Source of the DNA: a virus
DNA length: 57,555 nt
Virus record (IMG/VR): IMGVR_UViG_3300044251_000011
Span: 1-57,555 of that record
Reading direction: 5' to 3' (one strand)
Positions within the stretch are counted from its first letter, which is position 1; each line of letters starts with the position of its first letter. The position numbers and the translations under genes are program-made. Below, in pieces: positions 1-57,555 of this stretch. Under the pieces are notes generated by a model that was given only the letters and a program-made list of their open reading frames with translations, made no database searches and was not told where the DNA came from.

Positions 1-127
1 GCACAGTCCACCGGCGGCCGGTTCACCAGGCGGCGGACCTCAGCCAGCGTGGCCTCCAGCGCCATGATCCGGTCATGGTCGGTCTTGGTGGTCGAGCGCA
101 ACAGGTCCCGCTCGGCCTCAGCCTCGG
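1..127. repeat. 127-bp direct terminal repeat (copy 1), contig circularisation overlap
   Basis: These 127 bases are identical to 57429-57555. The length equals a common maximum assembly k-mer, and a gene reads in frame through the join, so this is best read as the overlap of a circular assembly rather than a physical end. Unit length is therefore 57,428 bp. Confidence 0.95.
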
Positions 128-212
128 TCAGCGCGACCGATCCTGACAGTTCAACGTCAACGGTCACGGTCACCCGTGACCCTCGGATCTCGTCCATCGT
201 CCTGACCCTCAT
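1..212 (-). CDS. Hypothetical protein, N-terminal part (gene spans the circle join)
   Basis: N-terminal 70 codons of a 102-residue protein whose C-terminal part lies at 57428-57332. ATG at 212 follows GGGGAGG with good spacing; an in-frame ATG at 197 is the alternative. The protein starts MRVRTMDEIRG and has a beta-rich start followed by a probable helical segment (LTEAEAERDLLRSTTK, then LEATLAEVRRLV). I do not recognise a family. Its stop overlaps the GTG of the large replication protein (GTGA at 57335-57332), so it is the first gene of that operon, with a promoter at 283-312. An operator palindrome (143-160) lies inside the coding region. Confidence 0.75.
   Translation of the reverse strand, partial: MRVRTMDEIRGSRVTVTVDVELSGSVALTEAEAERDLLRSTTKTDHDRIMALEATLAEVRRLVNRPPVDC
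143..160. promoter_or_regulatory. Operator palindrome, intragenic
   Basis: CTGAC-AGTTCAAC-GTCAA, one mismatch in the left arm of the TTGAC-N8-GTCAA consensus. It lies inside the first gene of the replication operon, without a -10 at the expected distance, so it would act as a roadblock or binding site rather than as a promoter. Confidence 0.6.
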
Positions 213-282
213 GTTGCGGACCTCCCCGTCCTAGTTGTACCAGGCGAGGGGACCGAAGTCCCCCCGCCCGGGTTGTGTTGCC

Positions 283-312
283 ACCTTACAGCCTTGCCTT
301 CCGGGTGCGCAA
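283..312 (-). promoter_or_regulatory. Promoter for the replication operon
   Basis: On the minus strand TTGCGC (307-312), 18 bp, TAAGGT (283-288). The -10 matches the phage early-promoter consensus; the operator palindrome is absent here. It lies between the helicase stop (315) and the gene starting at 212. Confidence 0.5.
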
Positions 313-314
313 GC

Positions 315-2021
315 CTACAGCCGAACGCCCAGCTTCTTGACCGCGCGGCGGCCGGAGATCCGGGTGATCAGGTCGGCCGCGTCGCCCTGGGTCTTCACCA
401 GGTGGACCTTGCTCTCCGGCAGTCCCTCGCGGACCAGGCGGCCCCGCTGGAGCACGCTCGCCGGTGCGTTGCGCCAGCGCGCGTCCCGCTCGGCCAGCCG
501 CTGGAACGCCTTGGCCCGGTCCTCACCGATGCCCATCGCCCAGTCGCTGGGGATCTCCTCGTGGAGAACCTTGACCTTGCCGTTCTCGTACGCGGCCAGC
601 TTCCAGGCGTCCACGCCGTCCGGCACCATCACCACGATCTCCTTGCCAGCGCCCAGGACCCACGCCGGGCCGACCGGGAGCCAGGAGAGCCGGGACGCGC
701 CGAACACGTCCACCCGGCCGCCCCCGCTGGCGCGGCAGTTCTCGTGCCGGTGCTCGCCCTCGTTGGTCGCGCTCACGGGGAGGTAGCGAGAGCACAGCGA
801 GCACCGGTGCTCCTCGACCTCGCACGGCTCCCCGCACGTCGGGCACGGCTGGCGCTCCGGCTCGCCCTCCTTCTTCTGGCGGCCCTCGTCCAGCTCCAGG
901 CCCAGGTCCACGTACCCCACGAACTCGTGCCGCTTGCTCGCGCCCACCAGGTCCAGGATCAACAGGTCTTTCTTGCCCGGGTGGAGCCGCGTCCCCCGGC
1001 CGATCATCTGGACGTACAGGCCGTGGAACTTGGTCGGCCGCGCGACGATCACGCACGAGATCGAGGGCTCGTCAAACCCCTCGGTCAGAACGCCGCAGTT
1101 GACCAGGACCCAGGTCTCCCCGGTCTTGAGCCGCCGGAGCATCGCGCGGCGCTCCTCGGTCGGGGTCGTGCCGTCCAGCGCCTCGGCGGCCACGCCGCGT
1201 GCCCGGAGAGCACCGGCCAGCGCGTGCGCCGTCGCCACGGTCGGGGTGAACGCCACGGCCTTGCGGTCGCTGGCGTGCTCCACGTAGGCGTCCGCGATCT
1301 GGACGATTGCGCCGGACTCCTCCATCTCCCGGCCCAGGTCGCCCTCGGAGAAGTCGCCCCCGCGCTTGCCGACCTGGCGCATGTCCATGTCGGTCTCGAC
1401 CACGATCGAGGGGAGGATGGGCACCAGGTACCCGCCCTCGTGGCCGTCCTTGCCCTTCTTGCCGTTGCCGTAGATCGCCTCGCGGATCGACATGAAGGCG
1501 GCCAGCTTCTCCCAGACGCCCAGGGTCTTCTTGTCCCGCTCGGGCGTGGCCGTGAACCCGACCGTGAGCGGGCCGTACGAGTTGAACGAGCCGAGCCCCT
1601 TCAGAACCTTGGTCCAGCTCGGGGCCGGTGCGTGGTGCGCCTCGTCAACCCAGATCGTGCCGAACGGCGAGCGGCGCGCGGCCTCCACGAGCTGGGCCAG
1701 CCGCCGGTCCACCTGGGCGGTCTGGACCGAGGCCACGACCACATCGGCGTCCACCTCGTTCTCCCCGGCCTTGACCACCCCGGCGGACAGCTCGGGGGCC
1801 ACCATGCCGATCTTCTCGATGGTCTGGCGGGCCAGTTCGTCCCGGTGCACCAGCACCAGCGAGCGGCCCCGGGTAGCCCGCTCCTTGATCCCGTGGCTGA
1901 ACACCACGGTCTTCCCCGTTCCGGTCGGCAGTACGACCAGCGGACGCCTCACGCCCTCGCGCTCCGCCTGCTCGATACCGTCCAGCGCTTCCCGCTGGTA
2001 GGGCCGCAATCCGAGTGCCAT
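315..2021 (-). CDS. SF2 DNA helicase (DEAD/DEAH family)
   Basis: 568-residue superfamily-2 helicase, expected to unwind DNA using ATP during phage replication or recombination. Visible motifs: Walker A PTGTGKT near residues 32-38, DEAH at 126-129, the TAT motif III (GFTATPERD) near 155, and motif VI QMIGRGTRLHPGK near 350. A C-terminal Cys4 knuckle (CPTCGEPC...CSLC, about 395-412) is probably a zinc finger, followed by about 150 residues of unknown fold. ATG at 2021 follows AAGGA/GGAG and lies about 24 nt below the start predicted from the promoter at 2052-2080. It resembles the RecG/XPB-like helicases common in actinophages; the exact role is inferred. Confidence 0.92.
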   Translation of the reverse strand: MALGLRPYQREALDGIEQAEREGVRRPLVVLPTGTGKTVVFSHGIKERATRGRSLVLVHRDELARQTIEKIGMVAPELSAGVVKAGENEVDADVVVASVQTAQVDRRLAQLVEAARRSPFGTIWVDEAHHAPAPSWTKVLKGLGSFNSYGPLTVGFTATPERDKKTLGVWEKLAAFMSIREAIYGNGKKGKDGHEGGYLVPILPSIVVETDMDMRQVGKRGGDFSEGDLGREMEESGAIVQIADAYVEHASDRKAVAFTPTVATAHALAGALRARGVAAEALDGTTPTEERRAMLRRLKTGETWVLVNCGVLTEGFDEPSISCVIVARPTKFHGLYVQMIGRGTRLHPGKKDLLILDLVGASKRHEFVGYVDLGLELDEGRQKKEGEPERQPCPTCGEPCEVEEHRCSLCSRYLPVSATNEGEHRHENCRASGGGRVDVFGASRLSWLPVGPAWVLGAGKEIVVMVPDGVDAWKLAAYENGKVKVLHEEIPSDWAMGIGEDRAKAFQRLAERDARWRNAPASVLQRGRLVREGLPESKVHLVKTQGDAADLITRISGRRAVKKLGVRL

Positions 2022-2051
2022 CTCCGATGTCCTTCCGTCTCTGTGTCTTAG

Positions 2052-2080
2052 ACCTTACCGTCACAACTGCAAGGTGTCAA
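2052..2080 (-). promoter_or_regulatory. Early promoter for the SF2 helicase
   Basis: Minus strand TTGACA (2075-2080), 17 bp, TAAGGT (2052-2057). It has only the left half (TTGAC) of the operator palindrome, so it may escape the repressor proposed for other early promoters. Confidence 0.75.
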
Positions 2081-2086
2081 ACGAGA

Positions 2087-2122
2087 AGGCCCGGCCCGCC
2101 CGGGGAGGGGCAGACCGGGCCT
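2087..2122 (-). terminator. Hairpin terminator below gene 2126-2467
   Basis: AGGCCCGG (2087-2094) pairs with CCGGGCCT (2115-2122); followed on the minus strand by TCTCG, so T-poor. It separates the upstream operon from the helicase promoter. Confidence 0.5.
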
Positions 2123-2125
2123 GGG

Positions 2126-2467
2126 TCAGTCGGCGGTCTCGGGCTCCGGCTCGGCCAGCTTGGCCGGGTCCGGCGTGGGCCACAGGTCGGCCGTCTCGGT
2201 CACGACCTTGACCCACTCCACCACGCGGTTGTCGCGGGCCAGCCACTTGGCGACAGCGCCCCAGCCAGCGCCCTGGGGCGTGGAGCCCCCGCCGCTCACG
2301 TACCAGGTGCCCCCGGCCTTCAGCATCGTGTACGTGAACACCTTGGGCGTCGCACGGCCACGGGTCGTGTCGAGATCGGTCTGGCCCATCCCGGCGTAAC
2401 TGATGCCGAACAGCAGGACGGTCCCGTTCGGGACTCGGCTGTTGTCCAGCTCGAACTTGACAGGCAT
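2126..2467 (-). CDS. Conserved phage hypothetical, WYV-type fold
   Basis: 113 residues. The middle reads NGTVLLFGISYAGMG...FTYTMLKAGGTWYVSGGG and ends AVAKWLARDNRVVEWVKV. The same pattern (NGsV, fxY, lWYVTG, dWL) appears in the protein at 4700-5176, so the two look like paralogues. Short actinophage proteins with this WYV-G pattern are common and have no known function. It sits downstream of the putative ssDNA-binding gene, with a hairpin (2492-2525) between. Confidence 0.75.
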   Translation of the reverse strand: MPVKFELDNSRVPNGTVLLFGISYAGMGQTDLDTTRGRATPKVFTYTMLKAGGTWYVSGGGSTPQGAGWGAVAKWLARDNRVVEWVKVVTETADLWPTPDPAKLAEPEPETAD

Positions 2468-2491
2468 TCGTCAACCTTCCTGGGAACGGCC

Positions 2492-2525
2492 GGAGCCGCC
2501 CGGCCCCGAGGGACCGGACGGCTCC
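2492..2525 (-). terminator. Hairpin below the putative ssDNA-binding gene
   Basis: GGAGCCGCCCGG (2492-2503) pairs with CCGGACGGCTCC (2514-2525) with one mismatch. No T-run, so attenuation or mRNA end stabilisation is possible. Confidence 0.4.
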
Positions 2526-2544
2526 AGGTGCGTGGCGAGTCGGG

Positions 2545-2988
2545 TCAGGCGCTCGCGCGCTTGATCGCCACGCCGTACTTGTTGATCGGCTGGCCCTTCT
2601 TGGTCTGGCCCTTGCCCAGGAACTTGAACGCCATCGTGTCGCCCAGCGACGGGTTGGCCTCCTCGATCCCCTTGCGGAGCAGGAAGGCGTAACCGGTCAC
2701 GCGCATCACGCGGGTGTCGTCGCCCTCCTTCACCTCGACCTTGATCACCGGGACCATCGGGTCCTGGCCCGGGAGAGCGAAGTCGGACTTGGCCTGGCCG
2801 ATGCCCACGACCTTGCCCACGATGCCCTCGCCCTTCTCGGTCGGCATCCACGCCTCGGACTCGTCGTCCTCGATGCCGTTCAGGAGGTCGTCGTCCCCGT
2901 TGTCCTCGGTGGCGAACATGCCCTCCAGCTCGGCCTCGGACGCGCCGGTGACCTTGCTGCTCTTGCCGGTGGTGGCGGTGCCAGCCAT
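2545..2988 (-). CDS. Putative single-stranded-DNA-binding protein
   Basis: 147 residues. An acidic, low-complexity N-terminus (about 1-45) precedes a region that reads like a small beta-barrel: EGIVGKVVGIGQAKSDF, VPVIKVEVKEG, RVMRVTGYAFLLRKGI, then DTMAFKFLGKGQTKKG. This order (strand, ligand loop, tkkGqpinkYgV ending) resembles phage OB-fold ssDNA-binding proteins, and the neighbours are an exonuclease and helicase. The assignment is inference; no diagnostic motif is visible. ATG at 2988 has only a weak AAGAGA upstream. The mRNA would begin near 3348 and carry a 360-nt leader with a tRNA-like element. Confidence 0.6.
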   Translation of the reverse strand: MAGTATTGKSSKVTGASEAELEGMFATEDNGDDDLLNGIEDDESEAWMPTEKGEGIVGKVVGIGQAKSDFALPGQDPMVPVIKVEVKEGDDTRVMRVTGYAFLLRKGIEEANPSLGDTMAFKFLGKGQTKKGQPINKYGVAIKRASA

Positions 2989-3348
2989 GTCGATCTCTTT
3001 TCTCTCTTTACGCGCTCAGGGACCTTGTGGCCCTGGCTTGGTACGACCCGTCCGGACCTGGCCTAAGCCTCGTGGCCCGGACGGGCCGAGTGGATTCTGG
3101 AGGGCCACTCCCCCAGGCCGTTAGGTAAGGCCCACACCAAGGTTCGCCCGCGTCACGACTGCTCACCCGGGGGTGGATCGTGTACGACCTGCCGCTTACC
3201 TCGAACTCGTTTCGGTCGCGCCCCGCCGTGGACTCGAACCACGGTGTCCCTCATCCGGCAATCTTGGGATGACAACTGCCTATCCAGGGGCCGCCCGTCT
3301 TTCCGGGCTGTCCAGTGCGCCTCGGCCTTGCGGGCCTCAGCTCTCACA
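2989..3348 (-). other. Long untranslated leader with tRNA-like and hairpin structures
   Basis: About 360 nt between the promoter at 3355-3383 and the ATG at 2988, with no convincing coding frame. It holds a GCCCG/CGGGC hairpin near 3294-3309, the tRNA-like element (3219-3291) and several GC-rich inverted repeats near 3050-3110. It is the only gene-free stretch above 300 bases in the window. Confidence 0.5.
3219..3291 (-). tRNA. tRNA-like element (perfect T-arm, degenerate rest; possible tRNA or attP remnant)
   Basis: On the minus strand a perfect T-arm (CGTGG-TTCGAGT-CCACG) ends exactly 53 nt after a GCCCC that pairs with GGGGC at the correct acceptor position, giving a canonical 72-nt spacing plus a G discriminator; CCA is not encoded (CGA follows). 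Acceptor pairs 6-67 and 7-66 fail, and I cannot draw a standard D-arm and anticodon arm. A GGCAG/TTGCC stem encloses ATCCCAA, which would place CCC (Gly) in an anticodon-like loop. It could be a degenerate tRNA, a tRNA-like leader, or an attachment-site copy of a host tRNA 3' end. Confidence 0.4.
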
Positions 3349-3354
3349 GGTATT

Positions 3355-3383
3355 ACCTTACAGGGTAGACGGCAAAGTGTCTA
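3355..3383 (-). promoter_or_regulatory. Early promoter with variant operator
   Basis: Minus strand TAGACA (3378-3383), 17 bp, TAAGGT (3355-3360). The upstream part is itself a palindrome of the same geometry as the main operator but with a different arm: TAGAC-N8-GTCTA (3366-3383). The exonuclease stop codon lies in it. Confidence 0.65.
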
Positions 3384-4508
3384 CTTGGGGTCGGCCTTGA
3401 TCTTCAGCTCCTTGGGGACCGAGATCGTCATGCGCCGGTATCGACTGCTCACGGTCACGGCCTCGGCCACCTCGGGGTACAGCGTCCGGAGCGCGTCCAC
3501 GTCCACCCGCTTGGAGCTGACCTCGGGGTACCCGACGATCTTCCGCTCCCCGAGGTAGGCCGCGCCAGCGCCGCCGGTCCAGTCGCGGAACTGGTTCTTG
3601 ATCGTGGTCAGCCGCTTGTCCGCCAGCTCGGCGGCCACCTTGGCCTCCTGGTACTCCTTCAGCCAGTCCTCCGTGATGCCCCCGCCGGGCAGCTCCACCG
3701 AGGGCGTGATCACCGTGGGGTTCTGCTCCTTCAGCAAGTCCTCGGTGATCGGGTGCGAGTAGTCGTGCATCGGGATCTCGTCGCCCAGGACGTGCACCTC
3801 CCAGAACCGATCGGCGGCGGCCACCATCTCCCCGAACCAGTCAGGATCGAAGTGCACCTCCACCGTGAAGAACTGGCGGGACCGGTCGATGTGGAAGCAA
3901 CCCAGGTAGCCCACGGGAAGGCCCAGGATGCCCATCTGCCACTGGATCTGAGCCTGGTAGGCCAGGGGAGCGGAACCCGTCCCACGGCCGCCAGGGCGGA
4001 TCGTGCCGGACTCCCAGTGCTCATCGTCCCCGGCCGTCTTGCACTCGATCACGGCCTCGGCTTTCCAGCTCCTGGGCTTGCACGCGAACCGGTCCGGGGT
4101 CACCCGGATGTACGGCTTGTCGGTCATCGCCCACAGGCCCCCGCCGAACCGCGAGACCATGCCGATCTCCTCGGCGGTCTTGCGGGCCACGACCTCCTCC
4201 AGCCGGTGGCCCCACTCGATCGGAGCGCCGGTCAGCTCCACGTCCGGCTCGGTCCGCTTCTTCTTGTTCCAGATCGACATCGCGGTCTCGTGCTCGTTCA
4301 CCCCGATGAGCGCCCCGACCTCGGAGCCGCCCACGCCATCGCGGCGAGCGGCCAGCCACGGGCCGCGTCCGGCGCACTCGGGGAGGATCAGACGGCTCGG
4401 TGCCGAGCGCGGACTGGCGAACCGGTGGACGGGATGGGGGCACGCGAGGCGGCCCCCGGAGCGGGCCAGGTAACGCTCTACCTGGCCCGCCTCGGTGGTG
4501 ATCGTCAT
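3381..4508 (-). CDS. YqaJ-like viral recombinase / exonuclease
   Basis: 375 residues, PD-(D/E)xK nuclease of the lambda exonuclease/YqaJ group, which degrades one strand at double-strand ends to allow single-strand annealing. Visible signatures: GVGGSEVGALIGVN near the start of the domain, IEWGHRLEEVVARKTAEEIG, TPDRF (catalytic D), AVIECKTAG (catalytic ExK), then AYQAQIQWQMGILG. The first 45 residues are extra. ATG at 4508 overlaps the upstream stop (ATGA). It belongs with the putative ssDNA-binding protein and RuvC-like gene as a recombination module. Confidence 0.9.
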   Translation of the reverse strand: MTITTEAGQVERYLARSGGRLACPHPVHRFASPRSAPSRLILPECAGRGPWLAARRDGVGGSEVGALIGVNEHETAMSIWNKKKRTEPDVELTGAPIEWGHRLEEVVARKTAEEIGMVSRFGGGLWAMTDKPYIRVTPDRFACKPRSWKAEAVIECKTAGDDEHWESGTIRPGGRGTGSAPLAYQAQIQWQMGILGLPVGYLGCFHIDRSRQFFTVEVHFDPDWFGEMVAAADRFWEVHVLGDEIPMHDYSHPITEDLLKEQNPTVITPSVELPGGGITEDWLKEYQEAKVAAELADKRLTTIKNQFRDWTGGAGAAYLGERKIVGYPEVSSKRVDVDALRTLYPEVAEAVTVSSRYRRMTISVPKELKIKADPK

Positions 4509-4696
4509 GGCTGGTTGACCTCCACGGTCACGGTGATCTCGGTCGGCCACGGGCCGGTCAGACCGGCCTCGCGGAGTTTGTCCTTCCGGACGTACAGGTT
4601 GGACACGGCCTGGCCCAGCCGGTCCGGCGCGGCGTACATGACCGCGCCCTTGGTCTCCTTGACGAACGGGAGCACCACGGCGACCTTGACACTCAT
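4505..4696 (-). CDS. Small hypothetical protein in recombination operon
   Basis: 63 residues, MSVKVAVVLPFVKETKGAVM..., with alternating beta-type stretches ending TEITVTVEVNQP. It resembles small actinophage proteins found beside exonuclease genes, of unknown role. Its stop overlaps the exonuclease ATG by ATGA, so translation is coupled. Confidence 0.75.
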   Translation of the reverse strand: MSVKVAVVLPFVKETKGAVMYAAPDRLGQAVSNLYVRKDKLREAGLTGPWPTEITVTVEVNQP

Positions 4697-4699
4697 CTG

Positions 4700-5176
4700 T
4701 CAGCCCCCGTAACCACGGCGGGTGGCCCGGAGGAACGGGTCCGCGTCGCCCCGGATGCCCTCCAGGAGAGCGCCCAGGTCGATGGCGCTGACCGAGGCCA
4801 CCTCCACGGACGCCAGCTCGAACTCCGCGAGCTGAGCGGCCATCTGGAGGCGGCGGCCCCCGGTGGTCAGCCAGTCGGCCAGGCCGTCCGAGCTGACCGC
4901 GTTCGGGGCGTTCTTGCCGGTGACGTACCAAAGGTCCCGGGTCTTGTACGCGATGAACGCGTACGGCTGGCTCCGGCCCAGGGTGACGGCCAGGCCCAGG
5001 ACGGACCCGTTCGCCAGCTCCCCGAAGTCGGGCAGCGCCGCCAGCTTCTCCAGCTCCTTGACCGCGCGGCTGGTACGGGCCTCGGTCTCGCGGTCGATCT
5101 CCTCCAGCGCCGCCAGGCGGTCCCGCTCGGCGGCTTCCAGCTCGCGCTCCAGCGCGGCCTTCCTGTTGCTGATCAT
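4700..5176 (-). CDS. Coiled-coil plus WYV-type hypothetical, paralogue of 2126-2467
   Basis: 158 residues. Residues 1-45 (RKAALERELEAAERDRLAALEEIDRE) are a strongly charged heptad-like helix. Residues about 50-100 repeat the pattern of the protein at 2126-2467 (NGSVLGLAVTLG, FIAYKTRDLWYVTGK, LADWL). The rest is helical and unrecognised. It is closely packed between the RuvC-like gene (7 nt) and the 63-residue gene (4 nt). Confidence 0.75.
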   Translation of the reverse strand: MISNRKAALERELEAAERDRLAALEEIDRETEARTSRAVKELEKLAALPDFGELANGSVLGLAVTLGRSQPYAFIAYKTRDLWYVTGKNAPNAVSSDGLADWLTTGGRRLQMAAQLAEFELASVEVASVSAIDLGALLEGIRGDADPFLRATRRGYGG

Positions 5177-5182
5177 CTCCGT

Positions 5183-5677
5183 CTAGCCTTCCATCTGGAT
5201 CTTGTCCAGCGATTCCCGCTGGACCTTGGGGAGCTGGAGAACCGGCTCGCCCATGTGGTCGTTGGCCCCGACCCACAACCACCAGGCGTCACACTGGTTG
5301 TCGTCGCGGAACTCCAGGTCCCCGCGCTTCAGGGCGGCCAGCGCCATCTCGGTCTTGCTCGCCCCTCCCCGCCCGGTGGCGAACTTCTTCAGGCTCGCCG
5401 GGGGCAGCGTGGCGTACTTCAGGCCCTCCTCGATCAGGGCCGCGCGGACCGCGCCGTGGACCATGCCCGTGATCCCGGCCGACATCGACCGGTTCAGGTA
5501 GCCCTCGATCAGCACGAGGTCCGAATCCCGGACGTACTCGATCACCCGCTTGGCGATCTCCGGGAGCCGGAGGTCTCGGGCCTCGCGGGGCTTGATCAGG
5601 TGCGTGCACGCGGCCCCCTCGACCGTGTGACACACCCCGGTCCCCGTCATCGAGAGATCGAGGCCCGAGACCTTCAT
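5183..5677 (-). CDS. RuvC-like Holliday-junction resolvase
   Basis: 164 residues, RNase H-fold nuclease of the RuvC type, expected to resolve recombination or replication junctions before packaging. The pattern is complete: GLDLSMTGTGV (first catalytic Asp), DLVLIEGYLNRSMSAG (catalytic Glu), ATGRGGASKTEMALAALK (basic helix), and DDNQCDAWWLWVGA (last acidic residues). Length matches the family. ATG at 5677 overlaps the upstream stop as TGATG. Confidence 0.9.
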   Translation of the reverse strand: MKVSGLDLSMTGTGVCHTVEGAACTHLIKPREARDLRLPEIAKRVIEYVRDSDLVLIEGYLNRSMSAGITGMVHGAVRAALIEEGLKYATLPPASLKKFATGRGGASKTEMALAALKRGDLEFRDDNQCDAWWLWVGANDHMGEPVLQLPKVQRESLDKIQMEG

Positions 5678-6045
5678 CAGGCCCGCCCGTCGTACGTCGC
5701 GTCCCCGTCCTCGTACGTACCCGGCATGGTGGCCGGGCCGCGCGAGGGGTCGGCCGCGTCGCGGATCTTGTTCAGGCGGTCCGGGAGCGCGTCCGGGGTG
5801 AGCGCCGCCTGGGCGATCTCGGCCACGGCGGGCTCGTTGCGGATCGTGTTCAGCTTGACCAGCAGCGCGGCCAGCTCCACCACGTCCATCTCCACGTGGA
5901 GGACGTGGAAGTCCGGAGTCAGCTCGAACTCCACGCACACGCGCGGCACGCCCTCCAGGATCGTCCGGCCGTCCACCGGGACCTCGGTGGTGATGTGGTC
6001 CCACTGGCGGAGGTTCAGATCCTTGACCTTGGTACGGATGTGCAT
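5677..6045 (-). CDS. Hypothetical protein, first gene of recombination operon
   Basis: 122 residues, MHIRTKVKDLNLRQWDHITTEVPVDGRT..., beta-rich for the first 60 residues, then a helix (VELAALLVKLNTIRN) and a disordered tail. No family recognised. It follows the promoter at 6084-6113 by about 32 nt and has a GAAGGGGCCGAG ribosome site. Confidence 0.75.
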   Translation of the reverse strand: MHIRTKVKDLNLRQWDHITTEVPVDGRTILEGVPRVCVEFELTPDFHVLHVEMDVVELAALLVKLNTIRNEPAVAEIAQAALTPDALPDRLNKIRDAADPSRGPATMPGTYEDGDATYDGRA

Positions 6046-6083
6046 CTCGGCCCCTTCCTGGGCTGTTGCTTGGTACTGGTGAA

Positions 6084-6113
6084 ACCTTACCGTACCGACT
6101 GCAAGGTATGCAA
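6084..6113 (-). promoter_or_regulatory. Promoter for the recombination operon
   Basis: Minus strand TTGCAT (6108-6113), 18 bp, TAAGGT (6084-6089). Operator palindrome absent, like 283-312. Confidence 0.65.
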
Positions 6114-6130
6114 CCCGGGGCCGGGACTTT

Positions 6131-6628
6131 CTAGTTCTTGCTGGTCAGCGCCTTGTGGACGTTCTCGGCCGTGGTCTGAACGGCGGCCATGCCGGACCAG
6201 CCGTGCTCGTCGTGGTTGGCGCTGGCGACCTCGCGGCCCCCGATCCACACCTCCACGTGCTCGTCGTCCGGCTGGCGGATCTCCAGCTCCTGGCCGGGGC
6301 CAGCGCTGGCGATAGGCCACGGGTACGCCAGGAGGCTGTCCAGCTCCCCGATCACCCGGTCCCGGGGCTGGAGTTCGTCGCGCTTCTCCAGCTCCTCCAC
6401 GTAGCGCCTGAGCCCGGCGGCCAGCGTGGTGGGCTCGCCCTCCATCAGGTCCAGGACGCCCTCCTGGTCCATCGAGATCGAGGCGTCCAGCATCTCGGCC
6501 ACGATCTCGCGGGACTCGCCGGTGTCGGCCATGCCCTCGCGGATCACGCGCTCGCGGACCAGGGCGCGCATCACGGTGTCCAGCTCGGTGGTCTCGGAGA
6601 GCCACTTCTCCAGGTCGATCCCGGTCAT
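6131..6628 (-). CDS. Hypothetical protein under operator-controlled promoter
   Basis: 165 residues, largely helical at the N-terminus (MTGIDLEKWLSETTELDTVMRALVRERV), ending EVWIGGREVASANHDEHGWSGMAAVQTTAENVHKAL. No family recognised. ATG at 6628 follows GGGGAGGTAGAG and lies about 34 nt below the promoter at 6669-6697. Confidence 0.8.
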   Translation of the reverse strand: MTGIDLEKWLSETTELDTVMRALVRERVIREGMADTGESREIVAEMLDASISMDQEGVLDLMEGEPTTLAAGLRRYVEELEKRDELQPRDRVIGELDSLLAYPWPIASAGPGQELEIRQPDDEHVEVWIGGREVASANHDEHGWSGMAAVQTTAENVHKALTSKN

Positions 6629-6668
6629 CTCTACCTCCCCTAACGGCGGGCCTCTCCCACTATCCATT

Positions 6669-6697
6669 ACATTACAGCCATGACTGTGACGTGTCAA
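6669..6697 (-). promoter_or_regulatory. Early promoter with operator
   Basis: Minus strand TTGACA (6692-6697), 17 bp, TAATGT (6669-6674). The operator TTGAC-N8-GTCAT occupies 6680-6697, so a bound protein would cover the -35 and most of the spacer. Confidence 0.85.
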
Positions 6698-6812
6698 CCC
6701 CGTACGCGACATCACTCCAGGAGATCCCATAGCGTCCGCCGCTGGCGTAGGGGTCTCTCCGCCACAACCGTGGGGCTGGCCCCGCCAGGAGCGCGCCTGG
6801 CCCTACACAAGC

Positions 6813-6847
6813 GCCAGCCCCGGCCCTCGGGGAGGGACGGGGCTGGC
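6813..6847 (-). terminator. Terminator hairpin below SprT-like ORF
   Basis: GCCAGCCCCG (6813-6822) pairs with CGGGGCTGGC (6838-6847), 15-nt loop; T-poor. It sits just after the stop at 6866 and could serve both strands. Confidence 0.55.
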
Positions 6848-6865
6848 CCGGCGCTAGCGGCCCGC

Positions 6866-7597
6866 TCAGGCGGCCGTGAACAGGCTCTCGCACGAGTCGC
6901 ACCGGACCACGCCCAGGTCGAGAACCTTCCGGCTCAACCGGATGATGATCGGCTCGGCGCACTCGCACGTGGCCTTGAGGTTGCCGCTCTTGGTCTCGCC
7001 CTCCTGGCCCTTGACCGGCTTGCCGGTGATCTTCTCTCCGCCGCGCTCGTCCTCGTCGTCCGAGCCGCCCAGCCAGAAGGGGAGGAGACCGGTCAGCTTC
7101 AGCTCGCGCTCCAGCTCGCCCAGGATCTCCGCGTACTTGACCTTGGTCGCCTCGGTCAGCGTGACGAACGAGAACCCGTGGGTCTTGTCGGGGTTCGCGC
7201 CCTTGTGCTCCAGGCCCAGCTCCTCGGCCGTCTTGCGGAACGTGCCGTTGTGGTACCGGTTCTGGCGGCTGGTGTCCTGGACGCCCCGGACCTTGCTCAG
7301 CGTGTGGGCCGCCTCGTGGATCGTGGTCTGGAGCACCTGGAGCGCGCCCTTTGCCAGGGCCTCGCTCGCCAGGAAGAACTCGTGAAGCTTCTCCCCGTCC
7401 TTGCCGAGCCTCCAGCTCTCCGGCCGGAAGTGCCCCCACTTGACGCCCTCGCCGGACCCGGTGGTCACCACGACCCGGGGGAGTTCCGGGTGTTCCGCCC
7501 GGATGGCGTCCCAGACCTTCTCGATCAGGATGACCACGGTGGAGCCGGTGTGGATCTCGGGCGCTGTTGCCGGTGCGGTCTCGGTCTGGGCGGTCAT
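6866..7597 (-). CDS. SprT-like zinc metalloprotease (nested C-terminal module)
   Basis: 243 residues from ATG 7597, preceded by GGAGCCCGAG and its own promoter at 7635-7663. TTIHEAAHTL (HExxH at residues 94-98) followed by YHNGTFRKTAEELGLEH gives the SprT-like arrangement of two zinc-binding His and a downstream partner. A C-terminal Cys4 ribbon (CEC...CDSC, about 214-236) is usual in the family. SprT/Spartan-like proteins cleave DNA-bound or cross-linked proteins in cells; the phage role is unknown. Confidence 0.75.
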   Translation of the reverse strand: MTAQTETAPATAPEIHTGSTVVILIEKVWDAIRAEHPELPRVVVTTGSGEGVKWGHFRPESWRLGKDGEKLHEFFLASEALAKGALQVLQTTIHEAAHTLSKVRGVQDTSRQNRYHNGTFRKTAEELGLEHKGANPDKTHGFSFVTLTEATKVKYAEILGELERELKLTGLLPFWLGGSDDEDERGGEKITGKPVKGQEGETKSGNLKATCECAEPIIIRLSRKVLDLGVVRCDSCESLFTAA

Positions 7598-8167
7598 CTC
7601 GGGCTCCTCGGTGTCGTCCTCGCTGTTGAGACCAACCTTACCGTCTTGACTGTGAAGTGTCAACTCCTCCGCCTGGGAAGTTCCGGCCGGGCCGTAGATC
7701 CCGCCCGGGGCCTCGTTCGCCTCGCGGGCCGCCTCGGCGTCCGCCAGGTTCTCCCGCTCGCTCTGGGCCGCGTTCTCCTCCACCTGGGTCTCGGTCAGGG
7801 TGAAGCGCTCCGCGCCCTCCTCGGCCTCCTGGACCGGCTCGGCCGGGGTCTCGACCACGGGGGCCGGGGCCACGTAGACCGTCGTGTGGAGTTCGGTCGC
7901 GGTCTGGACCCGGACCGAGCCGCCCGGCGCGCTGGCGGCGGCCGTGGTCAGCGCCACCAGGGTCTTGGTCGGGGTGTTCTTCACGACCACTCCCCGGCGG
8001 AGTTCGCCCATCGCGTAGGCGTAGACCACGGTCCCGATCGGCTGGGCCTCGGTGGCCTGGACCCAGGTGCTCGGCTTCACTGCCGAGACGAGGGCGATCA
8101 GGTCGGCGGTCTCGCCGTTGCTCAGCGGGTAGTTCCGGGCCTCGGTGTGGGTCAGGTTCTGGGCCAT
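6866..8167 (-). CDS. Nested start for module B
   Basis: ATG at 8167 (MAQNLTHTEARN) follows GGAGGAGATCGAG and the promoter at 8208-8236, so it looks like a true initiation site. The frame then runs through the third promoter into the SprT module (433 codons to 6866). The B module alone would be about 168 residues but has no stop of its own. No domain recognised. Confidence 0.5.
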   Translation of the reverse strand: MAQNLTHTEARNYPLSNGETADLIALVSAVKPSTWVQATEAQPIGTVVYAYAMGELRRGVVVKNTPTKTLVALTTAAASAPGGSVRVQTATELHTTVYVAPAPVVETPAEPVQEAEEGAERFTLTETQVEENAAQSERENLADAEAAREANEAPGGIYGPAGTSQAEELTLHSQDGKVGLNSEDDTEEPEMTAQTETAPATAPEIHTGSTVVILIEKVWDAIRAEHPELPRVVVTTGSGEGVKWGHFRPESWRLGKDGEKLHEFFLASEALAKGALQVLQTTIHEAAHTLSKVRGVQDTSRQNRYHNGTFRKTAEELGLEHKGANPDKTHGFSFVTLTEATKVKYAEILGELERELKLTGLLPFWLGGSDDEDERGGEKITGKPVKGQEGETKSGNLKATCECAEPIIIRLSRKVLDLGVVRCDSCESLFTAA

Positions 8168-8725
8168 CTCGATCTCCTCCGGTGCGTTGTCTTTGCTGTT
8201 AGGACTAACCTTACAGGCTTGACTGTGAAGTGTCAACGACTGGGCCGACTCAATTTCCAGGGCCTCGGCGTGGGCGTCGTCCAGCGCGCCGGAGGTCCGG
8301 AAGTCGGCGGCCAGCTCGGCCCGCTCGGCCGGGGTGAACTCCTCGGCGGCCGGGGCCGCCCCCGCCTCAACGGCGGGGGCAGCGGCGGCGGCCAGCTCGG
8401 CCCGGTGGGCGTCCTCGGCCACGGCCTCGGCGTACGCCCGCTTGATACCGGCCGGGTCCTCCGGGGCCAGCCACATGGTCTGGATCGGAGCCGCGTCGAA
8501 CGATCCGGCGCTGGTGTGGATCACGTACTTGCCCCGGGCCTCGTACCGGCCAGCGGCCCGGAAACCCTTCTCGATGATCCGGGCAACGAACACGCCCTCC
8601 CCGGTCTTGGTGCTGCTCGGGCGGATCGTGGCGTGGCCCTCAGCGTCGTACGAGACCTTGACGATGATCCGCATCCCGGCCTCGGCCTCGCTGGCGTTGA
8701 CCTTGCCCTTGGCGATGCTGCCCAT
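6866..8725 (-). CDS. Three-module ORF with internal promoters, C-terminal SprT-like protease
   Basis: One 619-codon frame without a stop. Module A (residues 1-163, MGSIAKGKVNASEAEAGMRI...) has a beta-rich core and an Ala/Glu-rich tail. Module B (from MAQNLTHTEARN, residue 187) has a TVVYAYAMGELRRGVVVKN core. Module C (from residue 377) is the SprT-like protein. Between modules the DNA is an early promoter plus a ribosome site, translated as LTLHSQACKV and LTLHSQDGKV. Either one long protein plus nested forms is made, or upstream proteins have lost their stops. ATG at 8725 lies 44 nt below the promoter at 8769-8797. Confidence 0.7.
   Translation of the reverse strand: MGSIAKGKVNASEAEAGMRIIVKVSYDAEGHATIRPSSTKTGEGVFVARIIEKGFRAAGRYEARGKYVIHTSAGSFDAAPIQTMWLAPEDPAGIKRAYAEAVAEDAHRAELAAAAAPAVEAGAAPAAEEFTPAERAELAADFRTSGALDDAHAEALEIESAQSLTLHSQACKVSPNSKDNAPEEIEMAQNLTHTEARNYPLSNGETADLIALVSAVKPSTWVQATEAQPIGTVVYAYAMGELRRGVVVKNTPTKTLVALTTAAASAPGGSVRVQTATELHTTVYVAPAPVVETPAEPVQEAEEGAERFTLTETQVEENAAQSERENLADAEAAREANEAPGGIYGPAGTSQAEELTLHSQDGKVGLNSEDDTEEPEMTAQTETAPATAPEIHTGSTVVILIEKVWDAIRAEHPELPRVVVTTGSGEGVKWGHFRPESWRLGKDGEKLHEFFLASEALAKGALQVLQTTIHEAAHTLSKVRGVQDTSRQNRYHNGTFRKTAEELGLEHKGANPDKTHGFSFVTLTEATKVKYAEILGELERELKLTGLLPFWLGGSDDEDERGGEKITGKPVKGQEGETKSGNLKATCECAEPIIIRLSRKVLDLGVVRCDSCESLFTAA
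7635..7663 (-). promoter_or_regulatory. Early promoter with operator, inside an open frame
   Basis: Minus strand TTGACA (7658-7663), 17 bp, TAAGGT (7635-7640); operator TTGAC-N8-GTCAA at 7646-7663. It drives the SprT module. Confidence 0.85.
8208..8236 (-). promoter_or_regulatory. Early promoter with operator, inside an open frame
   Basis: Minus strand TTGACA (8231-8236), 17 bp, TAAGGT (8208-8213); operator at 8219-8236. It drives module B. Confidence 0.85.
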
Positions 8726-8768
8726 TTGAACCACTCCCTGGCGTGTCGTTGTCTTGCTGACATGGAGA

Positions 8769-8797
8769 ACATTACAGGCTTGACTGTGAAGTGTCAA
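8769..8797 (-). promoter_or_regulatory. Early promoter with operator (leftward)
   Basis: Minus strand TTGACA (8792-8797), 17 bp, TAATGT (8769-8774); operator at 8780-8797. Divergent from the promoter at 8834. Confidence 0.88.
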
Positions 8798-8810
8798 CGT
8801 CCTGTGGTCT

Positions 8811-8834
8811 ACCTCACAGTGGTGCCTGTGAGGT
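8811..8834. repeat. 9-bp inverted repeat between divergent promoters
   Basis: ACCTCACAG (8811-8819) and CTGTGAGGT (8826-8834) with a 6-nt centre. It lies between the two -35 elements and differs from the TTGAC-N8-GTCAA operator, so it may bind a second regulator. Confidence 0.55.
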
Positions 8835-8862
8835 TGACACTGCACTGTCACGCCTGTAAAGT
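8834..8862 (+). promoter_or_regulatory. Early promoter with operator (rightward)
   Basis: TTGACA (8834-8839), 17 bp, TAAAGT (8857-8862); operator TTGAC-N8-GTCAC at 8834-8851. It drives the gene at 8916. Confidence 0.88.
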
Positions 8863-8915
8863 CATGTGTATCAGGCGGGGCGCACGGTCCCGGGGAGCAG
8901 GAAGGCACAACGGAG

Positions 8916-9125
8916 ATGACGAACCAGAAGCGCGCGAACGGCAAGCTGATCCGGAAGATCGCCAAGCTGGACCGGGCCTGGAGGCTCGCGGGCAAGGCCG
9001 AGGGCCGGACCGCAAATGACCTGGGGATGTACCTGGGCCGCGCCTACCGGGCCGGGATGGGCACCACGGCGCGCCGGGCTCAGAGCCGGAGCGCGGCCCG
9101 CCTGGGCCAAGTCAGCGGCTGGTGA
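8916..9125 (+). CDS. Small basic hypothetical protein
   Basis: 69 residues, MTNQKRANGKLIRKIAKLDRAW..., rich in Lys/Arg and mostly helical. It could bind nucleic acid but no family is recognised. ATG at 8916 follows GGAAGG and CGGAG. It is a single-gene early transcript between the promoter at 8834 and the terminator at 9128-9173. Confidence 0.8.
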   Translation: MTNQKRANGKLIRKIAKLDRAWRLAGKAEGRTANDLGMYLGRAYRAGMGTTARRAQSRSAARLGQVSGW

Positions 9126-9127
9126 CG

Positions 9128-9173
9128 CGACGAGGCCCCGGCCCAGATCTCTCCTGGTGCCGGGGCCTCGTCG
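9128..9173 (+). terminator. Strong hairpin terminator
   Basis: CGACGAGGCCCCGG (9128-9141) pairs perfectly with CCGGGGCCTCGTCG (9160-9173). It is followed by GTCCC rather than a T-run, as is common in high-GC actinobacteria. Confidence 0.75.
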
Positions 9174-9199
9174 GTCCCCCCTCGGGATGGTGCTCGGGC

Positions 9200-9472
9200 T
9201 CAGCCCGCCACGGACGCCAGATCGGTCCGTGCACCCTGGCCGGGACGGCCTTCCCTCCAGGCGTCCAGCGCGGCGCGCGTGAACACCGGGAGGTTGTACT
9301 GGCCGTCCGCCTCGCGCTCGGGCTCGGCCTCGGGGCCGATGCCGCGCGCCACGTAGCTGGAGAGCGTGTTCCGCTTCAGGCCCAGATACTCGGCGGCCGG
9401 GCCGTAGCCCACGAACCGGTCCTGGCCCTCGGTCTCCTGGCTGTCCACGTTCTCACCTTCTCTCGTCGTCAT
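9200..9472 (-). CDS. Leaderless helix-turn-helix protein, candidate repressor or excisionase-like regulator
   Basis: 90 residues (MTTREGENVDSQ...). The centre reads FVGYGPAAEYLGLKRNTLSSYVARGIGP, then GQYNLPVFTRAALDAWREGRPG: the arrangement of MerR/AlpA/excisionase-type winged helices (GPAAEYLGL-N-TLSSYVARG helix-turn-helix, then a wing and a second helix). It was started at 9472 because TATAGT ends only 6 nt before this ATG, giving a leaderless mRNA, as in many phage repressors; a frame upstream to 9508 would cross that promoter. Divergent from the operator-bearing promoter at 9534. DNA-binding role is fairly sure; repressor role is inferred from position. Confidence 0.8.
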   Translation of the reverse strand: MTTREGENVDSQETEGQDRFVGYGPAAEYLGLKRNTLSSYVARGIGPEAEPEREADGQYNLPVFTRAALDAWREGRPGQGARTDLASVAG

Positions 9473-9478
9473 GGTCTG

Positions 9479-9508
9479 ACTATACAGGCACGCCTTCCAG
9501 GCTGACAA
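9479..9508 (-). promoter_or_regulatory. Promoter of the HTH gene, no operator
   Basis: Minus strand TTGTCA (9503-9508), 18 bp, TATAGT (9479-9484), then 6 nt and ATG. It carries the best -10 in the genome and lacks the palindrome found in the opposing promoter, so it should stay active when operators are occupied. Confidence 0.75.
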
Positions 9509-9533
9509 GCGGGGAGATTTCTGGCCGCTGGCG

Positions 9534-9562
9534 TTGACACTTCACAGTCAAGCCTGTAAAGT
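9534..9562 (+). promoter_or_regulatory. Early promoter with consensus operator
   Basis: TTGACA (9534-9539), 17 bp, TAAAGT (9557-9562); operator TTGACACTTCACAGTCAA at 9534-9551, the commonest version in the genome. Confidence 0.9.
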
Positions 9563-9613
9563 AGTTCTCAGCACCGGGGAACACGCCTCGGGCTGAGGCC
9601 CCGGGAGGCCATC

Positions 9614-10087
9614 ATGTTCCAGACCACCGCCACCATCACCGGTTCGACCCTCGTCGTTGTCGAGCGCAACGAGGCGGGCCTGACCACCGCGCTGGTCCTG
9701 GAGGTGGCCCGGCCGGAGAACTTCCGGGCGGCCGAGATCGAGCTGGCGATGGTCGGCCTGGCCGTGGCCTCGGCCTGGGAGCTGGACGGGGACAACATCT
9801 CCGCGCCGGTGCGCAAGCTGGACAACGAGTTCAACGGCGTCCGGGCAGCGAAAATCTGGGCGGCCGTGGGCACCACCCACGAGGAGTTCGAGCTGGCTCC
9901 GGCCTCGACCGTGGAGAACGGCGACATCATCACGGACTCCGAGTTCTCGGACGCCTACGTGGTCGGCGGCTCCTCCACCGAGTGCGGCGTGACCAAGCTG
10001 CACCAGGTGGCCGAGGGCAAGGGCTGGGATGACCGGTACACCGGCGAGTTCTCGGGCCTGGTCCAGGTGGCGCGCCGCAAGGCGTAG
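9614..10087 (+). CDS. Hypothetical protein of the divergent control region
   Basis: 157 residues, MFQTTATITGSTLVVVERNEAGLTTALVLEV..., alternating beta strands and short helices, with an acidic middle. No domain recognised. ATG at 9614 follows GGGAGG. It is the only gene between the promoter at 9534 and the terminator at 10099-10139, facing the HTH gene back to back, the place of a cro-like or antirepressor gene; that role is only positional. Confidence 0.8.
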   Translation: MFQTTATITGSTLVVVERNEAGLTTALVLEVARPENFRAAEIELAMVGLAVASAWELDGDNISAPVRKLDNEFNGVRAAKIWAAVGTTHEEFELAPASTVENGDIITDSEFSDAYVVGGSSTECGVTKLHQVAEGKGWDDRYTGEFSGLVQVARRKA

Positions 10088-10098
10088 CCCGTACGGGC

Positions 10099-10139
10099 GC
10101 GGCCCCCTCCCCTTCCGGGGCGGGGGCCGCTTCTGTTTG
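10099..10139 (+). terminator. Terminator of gene 9614-10087
   Basis: GCGGCCCCC (10099-10107) pairs with GGGGGCCGC (10122-10130), followed by TTCTGTTTG. Confidence 0.8.
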
Positions 10140-10143
10140 TGGC

Positions 10144-10172
10144 TTGACACTTCACAGTCAAGGCTGTAACGT
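10144..10172 (+). promoter_or_regulatory. Early-type promoter with operator, pointing into antisense of late genes
   Basis: TTGACA (10144-10149), 17 bp, TAACGT (10167-10172), operator at 10144-10161. No plausible plus-strand gene follows; transcription would run against the membrane-protein and glycosyltransferase genes. Confidence 0.75.
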
Positions 10173-10195
10173 AGTGGGCGGTGGAGAAGGTGCCG

Positions 10196-10462
10196 CTACT
10201 GGGGAGGCGGACAGTCCCGGTTCTGGCGGTAGTGGATCAGGGCCTCGCGGACCGCGCGGCTCCGGTCGCCGGACGGACCGGCCACCGGCTCGGGGCCGCC
10301 GAGGAACACCGAGGTCATGGCGCACATGTCCCGGTCCTGTTGCTTCTGGTTGCGCCAGACCCAGGCGGACAACAGCCCGGAGATCAGGAGCACGGCCAGG
10401 CCCCAGGAGAGCAGGATTTGCCAGACCGGCCGGGACATCGGCTGGGCGAGTGTGCGCCTCAT
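10196..10462 (-). CDS. Small membrane protein
   Basis: 88 residues with one transmembrane segment (VWQILLSWGLAVLLISGLLSAWVW, about 13-36) and a C-terminal Cys-containing tail ending HYRQNRDCPPPQ. Last gene of the glycosylation operon; ATG overlaps the upstream stop (ATGA). Function unknown. Confidence 0.75.
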   Translation of the reverse strand: MRRTLAQPMSRPVWQILLSWGLAVLLISGLLSAWVWRNQKQQDRDMCAMTSVFLGGPEPVAGPSGDRSRAVREALIHYRQNRDCPPPQ

Positions 10463-10731
10463 GCTGGGTCAGCTCCAGGGTCCGGCGCTGGCGACGTAGG
10501 CGACGAGGAGCCCGACAGCGCCGGTGGCCCCGATGGCCCCGACGAGAGACTGCCCGCGATATCTGGTCGTGAGAGCCAGAGCCGCAGAAAGCCCGGTCCG
10601 AGCATGGTCGCGCTGGAGATCATCATCAGCGGCCACGGCCCCGCCGTGAACACGATGTAGCTCCCCCACGCTCCTCCGAGCGCCAGGAAGAAGATATCCC
10701 GCTGGAGCGGGGGCAGTGCTCGCCTGGTCAC
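10459..10731 (-). CDS. Small membrane protein
   Basis: 90 residues with one or two hydrophobic segments (IFFLALGGAWGSYIVFTAG and PLMMISSATMLGPGFL) and a Ser/Pro-rich tail. GTG at 10731 overlaps the upstream stop (GTGA), so it is coupled to the glycosyltransferase gene. Function unknown. Confidence 0.75.
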   Translation of the reverse strand: MTRRALPPLQRDIFFLALGGAWGSYIVFTAGPWPLMMISSATMLGPGFLRLWLSRPDIAGSLSSGPSGPPALSGSSSPTSPAPDPGADPA

Positions 10732-11471
10732 GCACCATTCCTACCTTCCTCCTCACGGAGTCGTCTCGCGGAGCGTACCCGGGACGGTCCCGACCGAAGC
10801 GGTCTACGCCGTGCCAGCATTGGATCAGTAAGGGCCTGGCCGGTCCAATTGATCTCCAGCGCCGAGCCCTCGTGGTGCCGCCGGGCCACCCGCTCCCGGG
10901 CCTTGTGCTTGGTCAGCGAGGGGATCGGGAGGTGGTCCACCAGGGACGGCCACGTGTACCAGACATCGTGGCCGCGCCGCTCGGCCCAGCCCGCCACCCG
11001 CATATCGTCCGGCACCCCGGCGCGCGTCTCGGCGTACTGGATCATGTCCCCGATCAGCTTGACGGGGAGCGCGATACAGACGCCCCACATCAGTTTCTGG
11101 CTCCGGACCCAGGTGGCCCCCGCCGTGTCGGCGGCGCGCGCCATCGCCTCCCAGCGGATCGGCACGTTGCGGCCGGTGCCCAGGTACGGCGAGACCACGG
11201 CGTCCGGCGGGACGAACGTCAGAGCGCGCTCCAGCCCGGCCAGGAGATCGGCGCACGGAACCGCGTCGTCCTGGATCAGGACGTGCCAGTCCGCGTCCGG
11301 GTCGGCCAGCTCCCAGGCCCGGCGCGCGGTCCGCCAGACTCGATCGCCGCTCCCCGAGGGCGGACCCTCGTCGTCCCAGCCGATCGCCACCGGCCGGTCC
11401 AGGGCGGCCATCAGCTCGCGCACCCGGTCCGCCCGGTCCGGGTGCGCCATGATGCTGGCGGAGAGTTTCAC
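10728..11471 (-). CDS. Glycosyltransferase-like protein
   Basis: 247 residues. It starts MKLSASIMAHPDRADRVRELM and contains VLIQDDAVPCADLLAGLERAL with a QDDA acidic pair in the position of a sugar-nucleotide/metal site, then MWGVCIALPVKLIGDMI and HDVWYTWPSLVDHLP. This fits the GT25-like/phage glycosyltransferase type; the donor and target are unknown. GTG at 11471 overlaps the stop of the upstream glycosyltransferase fusion (GTGA). The product probably modifies virion proteins made from the adjacent operon. Confidence 0.75.
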   Translation of the reverse strand: MKLSASIMAHPDRADRVRELMAALDRPVAIGWDDEGPPSGSGDRVWRTARRAWELADPDADWHVLIQDDAVPCADLLAGLERALTFVPPDAVVSPYLGTGRNVPIRWEAMARAADTAGATWVRSQKLMWGVCIALPVKLIGDMIQYAETRAGVPDDMRVAGWAERRGHDVWYTWPSLVDHLPIPSLTKHKARERVARRHHEGSALEINWTGQALTDPMLARRRPLRSGPSRVRSARRLREEEGRNGA

Positions 11472-13300
11472 CGGCCGTCCGCGAGGGCCTGGAGGATCAG
11501 GTCCCGCTTGTCCTTGCGGACGCCCAGCACGATCCCCCGGTGCTTGGCGAGCGCCTTCAGCGTCGGGATCGACAGCTCGGAGATCGGCTGGCCCACGGTG
11601 GCCTCGACCACCAGGGCATCGTTCAGCCCGACCCGGGTCAGGTCCCCGTGGTGCCCGTTGCTTGACGTGTCACTGTCAAGCGCGGCGGCCGACTCTCGGA
11701 GAGCGGCCACGCCCTCGGGGTCCACGCGCTCCCACTCGGCCTCCAGCGTCGCCTTGTCCTCCGGCACCTCGGGACCGGCGGCCACCTGGCCGCCCACGGC
11801 CGGGTACGGGGAGGGGTGGACGCCCTCGCTCGTGATGGCGGTCGCCGTGCCGGTCGGCTTCAGCTTGGGCTCCTCGGTCGTCACCAGCCGGGTGACGGCC
11901 AGCCGGTCCGCGTGGATCTCGAACTCCTCCAGGAACCCCTCGGCCACCAGCTCCTCCAGCGCCTCGCGGACGCCGGGCCAGTCCGGGTGGTCCAGGTCGT
12001 CCACGGCGATGGTCGCGCCGGGGGCCAGGTGCGGAGCCCAGACCTCGATGTCCTGGCGCGCGCCCTCCTTGCTGTGGTCGCCGTCCACGAACAGGAGCCC
12101 GACCTGGCGGCCGGACCAGTCGGCGGCCACCTCGTGCGAGAAGGCGTGAACCAGGTCGATCTTGTCCTTGTACCCGAACGAGTCCACCCAGTAGGCGGCC
12201 CAGGTGCGCGAGTCGGCCTCGGTGAACGGCGGGCCGTACGTGTTGCCCGGGGCGTCCCACGCGTCGATGGCGGTCACGTGCGCGCTGTTGCCCAGCCCCG
12301 CACCCCAGGCGAGTTGCAGCGCGGTCCGGCCCTGGAACACGCCGATCTCCACGATCTCCTGGTCCGCCGGGACCTGGATCGCCAGATCGGCCAGGGTCAC
12401 CATCACATCGTCCGGCGTGGCCGCCCGGACGTTCTTGAACTGGATCGGCGGCCGGGGGCTCCGCTTCTCGGCCAGGCGGCGCGAGGTCGGGCCGGAGCGC
12501 TCCACGCGGCGCGGCGCGGAGCCAGCCACGCGCGGCCGGGCGGCCGGGCTCGGGGTGCTCGTCGGTTCGGTCACTTCAGGCCGTCCTCTCCGTAGGTGGC
12601 GGATCTCCGCCACGTCGGTCCGGAACACGTCGCCGTGTCGCCAGCTCTCGTACGCGCGCCGGTCCCGCTTGAACTGGTCCCGGTGGTTCACCCGCTGGTA
12701 CTGGGCGTCGGTCTCAGCCTTGCCCACGATCGGGTGCATGTGCTCCACCCGCACCTCGGGGAGGAAGCGGAGAGCACCGGCCGCGCCGAACATCTCCATG
12801 ATCGAGTTGTCGCAGTACATGTGCTCCACGTCGGCTGGGACCATCCGGCCCAGCGCGGCCACCACGTCCGAGGTCACGGCCCACTCGGTGCTGAGGTTCT
12901 TCCCCTGGTACCCGTCGTCGCTGTAGACCATCCCGCTCCCCAGCTCGCGGAGGACGGTCAGGTACCGCTCGGCCCAGCCGATCGTCCGGGGGAGGTGGTC
13001 GTCACCAGCGAACCCGAGGGCGAACCAGCCAGCGGCCAGCGCGGCGGCGGCCTCGTTCAGCTTGTGGACCATCGGGACGTGGTGGTCCACCTCGTACGTC
13101 TTGATCAGCGCGTCGCCGGTGTCCGGGTGCCGGGTCTCCTCGACCAGGGCCAGGTACCCGGGGTACTCCGGGTCGTCCTTGTCGATGACCAGCACCATGT
13201 CCGCGCGGTCCCAGGCGTTCGTGAAGTCCCAGGCGCTGATCACCTTGCGCACGTTGCCGGGGCGGCCCCGGGTCGGGATCAGGACAGCGAGATCACGCAT
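11468..13300 (-). CDS. Fusion: GT2 glycosyltransferase, class I methyltransferase, SAP/Rho-N-like domain
   Basis: 610 residues. Residues 1-about 215: GT-A glycosyltransferase (LAVLIPTRGRPGNVRKVI, VLVIDKDDPEY, FALGFAGDDHLPRTIGW, MVYSDDGYQG). After a basic Pro/Ser linker, residues about 290-470 resemble the methyltransferase-24 family (IVEIGVFQGRTALQLAWGAG, LLFVDGDHSKEGARQDIEVW, GATIAVDD). The last 35 residues (ISELSIPTLKALAKHRGI...KDKRDLILQAL) resemble a SAP/Rho-N helix-turn-helix. An operator (11662-11679) falls in the linker before this tail. A combined sugar-plus-methyl modification enzyme is inferred. Confidence 0.85.
   Translation of the reverse strand: MRDLAVLIPTRGRPGNVRKVISAWDFTNAWDRADMVLVIDKDDPEYPGYLALVEETRHPDTGDALIKTYEVDHHVPMVHKLNEAAAALAAGWFALGFAGDDHLPRTIGWAERYLTVLRELGSGMVYSDDGYQGKNLSTEWAVTSDVVAALGRMVPADVEHMYCDNSIMEMFGAAGALRFLPEVRVEHMHPIVGKAETDAQYQRVNHRDQFKRDRRAYESWRHGDVFRTDVAEIRHLRRGRPEVTEPTSTPSPAARPRVAGSAPRRVERSGPTSRRLAEKRSPRPPIQFKNVRAATPDDVMVTLADLAIQVPADQEIVEIGVFQGRTALQLAWGAGLGNSAHVTAIDAWDAPGNTYGPPFTEADSRTWAAYWVDSFGYKDKIDLVHAFSHEVAADWSGRQVGLLFVDGDHSKEGARQDIEVWAPHLAPGATIAVDDLDHPDWPGVREALEELVAEGFLEEFEIHADRLAVTRLVTTEEPKLKPTGTATAITSEGVHPSPYPAVGGQVAAGPEVPEDKATLEAEWERVDPEGVAALRESAAALDSDTSSNGHHGDLTRVGLNDALVVEATVGQPISELSIPTLKALAKHRGIVLGVRKDKRDLILQALADGR
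11662..11679. promoter_or_regulatory. Operator palindrome, intragenic
   Basis: TTGAC-GTGTCACT-GTCAA, perfect outer arms, in the interdomain linker of the glycosyltransferase fusion. Confidence 0.7.
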
Positions 13301-13949
13301 GGGCGCTCCAGGTGAAGTGAGGGCTGGCGAGCGCGGAGCGCTGGCCCGGGGTGATGGCGCGCGGCTTCTGCCAGCGCGTGCCGGTGCTGGTGAACAGGTA
13401 GTGGTACAGGATGTGCGGGATCACCACCTGGGTCTTGAGCACCTGGGCGCGGCGTAGCTGGGCGGCCCAGTTGCGGTCCTCGGCTCCGCCGGAGCGCGTG
13501 CGCGCGAAGTCGGCGCGGAGCGCGAGCTGGCGGCGGATCGGGTTGATGTGCGAGATGTCCCGCTCGTACCGGCCGGTGAGGTTGCGCCATTGGGTGAACT
13601 CCAGCGAGTGGTACGCCACGGCCACCGGCGCGCCGTCCGAGTAGCACTGGACCTGAAACCCCACGTAGTCCGGCTCGGTCTCCAGGGCGGCCACGATGCG
13701 ATCCACGTAGTCCGGGCTCACCAGGTCGTCATCGTCCACGAACGAGACGTAATCCGAGGCGGCCGTCTCCACCATCGTCTGGCGGATCTTGGGGAGGGGT
13801 GGACGCCCGTCATTGTGCCAGCCGACCACGCGCACGCGGCCTGCGTACGGGTCGAGCTGGGGCAGGAGCCCGGCCATCAGCCGCTCGAACAGCGGACGGC
13901 GCTCGCCCAGGGTCGGGACGAGGATCGTCCAAGAAGGCGCGGCTGTCAT
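13293..13949 (-). CDS. GT2-family glycosyltransferase
   Basis: 218 residues. TILVPTLGERRPLFERLMAGLLPQL starts the nucleotide fold, and SDYVSFVDDDDLVSPDYVDRIVAAL carries the metal-binding DxD (DDDD). Later GGAEDRNWAAQLRRAQ fits the acceptor-side ED motif. It is the first gene of a five-gene leftward operon. ATG at 13949 has no ribosome site; TACGCT ends 6 nt upstream, so it should be leaderless. Its stop overlaps the next start by 8 nt. Confidence 0.9.
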   Translation of the reverse strand: MTAAPSWTILVPTLGERRPLFERLMAGLLPQLDPYAGRVRVVGWHNDGRPPLPKIRQTMVETAASDYVSFVDDDDLVSPDYVDRIVAALETEPDYVGFQVQCYSDGAPVAVAYHSLEFTQWRNLTGRYERDISHINPIRRQLALRADFARTRSGGAEDRNWAAQLRRAQVLKTQVVIPHILYHYLFTSTGTRWQKPRAITPGQRSALASPHFTWSAHA

Positions 13950-13955
13950 GTCCCC

Positions 13956-13978
13956 AGCGTACCGGATGAGGGGGCATC
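13956..13978 (-). promoter_or_regulatory. Late-type leaderless promoter of the glycosylation operon
   Basis: Minus strand GATGCCCCCT (13969-13978), 7 bp, TACGCT (13956-13961), 6 nt, ATG. No TTGACA. Confidence 0.7.
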
Positions 13979-13997
13979 CCGGCGGGGCGGTCCATGA

Positions 13998-14098
13998 GGG
14001 GACTGGTTACACGACAGAAGCTGTCCGCCCGAGGAATCCACTCACGTGTGTGTACGCATGTGGGGGTAATGCGTTAACAAACATGAGGGATTCCTCGG
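13998..14098. promoter_or_regulatory. Late upstream element, copy A
   Basis: Two blocks are shared with 41202-41296: GGGGACTGGTTACACGACAG and following bases (13998-14019; 19 of 22 identical) and a 39-41-bp core (14041-14081) that contains the inverted repeat ACGCAT-N9-ATGCGT and GTTAAC. The core is flanked by an 11-bp inverted repeat (CCGAGGAATCC 14029-14039, GGATTCCTCGG 14088-14098). It lies about 35 bp upstream of the promoter at 13956. Confidence 0.65.
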
Positions 14099-14133
14099 TT
14101 GGGGTATTGCGACCGTGTACCCGCTCCCCCCGA

Positions 14134-14448
14134 TCAGCCCTCGGAAACCTGAAGATCGTTCGGGTCCGGGTCTTCCTCGGGCGGGTCGGGAAGCGGCTCC
14201 GGGTCGGTCGGGCTGACCATGTAGAGGAGCGTGTCGTATCGGTTCCCCGTGACGTTGGACCCGGCCAGCTTGCCGGGCCAGTCCTGGAGATAGTCGATCA
14301 GCTCCTGGAGCGTGGCGTCCAGTTGCTGGGGCGTGGCCGTGCCAGAGCCGTCTCCCTGGATCTGGACGGAGATGGACATCCCCACGGCCGAGACGTTGAC
14401 CTGGCGCGGCCACGCCTCGATGGGCTGGGGGTTCGGTTCGAGCGGCAT
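14134..14448 (-). CDS. Hypothetical protein at end of tail operon
   Basis: 104 residues, MPLEPNPQPIEAWPRQVNVSAVG..., beta-rich, with a helix (LDATLQELIDYLQDW) and an acidic Pro-rich tail. ATG at 14448 was chosen because GAGGAGGATTC precedes it; a longer frame to 14574 crosses an operator. Probably a minor virion or assembly protein by position; no family recognised. Confidence 0.7.
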   Translation of the reverse strand: MPLEPNPQPIEAWPRQVNVSAVGMSISVQIQGDGSGTATPQQLDATLQELIDYLQDWPGKLAGSNVTGNRYDTLLYMVSPTDPEPLPDPPEEDPDPNDLQVSEG

Positions 14449-14462
14449 GAATCCTCCTCGTG

Positions 14463-14480
14463 TTGACACTCCACAGTCAT
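14463..14480. promoter_or_regulatory. Operator palindrome, just upstream of 14448 start
   Basis: TTGAC-ACTCCACA-GTCAT in the short gap between two tail genes; no -10 follows in either direction. Confidence 0.65.
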
Positions 14481-14495
14481 GATGACGGGTGCCAG

Positions 14496-15176
14496 CTACA
14501 GGGGATAGACCGCGATCTGTCGCCGGTTGAAGCTGGCCGCGTTGCTCGCGTTGCTGGTGGCGAAAGTCAGACACGCGTTGTAGCTCGCGCCCGGGGTGAG
14601 GCCGCTCAGTAGGCCGCTGATGTTGAGCGAGCCCTGGCCCCCCGCTGTGGACGAGAGGTGCACGGCCGCCGTGTTGTTGTTGGCCGTCCGGAACAGCGTG
14701 CCCGAGCCGATGGTGGAGCCGTTGCGGACCTCCCAGTCCAGTTGCGCATAGAACCCCACGGTGGCGTTGCCACCAGCCGAGCGACCGATCACCTGGATCT
14801 TGCCGGACGGCGGCGCGATGAACGCCACGCCGTGGATACCGGTGGTCGTCAAGCTGTTGACGTAGGCCGTGCTCGTCGTGGTCCCGTTCGTGACCGAGCC
14901 GGTGGCCTCCACCGGCTGAGCACTGGCCGCGTTAGAGCCGCCCAGGATCAACAGAGAGCCGCGATAGCTGAGCACCTGGACCACGGAACCCACGGCGAAC
15001 ACAGCGCCGCCCAGGGCGTTGACACCGGGCACGTCCACCCCGGAGAGGTTCAGCGTCACCGTGCCGTCCGTGCCGATGGCGGTCACCGTGCCCACGCGGA
15101 GCTGGAGACCGGGGTCTCCCCCGACCTGGCTCTCCGGGTTGAGCTTGTTCCGCAACTTGGTGTAGTCGATCATCAC
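14496..15176 (-). CDS. Minor tail / baseplate protein
   Basis: 226 residues. The first about 85 residues (LQLRVGTVTAIGTDGTVTLNLSGVDVPGVNAL...VGSVVQVLSYRGSLLILG) have the repeated strand pattern of an OB-like gp5/gpV-N domain of tail hub spikes. The rest is a beta-rich Ser/Thr/Gly/Asn domain that may bind host surface. Start is GTG 15176 (GTGA overlap) or ATG 15173. Confidence 0.8.
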   Translation of the reverse strand: MMIDYTKLRNKLNPESQVGGDPGLQLRVGTVTAIGTDGTVTLNLSGVDVPGVNALGGAVFAVGSVVQVLSYRGSLLILGGSNAASAQPVEATGSVTNGTTTSTAYVNSLTTTGIHGVAFIAPPSGKIQVIGRSAGGNATVGFYAQLDWEVRNGSTIGSGTLFRTANNNTAAVHLSSTAGGQGSLNISGLLSGLTPGASYNACLTFATSNASNAASFNRRQIAVYPL

Positions 15177-16246
15177 AGCTCCCGGACCTGGAGGGTCGTG
15201 TCACCGGCGAGGTCCAGCGTCACGGCATCGACCACCAGCGTGGCACCTCCCACGGCCACCACGTCCCCGGCCGTGATCGTCGGGTCATACGGGCGGACCA
15301 GGGTGTACGTCGCACCAGCACCGACGTTCTTAGCCAGGATGGTGTTCGCGGCGGACTGAGCCTGGCCCACGGTCAGCAACAGCGGGGAGGAGTAGAACTC
15401 GGTCACCCGGCCGTACGGCGAGGTGCCGGGGCCGGTGCCCGCGTAGGTCGGGCTTGACGGGTCACTGTCAATCGCCACGGCCTGGACCGGCGTCACGCCC
15501 TCCTGGCTCTCGCCGCGCGCCACGATCACGTTCGGGGGCCGCGTGTCGTAGTCGGCGGAGAGCGAGGTCAGGAGGTCCAGCGAGTAGGCGCTGGCCGGGT
15601 CCGGCGTGATCGAGCCGACCTGGATGTCCCCGGTCCGGTCGTACCAGGCGACGCGCGAGAACCCGTTCAGCACGTCCAGGAGTTCCGACCACGGGGCCGT
15701 CCCGGTGTCCAGCCCGAAGATCCGGGCCGCGCCCAGCGAGGAGCCCACGAGCGGGACGGCCGGGTTGATGCCGGTCCGGTTCGTGATCACCGTGTTGATC
15801 ATGTTGCCGAGGTCGGTCCCGCTCGGGACGGTCAAGGGCGTCTCGAACCGGTACCGCTCCACGTTGTCCGAGATGTCGATCAGGCCGACCTCCACGGTCC
15901 GCTGATCGGCCTCGATCCGGGTCCGGCTGGACGCGATCTCGTACGTCCCGTATGGCACCGTTGACACTGAACCGTCAAGGAGTTCTAGGCCCAGCTCCAC
16001 CACCAGCCGGGTACCGAACGGGGTCAGGATGTCGCCCGGTCGCGTGGGGAGGAGGGCATCGCCAGCGAACGCCAGGCGGCCGTCCCACCGGCCGTTCCGG
16101 CGCGCGTCCTGGGTGAAGGAGCCGGACACCGGCTCCAGCTCCACGGTCTGGCCGCCGCGCGAGAAGGTGAACCGCGAGAAGCGCCGATACCCCGTGGGGG
16201 TAGCGAGGGCGGCCTGGTGCCTGGCCGAGGCAAACCGGGTGCTCAC
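15173..16246 (-). CDS. Minor tail protein, baseplate hub (DUF5047/Gp37-like)
   Basis: 357 residues. The N-terminus (SGSFTQDARRNGRWDGRLAFAGDALLPTRPGDILTPFGTRLVVELG) followed by VPYGTYEIASSRTRIEADQRTVEVGLIDISDNVERYRFETPLTVPSGT matches the actinophage DUF5047/Gp37-like hub proteins, which sit at the tail tip after the tape measure gene. Overlaps both neighbours by 4 bases. Two operators (15454-15471, 15961-15978) lie inside. Confidence 0.85.
   Translation of the reverse strand: MSTRFASARHQAALATPTGYRRFSRFTFSRGGQTVELEPVSGSFTQDARRNGRWDGRLAFAGDALLPTRPGDILTPFGTRLVVELGLELLDGSVSTVPYGTYEIASSRTRIEADQRTVEVGLIDISDNVERYRFETPLTVPSGTDLGNMINTVITNRTGINPAVPLVGSSLGAARIFGLDTGTAPWSELLDVLNGFSRVAWYDRTGDIQVGSITPDPASAYSLDLLTSLSADYDTRPPNVIVARGESQEGVTPVQAVAIDSDPSSPTYAGTGPGTSPYGRVTEFYSSPLLLTVGQAQSAANTILAKNVGAGATYTLVRPYDPTITAGDVVAVGGATLVVDAVTLDLAGDTTLQVREL
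15454..15471. promoter_or_regulatory. Operator palindrome, intragenic
   Basis: TTGAC-GGGTCACT-GTCAA inside the baseplate hub gene. Confidence 0.7.
15961..15978. promoter_or_regulatory. Operator palindrome, intragenic
   Basis: TTGAC-ACTGAACC-GTCAA inside the baseplate hub gene. Confidence 0.7.
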
Positions 16247-19053
16247 AGGAAGTCCTCCGGGTCGGGGGTGTCCGGCCAGGGCTGGCGGACCATCGTCACC
16301 TGGACCACCTTGGTATTCGCCACCGGGGCGCGGACGGTCCAGCCCGCCGGGGCATACCAGCCCGGCGTCCCGCCGACCGGCGAGAAGTACACCCGGTCGT
16401 TCGCCAGCATGGCCTCCAGCCGGTTGATCGCCGGGAGGCCCACGGCCGCGATGGTCAGCGTCATGTCCTCCCCGGCCAGCGTGGTGGAGACCGAGTGGAG
16501 CCCGCCGTACAGCGGGGTGTTGTCGGTGACCAGCCGGGGGAAGTCGTGCGACCGGTCGGTGGTCACGGCCATCCGGTCGGTCATCGAAGAGAGCCGGTCC
16601 AGCCCATCGTTGTACGTGAAGCTGGGCACGGTGGCGCTGGCGAAGTCCGACACCTTCAGCTCGGGCACCGGGAGCGGGCCGCCGGAGATCGTGCCGTCCA
16701 GCCGGACGAAGTGCACCTCCTTGTAGACGGGGAGGTGAGCGGCGGAGCCGGTGGTCTGAGCGCCGGTGGTCCCAACCCCGGGAGACGCGCTCGCCGTGGA
16801 GCCGCCCGAGTGGTCGTGGCTGGTCGTGGGCGAGTCGCCCAGGTCACCGAACGAGGGGGCCTCGAACGAGCCCGTGGTGGACGCGAGAACGTCGATCGTG
16901 TGGCTGTGGTTGCCGATGTCGTGGCTGTGGCTCGGGGTCGTGTGCGTGTGCGAGCTGGAGCCGCCGGTGGAGTTGATCGAGTCCGGGCCCCGGTCCCGCG
17001 CGAACCAGGTCCGCATGTCCGGCGTGCCACCGGCTCCGTTGCACAAGGTCAGGAGCGGGTCGAGCGCGGCCGTGTCCCCGACGTACAGGCCGATGATCCG
17101 GGTCTGGGTTCCCCCGCCGGTGTTGCGCAGCACCTGCAAGCGCCGGTTCGGCGGCTCCAGGTTGACCGCGTTCGTGTTGCCAGGGCTGACCGAGTTCGTG
17201 TTCCCCGTGCTGGCGCTGGCGATGTTGAGCGGGTGCGTGTGCCGGGGGAGCCAGCGCGGGGTGGAGGAGCCGGTACCCGCCTCCTGGCTGGAGCTGGGGT
17301 TCGAGAGCCCGGTGGCCCCGATCGAGTGGTCGTGGCTCACCCCGTTGTGGCTGTGCGCCGCAACCGAGTGCGTGTGCGTGGCCGCGCCGGAGTTCGTTCC
17401 GCCGTTCCCGGCCGCCGGAGCGCCCTTCAGGTAGCGGCCCGCGCTGTCCGCGTCGTTGGTCCAGCCGGACACGCTCTCGGTGGCGAACCCCAGAATGCCG
17501 GTCGCGTAGTTGGCTTGCGCGCCGTCGCTCTTGATCCAGATGACGGTCCGGGCCGGGGGGTCGTTGTTGGTCGTGCTGGTCCCCGGCGTCGCGCTGGAGG
17601 TGTTGTACGGACCGGCCGAGCCGGAGCCGGACGGCCGCGTGTGCGTGTGCGGCTGGTCGGCCTGGGGCTGGCTCGCGCCGTTGAACCGCGCGCTGGTGGT
17701 CGAGCTGTTGCTGGAGCCGGTGGAGCCCCCGATCGAGTGGCTGTGCGCCGCGATCGAGTGCGCGTGCGAGGGCACCGTGTGCGAGTGGCTGGCCGCTCCC
17801 CCGGTGACGCCGGTCGGCACGCCGGTCCCGCTCGATCCGCGCGGGTAGAACCCGTCCAGCGCGGTCACGCGGGACCAGCCGGACGGGATGCTCCCGGCCG
17901 TTCCCGGCCAGCCCAGGATCATGTCCGCCGGGATCGTGTCGGGCAGCTCCACGAACGTCGAGACGTAACCCTGGTACCGGACCCGGTACGTGATGTCGCA
18001 CGGCTCGGCTGACACTTCACAGTCAACGCCAGGCTGAGGGTCGAGCTGGGGAATCGCCAGGTCCAGGTACGAACCGCTGAGCGCGTCGGCCACCACCGCG
18101 ATCCGCTGGGAGCCGGTGCAATCGTCGCGCCAGACCTCGGCCACCACGTAATCGTTGTCCCACGCCTGGCCGCCCGGGTAGGTCCAGGAGACCCGGTACC
18201 CGCCGAACTCCGGCGTGACCGTGACCAGGGGAGGGGAGGGCGGGGGGACCGTGTTCTGGACGTTGAACGCCAGGGTCTCGGCATACTCGAACGGGTCCGC
18301 TCCCCGGATGGTCGAGCGCACCACGAACGCGGCCGTGTATGCCCCGTCGTCCAGGCCGTTGTCCACGCCGATCTCGGAGGGCGGCGCGCCGGAGCCGCTG
18401 GCCGAGAACACCGTGGCGGCCAGCGCGTCCTTGACCGTGATCGACCAGTTGAGCGCGGGGAGCCCGTCGTACGAGACCGGCCCGAAGTACATCACCGGCT
18501 GGTTCGTGTCGGTGACCGTGCCGCCGGTCTGGTCGTCGCCCGCGTTGTCCTGGACCTCGGGCGAGTAGTCCGGCCGGAACCGGCAGTCCACGTCCACGTA
18601 GCACTCGGCCGTACGGGTCTCGGTGGCGGTCACCATGTCCTCGGTCCAGCCACCCCCGATGTTCAGGTCGGAGAGCGCGCCTACCGTGGCGAGGCCGAAC
18701 GAGACAAGCTGGGTCCAGGGCGTCACCTGGTCCGCGAACACGGCCGTGACCGGGACGGTCTGATAGATGATGTAGTCCGAGGTCCCCCGGCCCAGGTCGA
18801 TGTCCTCGTTAGCCGTCCCGGCGTCGGTCCGGATGCGGATGCGGCCACGCACCTGGTGACGCTGGTACCCGGCGGCCGGGGTGTGCGGCTCCACCCGGAG
18901 ATTCCAGTTGTTGCCGGAGTCCACCGCATTGAAGTCGATGTATGTGGCGTCGGAGTTGTCCGAGGTCACAGCGGCCAGCGTCCCCGAGGGCACAGCCGTA
19001 CCCGCTCCGACCTCGCGTACCGAGACCGGCCGGAGAACGTTGGTTACCGCCAC
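16243..19053 (-). CDS. Tail fibre / receptor-binding protein with repeated collar-type domains (paralogue 1)
   Basis: 936 residues. An N-terminal virion-anchoring part (TSDNSDATYIDFNAV...) is followed by Ig-like stretches (VTVTPEFGGYRVSWTYPGGQAWDNDYVVAEVWRDD). Then come three collar-like repeats: each has an opening such as MILGWPGTAGSIPSGWSRVTALDGFYPRG and a His-rich segment (HSHTVPSHAHSIAAHSHSIG type), typical of trimeric fibre tips that bind metal through HxH. The C-terminal domain resembles that of the next gene. GTG at 19053 follows AGGGGGCATC. Role in host adsorption is inferred. Confidence 0.85.
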   Translation of the reverse strand: MAVTNVLRPVSVREVGAGTAVPSGTLAAVTSDNSDATYIDFNAVDSGNNWNLRVEPHTPAAGYQRHQVRGRIRIRTDAGTANEDIDLGRGTSDYIIYQTVPVTAVFADQVTPWTQLVSFGLATVGALSDLNIGGGWTEDMVTATETRTAECYVDVDCRFRPDYSPEVQDNAGDDQTGGTVTDTNQPVMYFGPVSYDGLPALNWSITVKDALAATVFSASGSGAPPSEIGVDNGLDDGAYTAAFVVRSTIRGADPFEYAETLAFNVQNTVPPPSPPLVTVTPEFGGYRVSWTYPGGQAWDNDYVVAEVWRDDCTGSQRIAVVADALSGSYLDLAIPQLDPQPGVDCEVSAEPCDITYRVRYQGYVSTFVELPDTIPADMILGWPGTAGSIPSGWSRVTALDGFYPRGSSGTGVPTGVTGGAASHSHTVPSHAHSIAAHSHSIGGSTGSSNSSTTSARFNGASQPQADQPHTHTRPSGSGSAGPYNTSSATPGTSTTNNDPPARTVIWIKSDGAQANYATGILGFATESVSGWTNDADSAGRYLKGAPAAGNGGTNSGAATHTHSVAAHSHNGVSHDHSIGATGLSNPSSSQEAGTGSSTPRWLPRHTHPLNIASASTGNTNSVSPGNTNAVNLEPPNRRLQVLRNTGGGTQTRIIGLYVGDTAALDPLLTLCNGAGGTPDMRTWFARDRGPDSINSTGGSSSHTHTTPSHSHDIGNHSHTIDVLASTTGSFEAPSFGDLGDSPTTSHDHSGGSTASASPGVGTTGAQTTGSAAHLPVYKEVHFVRLDGTISGGPLPVPELKVSDFASATVPSFTYNDGLDRLSSMTDRMAVTTDRSHDFPRLVTDNTPLYGGLHSVSTTLAGEDMTLTIAAVGLPAINRLEAMLANDRVYFSPVGGTPGWYAPAGWTVRAPVANTKVVQVTMVRQPWPDTPDPEDFL
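18009..18026. promoter_or_regulatory. Operator palindrome, intragenic
   Basis: CTGAC-ACTTCACA-GTCAA inside fibre gene 1. Confidence 0.7.
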
Positions 19054-19085
19054 GATGCCCCCTCATTCCGAATCATGGTGACAGC

Positions 19086-22000
19086 TCATACTCCCACGTC
19101 GGCCAGTTGGGGAGCGGGCTCGGGGCCGGTGCCGATGAACTTGGCCGTGACCTGGCGGATACGGCCCACCTTGACGATCCGGACCGACTCGGCCACCGGG
19201 GCTGCCCATACCTCGTCCGCGTCGCTCGGGCTGATCAGGACCAGCGGCCGGGACAGCACCGCGTGGAGCGCGGCCAGGTCGGCCTCGTTCTCCACGGCCG
19301 CCGTCATGCTGAGGTTCCGGCCGCCCGGCTCCGCGCTGGTCACGAACCGCGAGCCCATCACGCCGTTGGCGGCCGTGAACGGCCGGTCCCGGTCCCACTC
19401 GAACCGGCCCAGCACCGCGACCCACATCGGGCCGTTCGGCCCCGTGGTGCGGATCAGGTGCTCGGCGTCGGACCAGTCCAGGCAGAACGTCTCGGGGTCC
19501 GGCGGAGGAGTCGGCTCGGCGGTCATCTGGATGAACGCCACCTCCTCGTACGGGGGCTCGGTGGTCGCGTTCGCCAAGGTGCCCGAGGTCGAACTGGCGA
19601 CCGTGGGCGTGGTGCTGTCCGAGTTCGTGGAGGAGTGCGTGTGCGTGCCGGTCGCCACGGTCACGGTGTTGGTCGTGCTGATGTTCGCCGTGGGCGCGGC
19701 GGCCGACCCGATCGCCGTGACGTGCGCGTGGCCGGTCGTCGTGTGGGTGTGCGTCGGGCTGGTGTGGCTGTGCGGGTTGAGCGAGCCGCCAGCCGTCCCG
19801 ATGCTCGCGGTTGCCCCCTTGGGGTACCGGCCGATCAGGTCCGGCGTCCCGGCGGTCCCGTCGCACAGCGCCCAGTTGTCCGGGATCGAGCCGAGCGAGC
19901 CGCGCCAGGCACAGATGATCCCCACGGGGAGGTCCGGCGCGCCGCTGGTGTTCTCCTTCACGCGGAGGTTCCGGTACGGCGGCTCGTCCGGGGTCGTGGT
20001 GCCCGAGTTGCCGGAGCCGCCGCTGGTGAGCGCCGTCGTGCTGGCCGCCGTGACGGCCACCGGGTGCGAGTGCGAGCCGGTCCACAGCGCCGGGTTGGCA
20101 CCGGCGAACAGGCTCTTGTTCGAGACCACCGAGCTGGTGGCCGGGCTCGTGTGCGTGTGGCTGGTGCCGGTGTGGTCGTGCGCGCCGATCGTGTGCGCGT
20201 GAGAGGCCAGCGCGCTGGCGGCCGTCGCTCCCCCGTTCCCGGCGGCGGCGGCCCCCTTGAAGAAGCGGCTGGCCGCGTTCGCGTAGTCGGTCCAGCCTGA
20301 CAGTGAAATGTCAGGAGCGATGACCAGCGCGCCGTCCGGGATGCCGAGGGGCGTCCCGTCCGACTCCATGTAGATCACGTCCAGGCGGGCCGGGTCGTTC
20401 GCGCCGGTGCCGATCGCCGGGGTGTTCGCGCCCGAGACCACGGTGGCGGAGTTGAGCGAGTTCCGGGTGTGCGTGTGGCTGGACAGAATCGCCGTGGTGC
20501 CGGTCGCGCCGTCCGTGCTGACCTGGGTACCCACGGCCGCGCCGCTCGCGCCGGTCATCGTGTGGACGTGGCTCGTGTCGTGGGTGTGGCTCGGCACGGT
20601 GTGCGTGTGGGTGGCCGCGCCGCCGGTCGCCCCGGGCTGGGTCGCGCTGGTCGCCACGCCCTTGGCGTACTTGCCGTCCAGCTCGGTGGTCCGGTCCCAG
20701 CCGTCCGGGATCGAGGCGTTCGTGTCCGGCCACAGGACGATGATCCCGGCCGGGATACCTGGGTCGTAGGTGTCGGACCAGTCCGAGATCCGGAGGTCGC
20801 CGTCCTCGCGGCCGATGGTGCGCGCCCGATAGTACGAACAGCACGGCTCCGGCGCGTGGTCGCACGTGAGGCCGACCCCGGACCGGGGGAGCGTGAAGTC
20901 TACGTACGAGGCGCACTCGTCGGACTCCAGCGGGCCGAGCATCGCCACGGTCACCGTGGAGGTGGGCGAGTAGATGCTGGCCGGACTGTGGACCGTCCAG
21001 GTGTTCGCCTGGCCGTCCTCGAACGAGGTCGTCCCGGAGAGGTGGCCGGAGAAGTCAGGCGACACGATCAGCGGGCCGTCGATGCCGTTGCGGACCTGGA
21101 CCGAGTAGATCCGGCCGGTCCACCGGTTCAGCGGCGTGGGGGTCATGTACGCGCCCACGACGTAGGCGGCCGTGGAGTTGAACAGGGGAGCGGGAGCGCC
21201 GCCCACCAGCGCCTCCCCGATGGCGGCCCAGGCGCTGTCCTCGGTCTCGCGGCTGGCGAACTCCACGCGCCACGCGCCGCCGGAGTCGCTGATCATCCGG
21301 GCTCGCACCTCGGCGTTGCCGAACGGGTCCACCGGGACCAGGACCGTGGAGGTGGCGAACTCCAGCGTGGACGTGCCGTCCGTGCTCCAGCCCAGGATCA
21401 GGCGGCCGTCCTCCTGGAGCGCCAGCCGCCACGCGCGCTGGTTGCCAGCGGTCAGGTAGTGGCTCGCCAGGGTCTCCTCCTGGGTCGGGAGCCAGCCATC
21501 GTCCCGGCCCGCCTTGACCACCACGTCCAGGTCCACCGGCGGGGTACCGCTCGGGGTCGGGGTGTCCGCGTAGGAATCGCCGGTGCCGACCAGCGAGAGG
21601 TATCCGCCCACCGGGCAGTCCACCCGCTGGATCTCGATCCAGCCGACCGAGCCGTCCAGCTCCTCCACGTACGGGGCGCACGCCTCGATCTCGTAGAACG
21701 GCGTGCCGTCCACCACGTCCACCGTGGGGTTGTCGGGCTTGGCTACCGCGCCCACCTGGAGGGTGAACGCCAGCGTCTCCTCGTCCGAGGGGTACGCCGT
21801 GTTCTGGCCGAGCGTGCTCCAGACCTGGAAGTGGGCCACATACGCGCCGTTGTCCAGCGGGGTGGTCTGGCGGTTGATCGCCGTACCCGAGACCACGCCG
21901 GTGTCCCAGACGATCCCGCCATTGAGCGTGACCCAGTACCGGTACTGGCGCGCGTTCAGGTCGTCCAGGTCGATCGAGGCGGCCCGGAGAACCGGCTGGG

Positions 22001-22493
22001 TCGTGTCGCTGATCGTGGTCGTGACGGTGCCGGAGCCGTCCAGGATCTGAGGCGTGAAGGTGGGAGCCTCGCGGCTGTCCACGTCCAGGTACAGCTCCTC
22101 GATCTTGACGCCGGTGGACTGGCCGGTCACATACGTGTAGAGCACGGTGGAGCCGTCCGGCGGCGCGCCGAATCCCCAGGAGCCGGTGACCGTGCTCGGG
22201 GAGGTAGGGAACTGAGCCGCCGCACCGGCGGCCAGCGCGCCCGAGCCGAGGCGGACAGCCCACCAGGCGTCCCCGTCCTCGCCGCGCGCCCGGAGCCGGA
22301 CCTGGTGCCGCCGCTCGCCCACCGGCGGAGAGTCCACCGGCGTGGCGAGGATCAGCGGCGAGCCGGAGCCGCCCCAGGTCGCGTACGTCGCATCGGAGTT
22401 GTCCGACGTGACGCCGTGGAGCGTGCCCGTGCTCGGCGTCCAGCCGACCCCCGAGGAGGTCGAGCTGGGGCGGAGCGTGGTGATCGTGCCCAT
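19086..22493 (-). CDS. Tail fibre / receptor-binding protein with repeated collar-type domains (paralogue 2)
   Basis: 1,135 residues, same layout as the gene at 16243: TSDNSDATYATWG start, Ig-like parts, a LamG-like middle (WRLALQEDGRLILGWSTDGTST), then three collar repeats (IIVLWPDTNASIPDGWDRTTELDGKYAKG; HTHTVPSHTHDTSHVHTM) and a related C-terminal domain. ATG at 22493 follows GGGGAGG. The LamG-like insertion is absent from paralogue 1 and may bind carbohydrate. An operator lies at 20297-20314. Confidence 0.85.
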   Translation of the reverse strand: MGTITTLRPSSTSSGVGWTPSTGTLHGVTSDNSDATYATWGGSGSPLILATPVDSPPVGERRHQVRLRARGEDGDAWWAVRLGSGALAAGAAAQFPTSPSTVTGSWGFGAPPDGSTVLYTYVTGQSTGVKIEELYLDVDSREAPTFTPQILDGSGTVTTTISDTTQPVLRAASIDLDDLNARQYRYWVTLNGGIVWDTGVVSGTAINRQTTPLDNGAYVAHFQVWSTLGQNTAYPSDEETLAFTLQVGAVAKPDNPTVDVVDGTPFYEIEACAPYVEELDGSVGWIEIQRVDCPVGGYLSLVGTGDSYADTPTPSGTPPVDLDVVVKAGRDDGWLPTQEETLASHYLTAGNQRAWRLALQEDGRLILGWSTDGTSTLEFATSTVLVPVDPFGNAEVRARMISDSGGAWRVEFASRETEDSAWAAIGEALVGGAPAPLFNSTAAYVVGAYMTPTPLNRWTGRIYSVQVRNGIDGPLIVSPDFSGHLSGTTSFEDGQANTWTVHSPASIYSPTSTVTVAMLGPLESDECASYVDFTLPRSGVGLTCDHAPEPCCSYYRARTIGREDGDLRISDWSDTYDPGIPAGIIVLWPDTNASIPDGWDRTTELDGKYAKGVATSATQPGATGGAATHTHTVPSHTHDTSHVHTMTGASGAAVGTQVSTDGATGTTAILSSHTHTRNSLNSATVVSGANTPAIGTGANDPARLDVIYMESDGTPLGIPDGALVIAPDISLSGWTDYANAASRFFKGAAAAGNGGATAASALASHAHTIGAHDHTGTSHTHTSPATSSVVSNKSLFAGANPALWTGSHSHPVAVTAASTTALTSGGSGNSGTTTPDEPPYRNLRVKENTSGAPDLPVGIICAWRGSLGSIPDNWALCDGTAGTPDLIGRYPKGATASIGTAGGSLNPHSHTSPTHTHTTTGHAHVTAIGSAAAPTANISTTNTVTVATGTHTHSSTNSDSTTPTVASSTSGTLANATTEPPYEEVAFIQMTAEPTPPPDPETFCLDWSDAEHLIRTTGPNGPMWVAVLGRFEWDRDRPFTAANGVMGSRFVTSAEPGGRNLSMTAAVENEADLAALHAVLSRPLVLISPSDADEVWAAPVAESVRIVKVGRIRQVTAKFIGTGPEPAPQLADVGV
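20297..20314. promoter_or_regulatory. Operator palindrome, intragenic
   Basis: CTGAC-AGTGAAAT-GTCAG, symmetrical outer arms, inside fibre gene 2. Confidence 0.65.
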
Positions 22494-22509
22494 TACTCAG
22501 ACCTCCCCG

Positions 22510-25443
22510 TCATCGCACCAAGGTAGCTTGCGCCAGGCGCTCCAGGACAGCCTCGGCGGCTTCCTCGCCAGCCTGGCGGCCCTGACCCTGGACCACGATG
22601 GCCCCGGCCTGGATGGTCACCAGGACGTTGGGCTGAGCGGCGCTCGCGCCGTCCCCGCCCCGTACCGGCCGCGAGCTGGTGGCCGCCGTGGTGGTGAAGG
22701 TGGGAAGGTCCCCGGTCAGGTCGGCCAGTTGCTTCTTGATCGAGCCGAACTCGGCCGCCATGCCGGTGCCGAACCCGGCGATGACCATCCGGCCGGAGTC
22801 CTCCAGGATCTTCTTGTCAACCTCGGCCGGACCCTTCCAGTCGGGGAGCATGGAAGTCAGCGAGCCCAGGAGCGACTTCACCCGGCCGAACCCAGCCTGG
22901 ATGCCGGAGATCAGGCCGTTGATGATCTGGCGGCCAGCGTTGACCAGCCAGCTACCCGCCCCCGCGAGCGCGCCCGTGACCGTGGAGCGGATCGAGGAGA
23001 TGGCGGACCGGACAGTCCCGATCGCTCCCCGGATGGCACCGACCAGCCCACTGATCAGCGAGCGCCCGGCACCGACCAGCCAGGAGGCCGCGCTGGCCGC
23101 CGCGCTGATGATGGCCGAGCGGACAGCGCCGATGGCCGAGCGGGCCGCGCCTACGCCGTTGCTGATGATCGACGCGATGAACCCGGCCATGAGCCGGGCA
23201 CCGGCCGCGATCAGCGAGCCCAGGATGGACAAGATCCCGGAGAGGATCGCCCCGTTGATCTGGGCAATCGCCCGGATGATTCCCGGGAGGTTCTGAATAA
23301 ACGCCTTGATCAGCGCCAGCATCAGCGTAGTGGCGGCGGCCTGGAGCGCCGGAGCGTTATCGCTCAGCGTCTGGACCAGCGTCGGGATAAGCGTGTTCGA
23401 GATAAAGCCGATGATCAGGTTAATGTTCTGGACCATCGCATTGACGATGGTCACGATCATATTCACACCGGCCTGAATGATGCCGGGGTTGTTCTGGAAA
23501 AACGCCGTGATCTGGGGGATCAGCGTCCCCGTGATGAACGTCGTCAACAGCCCGATGTTGTTGGACCAGGCGGTCAGCAGCGACTCGAATACCTTGATGC
23601 CAGCCTGGAGGAATTGCGGGTTGTCCTGGAACAGCTTGGTGATAGCCGGGATGATCTGGGTCGTGACCACATTCACAATGGTCCCGATGTTGTTTACCCA
23701 GCCCTGCATGAATTGCTCGATCGCCTTCAGACCCTGTTCCATCAGGGCCGGACCCTGGGTCTGGAGCGTGTTCAGCAAGGTCGGGATGACCTGGGTCTGA
23801 ATCGCGGTCACCAGCTTGGGAAGCGCGTTTCCGATCCCCTGGACGATCGCCACCAGGAGGTTGGTCCCGAGGAGCAGGAGCTGAGGGACGGCCGTGATCA
23901 GAGCGCTGATGATCTTGGGCACGGCCTGGATCAACGCGGTGTAGAGCGAGGGCAGCGCGCCCAGGACGCCCTCGATCAGGCCCTGGACCAGGCGCAACCC
24001 AGCGTCGATGATGATCGGGATCAGGCCGATGATGCCGGTCACCAGCGTGGTGATGATGTTGACCACGGCGGGGAGGAGGACCGGGAGCGCCTTCACGATC
24101 CCGTCCACCAGGCCGTTGATCAGCGCACCGGCGGCCGTGACCAGCTTGGGCGCGCTCGCCACCAGCGTGTTGACCAGCCCGGTCACCAGCGAGACAACGC
24201 CCTGGATGATCTGGGGGATGATCGTCGGGAGCGCGTCGGCCAGGCCCTCGACCATTTTCAGAATGGCGTCCTGGACCTGAGCCCGGAAAGCGATGATCTT
24301 CTGAATGATGGTCGGGAGGTTGGCGGCCAGGTACTGGATTCCCTGGGTGATCAGGTTCTGGAGAGCCGTGGTCGCCCAGTCGAACACCTCGCCCCAGGAA
24401 TCGAACCCGGTCACGAAATTGCGAATGGCGACGTACGTCCGGGCGGACCATCCGATGAACTCGCCCAGCTTGCTGATCAGGAACTGGATACCGTCGAAGA
24501 AGTCACCGAAGAACACGGCCAGCTCGGGACTGGCCGCCGCGATGTTGTCGAACATATTGCGGAGCGCGCCGCCGGTCTCAGAGAGCCCGGTGGCGAATGC
24601 CTGGAGAATGGGGCCGCTGTGCTCCACCAGGTTGACGAACCCGGGGAGTGCGTTCTCCACGAGGCCGATCAGTCCGGCGGTCAGCGGCGCGATAGCCGGG
24701 GCCAGCGCCGAGAACATCGCCTTGAGCTGAGGCGCGATCCGACCGGCCAGCTTCTCGAACTCGCCCAGCGCCTTGACCAGCGGAGCGAGGAGCGGCTGGG
24801 CGGCGGCCGTGAACTCCTTCTTGACGGAATCCATCAGCGACTTGGCCGCCGACTTCAGCGCTGGCTCCTCCTTCAGGAGCATCACGCCGAGGCCGAGCGC
24901 GCCGAGGCCCACGCCGGTGGCGATGGCCGCGCCGAGCAAGGAGCCGATGGCGGCGGCCAGCGCCGTGGCGATGACCCCCGCCATACCGATCCCCAGCGCC
25001 ACCAGCGGCACCGTGAGGAGCGGGAGCACCGCGCCCAGGCCCGGCACCAGGGCACCGGCGAACAGCTTCACAGCGGACTTGCCAGCGTCCAGGAACGCGG
25101 AGCCGAACGTCCGGCTGATCCGGTTCTTATCGACGCCCTTGTCCACGCCCTTGGAGAACTCGCGCCCGGCGGCCTGGCCGCCAGCGGCACCGGCCCGGCG
25201 GCCCTCGGCCACGAACCGGCCGTTGAGGTCGCGGAGCTTGCCGTCCGCTCCCCGGACTACGCCGTCCCCGATGTTCTCCCCGGCCTGCTCGCCGGAGCGC
25301 CGCGCCGCGTCCTGGTCCACATCGACCTTGACCGGATCGACTCGCATCCTTGACAGTGCACGGTCAAGGTCCCGTTCGGTCTGACGGGCGAAGTTGCGTA
25401 CGTCGCCCGTGACCTCTACGCGGGCCGACCCGACATCTGTCAC
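22510..25443 (-). CDS. Tape measure protein
   Basis: 977 residues; the longest gene after the chaperones, as expected of a tail-length ruler. N-terminal charged helices (VRNFARQTERDLDRALSRMRVDPVKVDVDQ) are followed by strongly hydrophobic segments (PLLTVPLVALGIGMAGVIATALAAAIG), then a long region of repeating amphipathic units (TIVNAMVQNINLIIGFI, QAGVNMIVTIVNAM). At about 0.15 nm per residue this would imply a tail near 150 nm. GTG at 25443 is 6 nt from TAGGCT, so probably leaderless. Operator at 25350-25367. Confidence 0.93.
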   Translation of the reverse strand: MTDVGSARVEVTGDVRNFARQTERDLDRALSRMRVDPVKVDVDQDAARRSGEQAGENIGDGVVRGADGKLRDLNGRFVAEGRRAGAAGGQAAGREFSKGVDKGVDKNRISRTFGSAFLDAGKSAVKLFAGALVPGLGAVLPLLTVPLVALGIGMAGVIATALAAAIGSLLGAAIATGVGLGALGLGVMLLKEEPALKSAAKSLMDSVKKEFTAAAQPLLAPLVKALGEFEKLAGRIAPQLKAMFSALAPAIAPLTAGLIGLVENALPGFVNLVEHSGPILQAFATGLSETGGALRNMFDNIAAASPELAVFFGDFFDGIQFLISKLGEFIGWSARTYVAIRNFVTGFDSWGEVFDWATTALQNLITQGIQYLAANLPTIIQKIIAFRAQVQDAILKMVEGLADALPTIIPQIIQGVVSLVTGLVNTLVASAPKLVTAAGALINGLVDGIVKALPVLLPAVVNIITTLVTGIIGLIPIIIDAGLRLVQGLIEGVLGALPSLYTALIQAVPKIISALITAVPQLLLLGTNLLVAIVQGIGNALPKLVTAIQTQVIPTLLNTLQTQGPALMEQGLKAIEQFMQGWVNNIGTIVNVVTTQIIPAITKLFQDNPQFLQAGIKVFESLLTAWSNNIGLLTTFITGTLIPQITAFFQNNPGIIQAGVNMIVTIVNAMVQNINLIIGFISNTLIPTLVQTLSDNAPALQAAATTLMLALIKAFIQNLPGIIRAIAQINGAILSGILSILGSLIAAGARLMAGFIASIISNGVGAARSAIGAVRSAIISAAASAASWLVGAGRSLISGLVGAIRGAIGTVRSAISSIRSTVTGALAGAGSWLVNAGRQIINGLISGIQAGFGRVKSLLGSLTSMLPDWKGPAEVDKKILEDSGRMVIAGFGTGMAAEFGSIKKQLADLTGDLPTFTTTAATSSRPVRGGDGASAAQPNVLVTIQAGAIVVQGQGRQAGEEAAEAVLERLAQATLVR
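25350..25367. promoter_or_regulatory. Operator palindrome, intragenic
   Basis: TTGAC-AGTGCACG-GTCAA, 76 nt inside the tape measure gene, where a bound protein would block early elongation. Confidence 0.75.
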
Positions 25444-25449
25444 CCCACC

Positions 25450-25509
25450 AGCCTAGATGGCCGCGAGGTGTCACGTCGATCTGGAGTGAGGGGGCATCTC
25501 GTCTACGAT
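25450..25509. promoter_or_regulatory. Divergent late-type leaderless promoters sharing one box
   Basis: Leftward TAGGCT (minus strand, 25450-25455) ends 6 nt before the GTG of the tape measure gene. Rightward TACGAT (25504-25509) ends 6 nt before ATG 25516. A single GATGCCCCCT box (minus strand, 25489-25498) lies between them. Confidence 0.6.
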
Positions 25510-25515
25510 GGCCGG

Positions 25516-25959
25516 ATGGACGTATCACGCGCACAGCTCTCGAACCTCGGGGACGAGGTGGAGCTGGTGGACCCGGGGTTCCCCTGGACCGTCCGCGTCC
25601 GGCTCTCCGAGAACGCGGACCGGCCGGTGGTGCTCGGGCTGTCCGTCCACTCACGGCCGCCCGAGGGCGAGGAGGCGGCTCCGCTCACGGCCACCGTGCT
25701 GGCCCAGATCCCGGTCCGCCAGCTCGCCAGCGTGGCAGCGAGCGCGCTCCGTGGGGAGGGCGAGGCTCAGTACAGGATGCTGGCCGCGCCGCGCCCTCCC
25801 GGTGTCAGGAGCTGGCCGCCGGATCACTTCCAGCGCGTGGCCCGCGTGGCCGCCTGGGCGCGCCAGACCGGGCGGGCTGGCGGGGCGGCTGGAGCCGTGG
25901 CTGAGTTTTGGGGCGTCCACTACCGGACGGCCCGCCGGTGGATTTCACGCCTCCCGTAG
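25516..25959 (+). CDS. Lone plus-strand protein with C-terminal helix-turn-helix
   Basis: 147 residues. The N-terminal half is beta-rich (VELVDPGFPWTVRVRLSENADRPVVLGLSVHSRP). The C-terminus HFQRVARVAAWARQTGRAGGAAGAVAEFWGVHYRTARRWISRL is a clear helix-turn-helix of the kind found in actinobacterial proteins that pair a domain with a va-e-fgvs-rTA-rWi motif. It is opposite to the whole tail operon and its 3' end overlaps the minus-strand gene 25805-26479 by 155 bases. Start at ATG 25516, leaderless. Candidate regulator; target unknown. Confidence 0.75.
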   Translation: MDVSRAQLSNLGDEVELVDPGFPWTVRVRLSENADRPVVLGLSVHSRPPEGEEAAPLTATVLAQIPVRQLASVAASALRGEGEAQYRMLAAPRPPGVRSWPPDHFQRVARVAAWARQTGRAGGAAGAVAEFWGVHYRTARRWISRLP

Positions 25960-26479
25960 GCCGAGGCCCGGCCATCGTCTCGAACTCGTTGACGATGCGC
26001 TTAGGGGTCTGGCGCTTCTTGCCGGGCTGGGTCAGCGCCTCGTTGTCCAGGAGCGCCAGGAACTTCTCCAGCGGGTCCTTCTCCAGCGCCTCGGCCACGA
26101 TCGAGTAGATGGCGTCCAGCGCCGCGCCGAGCGGTTGCTGGTCCCACCGGAACCCACGCTGGGCCAGCCGCCCGTTGATCACCGGCCACTGGCTCTCGGC
26201 CGTGTAGGCCAGGATCACGGACGCGTGGAACGAGCGCCCGGCGGCCTCCTCGACCGCATCACGGCACGTCTCCACCAGCGAGGCCCCGTCCACCTCCCCG
26301 GCCAGGAGGCGTTCGTCCAGGTCGCTTGACGTTACAAGGTCAAGCACCATCGACGTGTCGGCCGCGCTCAACACCGGCCACCAGTCCACAGCCGGAAGGG
26401 CCGGGATCTCGTAGACCCGGCCCCCCAGCTCCAGCTCGATGGCCCAGCACCGCATCGACGCGAGCGGGTCAACCTCCAC
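25805..26479 (-). CDS. Tail assembly protein upstream of tape measure
   Basis: 224 residues. The N-terminal 165 residues (MRCWAIELELGGRVYEIPALPAVDWWPVL...LDNEALTQPGKKRQTPKRIVNEFETMAGPRPTGG) resemble tail assembly proteins found just before tape measure genes of actinophages. The last 45 residues are Pro/Arg-rich, antisense to the helix-turn-helix of the gene at 25516, and may not be functional. GTG at 26479 overlaps the previous gene by 11 nt; ATG at 26455 is possible. Confidence 0.75.
   Translation of the reverse strand: MEVDPLASMRCWAIELELGGRVYEIPALPAVDWWPVLSAADTSMVLDLVTSSDLDERLLAGEVDGASLVETCRDAVEEAAGRSFHASVILAYTAESQWPVINGRLAQRGFRWDQQPLGAALDAIYSIVAEALEKDPLEKFLALLDNEALTQPGKKRQTPKRIVNEFETMAGPRPTGGVKSTGGPSGSGRPKTQPRLQPPRQPARSGAPRRPRGPRAGSDPAASS
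26326..26343. promoter_or_regulatory. Operator palindrome, intragenic
   Basis: TTGAC-GTTACAAG-GTCAA inside the tail assembly gene. Confidence 0.7.
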
Positions 26480-26600
26480 CGGTGCTCACCTTCTCCTGGT
26501 GACGCTTCTCGCGCCGGATCTTCTCGGCCAGCGCCAGCCGGGCCTTGCGGAATCGCCGGGACAGCGCGCGGTCCTGAGTGCGGCGGCCCCGGCTGTTCAC
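26469..26600 (-). CDS. Small basic peptide
   Basis: 43 residues, VNSRGRRTQDRALSRRFRKA..., almost entirely a basic helix (RLALAEKIRREKRHQEK). GTG at 26600 overlaps the upstream stop (GTGA) and its end overlaps the next start, so it lies naturally in the operon. Function unknown. Confidence 0.65.
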   Translation of the reverse strand: MNSRGRRTQDRALSRRFRKARLALAEKIRREKRHQEKVSTGGG

Positions 26601-27115
26601 TCGCGGGTCCACTCCAGGAGCCGGTCCACCGTGGCGGCCGGGGCCGCGCCGTCCCACTTGGGCGCGTGCTCTAGTTCGATCACCCCGGCGAAGTCGCCCC
26701 AGTGCGCCAGCTTGTAGTGATACGTGATCGTGCCCGTGGGGAGGTTGATCCCCACGATGAAATAGCCGCCCTCGAACATCGGGCTGTCCTCGGGGTGGTG
26801 CGCCTTGCTCCGCCAGGCGTCCAGGCTCAGCGCCTTGCACAGCCCGGCGGTCAGCGCGCGCCGGTGGTCGTACAGCTCCCCGAACGTGTGGTACCCGTCC
26901 GTGATCTCGTCCGAGCCCCCGGGCAGCGCCCGGAGGGTCTGGCCCAGGAGAGCGCGGATCGTGCCGGTCTCGTGGCCCGAGGCCACCCGGAGGTTCAGCG
27001 GCTCGATCGACGTGGCGACCACGAACGCGTACGGCATCCCGTGAGCGAACGTCTCCAGGACCCGGCCCTCCGCGTCGTCCGGGTCGGCCTGGGTCTCGGT
27101 GTAGTCGGCGGTCAT
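26597..27115 (-). CDS. WDGH-type phage protein
   Basis: 172 residues. The C-terminal half reads DGYHTFGELYDHRRALTAGLCKAL, then DSPMFEGGYFIVGINLPTGTITYHY, then ELEHAPKWDGAAPAATVDRLLEW, matching phage proteins carrying a WDGH domain (W-DG-H/T motif after a TG-TYHY strand); here the His of WDGH is replaced by Ala. Function is not known; it is usually linked to nucleotide or DNA metabolism genes, so its place between tail genes is unusual. ATGA overlap with upstream gene. Confidence 0.75.
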   Translation of the reverse strand: MTADYTETQADPDDAEGRVLETFAHGMPYAFVVATSIEPLNLRVASGHETGTIRALLGQTLRALPGGSDEITDGYHTFGELYDHRRALTAGLCKALSLDAWRSKAHHPEDSPMFEGGYFIVGINLPTGTITYHYKLAHWGDFAGVIELEHAPKWDGAAPAATVDRLLEWTRE

Positions 27116-27465
27116 CCTCGCTCCGCCTCGAACAGCGGGGGGTTGACCACGGTCTTGGGCCGGGGCACCGAACCGGCGCGCCCCTGCTCGGACCGGATGC
27201 CCGCGCGGACGGCCCAGTCCTTGGCGTCCACGAGGCGGGTCAGCGCGTGGGTCAGGTCGGCGCTGTCCTTGATCGTGGTCACCAGCTCCACGGCGGTCTG
27301 GTAGATCGGCCGCGAGTAGTTCTGGAGGTTCGTGGGGAGGTGGGAAAAGGCGAGCCACTGAAGCGCGTCCTTCACGGCCGGGTGGCGGCCCTCACCGATG
27401 CTCGCCGCGTGCTCCGGCGTACCCAGCACGGTGGCCGGGTCCGGGGTGCGTCCGACCGGCATCAT
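27112..27465 (-). CDS. Acb2/Tad1-like protein, candidate cyclic-nucleotide sponge (anti-CBASS/anti-Thoeris)
   Basis: 117 residues. The core PAVKDALQWLAFSHLPTNLQNYSRPIYQTAVELV, followed by DSADLTHALTRLVDAKDWAVRAGI, matches the small phage helical proteins of the Acb2/Tad1 hairpin type (aLqw-HLP-LQ-SrP helix, loop, ALxkLxxAKDxaVRA helix). Acb2 (T4 Vs.4-like) forms hexamers that bind cyclic di- and trinucleotides and so blunt CBASS and some Thoeris signalling. That function is known for family members; here it is inferred from the pattern. Tail ends PRPKTVVNPPLFEAERG. ATG overlaps the chaperone stop. Confidence 0.65.
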   Translation of the reverse strand: MMPVGRTPDPATVLGTPEHAASIGEGRHPAVKDALQWLAFSHLPTNLQNYSRPIYQTAVELVTTIKDSADLTHALTRLVDAKDWAVRAGIRSEQGRAGSVPRPKTVVNPPLFEAERG

Positions 27466-27875
27466 CGGCTGGCCGCCTTCTTGCGCGCGGCCTTCTTGGC
27501 GGGCTTCTGGGCGGCGCGGCGAGCCTCGCGGTTGTCGCCCTCCGCGAACGCCTCCACCGTGAGCTGGATGATCTGGGCCGTGTCGATCAGGCCCAGGTTG
27601 CCGTCCAACATCTGGTCGTCCAGCCAGTCCTTGTCCACCTCGTGGACCAACACACTGTCGATGATCTTGCGAGTGCGCTCCAGGGCGTCCATCACCTGGC
27701 TACCGTTCCAGCCGTCCACGTCGGCGCTCTGAAGCTTGGAAACGGTGCGCTTCCAGACCAGGAGCTGTTCGGGGCTCGGCACGCGGACCCAGATGGCCCG
27801 CTCCTTGAACGTGATCTCGCGCTCGGCCTCGGCCGGAACGTCGGCGGCCGGTACGGCCGTTTCCTCAGTCGTCAT
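27462..27875 (-). CDS. Tail assembly chaperone
   Basis: 137 residues. The sequence EITFKERAIWVRVPSPEQLLVWKRTVSKLQSADVDGW...VMDALERTRKIIDSVLVHEVDKDWLDDQMLDG...AQIIQLTVEAFAEGDN is typical of the gpG-like chaperone of actinophages. The Lys/Ala-rich end (KKAARKKAASR) is where many relatives frameshift, but no extended alternative frame follows here. Leaderless: TACGGT ends 6 nt before ATG 27875. Confidence 0.85.
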   Translation of the reverse strand: MTTEETAVPAADVPAEAEREITFKERAIWVRVPSPEQLLVWKRTVSKLQSADVDGWNGSQVMDALERTRKIIDSVLVHEVDKDWLDDQMLDGNLGLIDTAQIIQLTVEAFAEGDNREARRAAQKPAKKAARKKAASR

Positions 27876-27881
27876 GTGCCC

Positions 27882-27905
27882 ACCGTATCAGGATGAGGGG
27901 GCATC
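27882..27905 (-). promoter_or_regulatory. Late-type leaderless promoter of the tail operon
   Basis: Minus strand GATGCCCCCT (27896-27905), 8 bp, TACGGT (27882-27887), 6 nt, ATG. Confidence 0.75.
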
Positions 27906-28319
27906 TCAGCCGATGACTACCGCGAACCCTTCCTGGGCGGCCACCTCGCGCAGCGCCGTGGAGAGGAACGGCCGACCGGCCCGCACTGGCTGGTGCACCT
28001 GGCGCGCGTAGACCACGCGGCCGTCCACGACGAACCGTAGGCGGCCGGTGCCCTTGGCCCGGATGGTCAGCGCGCGGCGGCCCTCGTGCACGGCCGCCGC
28101 GTAGTTCGCCGTGTAGCTCACTCCGCCGATGACCAGCGCGCCCCGGTCCTTGCCCAGGTCCATCCGGCCGGACGCCCGGAGGTTGCCGGTGTCCACCGGC
28201 GCGAGGATCTGGCTCCGCGTGAAGGTCCGGCGGATCACCCGGTTGACGGCCTTACGCGCCTCGTCCATCCCCATCCCCTGGAGCTGGGCTCGGTCGAGCC
28301 GGAGCGTATGAGCCGCCAC
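27906..28319 (-). CDS. HK97 gp10-like head-tail/tail completion protein
   Basis: 137 residues. ILAPVDTGNLRASGRMDLGK...YTANYAAAVHEG...AGRPFLSTALREVAAQ is the standard pattern of the HK97-gp10 family, which closes the neck side of the tail. GTG at 28319 follows AGGAGGACAT. Confidence 0.88.
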   Translation of the reverse strand: MAAHTLRLDRAQLQGMGMDEARKAVNRVIRRTFTRSQILAPVDTGNLRASGRMDLGKDRGALVIGGVSYTANYAAAVHEGRRALTIRAKGTGRLRFVVDGRVVYARQVHQPVRAGRPFLSTALREVAAQEGFAVVIG

Positions 28320-28344
28320 GATGTCCTCCTGATACGTCAGACCC

Positions 28345-28373
28345 TTGTGATCTTCCTGGCACGCCTGTTAGGT
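28345..28373 (+). promoter_or_regulatory. Plus-strand promoter in a late-gene gap
   Basis: TTGTGA (28345-28350), 17 bp, TTAGGT (28368-28373). The only features downstream before the opposing gene are a few bases and the hairpin at 28393-28422. Confidence 0.5.
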
Positions 28374-28379
28374 TGGACT

Positions 28380-28427
28380 GACTGAGGCGGAGGCCCCCGG
28401 AGCACCGAGATTGCCCGGGGGCTTCCT
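28380..28427 (+). ncRNA. Candidate short RNA between promoter and terminator
   Basis: Transcription from the promoter at 28345 would start near 28380 and meet the hairpin GCCCCCGG (28393-28400)/CCGGGGGC (28415-28422) followed by TTCCTG, giving a transcript of about 45-50 nt that covers the gap in front of the gp10-like gene on the opposite strand. Confidence 0.3.
28393..28422 (+). terminator. Hairpin terminator
   Basis: GCCCCCGG (28393-28400) pairs with CCGGGGGC (28415-28422); TTCCTG follows on the plus strand. It may also act on late minus-strand transcripts. Confidence 0.5.
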
Positions 28428-28432
28428 GCCGC

Positions 28433-28984
28433 TCAGGATGACTCCGGCCCCGCATCGGCGCAATCACATGCCGGACCCTGAATCGTCACGGTCATGATCC
28501 CGCCCACGCACCCGCCCTGAACGTCCAGCGGGAGCCAGGAGCCCACGAGCACGCGGCCGGAGCGCCGCTGATCGGCCTCGATGAAACAGCACACGGCGCG
28601 CCGGATGGCCGCCGCGTCGTCCATCACGGCCTGGACCACCGCGTCCCACTCCTCGGTGGTCGGGATGGCGTCCGCGTCCGGGGTCGGCGCACAGCGCACC
28701 GCGCCCAGCTCCAGCGTGATGGCCCAGGCCCGGACGCCCCCACCCTTCAGCGGCTGGGCGTCCTGGGTCGGGAACACGGCCGAGCTGGGGAACACGGTGG
28801 CCGGGCGGACCCAGGCGAGCCCAGAGCAGCACTCGTCCTCGGTCGTGCTCATCAGGTGGGCCACGACGTTCCCGGCCCGCAGGCCCACGTACAGCGGCGG
28901 CTCGGGGACCTTGCCGATCTCCTGCTCCAGGCACTCCAGCATCTCGCGCGCCAGGGGCATCACCAGCGGGTCAGAGATCGGCAT
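28433..28984 (-). CDS. Head-tail connector / tail terminator-like protein
   Basis: 183 residues. MPISDPLVMPLAREMLECLEQEIGKVPEPPLYVGLRAGNVVAHLMSTTEDECCSGLAWVRPATVFPSS matches actinophage neck proteins lying between the adaptor and the gp10-like gene. Cys-rich (CC pairs). Exact neck role unassigned. Confidence 0.75.
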   Translation of the reverse strand: MPISDPLVMPLAREMLECLEQEIGKVPEPPLYVGLRAGNVVAHLMSTTEDECCSGLAWVRPATVFPSSAVFPTQDAQPLKGGGVRAWAITLELGAVRCAPTPDADAIPTTEEWDAVVQAVMDDAAAIRRAVCCFIEADQRRSGRVLVGSWLPLDVQGGCVGGIMTVTIQGPACDCADAGPESS

Positions 28985-28985
28985 G

Positions 28986-29801
28986 TCAGCTCCCCGCCGG
29001 GACGACGGTCACGCGGTCGCACGCCTCGGGGAGGTCGAGCGAGAGCACGACGGGCGGACGCTGGCGGCGGCTCGGGTTCAGCGCCTGGATCACGTCGTCC
29101 ACCATCTTGATCCCGGTCGTCCCGGACTCCGGGTCCGGCGAGGCCACCTCGACCTCCACGCCCTGGCGGGACAGCCGGGTCATCTTGGCCGGGAGCGCGC
29201 ACACGCCACCGGTCAGGCTCTTGGCGTACTCACACGCCAGCAGCGCGGCGGCCACCTGGAGCGAGACGGGCAGCGCCAGGCCGATCCCGTACGTGACCTC
29301 GAACGAGCCCTCCTCCCCGGGCGACGCCGTGAAGTTCTGGCACATCGGCCAGCACTCGCCGTCGATGCGCACCAGGAGGTAGTTCCCGCCGGTCACGTCC
29401 ACCCGGTACGCGCTCGGGGGGACCACCTCGTCCCCCACCATCACCTCGTCCACGTGAGCGACCGGGCCGCGCAGCACGATGGCGCACGCCGAGTTGCCGC
29501 AGCACGCCGAGGCGCACCCGCTGTTGAACCAGCGGCCACCGAACAGGAACGGGCCGCCCGGCGTGCCGAGCCCGCCCAGGCCCGGGGCCACCACAAAGTC
29601 CTGGTAGACCAGCTCGGCCCGGTTGGACTGGCTGGGCCGGACGGTCAGCTCACAGACGCCGTACCGGCGGCCGGTCGCGCCCCAGAGGAAGGTGGAAGCC
29701 AGCTCCAGGGCGGCCTCCCGGATCGGTTCGGGACGGTCGGCCCACTCGGCGCACACGCCGAGGGCCACGGGGTCCACGTCCCACTCACACGGTGCGGCCA
29801 T
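28986..29801 (-). CDS. Head-tail adaptor protein
   Basis: 271 residues. REAALELASTFLWGATGRRYGVCELTVRP at the N-terminus and SLQVAAALLACEYAKSLTGG...RLSRQGVEVEV...TGIKMVDDVIQALNPSRRQ towards the end match adaptor proteins bound under the portal in siphoviruses. The middle Cys cluster (CASACCGNSAC) is common in actinophage versions. Confidence 0.8.
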   Translation of the reverse strand: MAAPCEWDVDPVALGVCAEWADRPEPIREAALELASTFLWGATGRRYGVCELTVRPSQSNRAELVYQDFVVAPGLGGLGTPGGPFLFGGRWFNSGCASACCGNSACAIVLRGPVAHVDEVMVGDEVVPPSAYRVDVTGGNYLLVRIDGECWPMCQNFTASPGEEGSFEVTYGIGLALPVSLQVAAALLACEYAKSLTGGVCALPAKMTRLSRQGVEVEVASPDPESGTTGIKMVDDVIQALNPSRRQRPPVVLSLDLPEACDRVTVVPAGS

Positions 29802-29841
29802 CGGGGCCTCCTGTTCGGTCTAGGGCCAGGGTACGGGACAG

Positions 29842-29878
29842 AACAGGCCCGCCGGTGAACCTCCCCGGCGGGCCTGTT
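29842..29878 (-). terminator. Strong terminator below the major tail protein gene
   Basis: AACAGGCCCGCCGG (29842-29855) pairs perfectly with CCGGCGGGCCTGTT (29865-29878); on the minus strand CTGTCCC follows. It may reduce expression after the most abundant tail protein. Confidence 0.75.
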
Positions 29879-29894
29879 GACACTCCACTGTCAG
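29877..29894. promoter_or_regulatory. Operator palindrome at the end of the major tail protein gene
   Basis: TTGAC-ACTCCACT-GTCAG; it covers the stop codon and touches the terminator hairpin. Confidence 0.7.
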
Positions 29895-30583
29895 GAGCTG
29901 AGCGCCTGGCAACCGCACTCGGGCTCCGGCGGCGCGAGCTGAGTCCAGATCGGGAGGTGGTGCGTGTCGCTCGGGATCGCCGTGAACAGCGGAGCCGGGT
30001 CGCCCCCGACCTCCCGAACCACGTCGTACGGGCCGGTGCCCCAGGGGGTGCCCTTCCGCGTACGGCCGACCACCGTGAAGGTGATCAGGTCGTTGGTGAT
30101 CACGATGTCCTCGGACAGCGCGCCCTCCACGACCCACGGCAGGAGGTTGTATCCGAAGAACGGGAAGGTGTCGCCCGGAAGGCACTCCTCCTCCGCGTTC
30201 CCCATCCACGCCTCCAGCGCGAAGTTCGCCGTGGCGAAGTTGGACTCCGTGACCGGGAAGCCGATCACGTTGTCCTGGTCGTCCATGTACGGCAGAAGCC
30301 CCGTGATGATCGTGAACAGCTCGGGGTCCACCTCCTGGAAGACCATCGACACGTCGTACCAGTTCAGGGACGGGGCGGACCGCTGGTTCACGATCGCCTG
30401 GCCCTTGGCGTTGCGCTGGAGGAAGCGCTCGCCTTCCTCGGTGTTGGGGGTCAGGGTGACCGACACGTACCCGTCACTCACGGCGTACGCGCAGTCCCCG
30501 AACTCGGGGTTACCGCATTCGTCCAAACGGGTGACCCGAATGGTCTCCCCCTGGAGCGGCTTGGCACAGAGCAGGTTCGTCAT
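29891..30583 (-). CDS. Major tail (tube) protein
   Basis: 230 residues. MTNLLCAKPLQGETIRVTRLDECGNP, VSDGYVSVTLTPNTEEGERFLQRNAKGQ, and VDPELFTIITGLLPYMDDQDNVIGF match the tail tube proteins of actinophages; position (after capsid, before neck genes and chaperone) and the strong downstream terminator agree. ATG at 30583 overlaps the upstream stop. Confidence 0.8.
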   Translation of the reverse strand: MTNLLCAKPLQGETIRVTRLDECGNPEFGDCAYAVSDGYVSVTLTPNTEEGERFLQRNAKGQAIVNQRSAPSLNWYDVSMVFQEVDPELFTIITGLLPYMDDQDNVIGFPVTESNFATANFALEAWMGNAEEECLPGDTFPFFGYNLLPWVVEGALSEDIVITNDLITFTVVGRTRKGTPWGTGPYDVVREVGGDPAPLFTAIPSDTHHLPIWTQLAPPEPECGCQALSS

Positions 30584-31404
30584 GGTGACGTGACCTCCAG
30601 GGGATCGAACTCCGCCCGACCGGCGAAGCACTCGAAAGCGACCGAGTAGGCGCGCTCGGCAACCATCAGGACCTCGTTCGTGTTCTGGTCGAACGAGTTG
30701 TAAACCTGGATCTCCGGCGCGCGCCAGACCGTGGTCTGGCCCGTGACGATGATCGACCCGGCGGGGTAGGCACCGAACGCCCAGATGGACCCCAGGGGGG
30801 TCACCTTGCGCCCGGTCGGACCGGCGGTCTCGGGGAGGACCAGACCGGCCTCGGCCGCGAACGCGGCCACCTCGATCGGAGCATGGATGTACGCCACGCC
30901 CCCGTAGCCCTGCTCGGTGTAGGCGTAGCGCTCCAGAGCGCCAACCACGTCCGTGATCAGGCCCGGGTCGTAGCCCGGGTCCACGTCCTCGGCCTCGCCG
31001 TTCAGGGTCAGGATCTCCAGCGGGTTGCCCTCGAAGTCGAGACCACCCCAGAGAGCCCGCTCCACGGCGGCCATCTCGGAGCCTTCCAGGCGTCGCCGGA
31101 CCTGGGTCCGGAACTCCTCGTCCGAGTAGCCCACCGACCCACAGAGCAGCGTGGAGAGCACCGCGAACACGCCGGTGGAAACCTCGTCGTTGCCGTTGTC
31201 CAGCGGCTTCTCCGGGGCCTCGCCGGGCGCGTAGCAGGCGACGCCGTACGGGTACGACGTGCCGCACTCCAGCGGCTGGAAGCGGACGCCACCGCCCTCC
31301 CCGTGAGCCGGGAAGTCAAGCGGGCCGCTGGCCGCGTCGAACAGGCCGTACCGGCGGCGGAGCCGTTCGGGGGCCGGGACGATCGGGGCTGGGATCATTG
31401 CCAC
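30580..31404 (-). CDS. Virion structural protein after the capsid gene
   Basis: 274 residues. The C-terminal half (GGVAYIHAPIEVAAFAAEAGLVL...GSIWAFGAYPAGSIIVTGQTTVWRAPEIQVYNSFDQNTNEVLMVAERAYSVAFEC) resembles the last strands of HK97-type capsid or encapsulin shells. It could be a second shell or head-completion protein; this is inference. GTG at 31404 follows AGGAGGTGATCACAG. Confidence 0.65.
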   Translation of the reverse strand: MAMIPAPIVPAPERLRRRYGLFDAASGPLDFPAHGEGGGVRFQPLECGTSYPYGVACYAPGEAPEKPLDNGNDEVSTGVFAVLSTLLCGSVGYSDEEFRTQVRRRLEGSEMAAVERALWGGLDFEGNPLEILTLNGEAEDVDPGYDPGLITDVVGALERYAYTEQGYGGVAYIHAPIEVAAFAAEAGLVLPETAGPTGRKVTPLGSIWAFGAYPAGSIIVTGQTTVWRAPEIQVYNSFDQNTNEVLMVAERAYSVAFECFAGRAEFDPLEVTSP

Positions 31405-31436
31405 CTGTGATCACCTCCTCGGTGAGGTAGGGGCGT

Positions 31437-31462
31437 AGCGCCCGGCCGGACGGCCGGGCGCT
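31437..31462 (-). terminator. Hairpin below the capsid gene
   Basis: AGCGCCCGGCC (31437-31447) pairs with GGCCGGGCGCT (31452-31462), 4-nt loop; T-poor, perhaps an mRNA-stabilising or attenuating hairpin. Confidence 0.6.
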
Positions 31463-31474
31463 CACCGGTGATCA

Positions 31475-33193
31475 TTACGGGCAGCAGCCGACGACGCCGG
31501 AGGTGTCGATCGGCACCTGGTACAGGCGCGAGTCGGCGCACATCTTGAGCACCGCGAACCCGTCCTCCGCGAACAGCGCGGTGTACTGGTTCTGGGTCAG
31601 AAGCGCGTTGTCGTAGATCGTGTCCAGGTTCACCACGTCGCGGACCGGCTTGACCCAGGTACCGGCCGGGTAGGCCAGGAACCGGACCGTGGCGGGCCAG
31701 GTCGTGATGGGGGTCTGGGAGCCGGGGCCACCGGCCAGGCCGCTGTACGCGTCCTGCCAGTCGTAGACGAACCGGGGCACGGCGTGCCGGGTGGTGAACG
31801 CGGCCAGGATCTCGGCGTCCGTGACGTTGATCGCCGCCACGCCCTGGCGACGCGCGAGCGCGGCCCGGATCGGAGCGATGACCCACGCGGGGAGGACGAT
31901 CTCGATCGTGGCCGTACGGCCCATCCGGTTGCGGTACTTCATGTCCTCGATCGCCAGCTCCACGCCGGAGAGCAGCGCGCTCGCCGCGTCGTCGCCCGAG
32001 GCGTCGGCCGCGATCGTGACCACCGCGCCGGAACCGGCGACGATGCGCGCGATGACCGACTCGTTGACCTTGTGGGCCAGCGCGACCATCGCACCCTGGG
32101 AGAAGCGGGTGACGGCCTCGGGGTAGCCCCGGCGCTGGAGGAGCGAGCCGGTGATGCAGACGTACGCCACGTCCAGGCGGACCTCGATGAAGTCGGGGCA
32201 CGGGATCTCCACGCACACCTTGTCCGCGCCGTTCTCCACGTCGTACTCGGTCAGGATGACATCGCCGTCATCACCGATCGAGTCATAGATGGTGGAGAAG
32301 TTCGGGCCACCGTTCTCCGGGACCATGAACCCGCCGCGCGTGGCCTGGACCTCCGGGATGTCCAGCATCCCGTCCAGGGTCTCCAGCGCGCACAGGTCGT
32401 AGATCGTCTCGGACGGGGCACACCAGCCGACCGCAGCGGTCAGGCTCGCGCCGCCCTTGACCGAGGCGGTCATGGCGTTGATGAGCGAGCCGCCCTGGAG
32501 ACGGTGCTCGTCGGTCGCGTGGTCGAGCACGGCCAGCGCGCTCTTGTCGTCCGTGATCCGCAGGTCCGCCGGGAACTCCCGGGTGAACGCCACGTTGCCG
32601 TGACGCTGCATGGACCGGCCGCCGATCGAGAACCGGCTGTTGCCGAGGTCCCGGGTCGCCAGCTCACCGGCGGGGCGGCGCGAGGTGCCGGTGGAGTAGG
32701 ACGCCAGCCGACGCTCGATCAGGACACCGGCGTCCGAGAAGGAGGCCAGCTCCCCGCCACGGTTGCCCGGGGCGTCCGCCGAGGCGGTCATGGTGGCGAA
32801 CCGCTCGGGCTCGGCCTCGGGGGCCGGGTCGATGGTGCTCGCCTGGGTGGCCGGGGTCGCCGGGACGGCGGCCGGGACGGGCTCGGAGCCGCCCGGGGCC
32901 GGAACGGTCGGGGCCGGGGTGGGAACCGGAGCCGGGGTGGGCTCGGGCTCGGTCGGCGCGAGGCCAGCGGCCAGCTCGGTCCGCGCGGCCTCAGCCGCAC
33001 TCGCCAGCTCGGTCCGGCGGGTCTGCTCGCCCTCGGTGTTGGTGAACAGTTCGCGGGTCGCCACCAGCAGCTCGGCGGACGCGTTCGCGTCGCTGAGCGT
33101 GGTCTGGGCGAACTCGCGGACCTGGGTCCGGAAGGCCGTGAAATCCGCCGCGCTGAGCGCGGACAGATCGGCCGGGATCTCGAACGGGAACAT
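31475..33193 (-). CDS. Major capsid protein with N-terminal scaffold-like region
   Basis: 572 residues. The first about 130 residues are a charged helix (FRTQVREFAQTTLSDANASAELLVATRELFTN) and a Pro/Ala linker, as in capsid proteins carrying their own scaffold (delta) domain. The HK97-like part follows (GGASLTAAVGWCAPSETIYDLC, GGFMVPENGGPNFSTIYD, RGYPEAVTRFSQGAMVALAHKVNESVIARIVAGS). Ends CCP. ATG at 33193 lies about 75 nt below the late promoter at 33274. Confidence 0.88.
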   Translation of the reverse strand: MFPFEIPADLSALSAADFTAFRTQVREFAQTTLSDANASAELLVATRELFTNTEGEQTRRTELASAAEAARTELAAGLAPTEPEPTPAPVPTPAPTVPAPGGSEPVPAAVPATPATQASTIDPAPEAEPERFATMTASADAPGNRGGELASFSDAGVLIERRLASYSTGTSRRPAGELATRDLGNSRFSIGGRSMQRHGNVAFTREFPADLRITDDKSALAVLDHATDEHRLQGGSLINAMTASVKGGASLTAAVGWCAPSETIYDLCALETLDGMLDIPEVQATRGGFMVPENGGPNFSTIYDSIGDDGDVILTEYDVENGADKVCVEIPCPDFIEVRLDVAYVCITGSLLQRRGYPEAVTRFSQGAMVALAHKVNESVIARIVAGSGAVVTIAADASGDDAASALLSGVELAIEDMKYRNRMGRTATIEIVLPAWVIAPIRAALARRQGVAAINVTDAEILAAFTTRHAVPRFVYDWQDAYSGLAGGPGSQTPITTWPATVRFLAYPAGTWVKPVRDVVNLDTIYDNALLTQNQYTALFAEDGFAVLKMCADSRLYQVPIDTSGVVGCCP

Positions 33194-33250
33194 GGTGTCC
33201 GGTTCCTCCAGTCGGTCTCGTCATTGATCGACTTCCGGCCGGGTCGAATC

Positions 33251-33268
33251 CTGACACCGGGATGTCAA
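33251..33268. promoter_or_regulatory. Operator at the start of the capsid transcript
   Basis: CTGAC-ACCGGGAT-GTCAA. It covers the expected +1 to +17 region of the promoter at 33274-33279. Confidence 0.65.
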
Positions 33269-33273
33269 GCGCG

Positions 33274-33297
33274 ATCCTAGCACCGGGGGCGGCCATC
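33274..33297 (-). promoter_or_regulatory. Late-type promoter of the capsid gene
   Basis: Minus strand TAGGAT (33274-33279) with a variant box (GATGGCCGCCCCC) upstream. Not leaderless: the ATG is about 75 nt away. Confidence 0.5.
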
Positions 33298-33349
33298 TCG
33301 GGCGAGTCGCCCCCTCCCCGGTACGCTGAAACTTCCCCGGCGTAGCTGT

Positions 33350-33378
33350 TGACACTCCACAGTCATGGCTGTAATGTT
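33350..33378 (+). promoter_or_regulatory. Early promoter with operator for the plus-strand island
   Basis: TTGACA (33350-33355), 17 bp, TAATGT (33373-33378); operator TTGAC-ACTCCACA-GTCAT at 33350-33367. Confidence 0.88.
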
Positions 33379-33421
33379 CTTCCTATCAGCACGGCAGGCC
33401 GAACGGGAAGGACCACCAGAG

Positions 33422-34147
33422 ATGACCACCACGACCCGCGAGCGCAACTACACCCGCAACCCGCACACCGCGACGTTCCTCCAGGTCTTCCACACCGGGG
33501 TCTCCTCGACCACCGGCCGCAACTACCGCGAGGAGATGGCCGTGACCGAGGCCGAGGCGCTGACCCTAGAGGCCAGCCAGGACATGGACCTCCTGGACCT
33601 GGTGCCCGCCGAGCACGTGGCGGACCTCCGCAGCGAGGCCCAGAGCGCGCTCATGGAGCGCCTGATCGCCCAGATCAGCGAGCTGGACGCTGGGCTGGCC
33701 GCCCAGGCCCGCACCTACACGGACGGCATGACCGAGCACGGTCGCTGGACCCCGGGCCGCACCGGCACCGCCAGCCGCTGGATCTCGAACATGATCGACA
33801 AGATCAAGACCCTGAAGGCCAGCGCGCCCCGGACACCGGCGGCTCCGGCCGCCGAGGTGGCGGACGGCCGGTACGCGGTCGAGCACGAGGGGACGCTGAA
33901 GTTCTTCCGGGTCAAGAACGGCCGCCGCGCCGGGATGGTCTTCCTGGACGTTCAGGCGAGCGATGACTGGCACGCGATCCGCAACGTCCCCCGCATCCGG
34001 GAGATCGTCGCCCTGATCGCCCAGGACGCCCACGGCGCGCTGGTCCGCTACGGCCGCGAGCTGGGCGAGTGCGGCCGGTGCGGGAAGGCCCTCACCGACG
34101 AGGCCAGCCGGGCCGCCGGTATCGGGCCAATCTGTATCAACAAGTGA
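33422..34147 (+). CDS. DUF6011-containing early protein
   Basis: 241 residues. N-terminal region unrecognised (MTTTTRERNYTRNPHTATFLQVFHTGVSSTTGRNYREEM), a helical middle, and a C-terminal zinc knuckle GECGRCGKALTDEASRAAGIGPIC, the DUF6011 signature found in many actinobacterial and phage proteins of unknown function. First gene of a plus-strand early operon embedded in the virion operon. Confidence 0.82.
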   Translation: MTTTTRERNYTRNPHTATFLQVFHTGVSSTTGRNYREEMAVTEAEALTLEASQDMDLLDLVPAEHVADLRSEAQSALMERLIAQISELDAGLAAQARTYTDGMTEHGRWTPGRTGTASRWISNMIDKIKTLKASAPRTPAAPAAEVADGRYAVEHEGTLKFFRVKNGRRAGMVFLDVQASDDWHAIRNVPRIREIVALIAQDAHGALVRYGRELGECGRCGKALTDEASRAAGIGPICINK

Positions 34148-34199
34148 CGAACCGGGCGGGGGCCGCGAGGTCCCCGCCCCGACCCGGGGAGGGGTTGAG

Positions 34200-34439
34200 A
34201 TGGGACGGGCATACGAGAAGGGCATCCGGGCCGCCCAGGACGTGGCGGCCTCGGTCGGAGCACGGCCCGAGCGGACCGAGCCCCGGTCCCGCGAGGAGAT
34301 CGAATCGTTCGTGAAGGGGTTCAACCTGAGCGCGGCGGCTGTCCGCCGGATCGTGGACGAGTGGGCCGCTGACAGCCAGCGCGCCCGGGACGCCGGATGG
34401 GAGTCGCACGCCGATTCCGTCTGGTACGACGAGGGATAG
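34200..34439 (+). CDS. Small early protein
   Basis: 79 residues, MGRAYEKGIRAAQDVAASVGARP..., acidic and helical (REEIESFVKGFNLSAAAVRRIVDEWAADSQRARDAGW). GGGGAGGGGTTGAG ribosome site. No family recognised. Confidence 0.75.
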   Translation: MGRAYEKGIRAAQDVAASVGARPERTEPRSREEIESFVKGFNLSAAAVRRIVDEWAADSQRARDAGWESHADSVWYDEG

Positions 34440-34448
34440 GAGAGGTTC

Positions 34449-34751
34449 GTGGAGGTACTGGAGATTCGACCGGCGCGCGTCAAGGCGGCGCTGGTCGCCA
34501 CCGGGGACATGCTGGTCAGCTCGCCCATCGGGACGGACGGGCCGCGCGAGCCGCGCTGGCTCGGCGCGGTCACCGAGCACATCATCGTGACCGAGCGCCA
34601 GGTGGACGGGGTGACCATCATGGTCCCCGAGGCCGAGGCGTCCGAGTGGCGACAGTGGCGGATCGCCCTGGTGAACGGCCAGCCGACCGAGACGGCCGTG
34701 ATCCCGGCGGACGGATGGGTCTGGGTCCACCTCCCCATCGTGGCGAACTGA
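34449..34751 (+). CDS. Small early protein
   Basis: 100 residues from GTG 34449 (AGGAGAGG upstream). Beta-rich: RVKAALVATGDMLVSSPIG, EHIIVTERQVDGVTIMVPEAEA, GWVWVHLPIV. No family recognised. Confidence 0.72.
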   Translation: MEVLEIRPARVKAALVATGDMLVSSPIGTDGPREPRWLGAVTEHIIVTERQVDGVTIMVPEAEASEWRQWRIALVNGQPTETAVIPADGWVWVHLPIVAN

Positions 34752-34816
34752 TGAGCGGGCCGAGCACGGAGTGGCCGCACCCCGGGCCGCCTCCTCCGCC
34801 CCCGGACGAGGACTGA
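34751..34816 (+). CDS. Proline-rich micro-ORF
   Basis: 21 residues, MSGPSTEWPHPGPPPPPPDED. ATG overlaps the stop of the previous gene by one base, so translation could be coupled; may be incidental. Confidence 0.35.
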   Translation: MSGPSTEWPHPGPPPPPPDED

Positions 34817-34822
34817 CCCAGC

Positions 34823-34853
34823 GAGGCGGGCCGAGCACCTGGCGGCCCGCCTC
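34823..34853 (+). terminator. Terminator of the first island operon
   Basis: GAGGCGGGCC (34823-34832) pairs with GGCCCGCCTC (34844-34853), then TCCTGGTGG. Confidence 0.7.
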
Positions 34854-34859
34854 TCCTGG

Positions 34860-34888
34860 TGGTAACCTTGCAGTCAGGACAGCAAAGT
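34860..34888 (+). promoter_or_regulatory. Degenerate early promoter
   Basis: Same 29-bp frame as the other early promoters (17 of 29 or more positions shared) but with TGGTAA and CAAAGT in place of TTGACA and TAAAGT, and only the CAGTCA half of the operator retained. Confidence 0.4.
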
Positions 34889-34898
34889 GGAGGCAGTC

Positions 34899-35417
34899 AT
34901 GGACGTACAGGTGGGCGCGACCATCACGAACGGATCGAGCTGTATCCGGGTGACGGCCCGAGTGGAGAAGGACCCGGACTGGCACGCGCCGGGCTGGCGT
35001 GGGGTGAACATCTCACTGGAGGCGTTCGGGGGCAACCGGGGCATGTCCTCGTTCGTCCCGGATCACATGCTCTCCGGCTGGTACCACCTCCCGTTCGACT
35101 GGCGGCCGTGCGTGGGCGGCCAGGTGGAGGAGCGCTACGTCTGGTCCCCCGATTGGCAGTGGCTCCAGCGCGAGGTCCGCAAGATCGAGGGCGTCCAGCC
35201 GACTGTGGACGGTATCCGGGGCCACCGGGTCACCACGGCGGCGGAGGACGAACTCCGGCGCACGCTGGCGCTCCAGGGCACCATCAGCCCGGGGGCCGTG
35301 CTGGCGCTCCTGACCGAGGAGGACTGCCGTCCCGAGCACGGCGTGGGACACCCGGACTGCCCGAAGTGCTGGCGCTACTCGGACCGCAACCCGAACCGGG
35401 TAGCCCGCCCTAGTTGA
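34899..35417 (+). CDS. Hypothetical early protein
   Basis: 172 residues, MDVQVGATITNGSSCIRVTARVEKDPDWHAPGWRGVNISLEAFGG..., beta-rich for the first 60 residues, later helical (DELRRTLALQGTISPGAVLALLTEEDC) with a Cys/His cluster (CRPEHGVGHPDCPKCW) that could bind zinc. ATG at 34899 follows GTGGAGG. Confidence 0.78.
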   Translation: MDVQVGATITNGSSCIRVTARVEKDPDWHAPGWRGVNISLEAFGGNRGMSSFVPDHMLSGWYHLPFDWRPCVGGQVEERYVWSPDWQWLQREVRKIEGVQPTVDGIRGHRVTTAAEDELRRTLALQGTISPGAVLALLTEEDCRPEHGVGHPDCPKCWRYSDRNPNRVARPS

Positions 35418-35442
35418 CACTTCACAGTCAAGCCTGTAATGT
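35414..35442 (+). promoter_or_regulatory. Early promoter with operator
   Basis: TTGACA (35414-35419), 17 bp, TAATGT (35437-35442); operator TTGACACTTCACAGTCAA at 35414-35431. The upstream gene's stop overlaps it. Confidence 0.9.
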
Positions 35443-35497
35443 TCTCTCTGTGGCCGGGAGCGGCCCGGTTGAAAACTCCAGAGAGGCAACATCAGAC

Positions 35498-35731
35498 ATG
35501 GACAAGACCATGAACATCATCGTCTCGGTCAGCACGAACCCGGCCACCGCGCACATCGGCCGCTACTTCCTCGACATCCGGGACACCAGCCGCGAGACCC
35601 AGGACCCCAAGGGCCGCCAGATGACCACCAAGGTCACGGACGATCCGGCCGCGTTCATCCGGGCGGCCACCGCCGAGGGACTGGCCCAGGGCGTACTCGT
35701 CACGTTCGAGGACGAGACCGGGGAGCTGTAG
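35498..35731 (+). CDS. Small early protein
   Basis: 77 residues, MDKTMNIIVSVSTNPATAHIGRYFLDIRDTSR..., an alpha/beta pattern ending GLAQGVLVTFEDETGEL. No family recognised. ATG at 35498 follows GAGAGG. Last gene of the plus-strand island. Confidence 0.75.
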   Translation: MDKTMNIIVSVSTNPATAHIGRYFLDIRDTSRETQDPKGRQMTTKVTDDPAAFIRAATAEGLAQGVLVTFEDETGEL

Positions 35732-35740
35732 AGAACCAGG

Positions 35741-35773
35741 AAGGCCCGGCACCCCTCGCGGGGGCCGGGCCTT
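35741..35773 (+). terminator. Terminator of the plus-strand island
   Basis: AAGGCCCGG (35741-35749) pairs with CCGGGCCTT (35765-35773), then CTCC. Located between convergent genes. Confidence 0.75.
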
Positions 35774-35817
35774 CTCCGCGTCCGGGCTCCTGGTCCCGGT
35801 CTTACCTGACTGGCGGG

Positions 35818-35967
35818 TCAGGCAGCTTTCGTCACCGTGGACCCCGGGTGCTTGGCCGCGAACGCCGTAGCGGCGGCCTCGCTCGTCTTGGTCACGGTCA
35901 GCCCGCCGGGAAGCTTGACCTTGTAGCTCTCCCGCTTGGCCTTTCCCTTGCCACAGGCACAGCCCAT
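35818..35967 (-). CDS. Small Cys-containing virion-operon protein
   Basis: 49 residues, MGCACGKGKAKRESYKVKLPGGLTVTKTSEAAATAF... . Small CxCGK-start proteins of this type are usual beside the protease and capsid genes of actinophages. It sits just downstream of the protease gene. Role unknown. Confidence 0.75.
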   Translation of the reverse strand: MGCACGKGKAKRESYKVKLPGGLTVTKTSEAAATAFAAKHPGSTVTKAA

Positions 35968-35968
35968 G

Positions 35969-37405
35969 TCACGCCTCCCCATCCAGCGCGGCGGCCAGCG
36001 CCCCGCGCTCCTCGTCCGCGCGGGCCGCCTCGACCGCGAGCACCGGGGCCAGGTCGGCCGCCAGCCGCTCGCGCTCGGCCGTGGCCGCGCGGTCCTCCGC
36101 CAGGGCCGCGCGAACCGCGCCCTGGATGTCGATCGACTTCAGCCCGGCCGGGCGAACGCCGAACGTCTGGGCCACCGGCCCCAGCGACGCCGTGAGCGCC
36201 ACCTGGCGGCCACCCCGGGAGAAGGTCCCCGGGACCGGGAAACCCGGCTCAGCGTGAGCACGGGGGCCAGGGGACAGCGCCAGCACCTCGACCAGGCTCA
36301 GCCCGCCCGGGGTCTCGCGCCAGTCGCCGGACACCTTGCGGCGCGCCAGCACCTGGAGCGTGGTCGCGTCCAGGCCCGGCCGGAGCACACCGGCCACCAC
36401 GATCCCGAACTCGTCCTCATAGGCGCGCACGTCGGCCGCCACCGTCTTGGTGTCGTACTGGGCCATCGTGGCCGAGGCGTTCAGCGAGAGCCCGGCGTGA
36501 CGGCCGCCGACCGTGATCCGGCCCGTCCACACGGTGCCGTCCTCGGTCTCGACCGGGTAGCGGTTGAACCAGGCGTACGCCCCGCTGTCGTCCTTGGGGG
36601 CGGTCACGCACACGTCCGCGTACCCGACGTGACAGGTCTTCCAGGTGGCGATGTGGCCGAACACCCGGCCGGTCTCGGTGTCGTACGTGATCGGGGTCGG
36701 CCCGGCCAGCTCGGGGAGCGAGAACGCGGCCACGTCGGGCAGCGTCTCCACGCTGACCGAGGCGACCAGGGCCAGCAGCTCGGCCGCGTGCTCGGTCGCG
36801 TCCTCGTCGCCCTCGGCGGGCTCCTCGTCGGCGGCCAGCTCCAGCGGCCGGGAGGTCTCGGCAAACGCCGGGATCGAGACGAGAGTGGCGGCGCGGACCC
36901 GGCCCTGGGTGATCAACAGCTCCAGCTTGGGCTCCTCGCCGGTCTCCTCGTAAATCTCCTCCAGCCGCTCCCAGGTCACCTCCTCGTCGGTGCCCTCGAA
37001 CACCGGGACGCCCTCGAACGAGTCCAGGTCCACGGACGGCCCGAGCGTGCCAGCACCGATCAGGTGCATGGCCTCGGCCACGTCCTCGGCCAGGCGCGGC
37101 ATCTCCTCGCGGCTCACGCCGTCGAACAGCTCGCCGCGCGCCCAGACGGCGGTCAGCTTCTGGTCCATCCCCTTGGCCCGCTCGGCCGAGACGTAGCCCT
37201 GGGCCAACGCCTCCTTGACGGTCAGGACGGCCGCCTCCTGGACAGCTCCCACGACCACCGCGCCGTCGTGGCCGCCCTCGCGCGAGCGCGCCCACTCGAA
37301 CGGCATCGGGAGCGTGTCGAGCGAGATACCGCCCTCCGCGAACCGTCGTCCGTCGCCGGTGCTCAGGCCGATTGGCGCGAGCATGGTCTGAAACTTCGTA
37401 CCCAT
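35969..37405 (-). CDS. Capsid maturation protease
   Basis: 478 residues. N-terminal SLDTLPMPFEWARSREGGHDGAVVVGAVQEAAV, later LVSIPAFAETSRPLEL, and GHIATWKTCHVGYADVCVTAPKDDSGAYAWFNRYPVETEDG match the large protease/scaffold-like proteins encoded between MuF and capsid genes in actinophages. The N-terminal half carries the serine-protease-like part; the C-terminal helices are rich in Ala/Glu/Arg and could scaffold. Catalytic residues cannot be fixed from sequence alone. Confidence 0.82.
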   Translation of the reverse strand: MGTKFQTMLAPIGLSTGDGRRFAEGGISLDTLPMPFEWARSREGGHDGAVVVGAVQEAAVLTVKEALAQGYVSAERAKGMDQKLTAVWARGELFDGVSREEMPRLAEDVAEAMHLIGAGTLGPSVDLDSFEGVPVFEGTDEEVTWERLEEIYEETGEEPKLELLITQGRVRAATLVSIPAFAETSRPLELAADEEPAEGDEDATEHAAELLALVASVSVETLPDVAAFSLPELAGPTPITYDTETGRVFGHIATWKTCHVGYADVCVTAPKDDSGAYAWFNRYPVETEDGTVWTGRITVGGRHAGLSLNASATMAQYDTKTVAADVRAYEDEFGIVVAGVLRPGLDATTLQVLARRKVSGDWRETPGGLSLVEVLALSPGPRAHAEPGFPVPGTFSRGGRQVALTASLGPVAQTFGVRPAGLKSIDIQGAVRAALAEDRAATAERERLAADLAPVLAVEAARADEERGALAAALDGEA

Positions 37406-37427
37406 GACTTCCTCCTCCTCGGCCAGG

Positions 37428-38252
37428 CTACCGGCCGCGCCGGAACTGGCGGTTGCTCAGGTCCACGCTTTCGCCGGGCTCCACCAACAGCATGGTGCAC
37501 CGGCACTGGATCACTTCCTGGGCTGGCCCGGTCGGGTCGCCCGGGAACGCCAGCTCGAACCCGCCCACGATGAACCGGCCGGACACCGGCACCCGCTGTC
37601 CATCGGCGGCCACGTGGGTCTCGCGGGTCCGGTGGTCCTCCGTCGCCAGCCAGAACTTCTCCAGCTCCAGCTCGGGGTCCGCCTCAGCCACGGTCCCGAA
37701 CGCCTCGGACCGGCCCGCGTTCAGCGCGCCGATCGTCTCGGTCCGGGCAATCACGGTTGCCCGGTTCGGCCAGCGCTCGCTCGCCGTGGTTGACAGCACA
37801 ATGTCAACGCGCGCCGCTAGCTGGGGGATGCTCTCGCCCAGGTTGATCCCGGTCGAGAGCTGGCCCGCTACCAGGTCGTACACCTCGTCCGGGATGCGGA
37901 CCAGGCGGTTACGCACCTCGGCCAGGTACCGCGTGATGGCGGGCCGCTGGTCCCAGGCGTAGTCCTTACCCAGCAACCGCTCGAACGCCAGGCCGATGGC
38001 CTTCCAGATTTCACCGTTCAGGATCAGGTCCACGGCCTCGCGCCACAGCGGAGCCATCGCCCATACCGCGTCCAGGTCGGGCCGCTCGGCTCCCCGGAGC
38101 ACGCGCCGGGAGAGCTGGACCAGCCAGTCCGAGAGCGCGGCCCAGACGGCGGACCGGATGTCCCGCTCCACCTGGACCACCTCCAGCGCGGCCTCCAGCC
38201 GGTGCGGGAGCCAGGGGTCCTCGCCCTGACCGTTCCACACGGGGCCGGTCAC
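37428..38252 (-). CDS. MuF-like minor capsid protein
   Basis: 274 residues. The C-terminus TRETHVAADGQRVPVSGRFIVGGFELAFPGDPTGPAQEVIQCRCTMLLVEPGE is the classical SPP1 gp7/MuF motif (H-A-DGQ, F-PGDP, E-I-CRC). N-terminal helices contact the portal in relatives. GTG at 38252 overlaps the upstream stop (GTGA). Operator at 37790-37807. Confidence 0.9.
   Translation of the reverse strand: MTGPVWNGQGEDPWLPHRLEAALEVVQVERDIRSAVWAALSDWLVQLSRRVLRGAERPDLDAVWAMAPLWREAVDLILNGEIWKAIGLAFERLLGKDYAWDQRPAITRYLAEVRNRLVRIPDEVYDLVAGQLSTGINLGESIPQLAARVDIVLSTTASERWPNRATVIARTETIGALNAGRSEAFGTVAEADPELELEKFWLATEDHRTRETHVAADGQRVPVSGRFIVGGFELAFPGDPTGPAQEVIQCRCTMLLVEPGESVDLSNRQFRRGR
37790..37807. promoter_or_regulatory. 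Operator palindrome, intragenic
   Basis: TTGAC-AGCACAAT-GTCAA inside the MuF-like gene. Confidence 0.7.
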
Positions 38253-38335
38253 CAGACCAGGCCCATCACGAAGTAGGTCACGGCGAGCGCGATCACGCCG
38301 AACCCGGCGGCCACGGTCGCTCGGTCGATGATCAT
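38249..38335 (-). CDS. Single-span membrane micropeptide
   Basis: 28 residues, MIIDRATVAAGFGVIALAVT plus YFVMGLVW: one transmembrane helix. ATG overlaps the portal stop (ATGA) and its stop overlaps the MuF GTG, a precise fit that supports translation. Function unknown. Confidence 0.65.
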   Translation of the reverse strand: MIIDRATVAAGFGVIALAVTYFVMGLVW

Positions 38336-40275
38336 GCGGCCTCCACCTCCAGAAGCCCACGGCCCTGGTTCGGCATCGCCAGCGTGGCGTACAGCATGTC
38401 GTCGTGGTGGCGGAGCCCTCGGGTCAGCAGCTCGGACACGTAGGTGGACAGCACCCGCTCCAGCTCGGCCGGGTCCACGCCGAGGTCGGCGGCGGCCACG
38501 CCCACGTGGGTCCACGCGCCCTCGGTGACCTTGCGCGCCTTCTCCGGGGTGATCGGCCCCACGTGGTGGTGGAGTTCGTGGCGCGGCACCTCGGACCAGC
38601 GGCCGTGCCGCTCTTGCGGCGTGGTGAGTCGGCCGCCCGCCAGCTCCAGCGCGCGGAGGATCATCAGCTTGGCCGAGGCGTTGAACACGGCCATCGGGGA
38701 AGGGAGCGCCAGCACCGGCCGGGCGGCCAGCGCGATCCGCTCGTCAAGGCGCGCCGTGATGGCGGCGGCCTCGTCCGGCTCGTCGGGTGCCTCTCCCCCG
38801 TTCGGCGCGCCGTCGTCCTCCTCGCTATCGCTCGGAGCACTGTCCGCGTTCTGGTCCGAGGTCGGCGGAAGGCCCACGCTCTTGACGCCGGGAAGGCCGA
38901 GCGCCGCCTGGACGGCTGGGTCCAGGATGAGGTCCGGCTGGGTCTTCACCAGGCTGAGGAGGATCTGGGCCGCGCGCTCGGGGACCGAGGGCATCTGGTC
39001 CGGGTCGAACGCTCCGGCCTTGACCACCTCGTCATCGCGGATCAGGAACCGGTCGTGGAGCTGTAGCGCCTCGTCCAGGCGGTTGGGCTTGGCGGCCAGG
39101 CTGGACGTGTCGAACGCGAACGCGTACCGCTCGGGGTTGGCGACGCCCATCGACTCCAGGGCGCGCCGGAGGAACCCTCGGGTGAGGGCGTCCGCGATGA
39201 GGCCCAGGTACGAGCGAATCCACCGAATGCCCTCGTCCGAGATCAGCCAGGCGGTCCAGTGGTTGGCGTCCCCGATGCCGGTCAGCACCTCGCCCGGGAT
39301 CTCGGCCGACGAGGCCAGGCGAGCAATCGCCTTGTCCTTCATCGGGGTGATCTCGGCGGACAGCTCGCTCCAGAAGTTGATCGGCTTCAGCTTGTCCAGG
39401 TGCTCGATCATCTCGTCCGGCACGGTCGCCATGATCGGGACCATCGCGCTGGCGCGGCTCTGGTCGGCCATGCTCGCGGCGGCGGCGCGCTGAAGGTAGG
39501 CCATGAACCCGGCCAGGCCCTCGGGGTCGGAGTCCAGCCGGGGGAAGTCGATGCCCTCGGGGAGGAACATCACGCCAGCGCCGGTGAGCCGGGAGTCCAG
39601 CTCCGCGAACTCGCGCTTGGTCAACAGCTCGATCTCGCGCAACGGCACGATGGCCGAGCGCGTGAACGAGTCGGCCTGGTCGGTGTCGTTGGGGTGCGGA
39701 CGCCAGCACCGGATCAGGATGTCCGTCCCGTCCTGGAGCACCAGCTTTGAGCCGCCCCGGATCTGGGGCCGCTTCACGCTGATCTCGTCGCCGGTGCGGG
39801 ACAGCGCCGAGCCGGTCACCACGAACCAGGAGCCCTCGGCCGCCTCGGGGTTGCTGGCCGCGCCCTCGCCCACGATCCAGCACTCCCCGCCCACGGCGAG
39901 GTCCACCCCGGCCAGCCGGAGGTTGTCATCGCGCTGGCTCCCCGTGCCGAGCGGGACGGCGGCCAGGCGGCGGATCGTCTCGTCCTGGACCTCGCCCTGT
40001 TCCTCGCCGGTGTCGTCCACCTCGGTCACGTAGAGCCGGGCCTGGGCCACGCTGTCACCGACGCGCCCGGCCAGGAAGTGGTGTTCCGGGATGATGTCGT
40101 ACAGACGCCAGCCCTCGGTCTGCCAGTCGCGGTTCCCGAACTTCCAGGTACGCCACGAGCCGGTGGCCCCGAGGTCCACCTGGGCCGTGGCACCGGCGAG
40201 CGCGATCCGCTGGGCCACCTCGTGGCCGAACGGCTCGGGCGGCGCGAGCGCCTTCTGTCGGCGGAGAGCCACCAT
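38332..40275 (-). CDS. Portal protein
   Basis: 647 residues. SAVQARLYVTEVDD-type clip region, then GECWIVGEG, FTRSAIVPLREIELLTKREFAELDSRLTGAGVMFLPEGIDFP, and IPGEVLTGIGDANHWTAWLISDEGIRWIRSYLGLIADALT match the dodecameric DNA-entry portal of actinophages. The C-terminal 150 residues (helical, His-rich near HHHVGP) are an extension. ATG at 40275 overlaps the upstream TAA (TAATG). Confidence 0.92.
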   Translation of the reverse strand: MVALRRQKALAPPEPFGHEVAQRIALAGATAQVDLGATGSWRTWKFGNRDWQTEGWRLYDIIPEHHFLAGRVGDSVAQARLYVTEVDDTGEEQGEVQDETIRRLAAVPLGTGSQRDDNLRLAGVDLAVGGECWIVGEGAASNPEAAEGSWFVVTGSALSRTGDEISVKRPQIRGGSKLVLQDGTDILIRCWRPHPNDTDQADSFTRSAIVPLREIELLTKREFAELDSRLTGAGVMFLPEGIDFPRLDSDPEGLAGFMAYLQRAAAASMADQSRASAMVPIMATVPDEMIEHLDKLKPINFWSELSAEITPMKDKAIARLASSAEIPGEVLTGIGDANHWTAWLISDEGIRWIRSYLGLIADALTRGFLRRALESMGVANPERYAFAFDTSSLAAKPNRLDEALQLHDRFLIRDDEVVKAGAFDPDQMPSVPERAAQILLSLVKTQPDLILDPAVQAALGLPGVKSVGLPPTSDQNADSAPSDSEEDDGAPNGGEAPDEPDEAAAITARLDERIALAARPVLALPSPMAVFNASAKLMILRALELAGGRLTTPQERHGRWSEVPRHELHHHVGPITPEKARKVTEGAWTHVGVAAADLGVDPAELERVLSTYVSELLTRGLRHHDDMLYATLAMPNQGRGLLEVEAA

Positions 40276-40586
40276 TACCTCCCGAGGTTCGCGGTCATGC
40301 CGGTGACCTGGCTGAAGGCCAGGGCCAGGGCCGGGATCAGCATGACGGGCGAGTCGCCCCAGAACCAGACCAGGGGAGCGGCAACCAGGGCCACCCACAT
40401 CCCGGCGCACCACGGACACGTGATCAACGTGGAGATGGCCGCGCCCAGGGTGGCGGGCCGATCGTCCAGCCGGACCGTGATCCAGTCGCGCACGGGCTCA
40501 GTGATCGAGTCGGCCACGATGAGCCCGGTCAGGCGTGCCACGGCGAGCGCGAACACCAGGAGCTGGAGCCAGAGCGGGACCGTCAT
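40275..40586 (-). CDS. DUF1360-type membrane protein
   Basis: 103 residues. VARLTGLIVADSITEPVRDWI, ISTLITCPWCAGMWVALVAAPLVWFW with two or three transmembrane helices is the DUF1360 pattern, seen in actinobacteria and their phages; function unknown. It starts the head operon; leaderless, with TAGGAT 6 nt before ATG 40586. Confidence 0.82.
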   Translation of the reverse strand: MTVPLWLQLLVFALAVARLTGLIVADSITEPVRDWITVRLDDRPATLGAAISTLITCPWCAGMWVALVAAPLVWFWGDSPVMLIPALALAFSQVTGMTANLGR

Positions 40587-40592
40587 GCGCCC

Positions 40593-40616
40593 ATCCTACG
40601 GGCACAAGGGGGCATC
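40593..40616 (-). promoter_or_regulatory. Late-type leaderless promoter of the head operon
   Basis: Minus strand GATGCCCCCT (40607-40616), 8 bp, TAGGAT (40593-40598), 6 nt, ATG. Confidence 0.75.
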
Positions 40617-40633
40617 TCGGCTCCAGCGTCCGC

Positions 40634-40651
40634 TTGACACTTCACAGTCAG
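40634..40651. promoter_or_regulatory. Operator palindrome above the head operon
   Basis: TTGAC-ACTTCACA-GTCAG, covering the stop of the gene 40648-40923 and about 20 bp upstream of the late box of the promoter at 40593. A plus-strand -10 (GAAGGT) at 17 bp is weak. Confidence 0.7.
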
Positions 40652-40923
40652 TCCCTGAAGGTCCGCGCGCTGATGAACCGGCAGCGAGCCAGCGCGCCCT
40701 CGAACCGGCGGAGCGACGCCCGGTAGCCCAGCTCGGTCAAGGACCGGCCGAACGCGTTCTGGGTGACCGGGATCAGCCCGGCCTCGCGCGCCATCGCCGC
40801 GTACCAGTCGTACAGCTCGGCGCTCGGGTACCAGCCAGGGCCGCGCCCCATGTCCTCGACCACCGCGCGGAGGTTGGCCTGGGTCAGCCCGGCCACCTGG
40901 GCCGTGGGCTTCAGCTCGGTCAC
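40648..40923 (-). CDS. Small winged-helix-like protein (paralogue of 40920-41156)
   Basis: 91 residues. WYPSAELYDWYAAMAREAGLIPVTQNAFGRSLTELGYRASLRRFEG resembles the C-terminal winged-helix of phage/plasmid D5-type primases (aseLY-aY-W, fgrsL-e-Gy), here as a free-standing protein. GTG at 40923 overlaps the upstream stop (GTGA). Candidate DNA-binding regulator, perhaps of late genes. Confidence 0.7.
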   Translation of the reverse strand: MTELKPTAQVAGLTQANLRAVVEDMGRGPGWYPSAELYDWYAAMAREAGLIPVTQNAFGRSLTELGYRASLRRFEGALARCRFISARTFRD

Positions 40924-41156
40924 ACCAACCACGCCCGGTGCTTGACGCCCTCGACCGTACGGACCTTGCGCTGTCCACCGGCGCGCCCCAGGGCCTGGCC
41001 CCAGGCGATGAACGAGCCCGGCGGGTCGCCCTTCTCCCCGGCGTACGCCAGGTACTCCTCGTACAGATCGGCGGAGAGGTAGACCCCCGCTCCGCCGATC
41101 CGGGCCACCACGGCCTCCACGTCACCTCGCGTCACGTTCGCCAGCTTCTTGGTCAT
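40920..41156 (-). CDS. Small winged-helix-like protein (paralogue of 40648-40923)
   Basis: 78 residues, MTKKLANVTRGDVEAVVARIGGAGVYLSADLYEEYLAYAGEKGDPPGSFIAWGQALGRAGGQRKVRTVEGVKHRAW. Same layout as its neighbour (YlSAdLYeeY, then alGraGg-rk-r-v-G-k). Leaderless start: TACCAT ends 6 nt before the ATG. It lies directly below the late upstream element at 41202-41296. Confidence 0.72.
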   Translation of the reverse strand: MTKKLANVTRGDVEAVVARIGGAGVYLSADLYEEYLAYAGEKGDPPGSFIAWGQALGRAGGQRKVRTVEGVKHRAWLV

Positions 41157-41162
41157 GCACCG

Positions 41163-41168
41163 ATGGTA
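41163..41168 (-). promoter_or_regulatory. -10 of the leaderless promoter for gene 40920-41156
   Basis: Minus strand TACCAT, 6 nt before the ATG. No GATGCCCCCT box; the larger upstream element at 41202-41296 takes its place. Confidence 0.5.
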
Positions 41169-41201
41169 CACGATGGTAACCGATGGGCGCGCCCCGGGGG
41201 A

Positions 41202-41296
41202 GGGGAGTGGGTACACGACAAAACCCAGAAATCTTTCTAACGCGCCTCACGTGTGTACGCATGTGGGGGTAATGCGTTAACAAAGACATCATTTCT
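41202..41296. promoter_or_regulatory. Late upstream element, copy B
   Basis: Repeats copy A at 13998-14098: a 22-bp block (41202-41223, three differences) and the core at 41246-41284 with ACGCAT-N9-ATGCGT (41257-41262, 41272-41277) and GTTAAC. A shorter, different inverted repeat (AGAAAT 41227-41232, ATTTCT 41291-41296) flanks the core. The region is more AT-rich than its surroundings, so an origin is an alternative reading. Confidence 0.65.
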
Positions 41297-41332
41297 CAGA
41301 ATCGAGAGTTCGCGCGCTATACCCAGGTCCCC

Positions 41333-41950
41333 TCAAACGTCCCGATGGTCCGAGCCCCAGTCCGGGTCATAGTGCCGCCGGTACTCCTGGCCCTGGACGG
41401 TCGGCGGCACCCGGTCCGGCGCGCTGGTCTTGCGCTCGATCTTGCGCTTGCACCACGGGCACCGGCCCTCGGCGTCCGCCGAGCCGTGGCCGCTCACGCT
41501 CTCCGGGCACCCGCTCAACCCTCGACCTTCACTTGAGGGTTCCCCAGACTCATGGCCCCCGTACGTGAACGGCCGAGCCGTCTCCTTGCGAGGGGGCCGG
41601 GGTCCTCGGGGTGTGGATTGCGGCGGCCGGGGAGGCCAGGTGCCACGCGCCGCCCGGGGTGCGTCGGCGGGGTCGCGCACCAGGCCAAAGCGCCGGAGCC
41701 AGGCGTCCACGACCTCCCACGCGGCCCCAGCGGCCCGGAACTCGCGCACCACGCCACGGATGTCCGAGGGCATCGCGGGAGGCACGGCCAGCGTGCCGTC
41801 CCGATCGCACCGGGCCGAGATCCCGCGTCCGCTCTTGGTCCGCACGGCCGGTATGCCGGGGTAGCACCGGGCCTCGTCCTGCCCGTACTTCTTCCCGCAC
41901 GAGGGACAGCGGCCCGGCCCCCGGTCCACCGGCCGGACCTCAGCACCCAC
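41333..41950 (-). CDS. Zinc-ribbon protein
   Basis: 205 residues from GTG 41950, which overlaps the upstream stop by 11 nt. Two zinc ribbons: CPSCGKKYGQDEARCYPG near the start and CPWCKRKIERK near the end, with a helical middle (PSDIRGVVREFRAAGAAWEVVDAWLRRFGLV). A longer frame upstream is a shadow of the next gene. Function unknown. Confidence 0.65.
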   Translation of the reverse strand: MGAEVRPVDRGPGRCPSCGKKYGQDEARCYPGIPAVRTKSGRGISARCDRDGTLAVPPAMPSDIRGVVREFRAAGAAWEVVDAWLRRFGLVRDPADAPRAARGTWPPRPPQSTPRGPRPPRKETARPFTYGGHESGEPSSEGRGLSGCPESVSGHGSADAEGRCPWCKRKIERKTSAPDRVPPTVQGQEYRRHYDPDWGSDHRDV

Positions 41951-42362
41951 GGCACTCGCTCCAGTCGCCAGCGAGCACCCGGGGGCAATGCTCGGCACAG
42001 TGGGTCCGGATCTTCTCGTCGTCGTAGTCCAGCCGCTCCGAGCACGCGCACACCGGGTGCGTCTCGCGGTTGTAGCCACAGCCAGCCCAGCCGGTGATCG
42101 TGCCGGTCTCGGCCGAGCCCATCGGCGCGAACGAGATCCGGGCCTCGCAATACCGGCCGCCCCCGACGAACGGGTGGTCCCGCATCGCTTGGCGCATGAT
42201 CCGCGCGCCACGGTCGGCCGCCTCCTCGCGCTCGGCCGGAGAGCTACCCATCAGCGGGTGACCGTCATCTGTCAACCGCCGGGTGTGCCAGCCGTCCGGC
42301 TCCCCCTCCCGGCGGGCCAGGCCGTCCTCGCTCGGCGGCCACATCCCGATCTGGTCGATCAT
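41940..42362 (-). CDS. Cys-rich hypothetical protein
   Basis: 140 residues, MIDQIGMWPPSEDGLARREGE... . The C-terminal part is Cys/His-rich (GRYCEARISFAP, ITGWAGCGYNRETHPVCACSERLDY, THCAEHCPRVLAGDWSECRGC), suggesting metal binding. ATG at 42362 overlaps the HNH gene stop (ATGA). A weak operator-like palindrome (GTGAC-N8-GTCAA) lies at 42258-42275. Confidence 0.75.
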   Translation of the reverse strand: MIDQIGMWPPSEDGLARREGEPDGWHTRRLTDDGHPLMGSSPAEREEAADRGARIMRQAMRDHPFVGGGRYCEARISFAPMGSAETGTITGWAGCGYNRETHPVCACSERLDYDDEKIRTHCAEHCPRVLAGDWSECRGC

Positions 42363-42718
42363 CACTTCCTCCTCGTCGTCGCGCCGGTCGAGCTGTTGCA
42401 CCGGGAGCAAGCGGGACGAATGTTGTCCCGCCGGTACGTCCCGCCCTGGCACCCGGGCCGGATACGGTCCACGGTCACGGTGTCCACGGTCAGGAGCTGG
42501 CCGCATCGGTAGCACCGGCACGCCGGTTGAGCGCCCTCGGTGCCGACCAGCACGGCGACCACCATCGGGCCGTGGAACAGGTCGATCACCACCACGTCCT
42601 GGTCGGCCCGGTAGCACGCCACCAGCCACTCACGGCGTCGCCTACGGTCCTCACTGCCTCCCCGGGCGTTGCCGTTCGTCGTGCCTCTCCGGCTCGCTGG
42701 CCGGTCCCCGGCGCTCAC
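42362..42718 (-). CDS. HNH endonuclease
   Basis: 118 residues from GTG 42718 (GTGA overlap). CRCYRCGQLLTVDTVTVDRIRPGCQGGTYRRDNIRPACSRCNSSTG has the Cys4 zinc site and the HNH pattern (here the first position is D-R-I-R-P-G; N in DNIRPAC; C-x-x-CN). Such free-standing HNH proteins are common near phage packaging genes and may help terminase or act as homing-type nucleases. Confidence 0.85.
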   Translation of the reverse strand: MSAGDRPASRRGTTNGNARGGSEDRRRRREWLVACYRADQDVVVIDLFHGPMVVAVLVGTEGAQPACRCYRCGQLLTVDTVTVDRIRPGCQGGTYRRDNIRPACSRCNSSTGATTRRK

Positions 42719-42963
42719 TGGCTCGCCAGGTGACGGGGGATGTTCTTAGCGGCCACCTTGCGGCCCTTGCCCCGGTTGGCGCGGCCCAGCTTGCCCGCGT
42801 GGAAGAACCCGCACTGGTTGCACCAGTAGGTGTTCGAGTTCCCCCGGGTCCACTTCCCGGCCGCGATCAGCCCCGAGCGCTGGCCCTCGGCCTCGGCCTG
42901 GGTCCGGTGCTGGGTCTTGGGGCGTCCGCCGCTGGAGCACTTCTTGAGGTAGCCCACGCTCAT
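42715..42963 (-). CDS. Small zinc-binding protein
   Basis: 82 residues, MSVGYLKKCSSGGRPKTQHRTQAEAEGQRS..., with YWCNQCGFFHAGK, a Cys-His knuckle typical of small phage proteins. Basic tail. ATGA overlap with the gene upstream. Confidence 0.75.
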   Translation of the reverse strand: MSVGYLKKCSSGGRPKTQHRTQAEAEGQRSGLIAAGKWTRGNSNTYWCNQCGFFHAGKLGRANRGKGRKVAAKNIPRHLASQ

Positions 42964-43517
42964 GACTTCCACGCCCGATCGTGCGCCGCGTGTGCCCGCT
43001 TGCTGGCCGCCTTCAGCGCCGCCACCAGGTCCGCCACGGTGAGGTTGGGGAGCAGCGTCCCGGCCAGCACCTCGTCCACCGCGAACAGGAACCCCAGCGC
43101 CGCCAGCCGCCCGGCCTCGCTGTTGCGCGCGCTCTTGTCGAACGCGTGGACCTGGGCCTCCAGGCCCTTGATCACGTCGCCGTGCGCCTCACAGTCGAGC
43201 GCCCTCGCGCTGGCCTCGCGGATACCCCGGTCCCGGTCCACTCGTGCGTGGGTCGCCTGGTCGCCCAGGAACTCGACGTACGTCACCAGGTCCACGACCT
43301 CGGGGGTCAGTGCCGGTGCGTCCGTGATGATCTTCCGCGCGCTGGCCCGGACGTACATCGACGTGGCCGCCAGCAAGGTGTCCGGTCCGTCGTACAGGTC
43401 ATCGCGCTGGTCCAGGTGCCGTCCGCCGGGGTGTGCCGGTATGCCCTGGCACTTGGTCCGCTGGCACATCGCCCGGTGTTCCGGTCGTGCCGGGTCGTAT
43501 CGGTTCGTCGTTGTCAT
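42960..43517 (-). CDS. Hypothetical helical protein, leaderless
   Basis: 185 residues, MTTTNRYDPARPEHRAMCQRTKCQGIPAHPGGRHLDQRDDL..., N-terminal Cys/His cluster, then long helices. The ATG at 43517 lies 7 nt below TAAGGT; GGAG 4 nt upstream may still help. No family recognised. First gene of a five-gene operon with the HNH gene. Confidence 0.78.
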   Translation of the reverse strand: MTTTNRYDPARPEHRAMCQRTKCQGIPAHPGGRHLDQRDDLYDGPDTLLAATSMYVRASARKIITDAPALTPEVVDLVTYVEFLGDQATHARVDRDRGIREASARALDCEAHGDVIKGLEAQVHAFDKSARNSEAGRLAALGFLFAVDEVLAGTLLPNLTVADLVAALKAASKRAHAAHDRAWKS

Positions 43518-43524
43518 GTGCTCC

Positions 43525-43553
43525 ACCTTACCGTCATCACTGCGAGGTGTCAA
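43525..43553 (-). promoter_or_regulatory. Early promoter (half operator)
   Basis: Minus strand TTGACA (43548-43553), 17 bp, TAAGGT (43525-43530). Confidence 0.8.
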
Positions 43554-43558
43554 CCGAG

Positions 43559-43588
43559 AAGGCGGCCCGAGCGAACCCGAGCCGCCTT
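43559..43588 (-). terminator. Terminator below gene 43616-44557
   Basis: AAGGCGGC (43559-43566) pairs with GCCGCCTT (43581-43588); TCTCGG follows on the minus strand. Confidence 0.6.
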
Positions 43589-43604
43589 GTCAGTGCAATG
43601 TCAA
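43587..43604. promoter_or_regulatory. Operator palindrome next to terminator
   Basis: TTGTC-AGTGCAAT-GTCAA between the stop of gene 43616 and the terminator stem. Confidence 0.6.
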
Positions 43605-43615
43605 GACTGTGAGGT

Positions 43616-44557
43616 TCAGCCCTCGTACTGGCCGTGCGTGGTGCACCAGCCGGTGGCCCCGTCCACGTCGCACGCGGGCCGGTGGCGGCCGTCCTGGACC
43701 GGCAGGAACTCGGTAGGGATGTCCCGCTCGGTGGCCCACGCGGCCCGCTCGGCCTCGGTCCGGAACACCGGCACCTCGATGGCCCGGAGCGCCGCCGCGC
43801 TGGGTCCGGTCCGCTCCGGCCAGTCCAGGCGCGTGGTCGCCTCGTCGGCCAGGGTCGGCCCGGATCGCACCGGCACGGGGAGCGAGGTCACGGTGTCAGC
43901 CACGCCCAGGTCATCCCGGATGGCCGCCAGCACCTCGGTACGCGGGTCGGCGCTCTGGGGGTAGCTGTCGGCCTCGGGGTCGGTCGTGTCCATCCAGTCC
44001 TCGCGCGGCTCTCCGGCGGGCTGGGTCACGCTCTCCAGCTCCTCGTCCCAGTCCGGGAGGTCCAGCCGCGCCCGGACGGCCCGCGTCCCCTCGTCGTCCC
44101 ACGGGGTCATCTCGCCGGACAGCTCCAGCTCGGCCAGGGTGTTGACCAGGGTGGCCCGGTCCTTCCACTCGGTCTCGGGGTGGATCTGCCAGTGGTCCGA
44201 GATCCACCCCTCGGCCAGGTACCGGCCGGTCTCGGGCTCATACCGGATGGTCAGCTTCTCCCCGGCGTCGCCTTCCCAGGTGGCCGTGTTGCGCTCCCGG
44301 TCGGCGCGCTGGCGCTCCTCGGCCCGCTTCACCCGGTCGTCCTGGATCTTGCGCTCCACGAGGCGGCCCACGACCTGGCCGGTCAGCAGCACGGCGAGCA
44401 GGGTCCACCCGGCCATCCCGGCGACCTCGCGCCAGGTCAGGGTGTCCGAGGAGCTGATCCAGGTCGAGACGGCCACGGCCGCCAACACGAGGACGGCTCC
44501 GGCGATGATCGACGCCCACGAGGGGCCTTGCTGTGTACGCTGGCTGTGCTGGCTCAT
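43616..44557 (-). CDS. Membrane protein with two spans and a long cytoplasmic tail
   Basis: 313 residues. Two hydrophobic segments (ASIIAGAVLVLAAVAVSTWI, about 14-33; AGMAGWTLLAVLLTGQVVG, about 44-62) precede a charged helix (ERKIQDDRVKRAEERQRADRER) and an acidic tail ending CDVDGATGWCTTHGQYEG. ATG at 44557 preferred over GTG 44569, which would lie directly against the GGAAGG. Function unknown. Confidence 0.72.
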   Translation of the reverse strand: MSQHSQRTQQGPSWASIIAGAVLVLAAVAVSTWISSSDTLTWREVAGMAGWTLLAVLLTGQVVGRLVERKIQDDRVKRAEERQRADRERNTATWEGDAGEKLTIRYEPETGRYLAEGWISDHWQIHPETEWKDRATLVNTLAELELSGEMTPWDDEGTRAVRARLDLPDWDEELESVTQPAGEPREDWMDTTDPEADSYPQSADPRTEVLAAIRDDLGVADTVTSLPVPVRSGPTLADEATTRLDWPERTGPSAAALRAIEVPVFRTEAERAAWATERDIPTEFLPVQDGRHRPACDVDGATGWCTTHGQYEG

Positions 44558-44588
44558 CTCGGCCCGCACCTTCCTTCCTGTTCGGTCT

Positions 44589-44614
44589 CGGCCCTCCCCT
44601 TACCGGGAGGGCCG
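44589..44614 (-). terminator. Hairpin between genes 44622 and 44557
   Basis: CGGCCCTCCC (44589-44598) pairs with GGGAGGGCCG (44605-44614), 6-nt loop. Confidence 0.6.
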
Positions 44615-44621
44615 TGGTCGT

Positions 44622-44852
44622 CTAACGGACAAGGGCGTCGGTGTCTCCACCGATCAGGACGGGCTCGTGGCTGTCCACGTGAGCCTGGGCGGACCGTACG
44701 GCCTTCTCCTCGTCCCACCGGTGCATCGTCTTGCCGCACTCGGTGCACGAGCCACGCCAGCCCCGAGGGGCCGACCCGTTTGCCGGTAGCCACTCGCTGA
44801 GCGTGATCCCGATACCGGGGTCCACCTCGTTGAACACGACCCGCTTAGCCAT
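44622..44852 (-). CDS. Small zinc-finger-like protein
   Basis: 76 residues. MAKRVVFNEVDPGIGITLSEWLPANGS..., then GSCTECGKTMHRWDEEKAVRSAQAHVDSHEP, a C2H2-like arrangement (C-x2-C, H, H). ATG at 44852 follows GCGGAG and the leftward half of the face-to-face promoter at 44879-44913. Confidence 0.75.
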   Translation of the reverse strand: MAKRVVFNEVDPGIGITLSEWLPANGSAPRGWRGSCTECGKTMHRWDEEKAVRSAQAHVDSHEPVLIGGDTDALVR

Positions 44853-44878
44853 CTCCGCTGTCCTTCCTCGTTCGGTAG

Positions 44879-44913
44879 TTGCAAACCTAGCAGTCATGAC
44901 GGTAACGTGGCAA
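44879..44913. promoter_or_regulatory. Overlapping face-to-face promoters
   Basis: Rightward: TTGCAA (44879-44884), 18 bp, TAACGT (44903-44908). Leftward: TTGCCA (minus strand, 44908-44913), 17 bp, CTAGGT (44885-44890). Each -10 lies next to the other's -35, so only one can be used at a time. Confidence 0.65.
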
Positions 44914-44945
44914 CCCCCGGACGGACCGGGGAGGAAGGCAAGGCG

Positions 44946-45221
44946 ATGACCACCGATCCGAACGGCTGGTTTCTCACCAGCCAGGCGCTTGACCACCACG
45001 CCACGGTGGCGGCTGTCCTGGCCGCGCTTCCCGAGTGGCTGTCCGGGGACGAGAAGACAGCGGACGCCCTCGCGGGCTCGCTGGCTCGTGCCGGATACGC
45101 CCTCGTCCAGATCGAGGGCACGGCCACCACGGCCGTGATCCACGACCTGACCCAGGCCGTGGAGGCCAACCTGATCGACCCCAGCGACGCGCCGGGGTTC
45201 CTAGCTCGGAAAGAGGACTGA
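44946..45221 (+). CDS. Hypothetical early protein
   Basis: 91 residues, MTTDPNGWFLTSQALDHHATVAAVLAALPEWLSGDEKTADALAGSL..., helical with a short beta stretch (ALVQIEGTATTAVIHDL). AGGCG upstream. Resembles small actinophage early proteins; function unknown. Confidence 0.78.
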   Translation: MTTDPNGWFLTSQALDHHATVAAVLAALPEWLSGDEKTADALAGSLARAGYALVQIEGTATTAVIHDLTQAVEANLIDPSDAPGFLARKED

Positions 45222-45224
45222 ACC

Positions 45225-45308
45225 GTGGAGTTCGATGTCGGCAACAACCTGGGTGCGGCGCTGTTCGTGCTCGCCATCGCGGCGTGTATCTGGGCGGCCC
45301 GCCGGTAG
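45225..45308 (+). CDS. Membrane micropeptide
   Basis: 27 residues from GTG 45225 (AGAGGA upstream): VEFDVGNNLGAALFVLAIAA then CIWAARR, one transmembrane helix with a basic end. Confidence 0.55.
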   Translation: MEFDVGNNLGAALFVLAIAACIWAARR

Positions 45309-45311
45309 AGC

Positions 45312-45340
45312 TGGACACTTCCCCGTCACTACTGTAAGGT
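45312..45340 (+). promoter_or_regulatory. Early promoter with weakened operator
   Basis: TGGACA (45312-45317), 17 bp, TAAGGT (45335-45340); operator-like TGGAC-N8-GTCAC at 45312-45329. Confidence 0.75.
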
Positions 45341-45381
45341 TGTACGTAGTGGCGGGGAGGTCCCGCTCAGAGGAGGGGACA

Positions 45382-45546
45382 ATGGCGCGCGACAAGGACA
45401 ACACCGGCCCGAGCCGGGACGATCGCTCCAGCGGCGGCTCGTCCGGCGGGTCCGGCGGCTCGGGCACCGGCCCGGGTCGTACCGAGGGCGGCGGCCGGGA
45501 CGGCCAGCAGGGCGGCCGGGGCACCGGCTCCGGCGGCTCCCGTTGA
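45382..45546 (+). CDS. Gly/Ser-rich small protein
   Basis: 54 residues, MARDKDNTGPSRDDRSSGGSSGGSG..., disordered. AGGAGGGG ribosome site. Common type in actinophages; function unknown. Confidence 0.7.
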   Translation: MARDKDNTGPSRDDRSSGGSSGGSGGSGTGPGRTEGGGRDGQQGGRGTGSGGSR

Positions 45547-45698
45547 TCGAGGGAACAGGACCAGGGCGTGGCCGCTTCTGGCGGCCCGTCCTGTTCGTCC
45601 TGAGCCACGTACCCGGGCTGTTCGGCCCGGAGCCACCCCGAGAGCAAGCACACCGCGAGGGCCGCACCGTGGCCGTGATCAGGAAGGCAGAGCGCTAG
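45543..45698 (+). CDS. Small protein, overlapping start
   Basis: 51 residues from TTG 45543, which overlaps the previous stop (TTGA). MIEGTGPGRGRFWRPVLFVLSHVPGLFGPE..., a short hydrophobic helix and basic tail. Supported only by its neat overlaps with both neighbours. Confidence 0.45.
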   Translation: MIEGTGPGRGRFWRPVLFVLSHVPGLFGPEPPREQAHREGRTVAVIRKAER

Positions 45699-45841
45699 TG
45701 GACTACAAGGACGGGCACTGGTGGGACGAGGGCGGCTGGGTCCGCTGGCACGTCGTCCGCCGGGTGCGCTGGCATGTCGCCGGGGTGCGGGACCGGCTCG
45801 CCACCCGGAAGGCGAACCGCTCGCGGGACATCGTTGGTTGA
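45698..45841 (+). CDS. Trp-rich small protein
   Basis: 47 residues from GTG 45698 (TAGTG overlap): VDYKDGHWWDEGGWVRWHVV, with VRWHV occurring twice. Its stop lies in the TTGACA of the next promoter. Confidence 0.5.
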   Translation: MDYKDGHWWDEGGWVRWHVVRRVRWHVAGVRDRLATRKANRSRDIVG

Positions 45842-45866
45842 CACTTCACCGTCACGCCTGTAAAGT
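45838..45866 (+). promoter_or_regulatory. Early promoter with operator
   Basis: TTGACA (45838-45843), 17 bp, TAAAGT (45861-45866); operator TTGAC-ACTTCACC-GTCAC at 45838-45855. Confidence 0.88.
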
Positions 45867-45911
45867 AAGTCGTGTCAGGGGGAACGGCCCCCGGACGGGG
45901 AGGAGATCGAG

Positions 45912-46178
45912 ATGAACATGAGCAACGAACACCACGAGGGCGTCGGGTTCGCGGGCCTGGAGGTGGAGGAACTTCAGGGCATCATCGCGGCGGCCAAGGA
46001 CAAGCTGGAGAACACGGTCCTGGGCCTGATCGTCACGGCCGTGGGCGAGCCCGCCCGGACCGAGGCGGGGGCAAACGCCCTGGCGTTCGCCTCGGGCCTG
46101 GTGGACCGGCTCACCGAGGACATGGGGATCTGTGAGGCCGTCAAGGCCGAGCTGAACCGGTACGCCGGGGGCTTCTGA
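45912..46178 (+). CDS. Hypothetical early protein
   Basis: 88 residues, MNMSNEHHEGVGFAGLEVEELQGIIAAAKDKLENTVLGLIVTAVGE..., helical. GGGGAGGAGATCGAG ribosome site. Last gene before the convergent lysis genes. No family recognised. Confidence 0.78.
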   Translation: MNMSNEHHEGVGFAGLEVEELQGIIAAAKDKLENTVLGLIVTAVGEPARTEAGANALAFASGLVDRLTEDMGICEAVKAELNRYAGGF

Positions 46179-46190
46179 CCCCAGACAGAG

Positions 46191-46227
46191 AACGGCCCCC
46201 GACCTCGACAGTGAGGCGGGGGCCGTT
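46191..46227 (+). terminator. Terminator between convergent early and lysis genes
   Basis: AACGGCCCCCG (46191-46201) pairs with CGGGGGCCGTT (46217-46227), then CCGTTTG; may serve both strands. Confidence 0.8.
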
Positions 46228-46250
46228 CCGTTTGAGCAGTCGGACCGAGC

Positions 46251-46619
46251 CTAGCGGACCTGGCCCGTGGACAGCGCCGTGGGAGCCTGGTCGGCGGCCG
46301 GGGTCACCTGGGGCCGGATGCCGAACAGCGCGAACCCGGCCAGGATGATGGCACCGAGCCCGGTCACGAACGCGTCCGAGACCGCGAAGTTGTACTCCGC
46401 GAACAGCGCGGAGCCAGCGGCCACGGCACCGACGAACAGCGCCGGGGCGATGGGCCGCGTGGTGAGCGCGATCAGCACGGCCGCGAGCGCCGTGGTGATG
46501 GCCGTCGCCTGGCCCGCGTTCAGCCAGTCCAAGCCGAGCGAGACCAGCCAGGTGACCAGCGCGCCACCGAGGCCGATCCACAGCGCGGGCTCGCGCCCGA
46601 AAATCTTGATCTGGGTCAT
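46251..46619 (-). CDS. Holin
   Basis: 122 residues, three or four hydrophobic segments (ALWIGLGGALVTWLVSLGLDWL, AITTALAAVLIALTT, ALFVGAVAAGSALFAEY, AFVTGLGAIILAGFALFGI) and a short polar tail. Directly below the endolysin gene, as expected of the membrane-pore protein that times lysis. Confidence 0.85.
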   Translation of the reverse strand: MTQIKIFGREPALWIGLGGALVTWLVSLGLDWLNAGQATAITTALAAVLIALTTRPIAPALFVGAVAAGSALFAEYNFAVSDAFVTGLGAIILAGFALFGIRPQVTPAADQAPTALSTGQVR

Positions 46620-46624
46620 CCGTC

Positions 46625-47368
46625 CTACCTCCCGATGATCTTCACGATGGGAGCCCAGGTCTTGGGGCCAGCGACCCCATCGACCTTCAGCCCCCGCATG
46701 TCCTGGTACCAGCGGACACCGGCCCGGGTCTTGTCCCCGAACTTGCCGTCCGCCTTACCGGCCCGCTCCCCGATGAACCCCTGGAGCGCGAGCACGTCCT
46801 GGCCCTCGGCGTTCTTGCTGACCGAGTTCTCCCGCGAGCCGTTCGGGTAGTCCTTCAGCCCGGTCGGCTTGGGGGTCGGCTTGGTCGGGGGCCGGACCAC
46901 CACGACCGTAACGAGGGTCTTCAGGCCCAGCGTGCCCTTCCAGCCGTCCGCCGTCTGGGTGTAGTCGCCCGACAAGTGGAGGTGCTGGTCGTGCTTGTTC
47001 GCGCCGGTGTACGTCCGGGTCTTCCAGCCGTCCGAGCGCGACCAGATCCGGCCGTTGAAGATCAGGTACCGGAACGGGACGTACGTCCCGGCCCGAGCCC
47101 GTTTCACCAGGTACTGGACCAGGGTCTCCATCGTGACCTTGCGGCCCGAGGCGTCGCGGAGATCCTTGTCCACGTCGATGGCGCGGACCTCATCGAGAGA
47201 GTCCCCGTCCTTGTACTCCGCCCGGCCGCTCTTGTCGGGGTTGTGGCCCGAGGTGCCGGACTGGTGCGCCTGGTCCCCGATCCAGCCGTCGCTCGCCTTG
47301 TCCCGCTTGGGGAACACGGTGTTGAACTCGGCCCGGACGGTCTGGAGCCCGATGGTCAGTACGGCCAT
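46625..47368 (-). CDS. Endolysin: M15-like peptidase plus peptidoglycan-binding domain
   Basis: 247 residues. SGTSGHNPDKSGRAEYKDGDSLDEVRAIDVDKDL and KHDQHLHLS supply the zinc-binding His, Asp and His of a VanY/M15-like peptidase. A Pro-rich linker (PPTKPTPKPTG) joins a C-terminal peptidoglycan-binding-1 domain (DVLALQGFIGERAGKADGKFGDKTRAGVRWYQDMRGL). ATG at 47368. No signal peptide, so it needs the holin at 46251. Confidence 0.88.
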   Translation of the reverse strand: MAVLTIGLQTVRAEFNTVFPKRDKASDGWIGDQAHQSGTSGHNPDKSGRAEYKDGDSLDEVRAIDVDKDLRDASGRKVTMETLVQYLVKRARAGTYVPFRYLIFNGRIWSRSDGWKTRTYTGANKHDQHLHLSGDYTQTADGWKGTLGLKTLVTVVVVRPPTKPTPKPTGLKDYPNGSRENSVSKNAEGQDVLALQGFIGERAGKADGKFGDKTRAGVRWYQDMRGLKVDGVAGPKTWAPIVKIIGR

Positions 47369-47370
47369 GA

Positions 47371-47535
47371 TCAGACCTCCTCGTCCTCGGCCAGGTCCAC
47401 GGTCTCGTTCGGCCAGTCGGTGGCCCCCTCGTCGTCCCACGGGTCCAGGACCACGGGGCCGATGTGCGCCTCGGGGTCCTCGTCGGGGACGGGGTGACCG
47501 GCGGTCAGATCCTGGGTCGTCTCAGCGTCCGTCAA
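47371..47535 (-). CDS. Small acidic protein
   Basis: 54 residues from TTG 47535, preceded by GGAGGAGGACACA: MTDAETTQDLTAGHPVPDED..., strongly acidic. Function unknown; lies just above the endolysin gene. Confidence 0.6.
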   Translation of the reverse strand: MTDAETTQDLTAGHPVPDEDPEAHIGPVVLDPWDDEGATDWPNETVDLAEDEEV

Positions 47536-47575
47536 TGTGTCCTCCTCCTGTCGCTGTTACTTCACAGTAACAGCT

Positions 47576-47761
47576 TCAGCGCTTACTCCGCCTGGTGCGG
47601 GCCGCCTTCCGCGCCATGCGCGAGCGCTGGGCGTGGCTCTCGCCAGCGTTGGCGATGCGGGCCGCCTTGCTCTTGCTCATGCCCTTGCGCCTCAGCGCCC
47701 GGTACACGTTGTGGCGGCCCGGGGTCACGTACCCCTTGCGGCCACCGGCTGATGACACCAT
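47576..47761 (-). CDS. Small very basic protein
   Basis: 61 residues. RHNVYRALRRKGMSKSKAARIANAGESHAQRSRMARKAARTRRSKR resembles phage proteins with a k-r-GmsKskAAriaN motif, thought to bind nucleic acid. ATG at 47761 chosen for GGAGGAGG eight nt upstream; GTG 47770 is inside the ribosome site. Confidence 0.75.
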   Translation of the reverse strand: MVSSAGGRKGYVTPGRHNVYRALRRKGMSKSKAARIANAGESHAQRSRMARKAARTRRSKR

Positions 47762-47796
47762 GCCGACCACCTCCTCCCCTACCGTACCCAGTCGCC

Positions 47797-47814
47797 TTGA
47801 CTGTGAAGTGTCAA
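47797..47814. promoter_or_regulatory. Operator palindrome, possible weak promoter
   Basis: TTGAC-TGTGAAGT-GTCAA. On the minus strand TTGACA is followed at 17 bp by CTGGGT, a poor -10. Confidence 0.7.
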
Positions 47815-47820
47815 CGGCGA

Positions 47821-47849
47821 ACGGCCCCGGACCATGAGGTCCGGGGCCG
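47821..47849 (-). terminator. Terminator below gene 47866-48306
   Basis: CGGCCCCGGACC pairs with GGTCCGGGGCCG across a 4-6 nt loop. Confidence 0.65.
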
Positions 47850-47865
47850 CTCTGGGGAGGAAGGG

Positions 47866-48306
47866 TCAGGGGTGGTTCTGGCGGGCCAGGACGAGGCCCT
47901 GGCTCTCCAGCTTGGCCGTGATGGCGCGAGCCCGGCGGAACAGCGGGCCGTCCTCACGCTCGGTCGCGTGGAGGACTTCCTGGATCGTGCTCTGGACCTC
48001 GCGGTCCTCGGCCGCCACGAGCGAGTCCGCGCCGATCATGCGCATGAACCAGTCGGCCGCCGTGCCGACCCCGGAGCCACCGGCACCGCGCGGCCCGGTG
48101 TACTTCTCCGCGATGGCGGCGGCCATCGCGTGCTCCAGCGTGTTGAACCACTCGCTGGTGTCCCCGGCCTGGGCACCCACGGTGTTGGCCGTGAACCCGT
48201 ACAGCTTGCGGCCCTCGTAGGTGTCGCTGATCTGGCGGCCGTCGATCTCGAAGAACTGCCACGCGCCGATCGTCCAGCGCTCCGTGGGGTACAGCTCGCG
48301 CGCCAT
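47866..48306 (-). CDS. Hypothetical protein
   Basis: 146 residues, MARELYPTERWTIGAWQFFEIDGRQISDTYEGRKLYGFTANTVGA..., a beta-rich start followed by helices. ATGA overlap with the gene upstream. No family recognised. Confidence 0.75.
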   Translation of the reverse strand: MARELYPTERWTIGAWQFFEIDGRQISDTYEGRKLYGFTANTVGAQAGDTSEWFNTLEHAMAAAIAEKYTGPRGAGGSGVGTAADWFMRMIGADSLVAAEDREVQSTIQEVLHATEREDGPLFRRARAITAKLESQGLVLARQNHP

Positions 48307-48851
48307 CACTTCACCGTCCCGTAGTTCGGGGCCACGCCGACCTCGCGCGCCGCGTCGTTGATCATGTTCAGGATGTCGGCCAGGACGAACTCCTGGTCCG
48401 GGACCAGCTTCACGTCCCGGTGGCCCATGCTCACCTGGTTCTCGTGCGAGCCCTCGGCCCAGCCCTGGACAGCGCGGGCCATCGCGGCCAGCGCGTTGTT
48501 CGCCCCGTTCACCCGGGCAGTCATGATGTCGCCCAGCTCGGCCTCGGGCAGCGCGGCCACCTTCTCGGCCGCGCGCTTCTCGGTCCACGCGGCCTCGGCG
48601 TCGGCGGCCGACTCGATGGCGTTGTCCAGCTTCAGGTTGAACACCATCGTCTGGATCGTGTGCACGACCTGGCCCGCCGCACGCGGGTAGGTCTGGAACT
48701 CCAGGTCCCGCTCGGGGGCCGTGGCGGACAAGATGTTCCGCTTGGCCTCGCGCTCGATCTGGTCGGCCGTGTCTCGCATCCGGCTCACGGTGTCCGCGAT
48801 GTTCCGCTCCAGGCGGGCTCGCGCGCTCGCTTCCCAATCTCGTTCGGTCAT
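48306..48851 (-). CDS. Hypothetical helical protein, leaderless
   Basis: 181 residues, MTERDWEASARARLERNIADTVSRMRDTADQIEREAKRNI..., mostly helical. The ATG lies 7 nt below TAAGGT without a ribosome site, so the mRNA is probably leaderless. Function unknown. Confidence 0.78.
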   Translation of the reverse strand: MTERDWEASARARLERNIADTVSRMRDTADQIEREAKRNILSATAPERDLEFQTYPRAAGQVVHTIQTMVFNLKLDNAIESAADAEAAWTEKRAAEKVAALPEAELGDIMTARVNGANNALAAMARAVQGWAEGSHENQVSMGHRDVKLVPDQEFVLADILNMINDAAREVGVAPNYGTVK

Positions 48852-48858
48852 GGGTTAG

Positions 48859-48887
48859 ACCTTACCGCCAGGACTGCAAGGTGTCAA
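48859..48887 (-). promoter_or_regulatory. Early promoter (half operator) within the terminase stop
   Basis: Minus strand TTGACA (48882-48887), 17 bp, TAAGGT (48859-48864). The terminase stop codon is part of the -35. Confidence 0.8.
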
Positions 48888-50362
48888 CTCAGCGGGGAGA
48901 GTCCCGTGGTCGGGAGCGCGCCGACCGGCTCCACGAACCCAGCGCCGGAGCCGCCCTTGTGGCGGTCCGCCCACATCGCCATAGCGATGGCGTCCCCCCG
49001 GTCCGGCGAGCGGCCCAGCCGCTCCACCACCTTGTCCTTGGGCTCCACCTTGATCTTGGGCGGGACGCCGGTGTCCACGCCCCAGCGCGGGGTGGTCAGG
49101 TCCGAGATCATGAGGTCGTTCGGGGGGAGCGCCAGGGTCGGCTCGAACGCCGGGTCCAGCAGCTCGCGGAGGTTCCAGTACGCGGCCGACCGGGTGTTGG
49201 TGAACCCGAACTTGCCGGACCGGTCCCGGGTGTGCGCCTTGCCCGAGCCGGTGTACGCCAGCGGCCGAGCGCCCAGCTCGCGGAGCCGGTCGAACACACC
49301 GGCCCCGAGGCCGATCACGTCGATGATGGCGCGGCCTTCCCGGCCCTGGACCATGCCCACGGTCGCCATCGTGTCGCGCCGCCGGTTGCCTTCCAGGGTG
49401 ATGGCCCAGCCGTCGCGCGCCGCCAGGACCGTCTCGTCCCCGCCCCGGCCCACGTCCACGCCGGTCCAGAGCGGCCCGCCCGGGGAGGGTCGGCCAGCCC
49501 GGTCCCACTCGTGCCACCTCTCGATCGCCGCCTCCAGCCAGGCCAGCGGGATCACGCTGTCCTCGTCGCTGGCGTGGAACTCGCCCAGTACGCGGTTGTG
49601 GTAGACCGCGCTGTCCGCTCCCCACTGGACGCGCCGTTGGTCGGCCCAGGACCGCGAGATCCGGCCGGACTCGATGGCTTCCTCCAGCGTGACGTGTCGG
49701 GTCCACCAGTCCTCGAACCCGGGTGCGCGCCGGTGGATCTCGTAGAACCGGCCGGACGGCGGGCCGGGCGTGCTCATGGCGAACGCGTAGGCGTTGTCCG
49801 CTGTGTCGGGACCGGCGTTCGAGAACGCGCCCTCGATCGAGTCCCAGGTGGCCGGGGGCACGATCTTTGCCTCGTCAAGGAGATACAGCAGCTCCTCGGC
49901 GTGCGCGCCCTCGATCCGCTCGGGCTGGTTGCTCGCCACGGCCGTGGCCGCGCCGTACTGAAGCTTCAGCCGGAGGTCCAACAGCTCGCTGTTCGGCTTG
50001 TACGGCGCGCGGCCCAGGGTCTCGAAGTCGATCCGGCCCGCCCACTTGTGGATCTCCGGCCAGAGGTAGACCTCCAGGTGACGCCAGGCGGACGCCGTGG
50101 TGATGATCTTCCAGTCCTTGCCCATCAGGTCCCGGGTCGTGGCGAACCAGTTCACCAGCACCGCGCCCATGAACGACTTCCCCAGGCCGTGAGGGCCACG
50201 CACGGCAACCCGGTGCTGGACGGGGAGTGCGTCCAACACCTCGCCCTGGTAGCCCGCCAGATCGACAGCGAGGCAGTCTCGCGCCCAGGTCACCGGCGAG
50301 TTCTTCCAGCGGTCGAGCCGGGTCCGCGCCAGGTACTTGGTCGCCAGGTCCACGGTCGTCAT
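48884..50362 (-). CDS. terL: Terminase large subunit
   Basis: 492 residues; ATP-driven motor and nuclease that packages the phage DNA into the prohead through the portal. Walker A RGPHGLGKS (55-63), Walker B LLYLLDEA (160-167), coupling motif FAMSTPG, and the RNase H-like nuclease start TGVDVGRGGDETVLAARDG with the late DRGDAIAMAMW acidic pair. ATG at 50362 overlaps the stop of the small gene upstream. Confidence 0.95.
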   Translation of the reverse strand: MTTVDLATKYLARTRLDRWKNSPVTWARDCLAVDLAGYQGEVLDALPVQHRVAVRGPHGLGKSFMGAVLVNWFATTRDLMGKDWKIITTASAWRHLEVYLWPEIHKWAGRIDFETLGRAPYKPNSELLDLRLKLQYGAATAVASNQPERIEGAHAEELLYLLDEAKIVPPATWDSIEGAFSNAGPDTADNAYAFAMSTPGPPSGRFYEIHRRAPGFEDWWTRHVTLEEAIESGRISRSWADQRRVQWGADSAVYHNRVLGEFHASDEDSVIPLAWLEAAIERWHEWDRAGRPSPGGPLWTGVDVGRGGDETVLAARDGWAITLEGNRRRDTMATVGMVQGREGRAIIDVIGLGAGVFDRLRELGARPLAYTGSGKAHTRDRSGKFGFTNTRSAAYWNLRELLDPAFEPTLALPPNDLMISDLTTPRWGVDTGVPPKIKVEPKDKVVERLGRSPDRGDAIAMAMWADRHKGGSGAGFVEPVGALPTTGLSPLS

Positions 50363-50532
50363 CGCGTCACGCCCATCACTCGCTGGAACTCGGCCACGGT
50401 CGGGGCCGGTCCGCTCCCCCGGGTGCTCCGGCGCGCCACGCGCTTGCGCACCGTGCCGGGCTTCCAGTGCTGGCACCCGGTGTCCGCCGGGACCAGCTCG
50501 GCGCACGCGCCGCACGGCCGGACCGCGATCAT
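50359..50532 (-). CDS. Small Cys-containing protein between terminase genes
   Basis: 57 residues: MIAVRPCGACAELVPADTGC then QHWKPGTVRKRVARRSTRGS and a short tail. C-x2-C and C/H spacing suggests a zinc site. Start and stop overlap both terminase genes (ATGA), which supports it. Confidence 0.65.
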   Translation of the reverse strand: MIAVRPCGACAELVPADTGCQHWKPGTVRKRVARRSTRGSGPAPTVAEFQRVMGVTR

Positions 50533-51227
50533 GCGCCCAGCTCGATCGAGCCGAGGTGCGCCCGGATCAGCGCCGGGACCATCGCCTCCTGGTCCGGAGT
50601 GAGCTGGAGCCCGGCCAGAATGATCATGATCCGGGAGACCACCGCGTCACCCCAGCGTTCGGCCAGCCCGATCATCTTGTCCGAGATCCCCATGTCGTGC
50701 GCCGTCTTGGCGTACTTCACCACGCGGTCCCGCTCGGCGGCCTCCAGCATCACCAGGGCGCGCGCTTCCTCGCTGACCGCGTAGATATTGCCGTCCTTGC
50801 CAGCCGCGCCGTACCGGTACCCGATCAGGCCGTTCTTGCCGCTGGTGTCCCCGGCGTCCACGTCGGCCTCGTCGGTGCCGTCGATCCGGACCTGGCGCTC
50901 CAGGAGCTGGCCGTACAGGTTGGCGCGGAGCCAGGTCTGTTGCAGCATCCCGAGCACGGCCGCGCTGGAGTCGATCCCCTGGCCCTCGGCGGCCACGCCG
51001 ATGGCGGACCAGGCGGAGATCCGGGTCTCGCCCTTGACCTTGGCGACCTCCTTGGACACCCCGCTGTGGATCTTGCACGCGTCGGTACCCCGGATGGCCG
51101 GGCCGTGGCACTCGCCCCGGTTCTTGCTCCGGTTCTTGGTGCACTCCAGCCGGGTGTGGTCCCCGCACCAGCGAGCGCCGCCTGGGTTGTACGTAGGGCC
51201 GAGCCTCGGGCCAGGGTTACCAGTCAT
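50529..51227 (-). CDS. Terminase small subunit-like protein
   Basis: 232 residues. The N-terminal CGDHTRLECTKNRSKNRGECHGPAIRGTDACKIHSGVS has the Cys/His knuckle (C-H-G-A-GT-ACK-HsG) typical of actinophage small terminase proteins, followed by helices likely to oligomerise. Position directly above TerL agrees. Leaderless start: TAGGAT ends 6 nt before ATG 51227. Confidence 0.75.
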   Translation of the reverse strand: MTGNPGPRLGPTYNPGGARWCGDHTRLECTKNRSKNRGECHGPAIRGTDACKIHSGVSKEVAKVKGETRISAWSAIGVAAEGQGIDSSAAVLGMLQQTWLRANLYGQLLERQVRIDGTDEADVDAGDTSGKNGLIGYRYGAAGKDGNIYAVSEEARALVMLEAAERDRVVKYAKTAHDMGISDKMIGLAERWGDAVVSRIMIILAGLQLTPDQEAMVPALIRAHLGSIELGA

Positions 51228-51233
51228 GGTGTC

Positions 51234-51259
51234 ATCCTAATCTGAGACCAGGGGGCATC
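51234..51259 (-). promoter_or_regulatory. Late-type leaderless promoter of the packaging operon
   Basis: Minus strand GATGCCCCCT (51250-51259), 10 bp, TAGGAT (51234-51239), 6 nt, ATG. Confidence 0.75.
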
Positions 51260-51272
51260 CCACCTCGGAGCC

Positions 51273-51290
51273 GTGACAGTGAAGTGTCAC
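51273..51290. promoter_or_regulatory. Operator palindrome above the packaging operon
   Basis: GTGAC-AGTGAAGT-GTCAC, symmetrical, 13 bp upstream of the late box at 51250. Confidence 0.65.
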
Positions 51291-51303
51291 CCCTCGGACG
51301 CAC

Positions 51304-51348
51304 CAGCGCCCGGCCAGGGGACGGGGAGGTCAACCTGGCCGGGCGCTG
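51304..51348 (-). terminator. Strong terminator below the LPXTG gene
   Basis: CAGCGCCCGGCCAGG (51304-51318) pairs perfectly with CCTGGCCGGGCGCTG (51334-51348). Confidence 0.75.
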
Positions 51349-51399
51349 GGCGGGGCGGCCCCAGATCCCGGGACGGGGCCGCGCGTGGGGCGTGACTGA

Positions 51400-52242
51400 T
51401 CAGCCCTCGAACGTCACCTTACGGCGACGCGCGAGGAGAATCAGCCCCGCGCCCGTGCCAACCACCAGCGCGCCGATCACGGCGAACATGCCCACGCCGG
51501 GGCCGGTGACGGGCAGGGACGGGCCACCGGCGACCGGCGCGGCCGAGGAGCTGGCCGTGGTGCTCGGCTTGGCGCTCCCCGAGGTGCTGGCGCTCGCGCT
51601 GGCCGAGGCCGAGGCGGACGCGCTGGCGCTCGCGCTGGCCGAGGTGCTGGCACTGGCCGAGGCCGAGGCGGACGCCGGGGCGCACGTGAGCGGGTAGCTC
51701 TCGCCGTTGAACGTCACCTTGGAGACCACGGTGGTCACGGTGCCGGGCGGGTTCTTGGTGTAGCCCACACCGAACGAGACCACCCGGTGCGACCGGTCCA
51801 CGGGCGGCATCGTCACCAGGACGGCCGGGTCCGCGTTCTCGTAGAAGTTGCCGCCGGTGGTCAGCTCCCAGAGGTGCGTGGAGCGGTTGTACCGCAGCGT
51901 GCCGTACCCGGTGCCATCGGTGTCCACGACCTCGACCGAGAAGAACGAGGACTGGTCCGGGGCCGGGGCGGCCACGTAGTCACCGGCGCTCAGGTCGTCC
52001 ACCGTCACGCCCGAGACCGCGTGGTGGATCAGGTCGGCGGGCTTGAACTTCAGCCCGGCCACGGTGGCCTCGGGCTTGCGGTCGGCCTCGTCGGGGTTCA
52101 CGTACCAGCCCGCCAGGTTCGGGCACGTGGCGAACGAGGGACCGGGGGTCTCGGTGGCGGCGGCCGGAGCCGCGAGGGCCACCAGCCCGGCGGCCACGAG
52201 GCCCGCCATCGCGGCGAGCGCGGCGGCCAGTCGGGTCTTCAT
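51400..52242 (-). CDS. Secreted LPXTG cell-wall-anchored surface protein
   Basis: 280 residues. Signal peptide at 1-29 (MKTRLAAALAAMAGLVAAGL, AxA cut), a beta-rich extracellular domain (30-185) with two likely disulphide Cys, a (Ser-Ala)n stalk (about 188-218), then LPVTG (242-246), a transmembrane helix (GMFAVIGALVVGTGAGLILLA) and RRRK. This is a full sortase substrate and must be displayed by a host sortase. It has its own promoter (52289-52318). It could block superinfection, change adhesion or alter the wall; which is unknown. Confidence 0.88.
   Translation of the reverse strand: MKTRLAAALAAMAGLVAAGLVALAAPAAATETPGPSFATCPNLAGWYVNPDEADRKPEATVAGLKFKPADLIHHAVSGVTVDDLSAGDYVAAPAPDQSSFFSVEVVDTDGTGYGTLRYNRSTHLWELTTGGNFYENADPAVLVTMPPVDRSHRVVSFGVGYTKNPPGTVTTVVSKVTFNGESYPLTCAPASASASASASTSASASASASASASASASASTSGSAKPSTTASSSAAPVAGGPSLPVTGPGVGMFAVIGALVVGTGAGLILLARRRKVTFEG
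51590..51678. repeat. Ser-Ala codon repeat encoding the stalk
   Basis: Tandem GCSGCS-type hexamers (forward strand gaggcsgacgcgctggc-like units) that encode alternating Ser-Ala in the LPXTG protein. Length could vary by slippage. Confidence 0.65.
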
Positions 52243-52288
52243 CAGTTCGGTTTCCTTCCGGTTGCGGACAGATCAGGTACGAGGCGGA

Positions 52289-52318
52289 ACCTTACAGCTA
52301 TCACGGGGAGGTGGTCAA
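52289..52318 (-). promoter_or_regulatory. Promoter of the LPXTG gene
   Basis: Minus strand TTGACC (52313-52318), 18 bp, TAAGGT (52289-52294). Operator palindrome absent. Confidence 0.7.
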
Positions 52319-52320
52319 GC

Positions 52321-52932
52321 CTACGCGGGTGCCCATCCGTACGAGCACGCGCCGACCCGGTACCAGCGCTCGGCCGTGATCTCCTGGTTGACCGGGAACT
52401 CCACGGCCTCGCCGGGGGCGAGCGTGACGCTCTTGGAGAACTTCAGCGCCGCCTCCCCCGTCACCGGCCACTGGACCCAGACCTGGCCGGTCTGAGGCTT
52501 GGTGCTGGTGTTCGTCGCGGTCACCGTGGCGACCAGGCCGTACTCCCCGATGATCTTCTTTTCGCACGTGCCGGTGGTCGTCACGCTCGCGCCGACCGGC
52601 ACGGTGATGGCCGGGACCGGCCCGCTCTTGTCGGTCAGGCCGAGCACCACCGCGCCGGAGCACAGGATGAACAGCCCGCCCAGCACGATCGAGACCCAGG
52701 CCCACGCGGGCATCCCCTTGCGCTTCTCGCCCGGGGTCAGCCATCCGTGCTGGACGCCCAGATCCTGGTGGACCTGGCTGTCCCACGGCGGGCGGCCGGG
52801 GCTGTGCCACGGGATCTCGTCGTCCGGCGGGGGGACCTCCTCCGCCCGGTATCCGTGCGCCGCCAGGGTCTCGGGCCAGCTCACGCTCGCCTTGCCGGGG
52901 TGGAACGTCGCCTCGCGCTTGTGGTCGGTCAT
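52321..52932 (-). CDS. Membrane-anchored protein with extracytoplasmic beta domain
   Basis: 203 residues. An N-terminal cytoplasmic part (about 1-75; PPPDDEIPWHSPGRPPWDSQVHQD), one transmembrane helix (AWAWVSIVLGGLFILCSGAVVLGL), and an exported beta-sandwich-like domain (GLVATVTATNTSTKPQTGQVWVQWPV, VTLAPGEAVEFPVN) with Cys residues near its ends. It resembles DUF2510/DUF4352-type actinobacterial anchored proteins. It may work with the LPXTG protein next to it. Confidence 0.75.
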   Translation of the reverse strand: MTDHKREATFHPGKASVSWPETLAAHGYRAEEVPPPDDEIPWHSPGRPPWDSQVHQDLGVQHGWLTPGEKRKGMPAWAWVSIVLGGLFILCSGAVVLGLTDKSGPVPAITVPVGASVTTTGTCEKKIIGEYGLVATVTATNTSTKPQTGQVWVQWPVTGEAALKFSKSVTLAPGEAVEFPVNQEITAERWYRVGACSYGWAPA

Positions 52933-52960
52933 CGTCTCGCCTCTCGGTGTCAGGTTCTCC

Positions 52961-52986
52961 GGGGCCGCGCCGGTCGGCGCGGCCCC
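52961..52986 (-). terminator. Terminator below the replication protein
   Basis: GGGGCCGCGCC (52961-52971) pairs with GGCGCGGCCCC (52976-52986), 4-nt loop. Confidence 0.7.
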
Positions 52987-52997
52987 CTCCGTCGTGC

Positions 52998-55900
52998 CTA
53001 CTTCTCGTAGCAACGGGACCAGTCGGTCCCGGTCTTGCTCACGTCCGCCAGGATGGGCACCCCGCGCCACTCGAAACTCAGCGCCTCGACCACGGCCCGG
53101 CCGACCTCCTCCGCCTCGGCCACCGGCACCGAGAACACGATCTCGTCGTGGATCTGGGCGCGCAGCATGGGGAGGATGCGCCGGTCCAGGCGGAGGAGCC
53201 CGGTCATCATGATGTCGCGTGCCGCCCCCTGGCCCATCAGCGCCGGACCCTGGGTGTGGGCGCGCTGGGGGTCGGCCCGCATCATCCGGCCGAACCCGTT
53301 GTCCAGGAGCTGGCCGCTCTCGGCCACGGCCCGTACCTCGGTCTGCCACTCGACCAGCCGGGGGAACTTCTCCCGCATCGAGAGGTCGAACTGGCGGACC
53401 AGCTCGGGCGCGATGTCCTCGCCCTCGCTGATGGCCCGGATGCCCCGGCCGTAGTTCCAGCCGTGACCGATGGGCTTGGCGATCTCGCGCTTACTGCGGT
53501 CCCCGAACAGCTCCTCCGCGATCTCGGCGTGGGGGTCCTCGGACTTCAACATCTCGATGTACGCGAGATCCTGGGACAGCCCGGCCACGGCCCGCATATC
53601 GACCTGGCTCAGGTCGGCGGACACCAGCACCTCGCCGGGGTCGGGCAGGAACACGGCCCGCTCCACGTGGCGGCCCCCGCGCTTGCCGAACACGGTCAGC
53701 CCCGGGCGGGTGACGGACCACCGGCCAGTCGCCTGGTCGAACCCGATCTTGGGGTGGACCCGGCCGTCCGGACCCATGTGATCCATCGCGGTCTGGTAGA
53801 CCGAGCGCGCGCCCACGATCCGGTGGACGTGCATGGCGATCTCCTGGACCCGCGCGAGGTGGCCGAACTCGGCCCAGAGGTGGGCCATGTGGTCGCCGGA
53901 CACCTGGAACTCGCCGGTGGGCGTCCGCCAGAAGAACCCGGGGGACACCCCGGCCTCGGCCAGCGCGATCTCCAGCGCCTCCTTGCCGCCCTTGGTCGCC
54001 AGCGGCGAGGCGTACGCCTTGCCCTTGGGGTCGGCCAGCGGGACACCGGCGTTCTCGGCCAGCCAGCCCACGCTCGTGGCCTTGCTCTCGTTGACCTGGG
54101 TCACCCGCTCGGTGAGGAGCGGCTGGTCCACCAGGAACCCGTTGTGGCGGATCTGGGCGGCCAGGGCGGCCACCCGGTGCTCGCGGGCCAGGTAGTCCGG
54201 CACCGTCCCGCCCAGGCCCTCCAGGAGCCGCGCGTGGAGCCGCCTCGACAGCTCCACGTCCTGGACCATGTAGGTCTGGAAGCTGGTCGCGTCGGCGGCC
54301 CGCTCCTCGTCGGGGTCGGCCAGGTCCACCGGGATCTCACCCCAGCCGCCGTACTTCTTGGCGAGCGGCTTGGACAGATCGGTGTACTTCTCCCCGAGGC
54401 CCTGGCTCACGGCCAGCGTGCCCAGGTCGTACTTGCGCTTCTGGTCCACGCCGTGCTCGCGGGCCATCGGCGGGTCCAGGAACCGGGCGGCCAGCAGGCC
54501 ATCGAACAGGCGGCCGTCCTGGGCCAGGTCGTGAACCTCGTCCATCGTCATGGCCCCGGCCCGCACCAAGGCGGGGAGGTCGAACGCCACGATGTTGTGG
54601 CCGGTGATCGTCGCGCCCTGGCGGATACGGGCGGCCACGTCCTCGGCCACCGTGGAGCCGCCGAGCGCCAGCACCTCGCGGCCGTCGTGGGCCACCGCGC
54701 CGATCCGGACGTACTCCCGGCCCGGGGTCGTGTAGAGGTCGTCCGCGTCGCCGGTCTCCAGGTCGAACGTCGCCGTGTCCACAGCCTCGTCCACAGGCTG
54801 TGGACCCACGGCGGGCTCGGCCAGCTCGCGGTCTGCCACCTGGCTGTCTGCCTCCTCGCCGGTTGACACCTCAGTGTCAACCACGTCCGCCCCGCCGTGG
54901 CACTCGCTGGAGTGGCAGTACACCCGCTCGTCACGCGGGCACCGGCACACGTCGTCCGGGCCGTCCTGGGGCTCCTGGGGCTCGGTGCCGGGGGCCGGGG
55001 GAAGATCCTCGCCGGACTGGAACACGCGCCAGATCGAGACGTGGCCGTGCGCGCCGCCGGACCGCTCCACCCAGAACTCGCCGTACCGGCGGCCCCGGAG
55101 CCGGGAGTACGCCTCGCCCAGGTTCTTGCCGTAGCTCTTGTCCGTGGGGTCGTCCAGCTTGGGGGGAGCGAGGAACCCGGCCGGGTCGGCCATCGCTCGC
55201 GCCTTCACCTCGGCCGTACGGAACGGCTCCTCCCCGAACGTGGCCCGGAGCCAGCCGAGGTGGCCCGCCCAATACTGGGTGTCGAAGTCGCTCTCCGAGC
55301 GCCACACCTTCAGGTTGTCCAGGAACCCGGTCAGCCCGGCCACCTCGATGATCCCGCCCACGATCCGCTCCCAGACCTCGAACGAGCCGAACGAGACGCC
55401 CCGCTTGGGCCGGGGCTGGCCCTGGGCGAACCAGGCTCGGACCAAGGTCAGGATGGCGGTCATCAGCTCGGCCCGGTGCTTACGGGTCCAGCTCCCCAGG
55501 TCGAGCCCGGACTGGCCGGGGTGCCGGAAGGTCTCGGCCTTGCGGTCCTGCGGGTTGGCGTACGGCGGCCGGAGCGCGATCTGGTAGACGCGCCGGGTCA
55601 GGTCGCCCTTGACTTGGACCTGGTTGCCGAGCGAGATCCAGGTGATGACGTTCGGGAAGTTCGCCATCGTGGAGACGCCCAGGATGCGGTCCTGCCAGGT
55701 GCTCGCCGTGAGGGCCTGGGCCAGCGGCGCGCCCTCGATCGTGTGCGCCTCATCGAACACGAAGAACTCCGCGCCGGTGCGGAACGCGGCCGTGATCTGC
55801 TTGCGGAGTTCGTCCGGATCGGGAACCCAGTTCATCGGCTCGGCGGCCGTGCCCGTGTAGACCGTGAGGATCTGGTCCGCCAGGAGGTTCTTCCCCACGC

Positions 55901-57335
55901 CCATCTGGAGACCGTCGATCACGGCCAGCGGGACCTTGGGCACCATGCCCCGGATGGCCGGGGTCACGATCAGCGCCATCACGTTGGCGCGCGCCGTGTC
56001 GTCCATCAGCGGGAAGTCGCCCAGCCAGTCCTCCAGGATGAACCGGCGCGCCGCGTCGATCTCCTCGGCGCTCGGGTCCTCCGGCACCTTCAGCCCATCG
56101 AACATTGGGTCCGGGATCAGCATGGTCCGCGTGGCCTCGTCGTACCCGGCCTCGGTGACCACGGTCCCGTCCGGCCGCACGAACGGCGCGTGGCTGATCC
56201 GGTCCAGCGGGGAGAAGGAGTCCGCGCGGCTGATCACGGCGGCCATCGTGTTGGGGTCCGGCCAGGCGAACGAGTAGGTGGTGCCGTTCGCGCCCTCGTT
56301 CTTGTTGACCGTCCGCGCGGTCTCGGCCACCAGGTCGTTGAACGAGCCCTTGTCCACCGGGTGCATGGCGTCGCCCTTGCGGCGCGAGATCACCCCGCCG
56401 TGACAGAACAGCTCGGTGGCGTTCCACTTCTCCAGGAGCGCGCCGGTCAGCGCGTTGATCACATCCAGCCGGTCCTCGTTGACCACGATCGTGGCCCGGC
56501 CGTCCTTCTCCCCCTGGTCCCCGCCCGGGGCCGGGGCCTTCTTCTTGGTCGGCACCTTGTCGGCGGGCTTGCTCTTGGCCGTGGTCACGATCCGCTCCAG
56601 GTATGCAGCACGCCGGGTCTCCTGTCGTCCGGCCAGCACATCGTCCAGGCCGCTCTTGTCGCCACCGCTCAGGCGGCCGAACAGAACCTTGGTGGCACCT
56701 TCCATCTCCAGCGCCTGGCCCAGCGCGACCCCGGCCGCGTAGACCTCGGGGTTGGTGGCCGCGTCCGCGTCCAGGATCACCACGACCTCGCGGCCGTCAA
56801 CGGCCACCAGGTCCGGGATCGGGGAGCCGTCAAGCTGCCACATCCGGCACCCCGCGATGCCGTACACGCCGACCCCGGCCGGTGCGTACGAGGCGGCGGC
56901 CAGCGCTTGCTTGGTGCCCTCCACGATCAGGACCCGCTCGGCCGATTCGACCGGGCGCACGGCCCACAGGACCGGGGTCATCTCCCGGCGGAACACGTAC
57001 TTGCGGGGCTTCTTGCCGGTGCCGGTGGTCGGCTCGTCGGGCCGGACCTGGTACTCCGTCCGGCCGTCCTCGGCTGTCCAGGGGAACAGGATGGCCGGGA
57101 AGTTCGCCCAGTTCACCCACTGGCCGCCCAGGTCTGCCACGTCGTCCGAGCTGAGCAGCGAGCGAACGCCGAGCGAACGAGCCAGGTCCAAGTCCACAGC
57201 CTGGGCCGCCAGGAACGAGGCGTGCTCCGGGGTCAGCGTGTTATCGTCGCCCACAGTTCGGTCTTCCTTTCGAGGTTGATCTCCTCCGGGCCGGTCCTCC
57301 AGGGACCGGCCCGGCTCCGTCTCCAGGGTGGTCAC
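52998..57335 (-). CDS. Fused TOPRIM - AAA/SF3-like helicase - family-A DNA polymerase
   Basis: 1,445 residues in one frame. Residues about 130-235: TOPRIM (RVLIVEGTKQALAA, E139; VVVILDADAATN, D189/D191; GGDKSGLDD). Residues about 280-750: ATPase with Walker A GLQMGVGKN (475-483), Walker B FFVFDEAH (524-531), SLGNQ sensor (568-572) and Arg pair 581-582, as in D5/SF3-like phage helicases. A Pro/Glu-rich linker (about 770-845) holds an operator. Then a complete proofreading exonuclease (FDLETG, TGHNIVAFD, YMVQD) and polymerase motifs A (SADLSQVDMRA, near 1238), B (KREIAKPIGHGWNYGRG) and C (QIHDEIVFS). GTG at 57335 overlaps the previous stop. Confidence 0.93.
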   Translation of the reverse strand: MTTLETEPGRSLEDRPGGDQPRKEDRTVGDDNTLTPEHASFLAAQAVDLDLARSLGVRSLLSSDDVADLGGQWVNWANFPAILFPWTAEDGRTEYQVRPDEPTTGTGKKPRKYVFRREMTPVLWAVRPVESAERVLIVEGTKQALAAASYAPAGVGVYGIAGCRMWQLDGSPIPDLVAVDGREVVVILDADAATNPEVYAAGVALGQALEMEGATKVLFGRLSGGDKSGLDDVLAGRQETRRAAYLERIVTTAKSKPADKVPTKKKAPAPGGDQGEKDGRATIVVNEDRLDVINALTGALLEKWNATELFCHGGVISRRKGDAMHPVDKGSFNDLVAETARTVNKNEGANGTTYSFAWPDPNTMAAVISRADSFSPLDRISHAPFVRPDGTVVTEAGYDEATRTMLIPDPMFDGLKVPEDPSAEEIDAARRFILEDWLGDFPLMDDTARANVMALIVTPAIRGMVPKVPLAVIDGLQMGVGKNLLADQILTVYTGTAAEPMNWVPDPDELRKQITAAFRTGAEFFVFDEAHTIEGAPLAQALTASTWQDRILGVSTMANFPNVITWISLGNQVQVKGDLTRRVYQIALRPPYANPQDRKAETFRHPGQSGLDLGSWTRKHRAELMTAILTLVRAWFAQGQPRPKRGVSFGSFEVWERIVGGIIEVAGLTGFLDNLKVWRSESDFDTQYWAGHLGWLRATFGEEPFRTAEVKARAMADPAGFLAPPKLDDPTDKSYGKNLGEAYSRLRGRRYGEFWVERSGGAHGHVSIWRVFQSGEDLPPAPGTEPQEPQDGPDDVCRCPRDERVYCHSSECHGGADVVDTEVSTGEEADSQVADRELAEPAVGPQPVDEAVDTATFDLETGDADDLYTTPGREYVRIGAVAHDGREVLALGGSTVAEDVAARIRQGATITGHNIVAFDLPALVRAGAMTMDEVHDLAQDGRLFDGLLAARFLDPPMAREHGVDQKRKYDLGTLAVSQGLGEKYTDLSKPLAKKYGGWGEIPVDLADPDEERAADATSFQTYMVQDVELSRRLHARLLEGLGGTVPDYLAREHRVAALAAQIRHNGFLVDQPLLTERVTQVNESKATSVGWLAENAGVPLADPKGKAYASPLATKGGKEALEIALAEAGVSPGFFWRTPTGEFQVSGDHMAHLWAEFGHLARVQEIAMHVHRIVGARSVYQTAMDHMGPDGRVHPKIGFDQATGRWSVTRPGLTVFGKRGGRHVERAVFLPDPGEVLVSADLSQVDMRAVAGLSQDLAYIEMLKSEDPHAEIAEELFGDRSKREIAKPIGHGWNYGRGIRAISEGEDIAPELVRQFDLSMREKFPRLVEWQTEVRAVAESGQLLDNGFGRMMRADPQRAHTQGPALMGQGAARDIMMTGLLRLDRRILPMLRAQIHDEIVFSVPVAEAEEVGRAVVEALSFEWRGVPILADVSKTGTDWSRCYEK
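54863..54880. promoter_or_regulatory. Operator palindrome in interdomain linker
   Basis: TTGAC-ACCTCAGT-GTCAA; with the next bases GGTTGACAC-CTCA-GTGTCAACC forms perfect 9-bp arms, the most symmetrical site in the genome. It encodes VDTEVSTG between helicase and polymerase parts. Confidence 0.75.
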
Positions 57336-57555
57336 GCTCGGGCCACCAGCGCGGACCGCACGGCCGCCAGCGTGCCGCCCATGATCACGGTGTATCCGTC
57401 CAGGTCGGCCGAGCCCCGGGCCGCCATCGCACAGTCCACCGGCGGCCGGTTCACCAGGCGGCGGACCTCAGCCAGCGTGGCCTCCAGCGCCATGATCCGG
57501 TCATGGTCGGTCTTGGTGGTCGAGCGCAACAGGTCCCGCTCGGCCTCAGCCTCGG
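57332..57555 (-). CDS. Hypothetical protein, C-terminal part (gene spans the circle join)
   Basis: Continuation of the gene at 1-212. The full protein is 102 residues; its end (NRPPVDCAMAARGSADLDGYTVIMGGTLAAVRSALVARA) has a hydrophobic helix. Its stop overlaps the GTG of the replication fusion (GTGA). The first 127 bases of this entry duplicate the start of the window. Confidence 0.75.
   Translation of the reverse strand, partial: EAEAERDLLRSTTKTDHDRIMALEATLAEVRRLVNRPPVDCAMAARGSADLDGYTVIMGGTLAAVRSALVARA
57429..57555. repeat. 127-bp direct terminal repeat (copy 2)
   Basis: Identical to 1-127; assembly overlap of a circular or terminally permuted genome. Confidence 0.95.

Follow-up and report, generated by a model that had tools for sequence, protein, structure and literature searches.

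A predicted TOPRIM primase, SF3-like AAA+ motor and proofreading family-A polymerase in one phage polypeptide

The gene and its reading frame

Does a single phage polypeptide carry the primase, the motor and the polymerase of a replication fork and, if so, are its parts those of phage T7? We asked this of one gene in a 57,555-base stretch of DNA (hereafter the window), which is an entire virus record (IMGVR_UViG_3300044251_000011) from a virus of actinobacteria. The window is nearly collinear with the complete genome of Actinoplanes phage phiAsp2 (58,638 bases), and the contig is cut between its counterparts of pas53 and pas54. Given this collinearity and lengths of 57.6 kb and 58.6 kb, little sequence is missing.

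A preliminary description of the window had placed in one frame, at 52998-57335, the catalytic residues of a TOPRIM domain, an ATPase resembling ring helicases and a family-A polymerase that has all three exonuclease motifs. We found this frame on the minus strand (as are all features of the gene given below), where it is free of stops for 1445 codons and encodes 1445 amino acids counted from the first GTG. Long open reading frames come cheaply at the 70% G+C of this DNA, and an 886-residue antisense frame overlaps the gene, yet homology excludes a chance frame: the PHROG 17 family 'DNA polymerase' (phrog_17) matches residues 30-1444 (E=1.9e-181), Pfam DNA_pol_A matches residues 1174-1440 (E 4.7e-27), the TOPRIM-like Pfam family DUF3854 matches residues 135-237 (E 1.6e-6), and phiAsp2 Pas55 (YP_024841) is 79% identical over the full length. 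These profile matches, together with the conserved catalytic residues described below, bear out the combination of parts that had been proposed. The full architecture of Pas55 and of PHROG 17 is identical to that of the window protein; the GenBank label of Pas55 is 'putative DNA polymerase' only, and the record is silent on the primase and helicase parts.

Although the longest frame starts at 57335, the gene, which shows whole-length homology, probably begins at GTG codon 28 and spans 52998..57254. This GTG, at 57254, is preceded 8 bases upstream by a ribosome site, AAAGGAAG, and aligns with the annotated start of Pas55. The predicted product from this start is 1418 amino acids long.

Predicted primase and motor parts

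At the N-terminus, an AlphaFold2 model predicts the N-terminal part of a primase domain of the RNA-polymerase type, without a zinc ribbon (residues 35-130; 56946..57233). It is followed by the TOPRIM domain (residues 131-252; 56580..56945), identified by DUF3854 and by residue conservation, whose residues E139, K142, D189xD191 and G229-DD232 are invariant across 19 relatives. E139 and D189/D191 correspond to the TOPRIM glutamate and DxD motif, and the fold is of the DnaG type: the best PDB match of the residue 1-775 model is Aquifex DnaG (2au3), over 257 columns. DnaG-type primases use a zinc-binding domain for template recognition, and the zinc-binding domain of DnaG and T7 gp4 (PF01807, Zn_ribbon_DnaG) had no match in the virus record. 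The lack of this domain is where the primase claim is most vulnerable.

We considered a zinc finger in the linker that precedes the exonuclease, where the window protein has a short Cys-rich stretch, CRCPRDERVYCHSSECHGG (approximately residues 797-815; 54891-54947). The cysteines are missing from phiAsp2 and from most relatives, so this stretch is not a core feature of the protein. Short Cys-rich stretches of differing sequence also occur in the linkers of six members of the window's clade (L011, L143, L146, L152, L155 and L156), with none in phiAsp2; such stretches might substitute for the primase zinc domain in some members.

The middle of the protein can be divided into three segments. The first, a domain that precedes the AAA+ core (residues 280-420; 56076..56498), is ordered in the model and partly conserved with ATPases of plasmids and jumbo phages. 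The AAA+/SF3-like ATPase core (residues 421-600; 55536..56075) contains a Walker A motif (residues 475-483, GLQMGVGKN) and a Walker B motif (D528E529), and K482, D528E529, N571 and R581/R582 are invariant in 32 sequences; by their positions, we assign N571 as the sensor-1 asparagine and R581/R582 as the arginine finger. The third segment comprises a helical lid and a C-terminal domain (residues 601-775; 55011..55535) for which the secondary structure of the model suggests the name winged-helix-like.

The AlphaFold2 model of residues 1-775, built from 32 sequences, has a mean pLDDT of 85 and a pTM of 0.55, a value that leaves the relative placing of the TOPRIM and ATPase parts unsure. After Aquifex DnaG, its PDB matches are the primase-helicases D5/E5, AsfvPrimPol, NrS-1 and SaPI5, which form SF3/AAA+ rings, with low TM-scores, at 0.2-0.3 of the query, in part because single domains are matched. 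The predicted fold, with Walker A, Walker B, sensor-1 asparagine and arginine finger in place, is thus that of an SF3/AAA+ ATPase. In contrast, T7 gp4 and DnaB are absent among the top 50 PDB fold matches of this model, and the DnaB_C family (PF03796) had no match in the window record or in 17 related virus records, while control genomes were positive.

These results bear on the comparison with T7 that the preliminary description had implied. As in T7 gp4 and gp5, a TOPRIM primase part is linked to a putative ring motor and the polymerase is of family A with proofreading, and to this extent the comparison stands. It fails for the motor and for the zinc domain: T7 has an SF4 motor of RecA fold and a zinc ribbon. 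T7 also encodes gp4 and gp5 in separate genes. The identical order of activities, the TOPRIM primase and the family-A polymerase would all be expected if the middle part were an SF4 (DnaB/gp4) helicase and the gene a gp4 fused to a gp5; this explanation is contradicted by the lack of DnaB_C and of a zinc ribbon in the record and by the SF3/AAA+ folds among PDB matches, and we regard it as very improbable. On the strength of the model, the motor is D5/SF3-like AAA+ and not T7 gp4/DnaB-like.

Within the window's clade, the middle part belongs to no Pfam family. The curated SF3 families D5_N and DUF5906 are matched by 12 relatives of another type and by 0 of 7 members of the window's clade, and an hhalign comparison of the window-type ATPase profile against the D5_N-type helicase profile, both from shallow alignments, was not significant. 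The ATPase is therefore best described as a separate SF3-like lineage, and its designation as a helicase relies on fold and context. The D5-type SF3 primase-helicases (vaccinia D5/MPXV E5, NrS-1, SaPI5 Pri-Rep and AsfvPrimPol) are the best fold matches of the ATPase part but differ in having no fused polymerase and no detectable sequence-family match to the window ATPase. To our knowledge, they do not use a TOPRIM-type primase.

By sequence, the relatives of the ATPase are proteins of actinobacterial plasmids and of Caulobacter jumbo phages (25-34% identity). The plasmid ATPases are fused to a Prim-Pol (L067) or encoded beside one (L068, L069), and the jumbo-phage proteins are AEP-AAA+ proteins; these ATPases are homologous to that of the window, but the plasmid ATPases pair with an AEP PrimPol rather than with TOPRIM and PolA. 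The ATPase described by Iyer et al. may belong to the same family as that of the window.

Exonuclease, polymerase and sugar gate

The C-terminal part consists of a 3'-5' exonuclease domain (residues 851-1050; 54186..54785) and a family-A polymerase domain (residues 1051-1445; 53001..54185), the latter supported by Pfam DNA_pol_A and by PDB sequence and fold matches. All three exonuclease motifs of the preliminary description are present and conserved (D858/E860, D919 and Y1022/D1026), as are polymerase motifs A, B and C (D1241; K1287 and Y1295; H1396-D1397-E1398), and almost all of the 98 relatives keep these catalytic residues. The model of residues 845-1445 (pLDDT 92, pTM 0.90) is of Klenow type and matches the Bst, Klenow and Taq large fragments across both domains with a TM-score of ~0.73. 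We conclude that this part is a family-A polymerase with proofreading motifs.

Alignment to Klenow revealed an unusual pair of residues at the sugar gate. Glu710 is the steric gate of family-A polymerases against ribonucleotides and Phe762 its assistant, with Tyr, Phe and Leu as the variants observed at 762 in viruses (2026 preprint, PMC13228545), and a 2018 survey sorts viral PolA by Phe, Tyr or Leu at this position (PMC6302109). T7 polymerase, for example, has Glu480 in place of 710 and Tyr526 in place of 762. Unlike these described viral types (Glu710 with Phe, Tyr or Leu762), the window polymerase has Asp at 710 (D1246; codon 53598..53600) and His at 762 (H1291; codon 53463..53465). Asp occupies the first position in 93 of 98 relatives and His the second in 92 of 98; as pairs, 92 are Asp/His, 4 Glu/Phe, 1 Glu/Leu and 1 Asp/Val, the Val (L155) having the look of a local frameshift. 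The frequency of Asp is biased, as part of the PolA set was fetched with two patterns and one of these starts at Asp710, but Asp/His is found in 26/26 of the PolA set fetched without this pattern. Among isolates, 5/8 polymerases have the pair. We found no description of it in the literature searched, which lacked most subscription papers, and its novelty is accordingly a lead rather than proof. The pair offers a lead, open to testing, for work on nucleotide discrimination and on polymerase engineering.

The Asp710/His762 pair was also seen in the PolA of a Mycobacterium abscessus prophage, of Streptomyces phage JustBecause and of Microbacterium phage BarnCat (L138, L139 and L210), so that it marks a wider actinophage polymerase subfamily. 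In one locus (L106:3-4775), a PolA of the Glu710/Phe762 type is fused to a window-type ATPase. The same frame has an intein-like insert in polymerase motif B (residues ~1105-1440), for which no Pfam intein family was reported at E 0.01; it begins CVPLDSEILT and ends VMLTGN before a Cys.

Fused and split forms and the role of the chain

Whether the chain is a consistent feature of a phage group was assessed by sorting fetched loci with HMMs made from our own alignments. This yielded 51 distinct genes whose single frame encodes the TOPRIM, motor, exonuclease and polymerase parts; 34 of these genes have the window-type ATPase and 17 have a D5_N/DUF5906 SF3 helicase instead. Every member of the window's clade with a complete contig is fused. 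Among isolates, the window-type fused form occurs only in phiAsp2, and no isolate with a fused D5_N-type form was found to cover 80% of such a query. A prophage or host copy was also sought, and no relative was found in 84,980 bacterial and archaeal genomes with six exact peptide patterns, a search that could miss distant copies.

Split relatives, with TOPRIM-helicase and PolA as neighbouring genes, are also present (L003, L004, L014, L018, L031 and more). In the Streptomyces phages phiSAJS1 and Mischief19, a homologous TOPRIM protein ('DNA primase') and PolA ('DNA polymerase I') are adjacent and the polymerase has the same Asp/His pair, but there are two genes and the middle motor is of the D5_N/DUF5906 type. 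The existence of split homologues might suggest that two genes were joined in the window through an assembly or sequencing error. This is contradicted by the fused gene of the isolate phiAsp2 and by the 51 distinct fused genes, which come from independent contigs, and such an artefact is extremely improbable. The PolA tree, which was made with a quick method and contains long branches, requires at least 10 switches between fused and split genes and at least 4 between motor types. Within the tools that we used, this exchange of motors between a common TOPRIM and polymerase is new, as are the recognition of the parts in a phage protein, the SF3-like rather than T7-like motor and the double substitution at the sugar gate. 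Genes that come fused or split, and with two kinds of motor, amount to a natural experiment in replisome modularity.

The preliminary description had also held that primase-helicase and polymerase are normally separate. This is so in T7, phiSAJS1 and Mischief19, but fusion is known from Pas55, from the 51 genes and from apicoplast PREX, where a primase, a helicase, a 3'-5' exonuclease and a family-A polymerase form a single polypeptide (PMC8113025). A one-chain primase-helicase-polymerase is thus already known, as is, in GenBank, the sequence of Pas55, and at the domain level the window protein shares the single-chain composition of PfPrex and TgPrex. The PREX helicase is of the T7 gp4/Twinkle-type SF4 class, whereas the window motor is predicted to be SF3-like AAA+ and lacks the Twinkle-like character; with different motors, the two fusions are most likely independent in origin. 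As a bacterial-virus counterpart to PREX, the phage protein would allow the coupling between priming, unwinding and synthesis to be examined with a single purified protein.

We consider it likely that the one chain is the phage's own replication-fork enzyme, made up of a TOPRIM primase, an SF3/AAA+ hexameric helicase and a linker-tethered proofreading polymerase. The TOPRIM part would make primers, the middle part would assemble as an SF3/AAA+ hexameric ring and unwind DNA, and the C-terminal Klenow-like polymerase would extend the primers while the flexible linker ties it to the ring, so that six primases and six polymerases would be present in each hexamer. The usual polarity of SF3 helicases is 3'-5'. 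If the ring has this polarity, it would, unlike that of T7, track along the leading-strand template, the strand copied by its own polymerase. Support for this fork enzyme comes from the conservation of catalytic residues in all three parts, the domain profiles and both models; from the fusion in all complete clade members; from the same ATPase being fused to or beside Prim-Pol in plasmids; and from the adjacency of the TOPRIM-helicase and polymerase homologues in Streptomyces phages, as expected of partners. The virus record points the same way, as we found no PolB, PolC, PrimPol, DnaG zinc ribbon or DnaB in it and a single DNA_pol_A domain; the earlier statement that the window has no other primase or replicative polymerase is correct as regards PrimPol, PolC, PolB and the DnaG zinc ribbon.

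A different role is conceivable though rather unlikely: the TOPRIM-ATPase could, in the manner of a plasmid Rep protein, open the origin and prime the first strand, with PolA starting synthesis and host DnaB and DnaG then driving the fork. The nearest non-phage relatives of the ATPase, which in small plasmids are fused to Prim-Pol or encoded next to it, are consistent with such an initiator, as is the failure to find an SSB in 12 related phage records, which suggests that some host factors are probably used. However, initiation alone would have no need of a phage-encoded proofreading polymerase on the same polypeptide, and a diverse clade has retained the fusion.

In the fork-enzyme reading, the chain would stay uncut in the infected cell. 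The motor and exonuclease parts are separated by a variable linker (residues 776-850; 54786..55010), which is rich in Pro, Glu, Asp and Gly. In the 51 fused genes, the linkers are 41-185 amino acids long, poorly conserved, and contain 16% Pro and 12% Glu. An internal start that yields a split product was examined and rejected: across the 51 linkers, there was no excess of internal ribosome-site-plus-start codons (25 seen versus 28.9 with shuffled codons), and strong internal start sites numbered 9 versus 18.5 in shuffled codons. This lack of excess favours one product and adds to the support for a fork enzyme in one chain. The chain could also be made whole and then cut in the linker into primase-helicase and polymerase, as suggested for PREX. 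A long, Pro/Glu-rich and variable linker is likely to be accessible to proteases, related phages function with separate genes, and Toxoplasma Prex gives an extra band of ~130 kDa, which may represent the polymerase portion (PMC8113025). Yet no cleavage motif was evident by eye in the variable linkers, nor is there the internal-start excess noted above, and we regard such a polyprotein as distinctly unlikely.

A more far-reaching extension of the fork-enzyme reading is one that we put forward only tentatively and think rather improbable as a whole. It posits a phage lineage whose one-chain fork engine runs on a leading-strand-tracking SF3-type ring with exchangeable motors, and whose polymerase has a new natural Asp710/His762 gate that would discriminate ribonucleotides unlike known PolA, possibly helping a primase without a zinc domain.

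In L101 (5803-5941) and L102 (5680-5887), the end of the primase-helicase gene encodes a Cys-rich tail that resembles a zinc ribbon and overlaps with the frame of the polymerase, while in L103 (3266-7870) the matching region is read in the frame of the polymerase and the genes are fused. Comparison of these sequences suggests fusion by a small frame change within the overlap.

Across the contig break from the polymerase gene lies a helicase and recombination set, the Pas46/Pas49/Pas53 side. In the window, it comprises the equivalents of the phiAsp2 Pas53 helicase (PHROG 16; 315-2021, minus strand), the RecE-like exonuclease Pas49 (3381-5282, minus strand) and the RuvC-like resolvase Pas46 (5183-6004, minus strand). 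Further along, a 610-amino-acid protein (11468-13300, minus strand) matches a PHROGs DNA methyltransferase family along its entire length and, with a second, N-terminal match, a glycosyltransferase family; its phiAsp2 counterpart sits between two glycosyltransferase genes.
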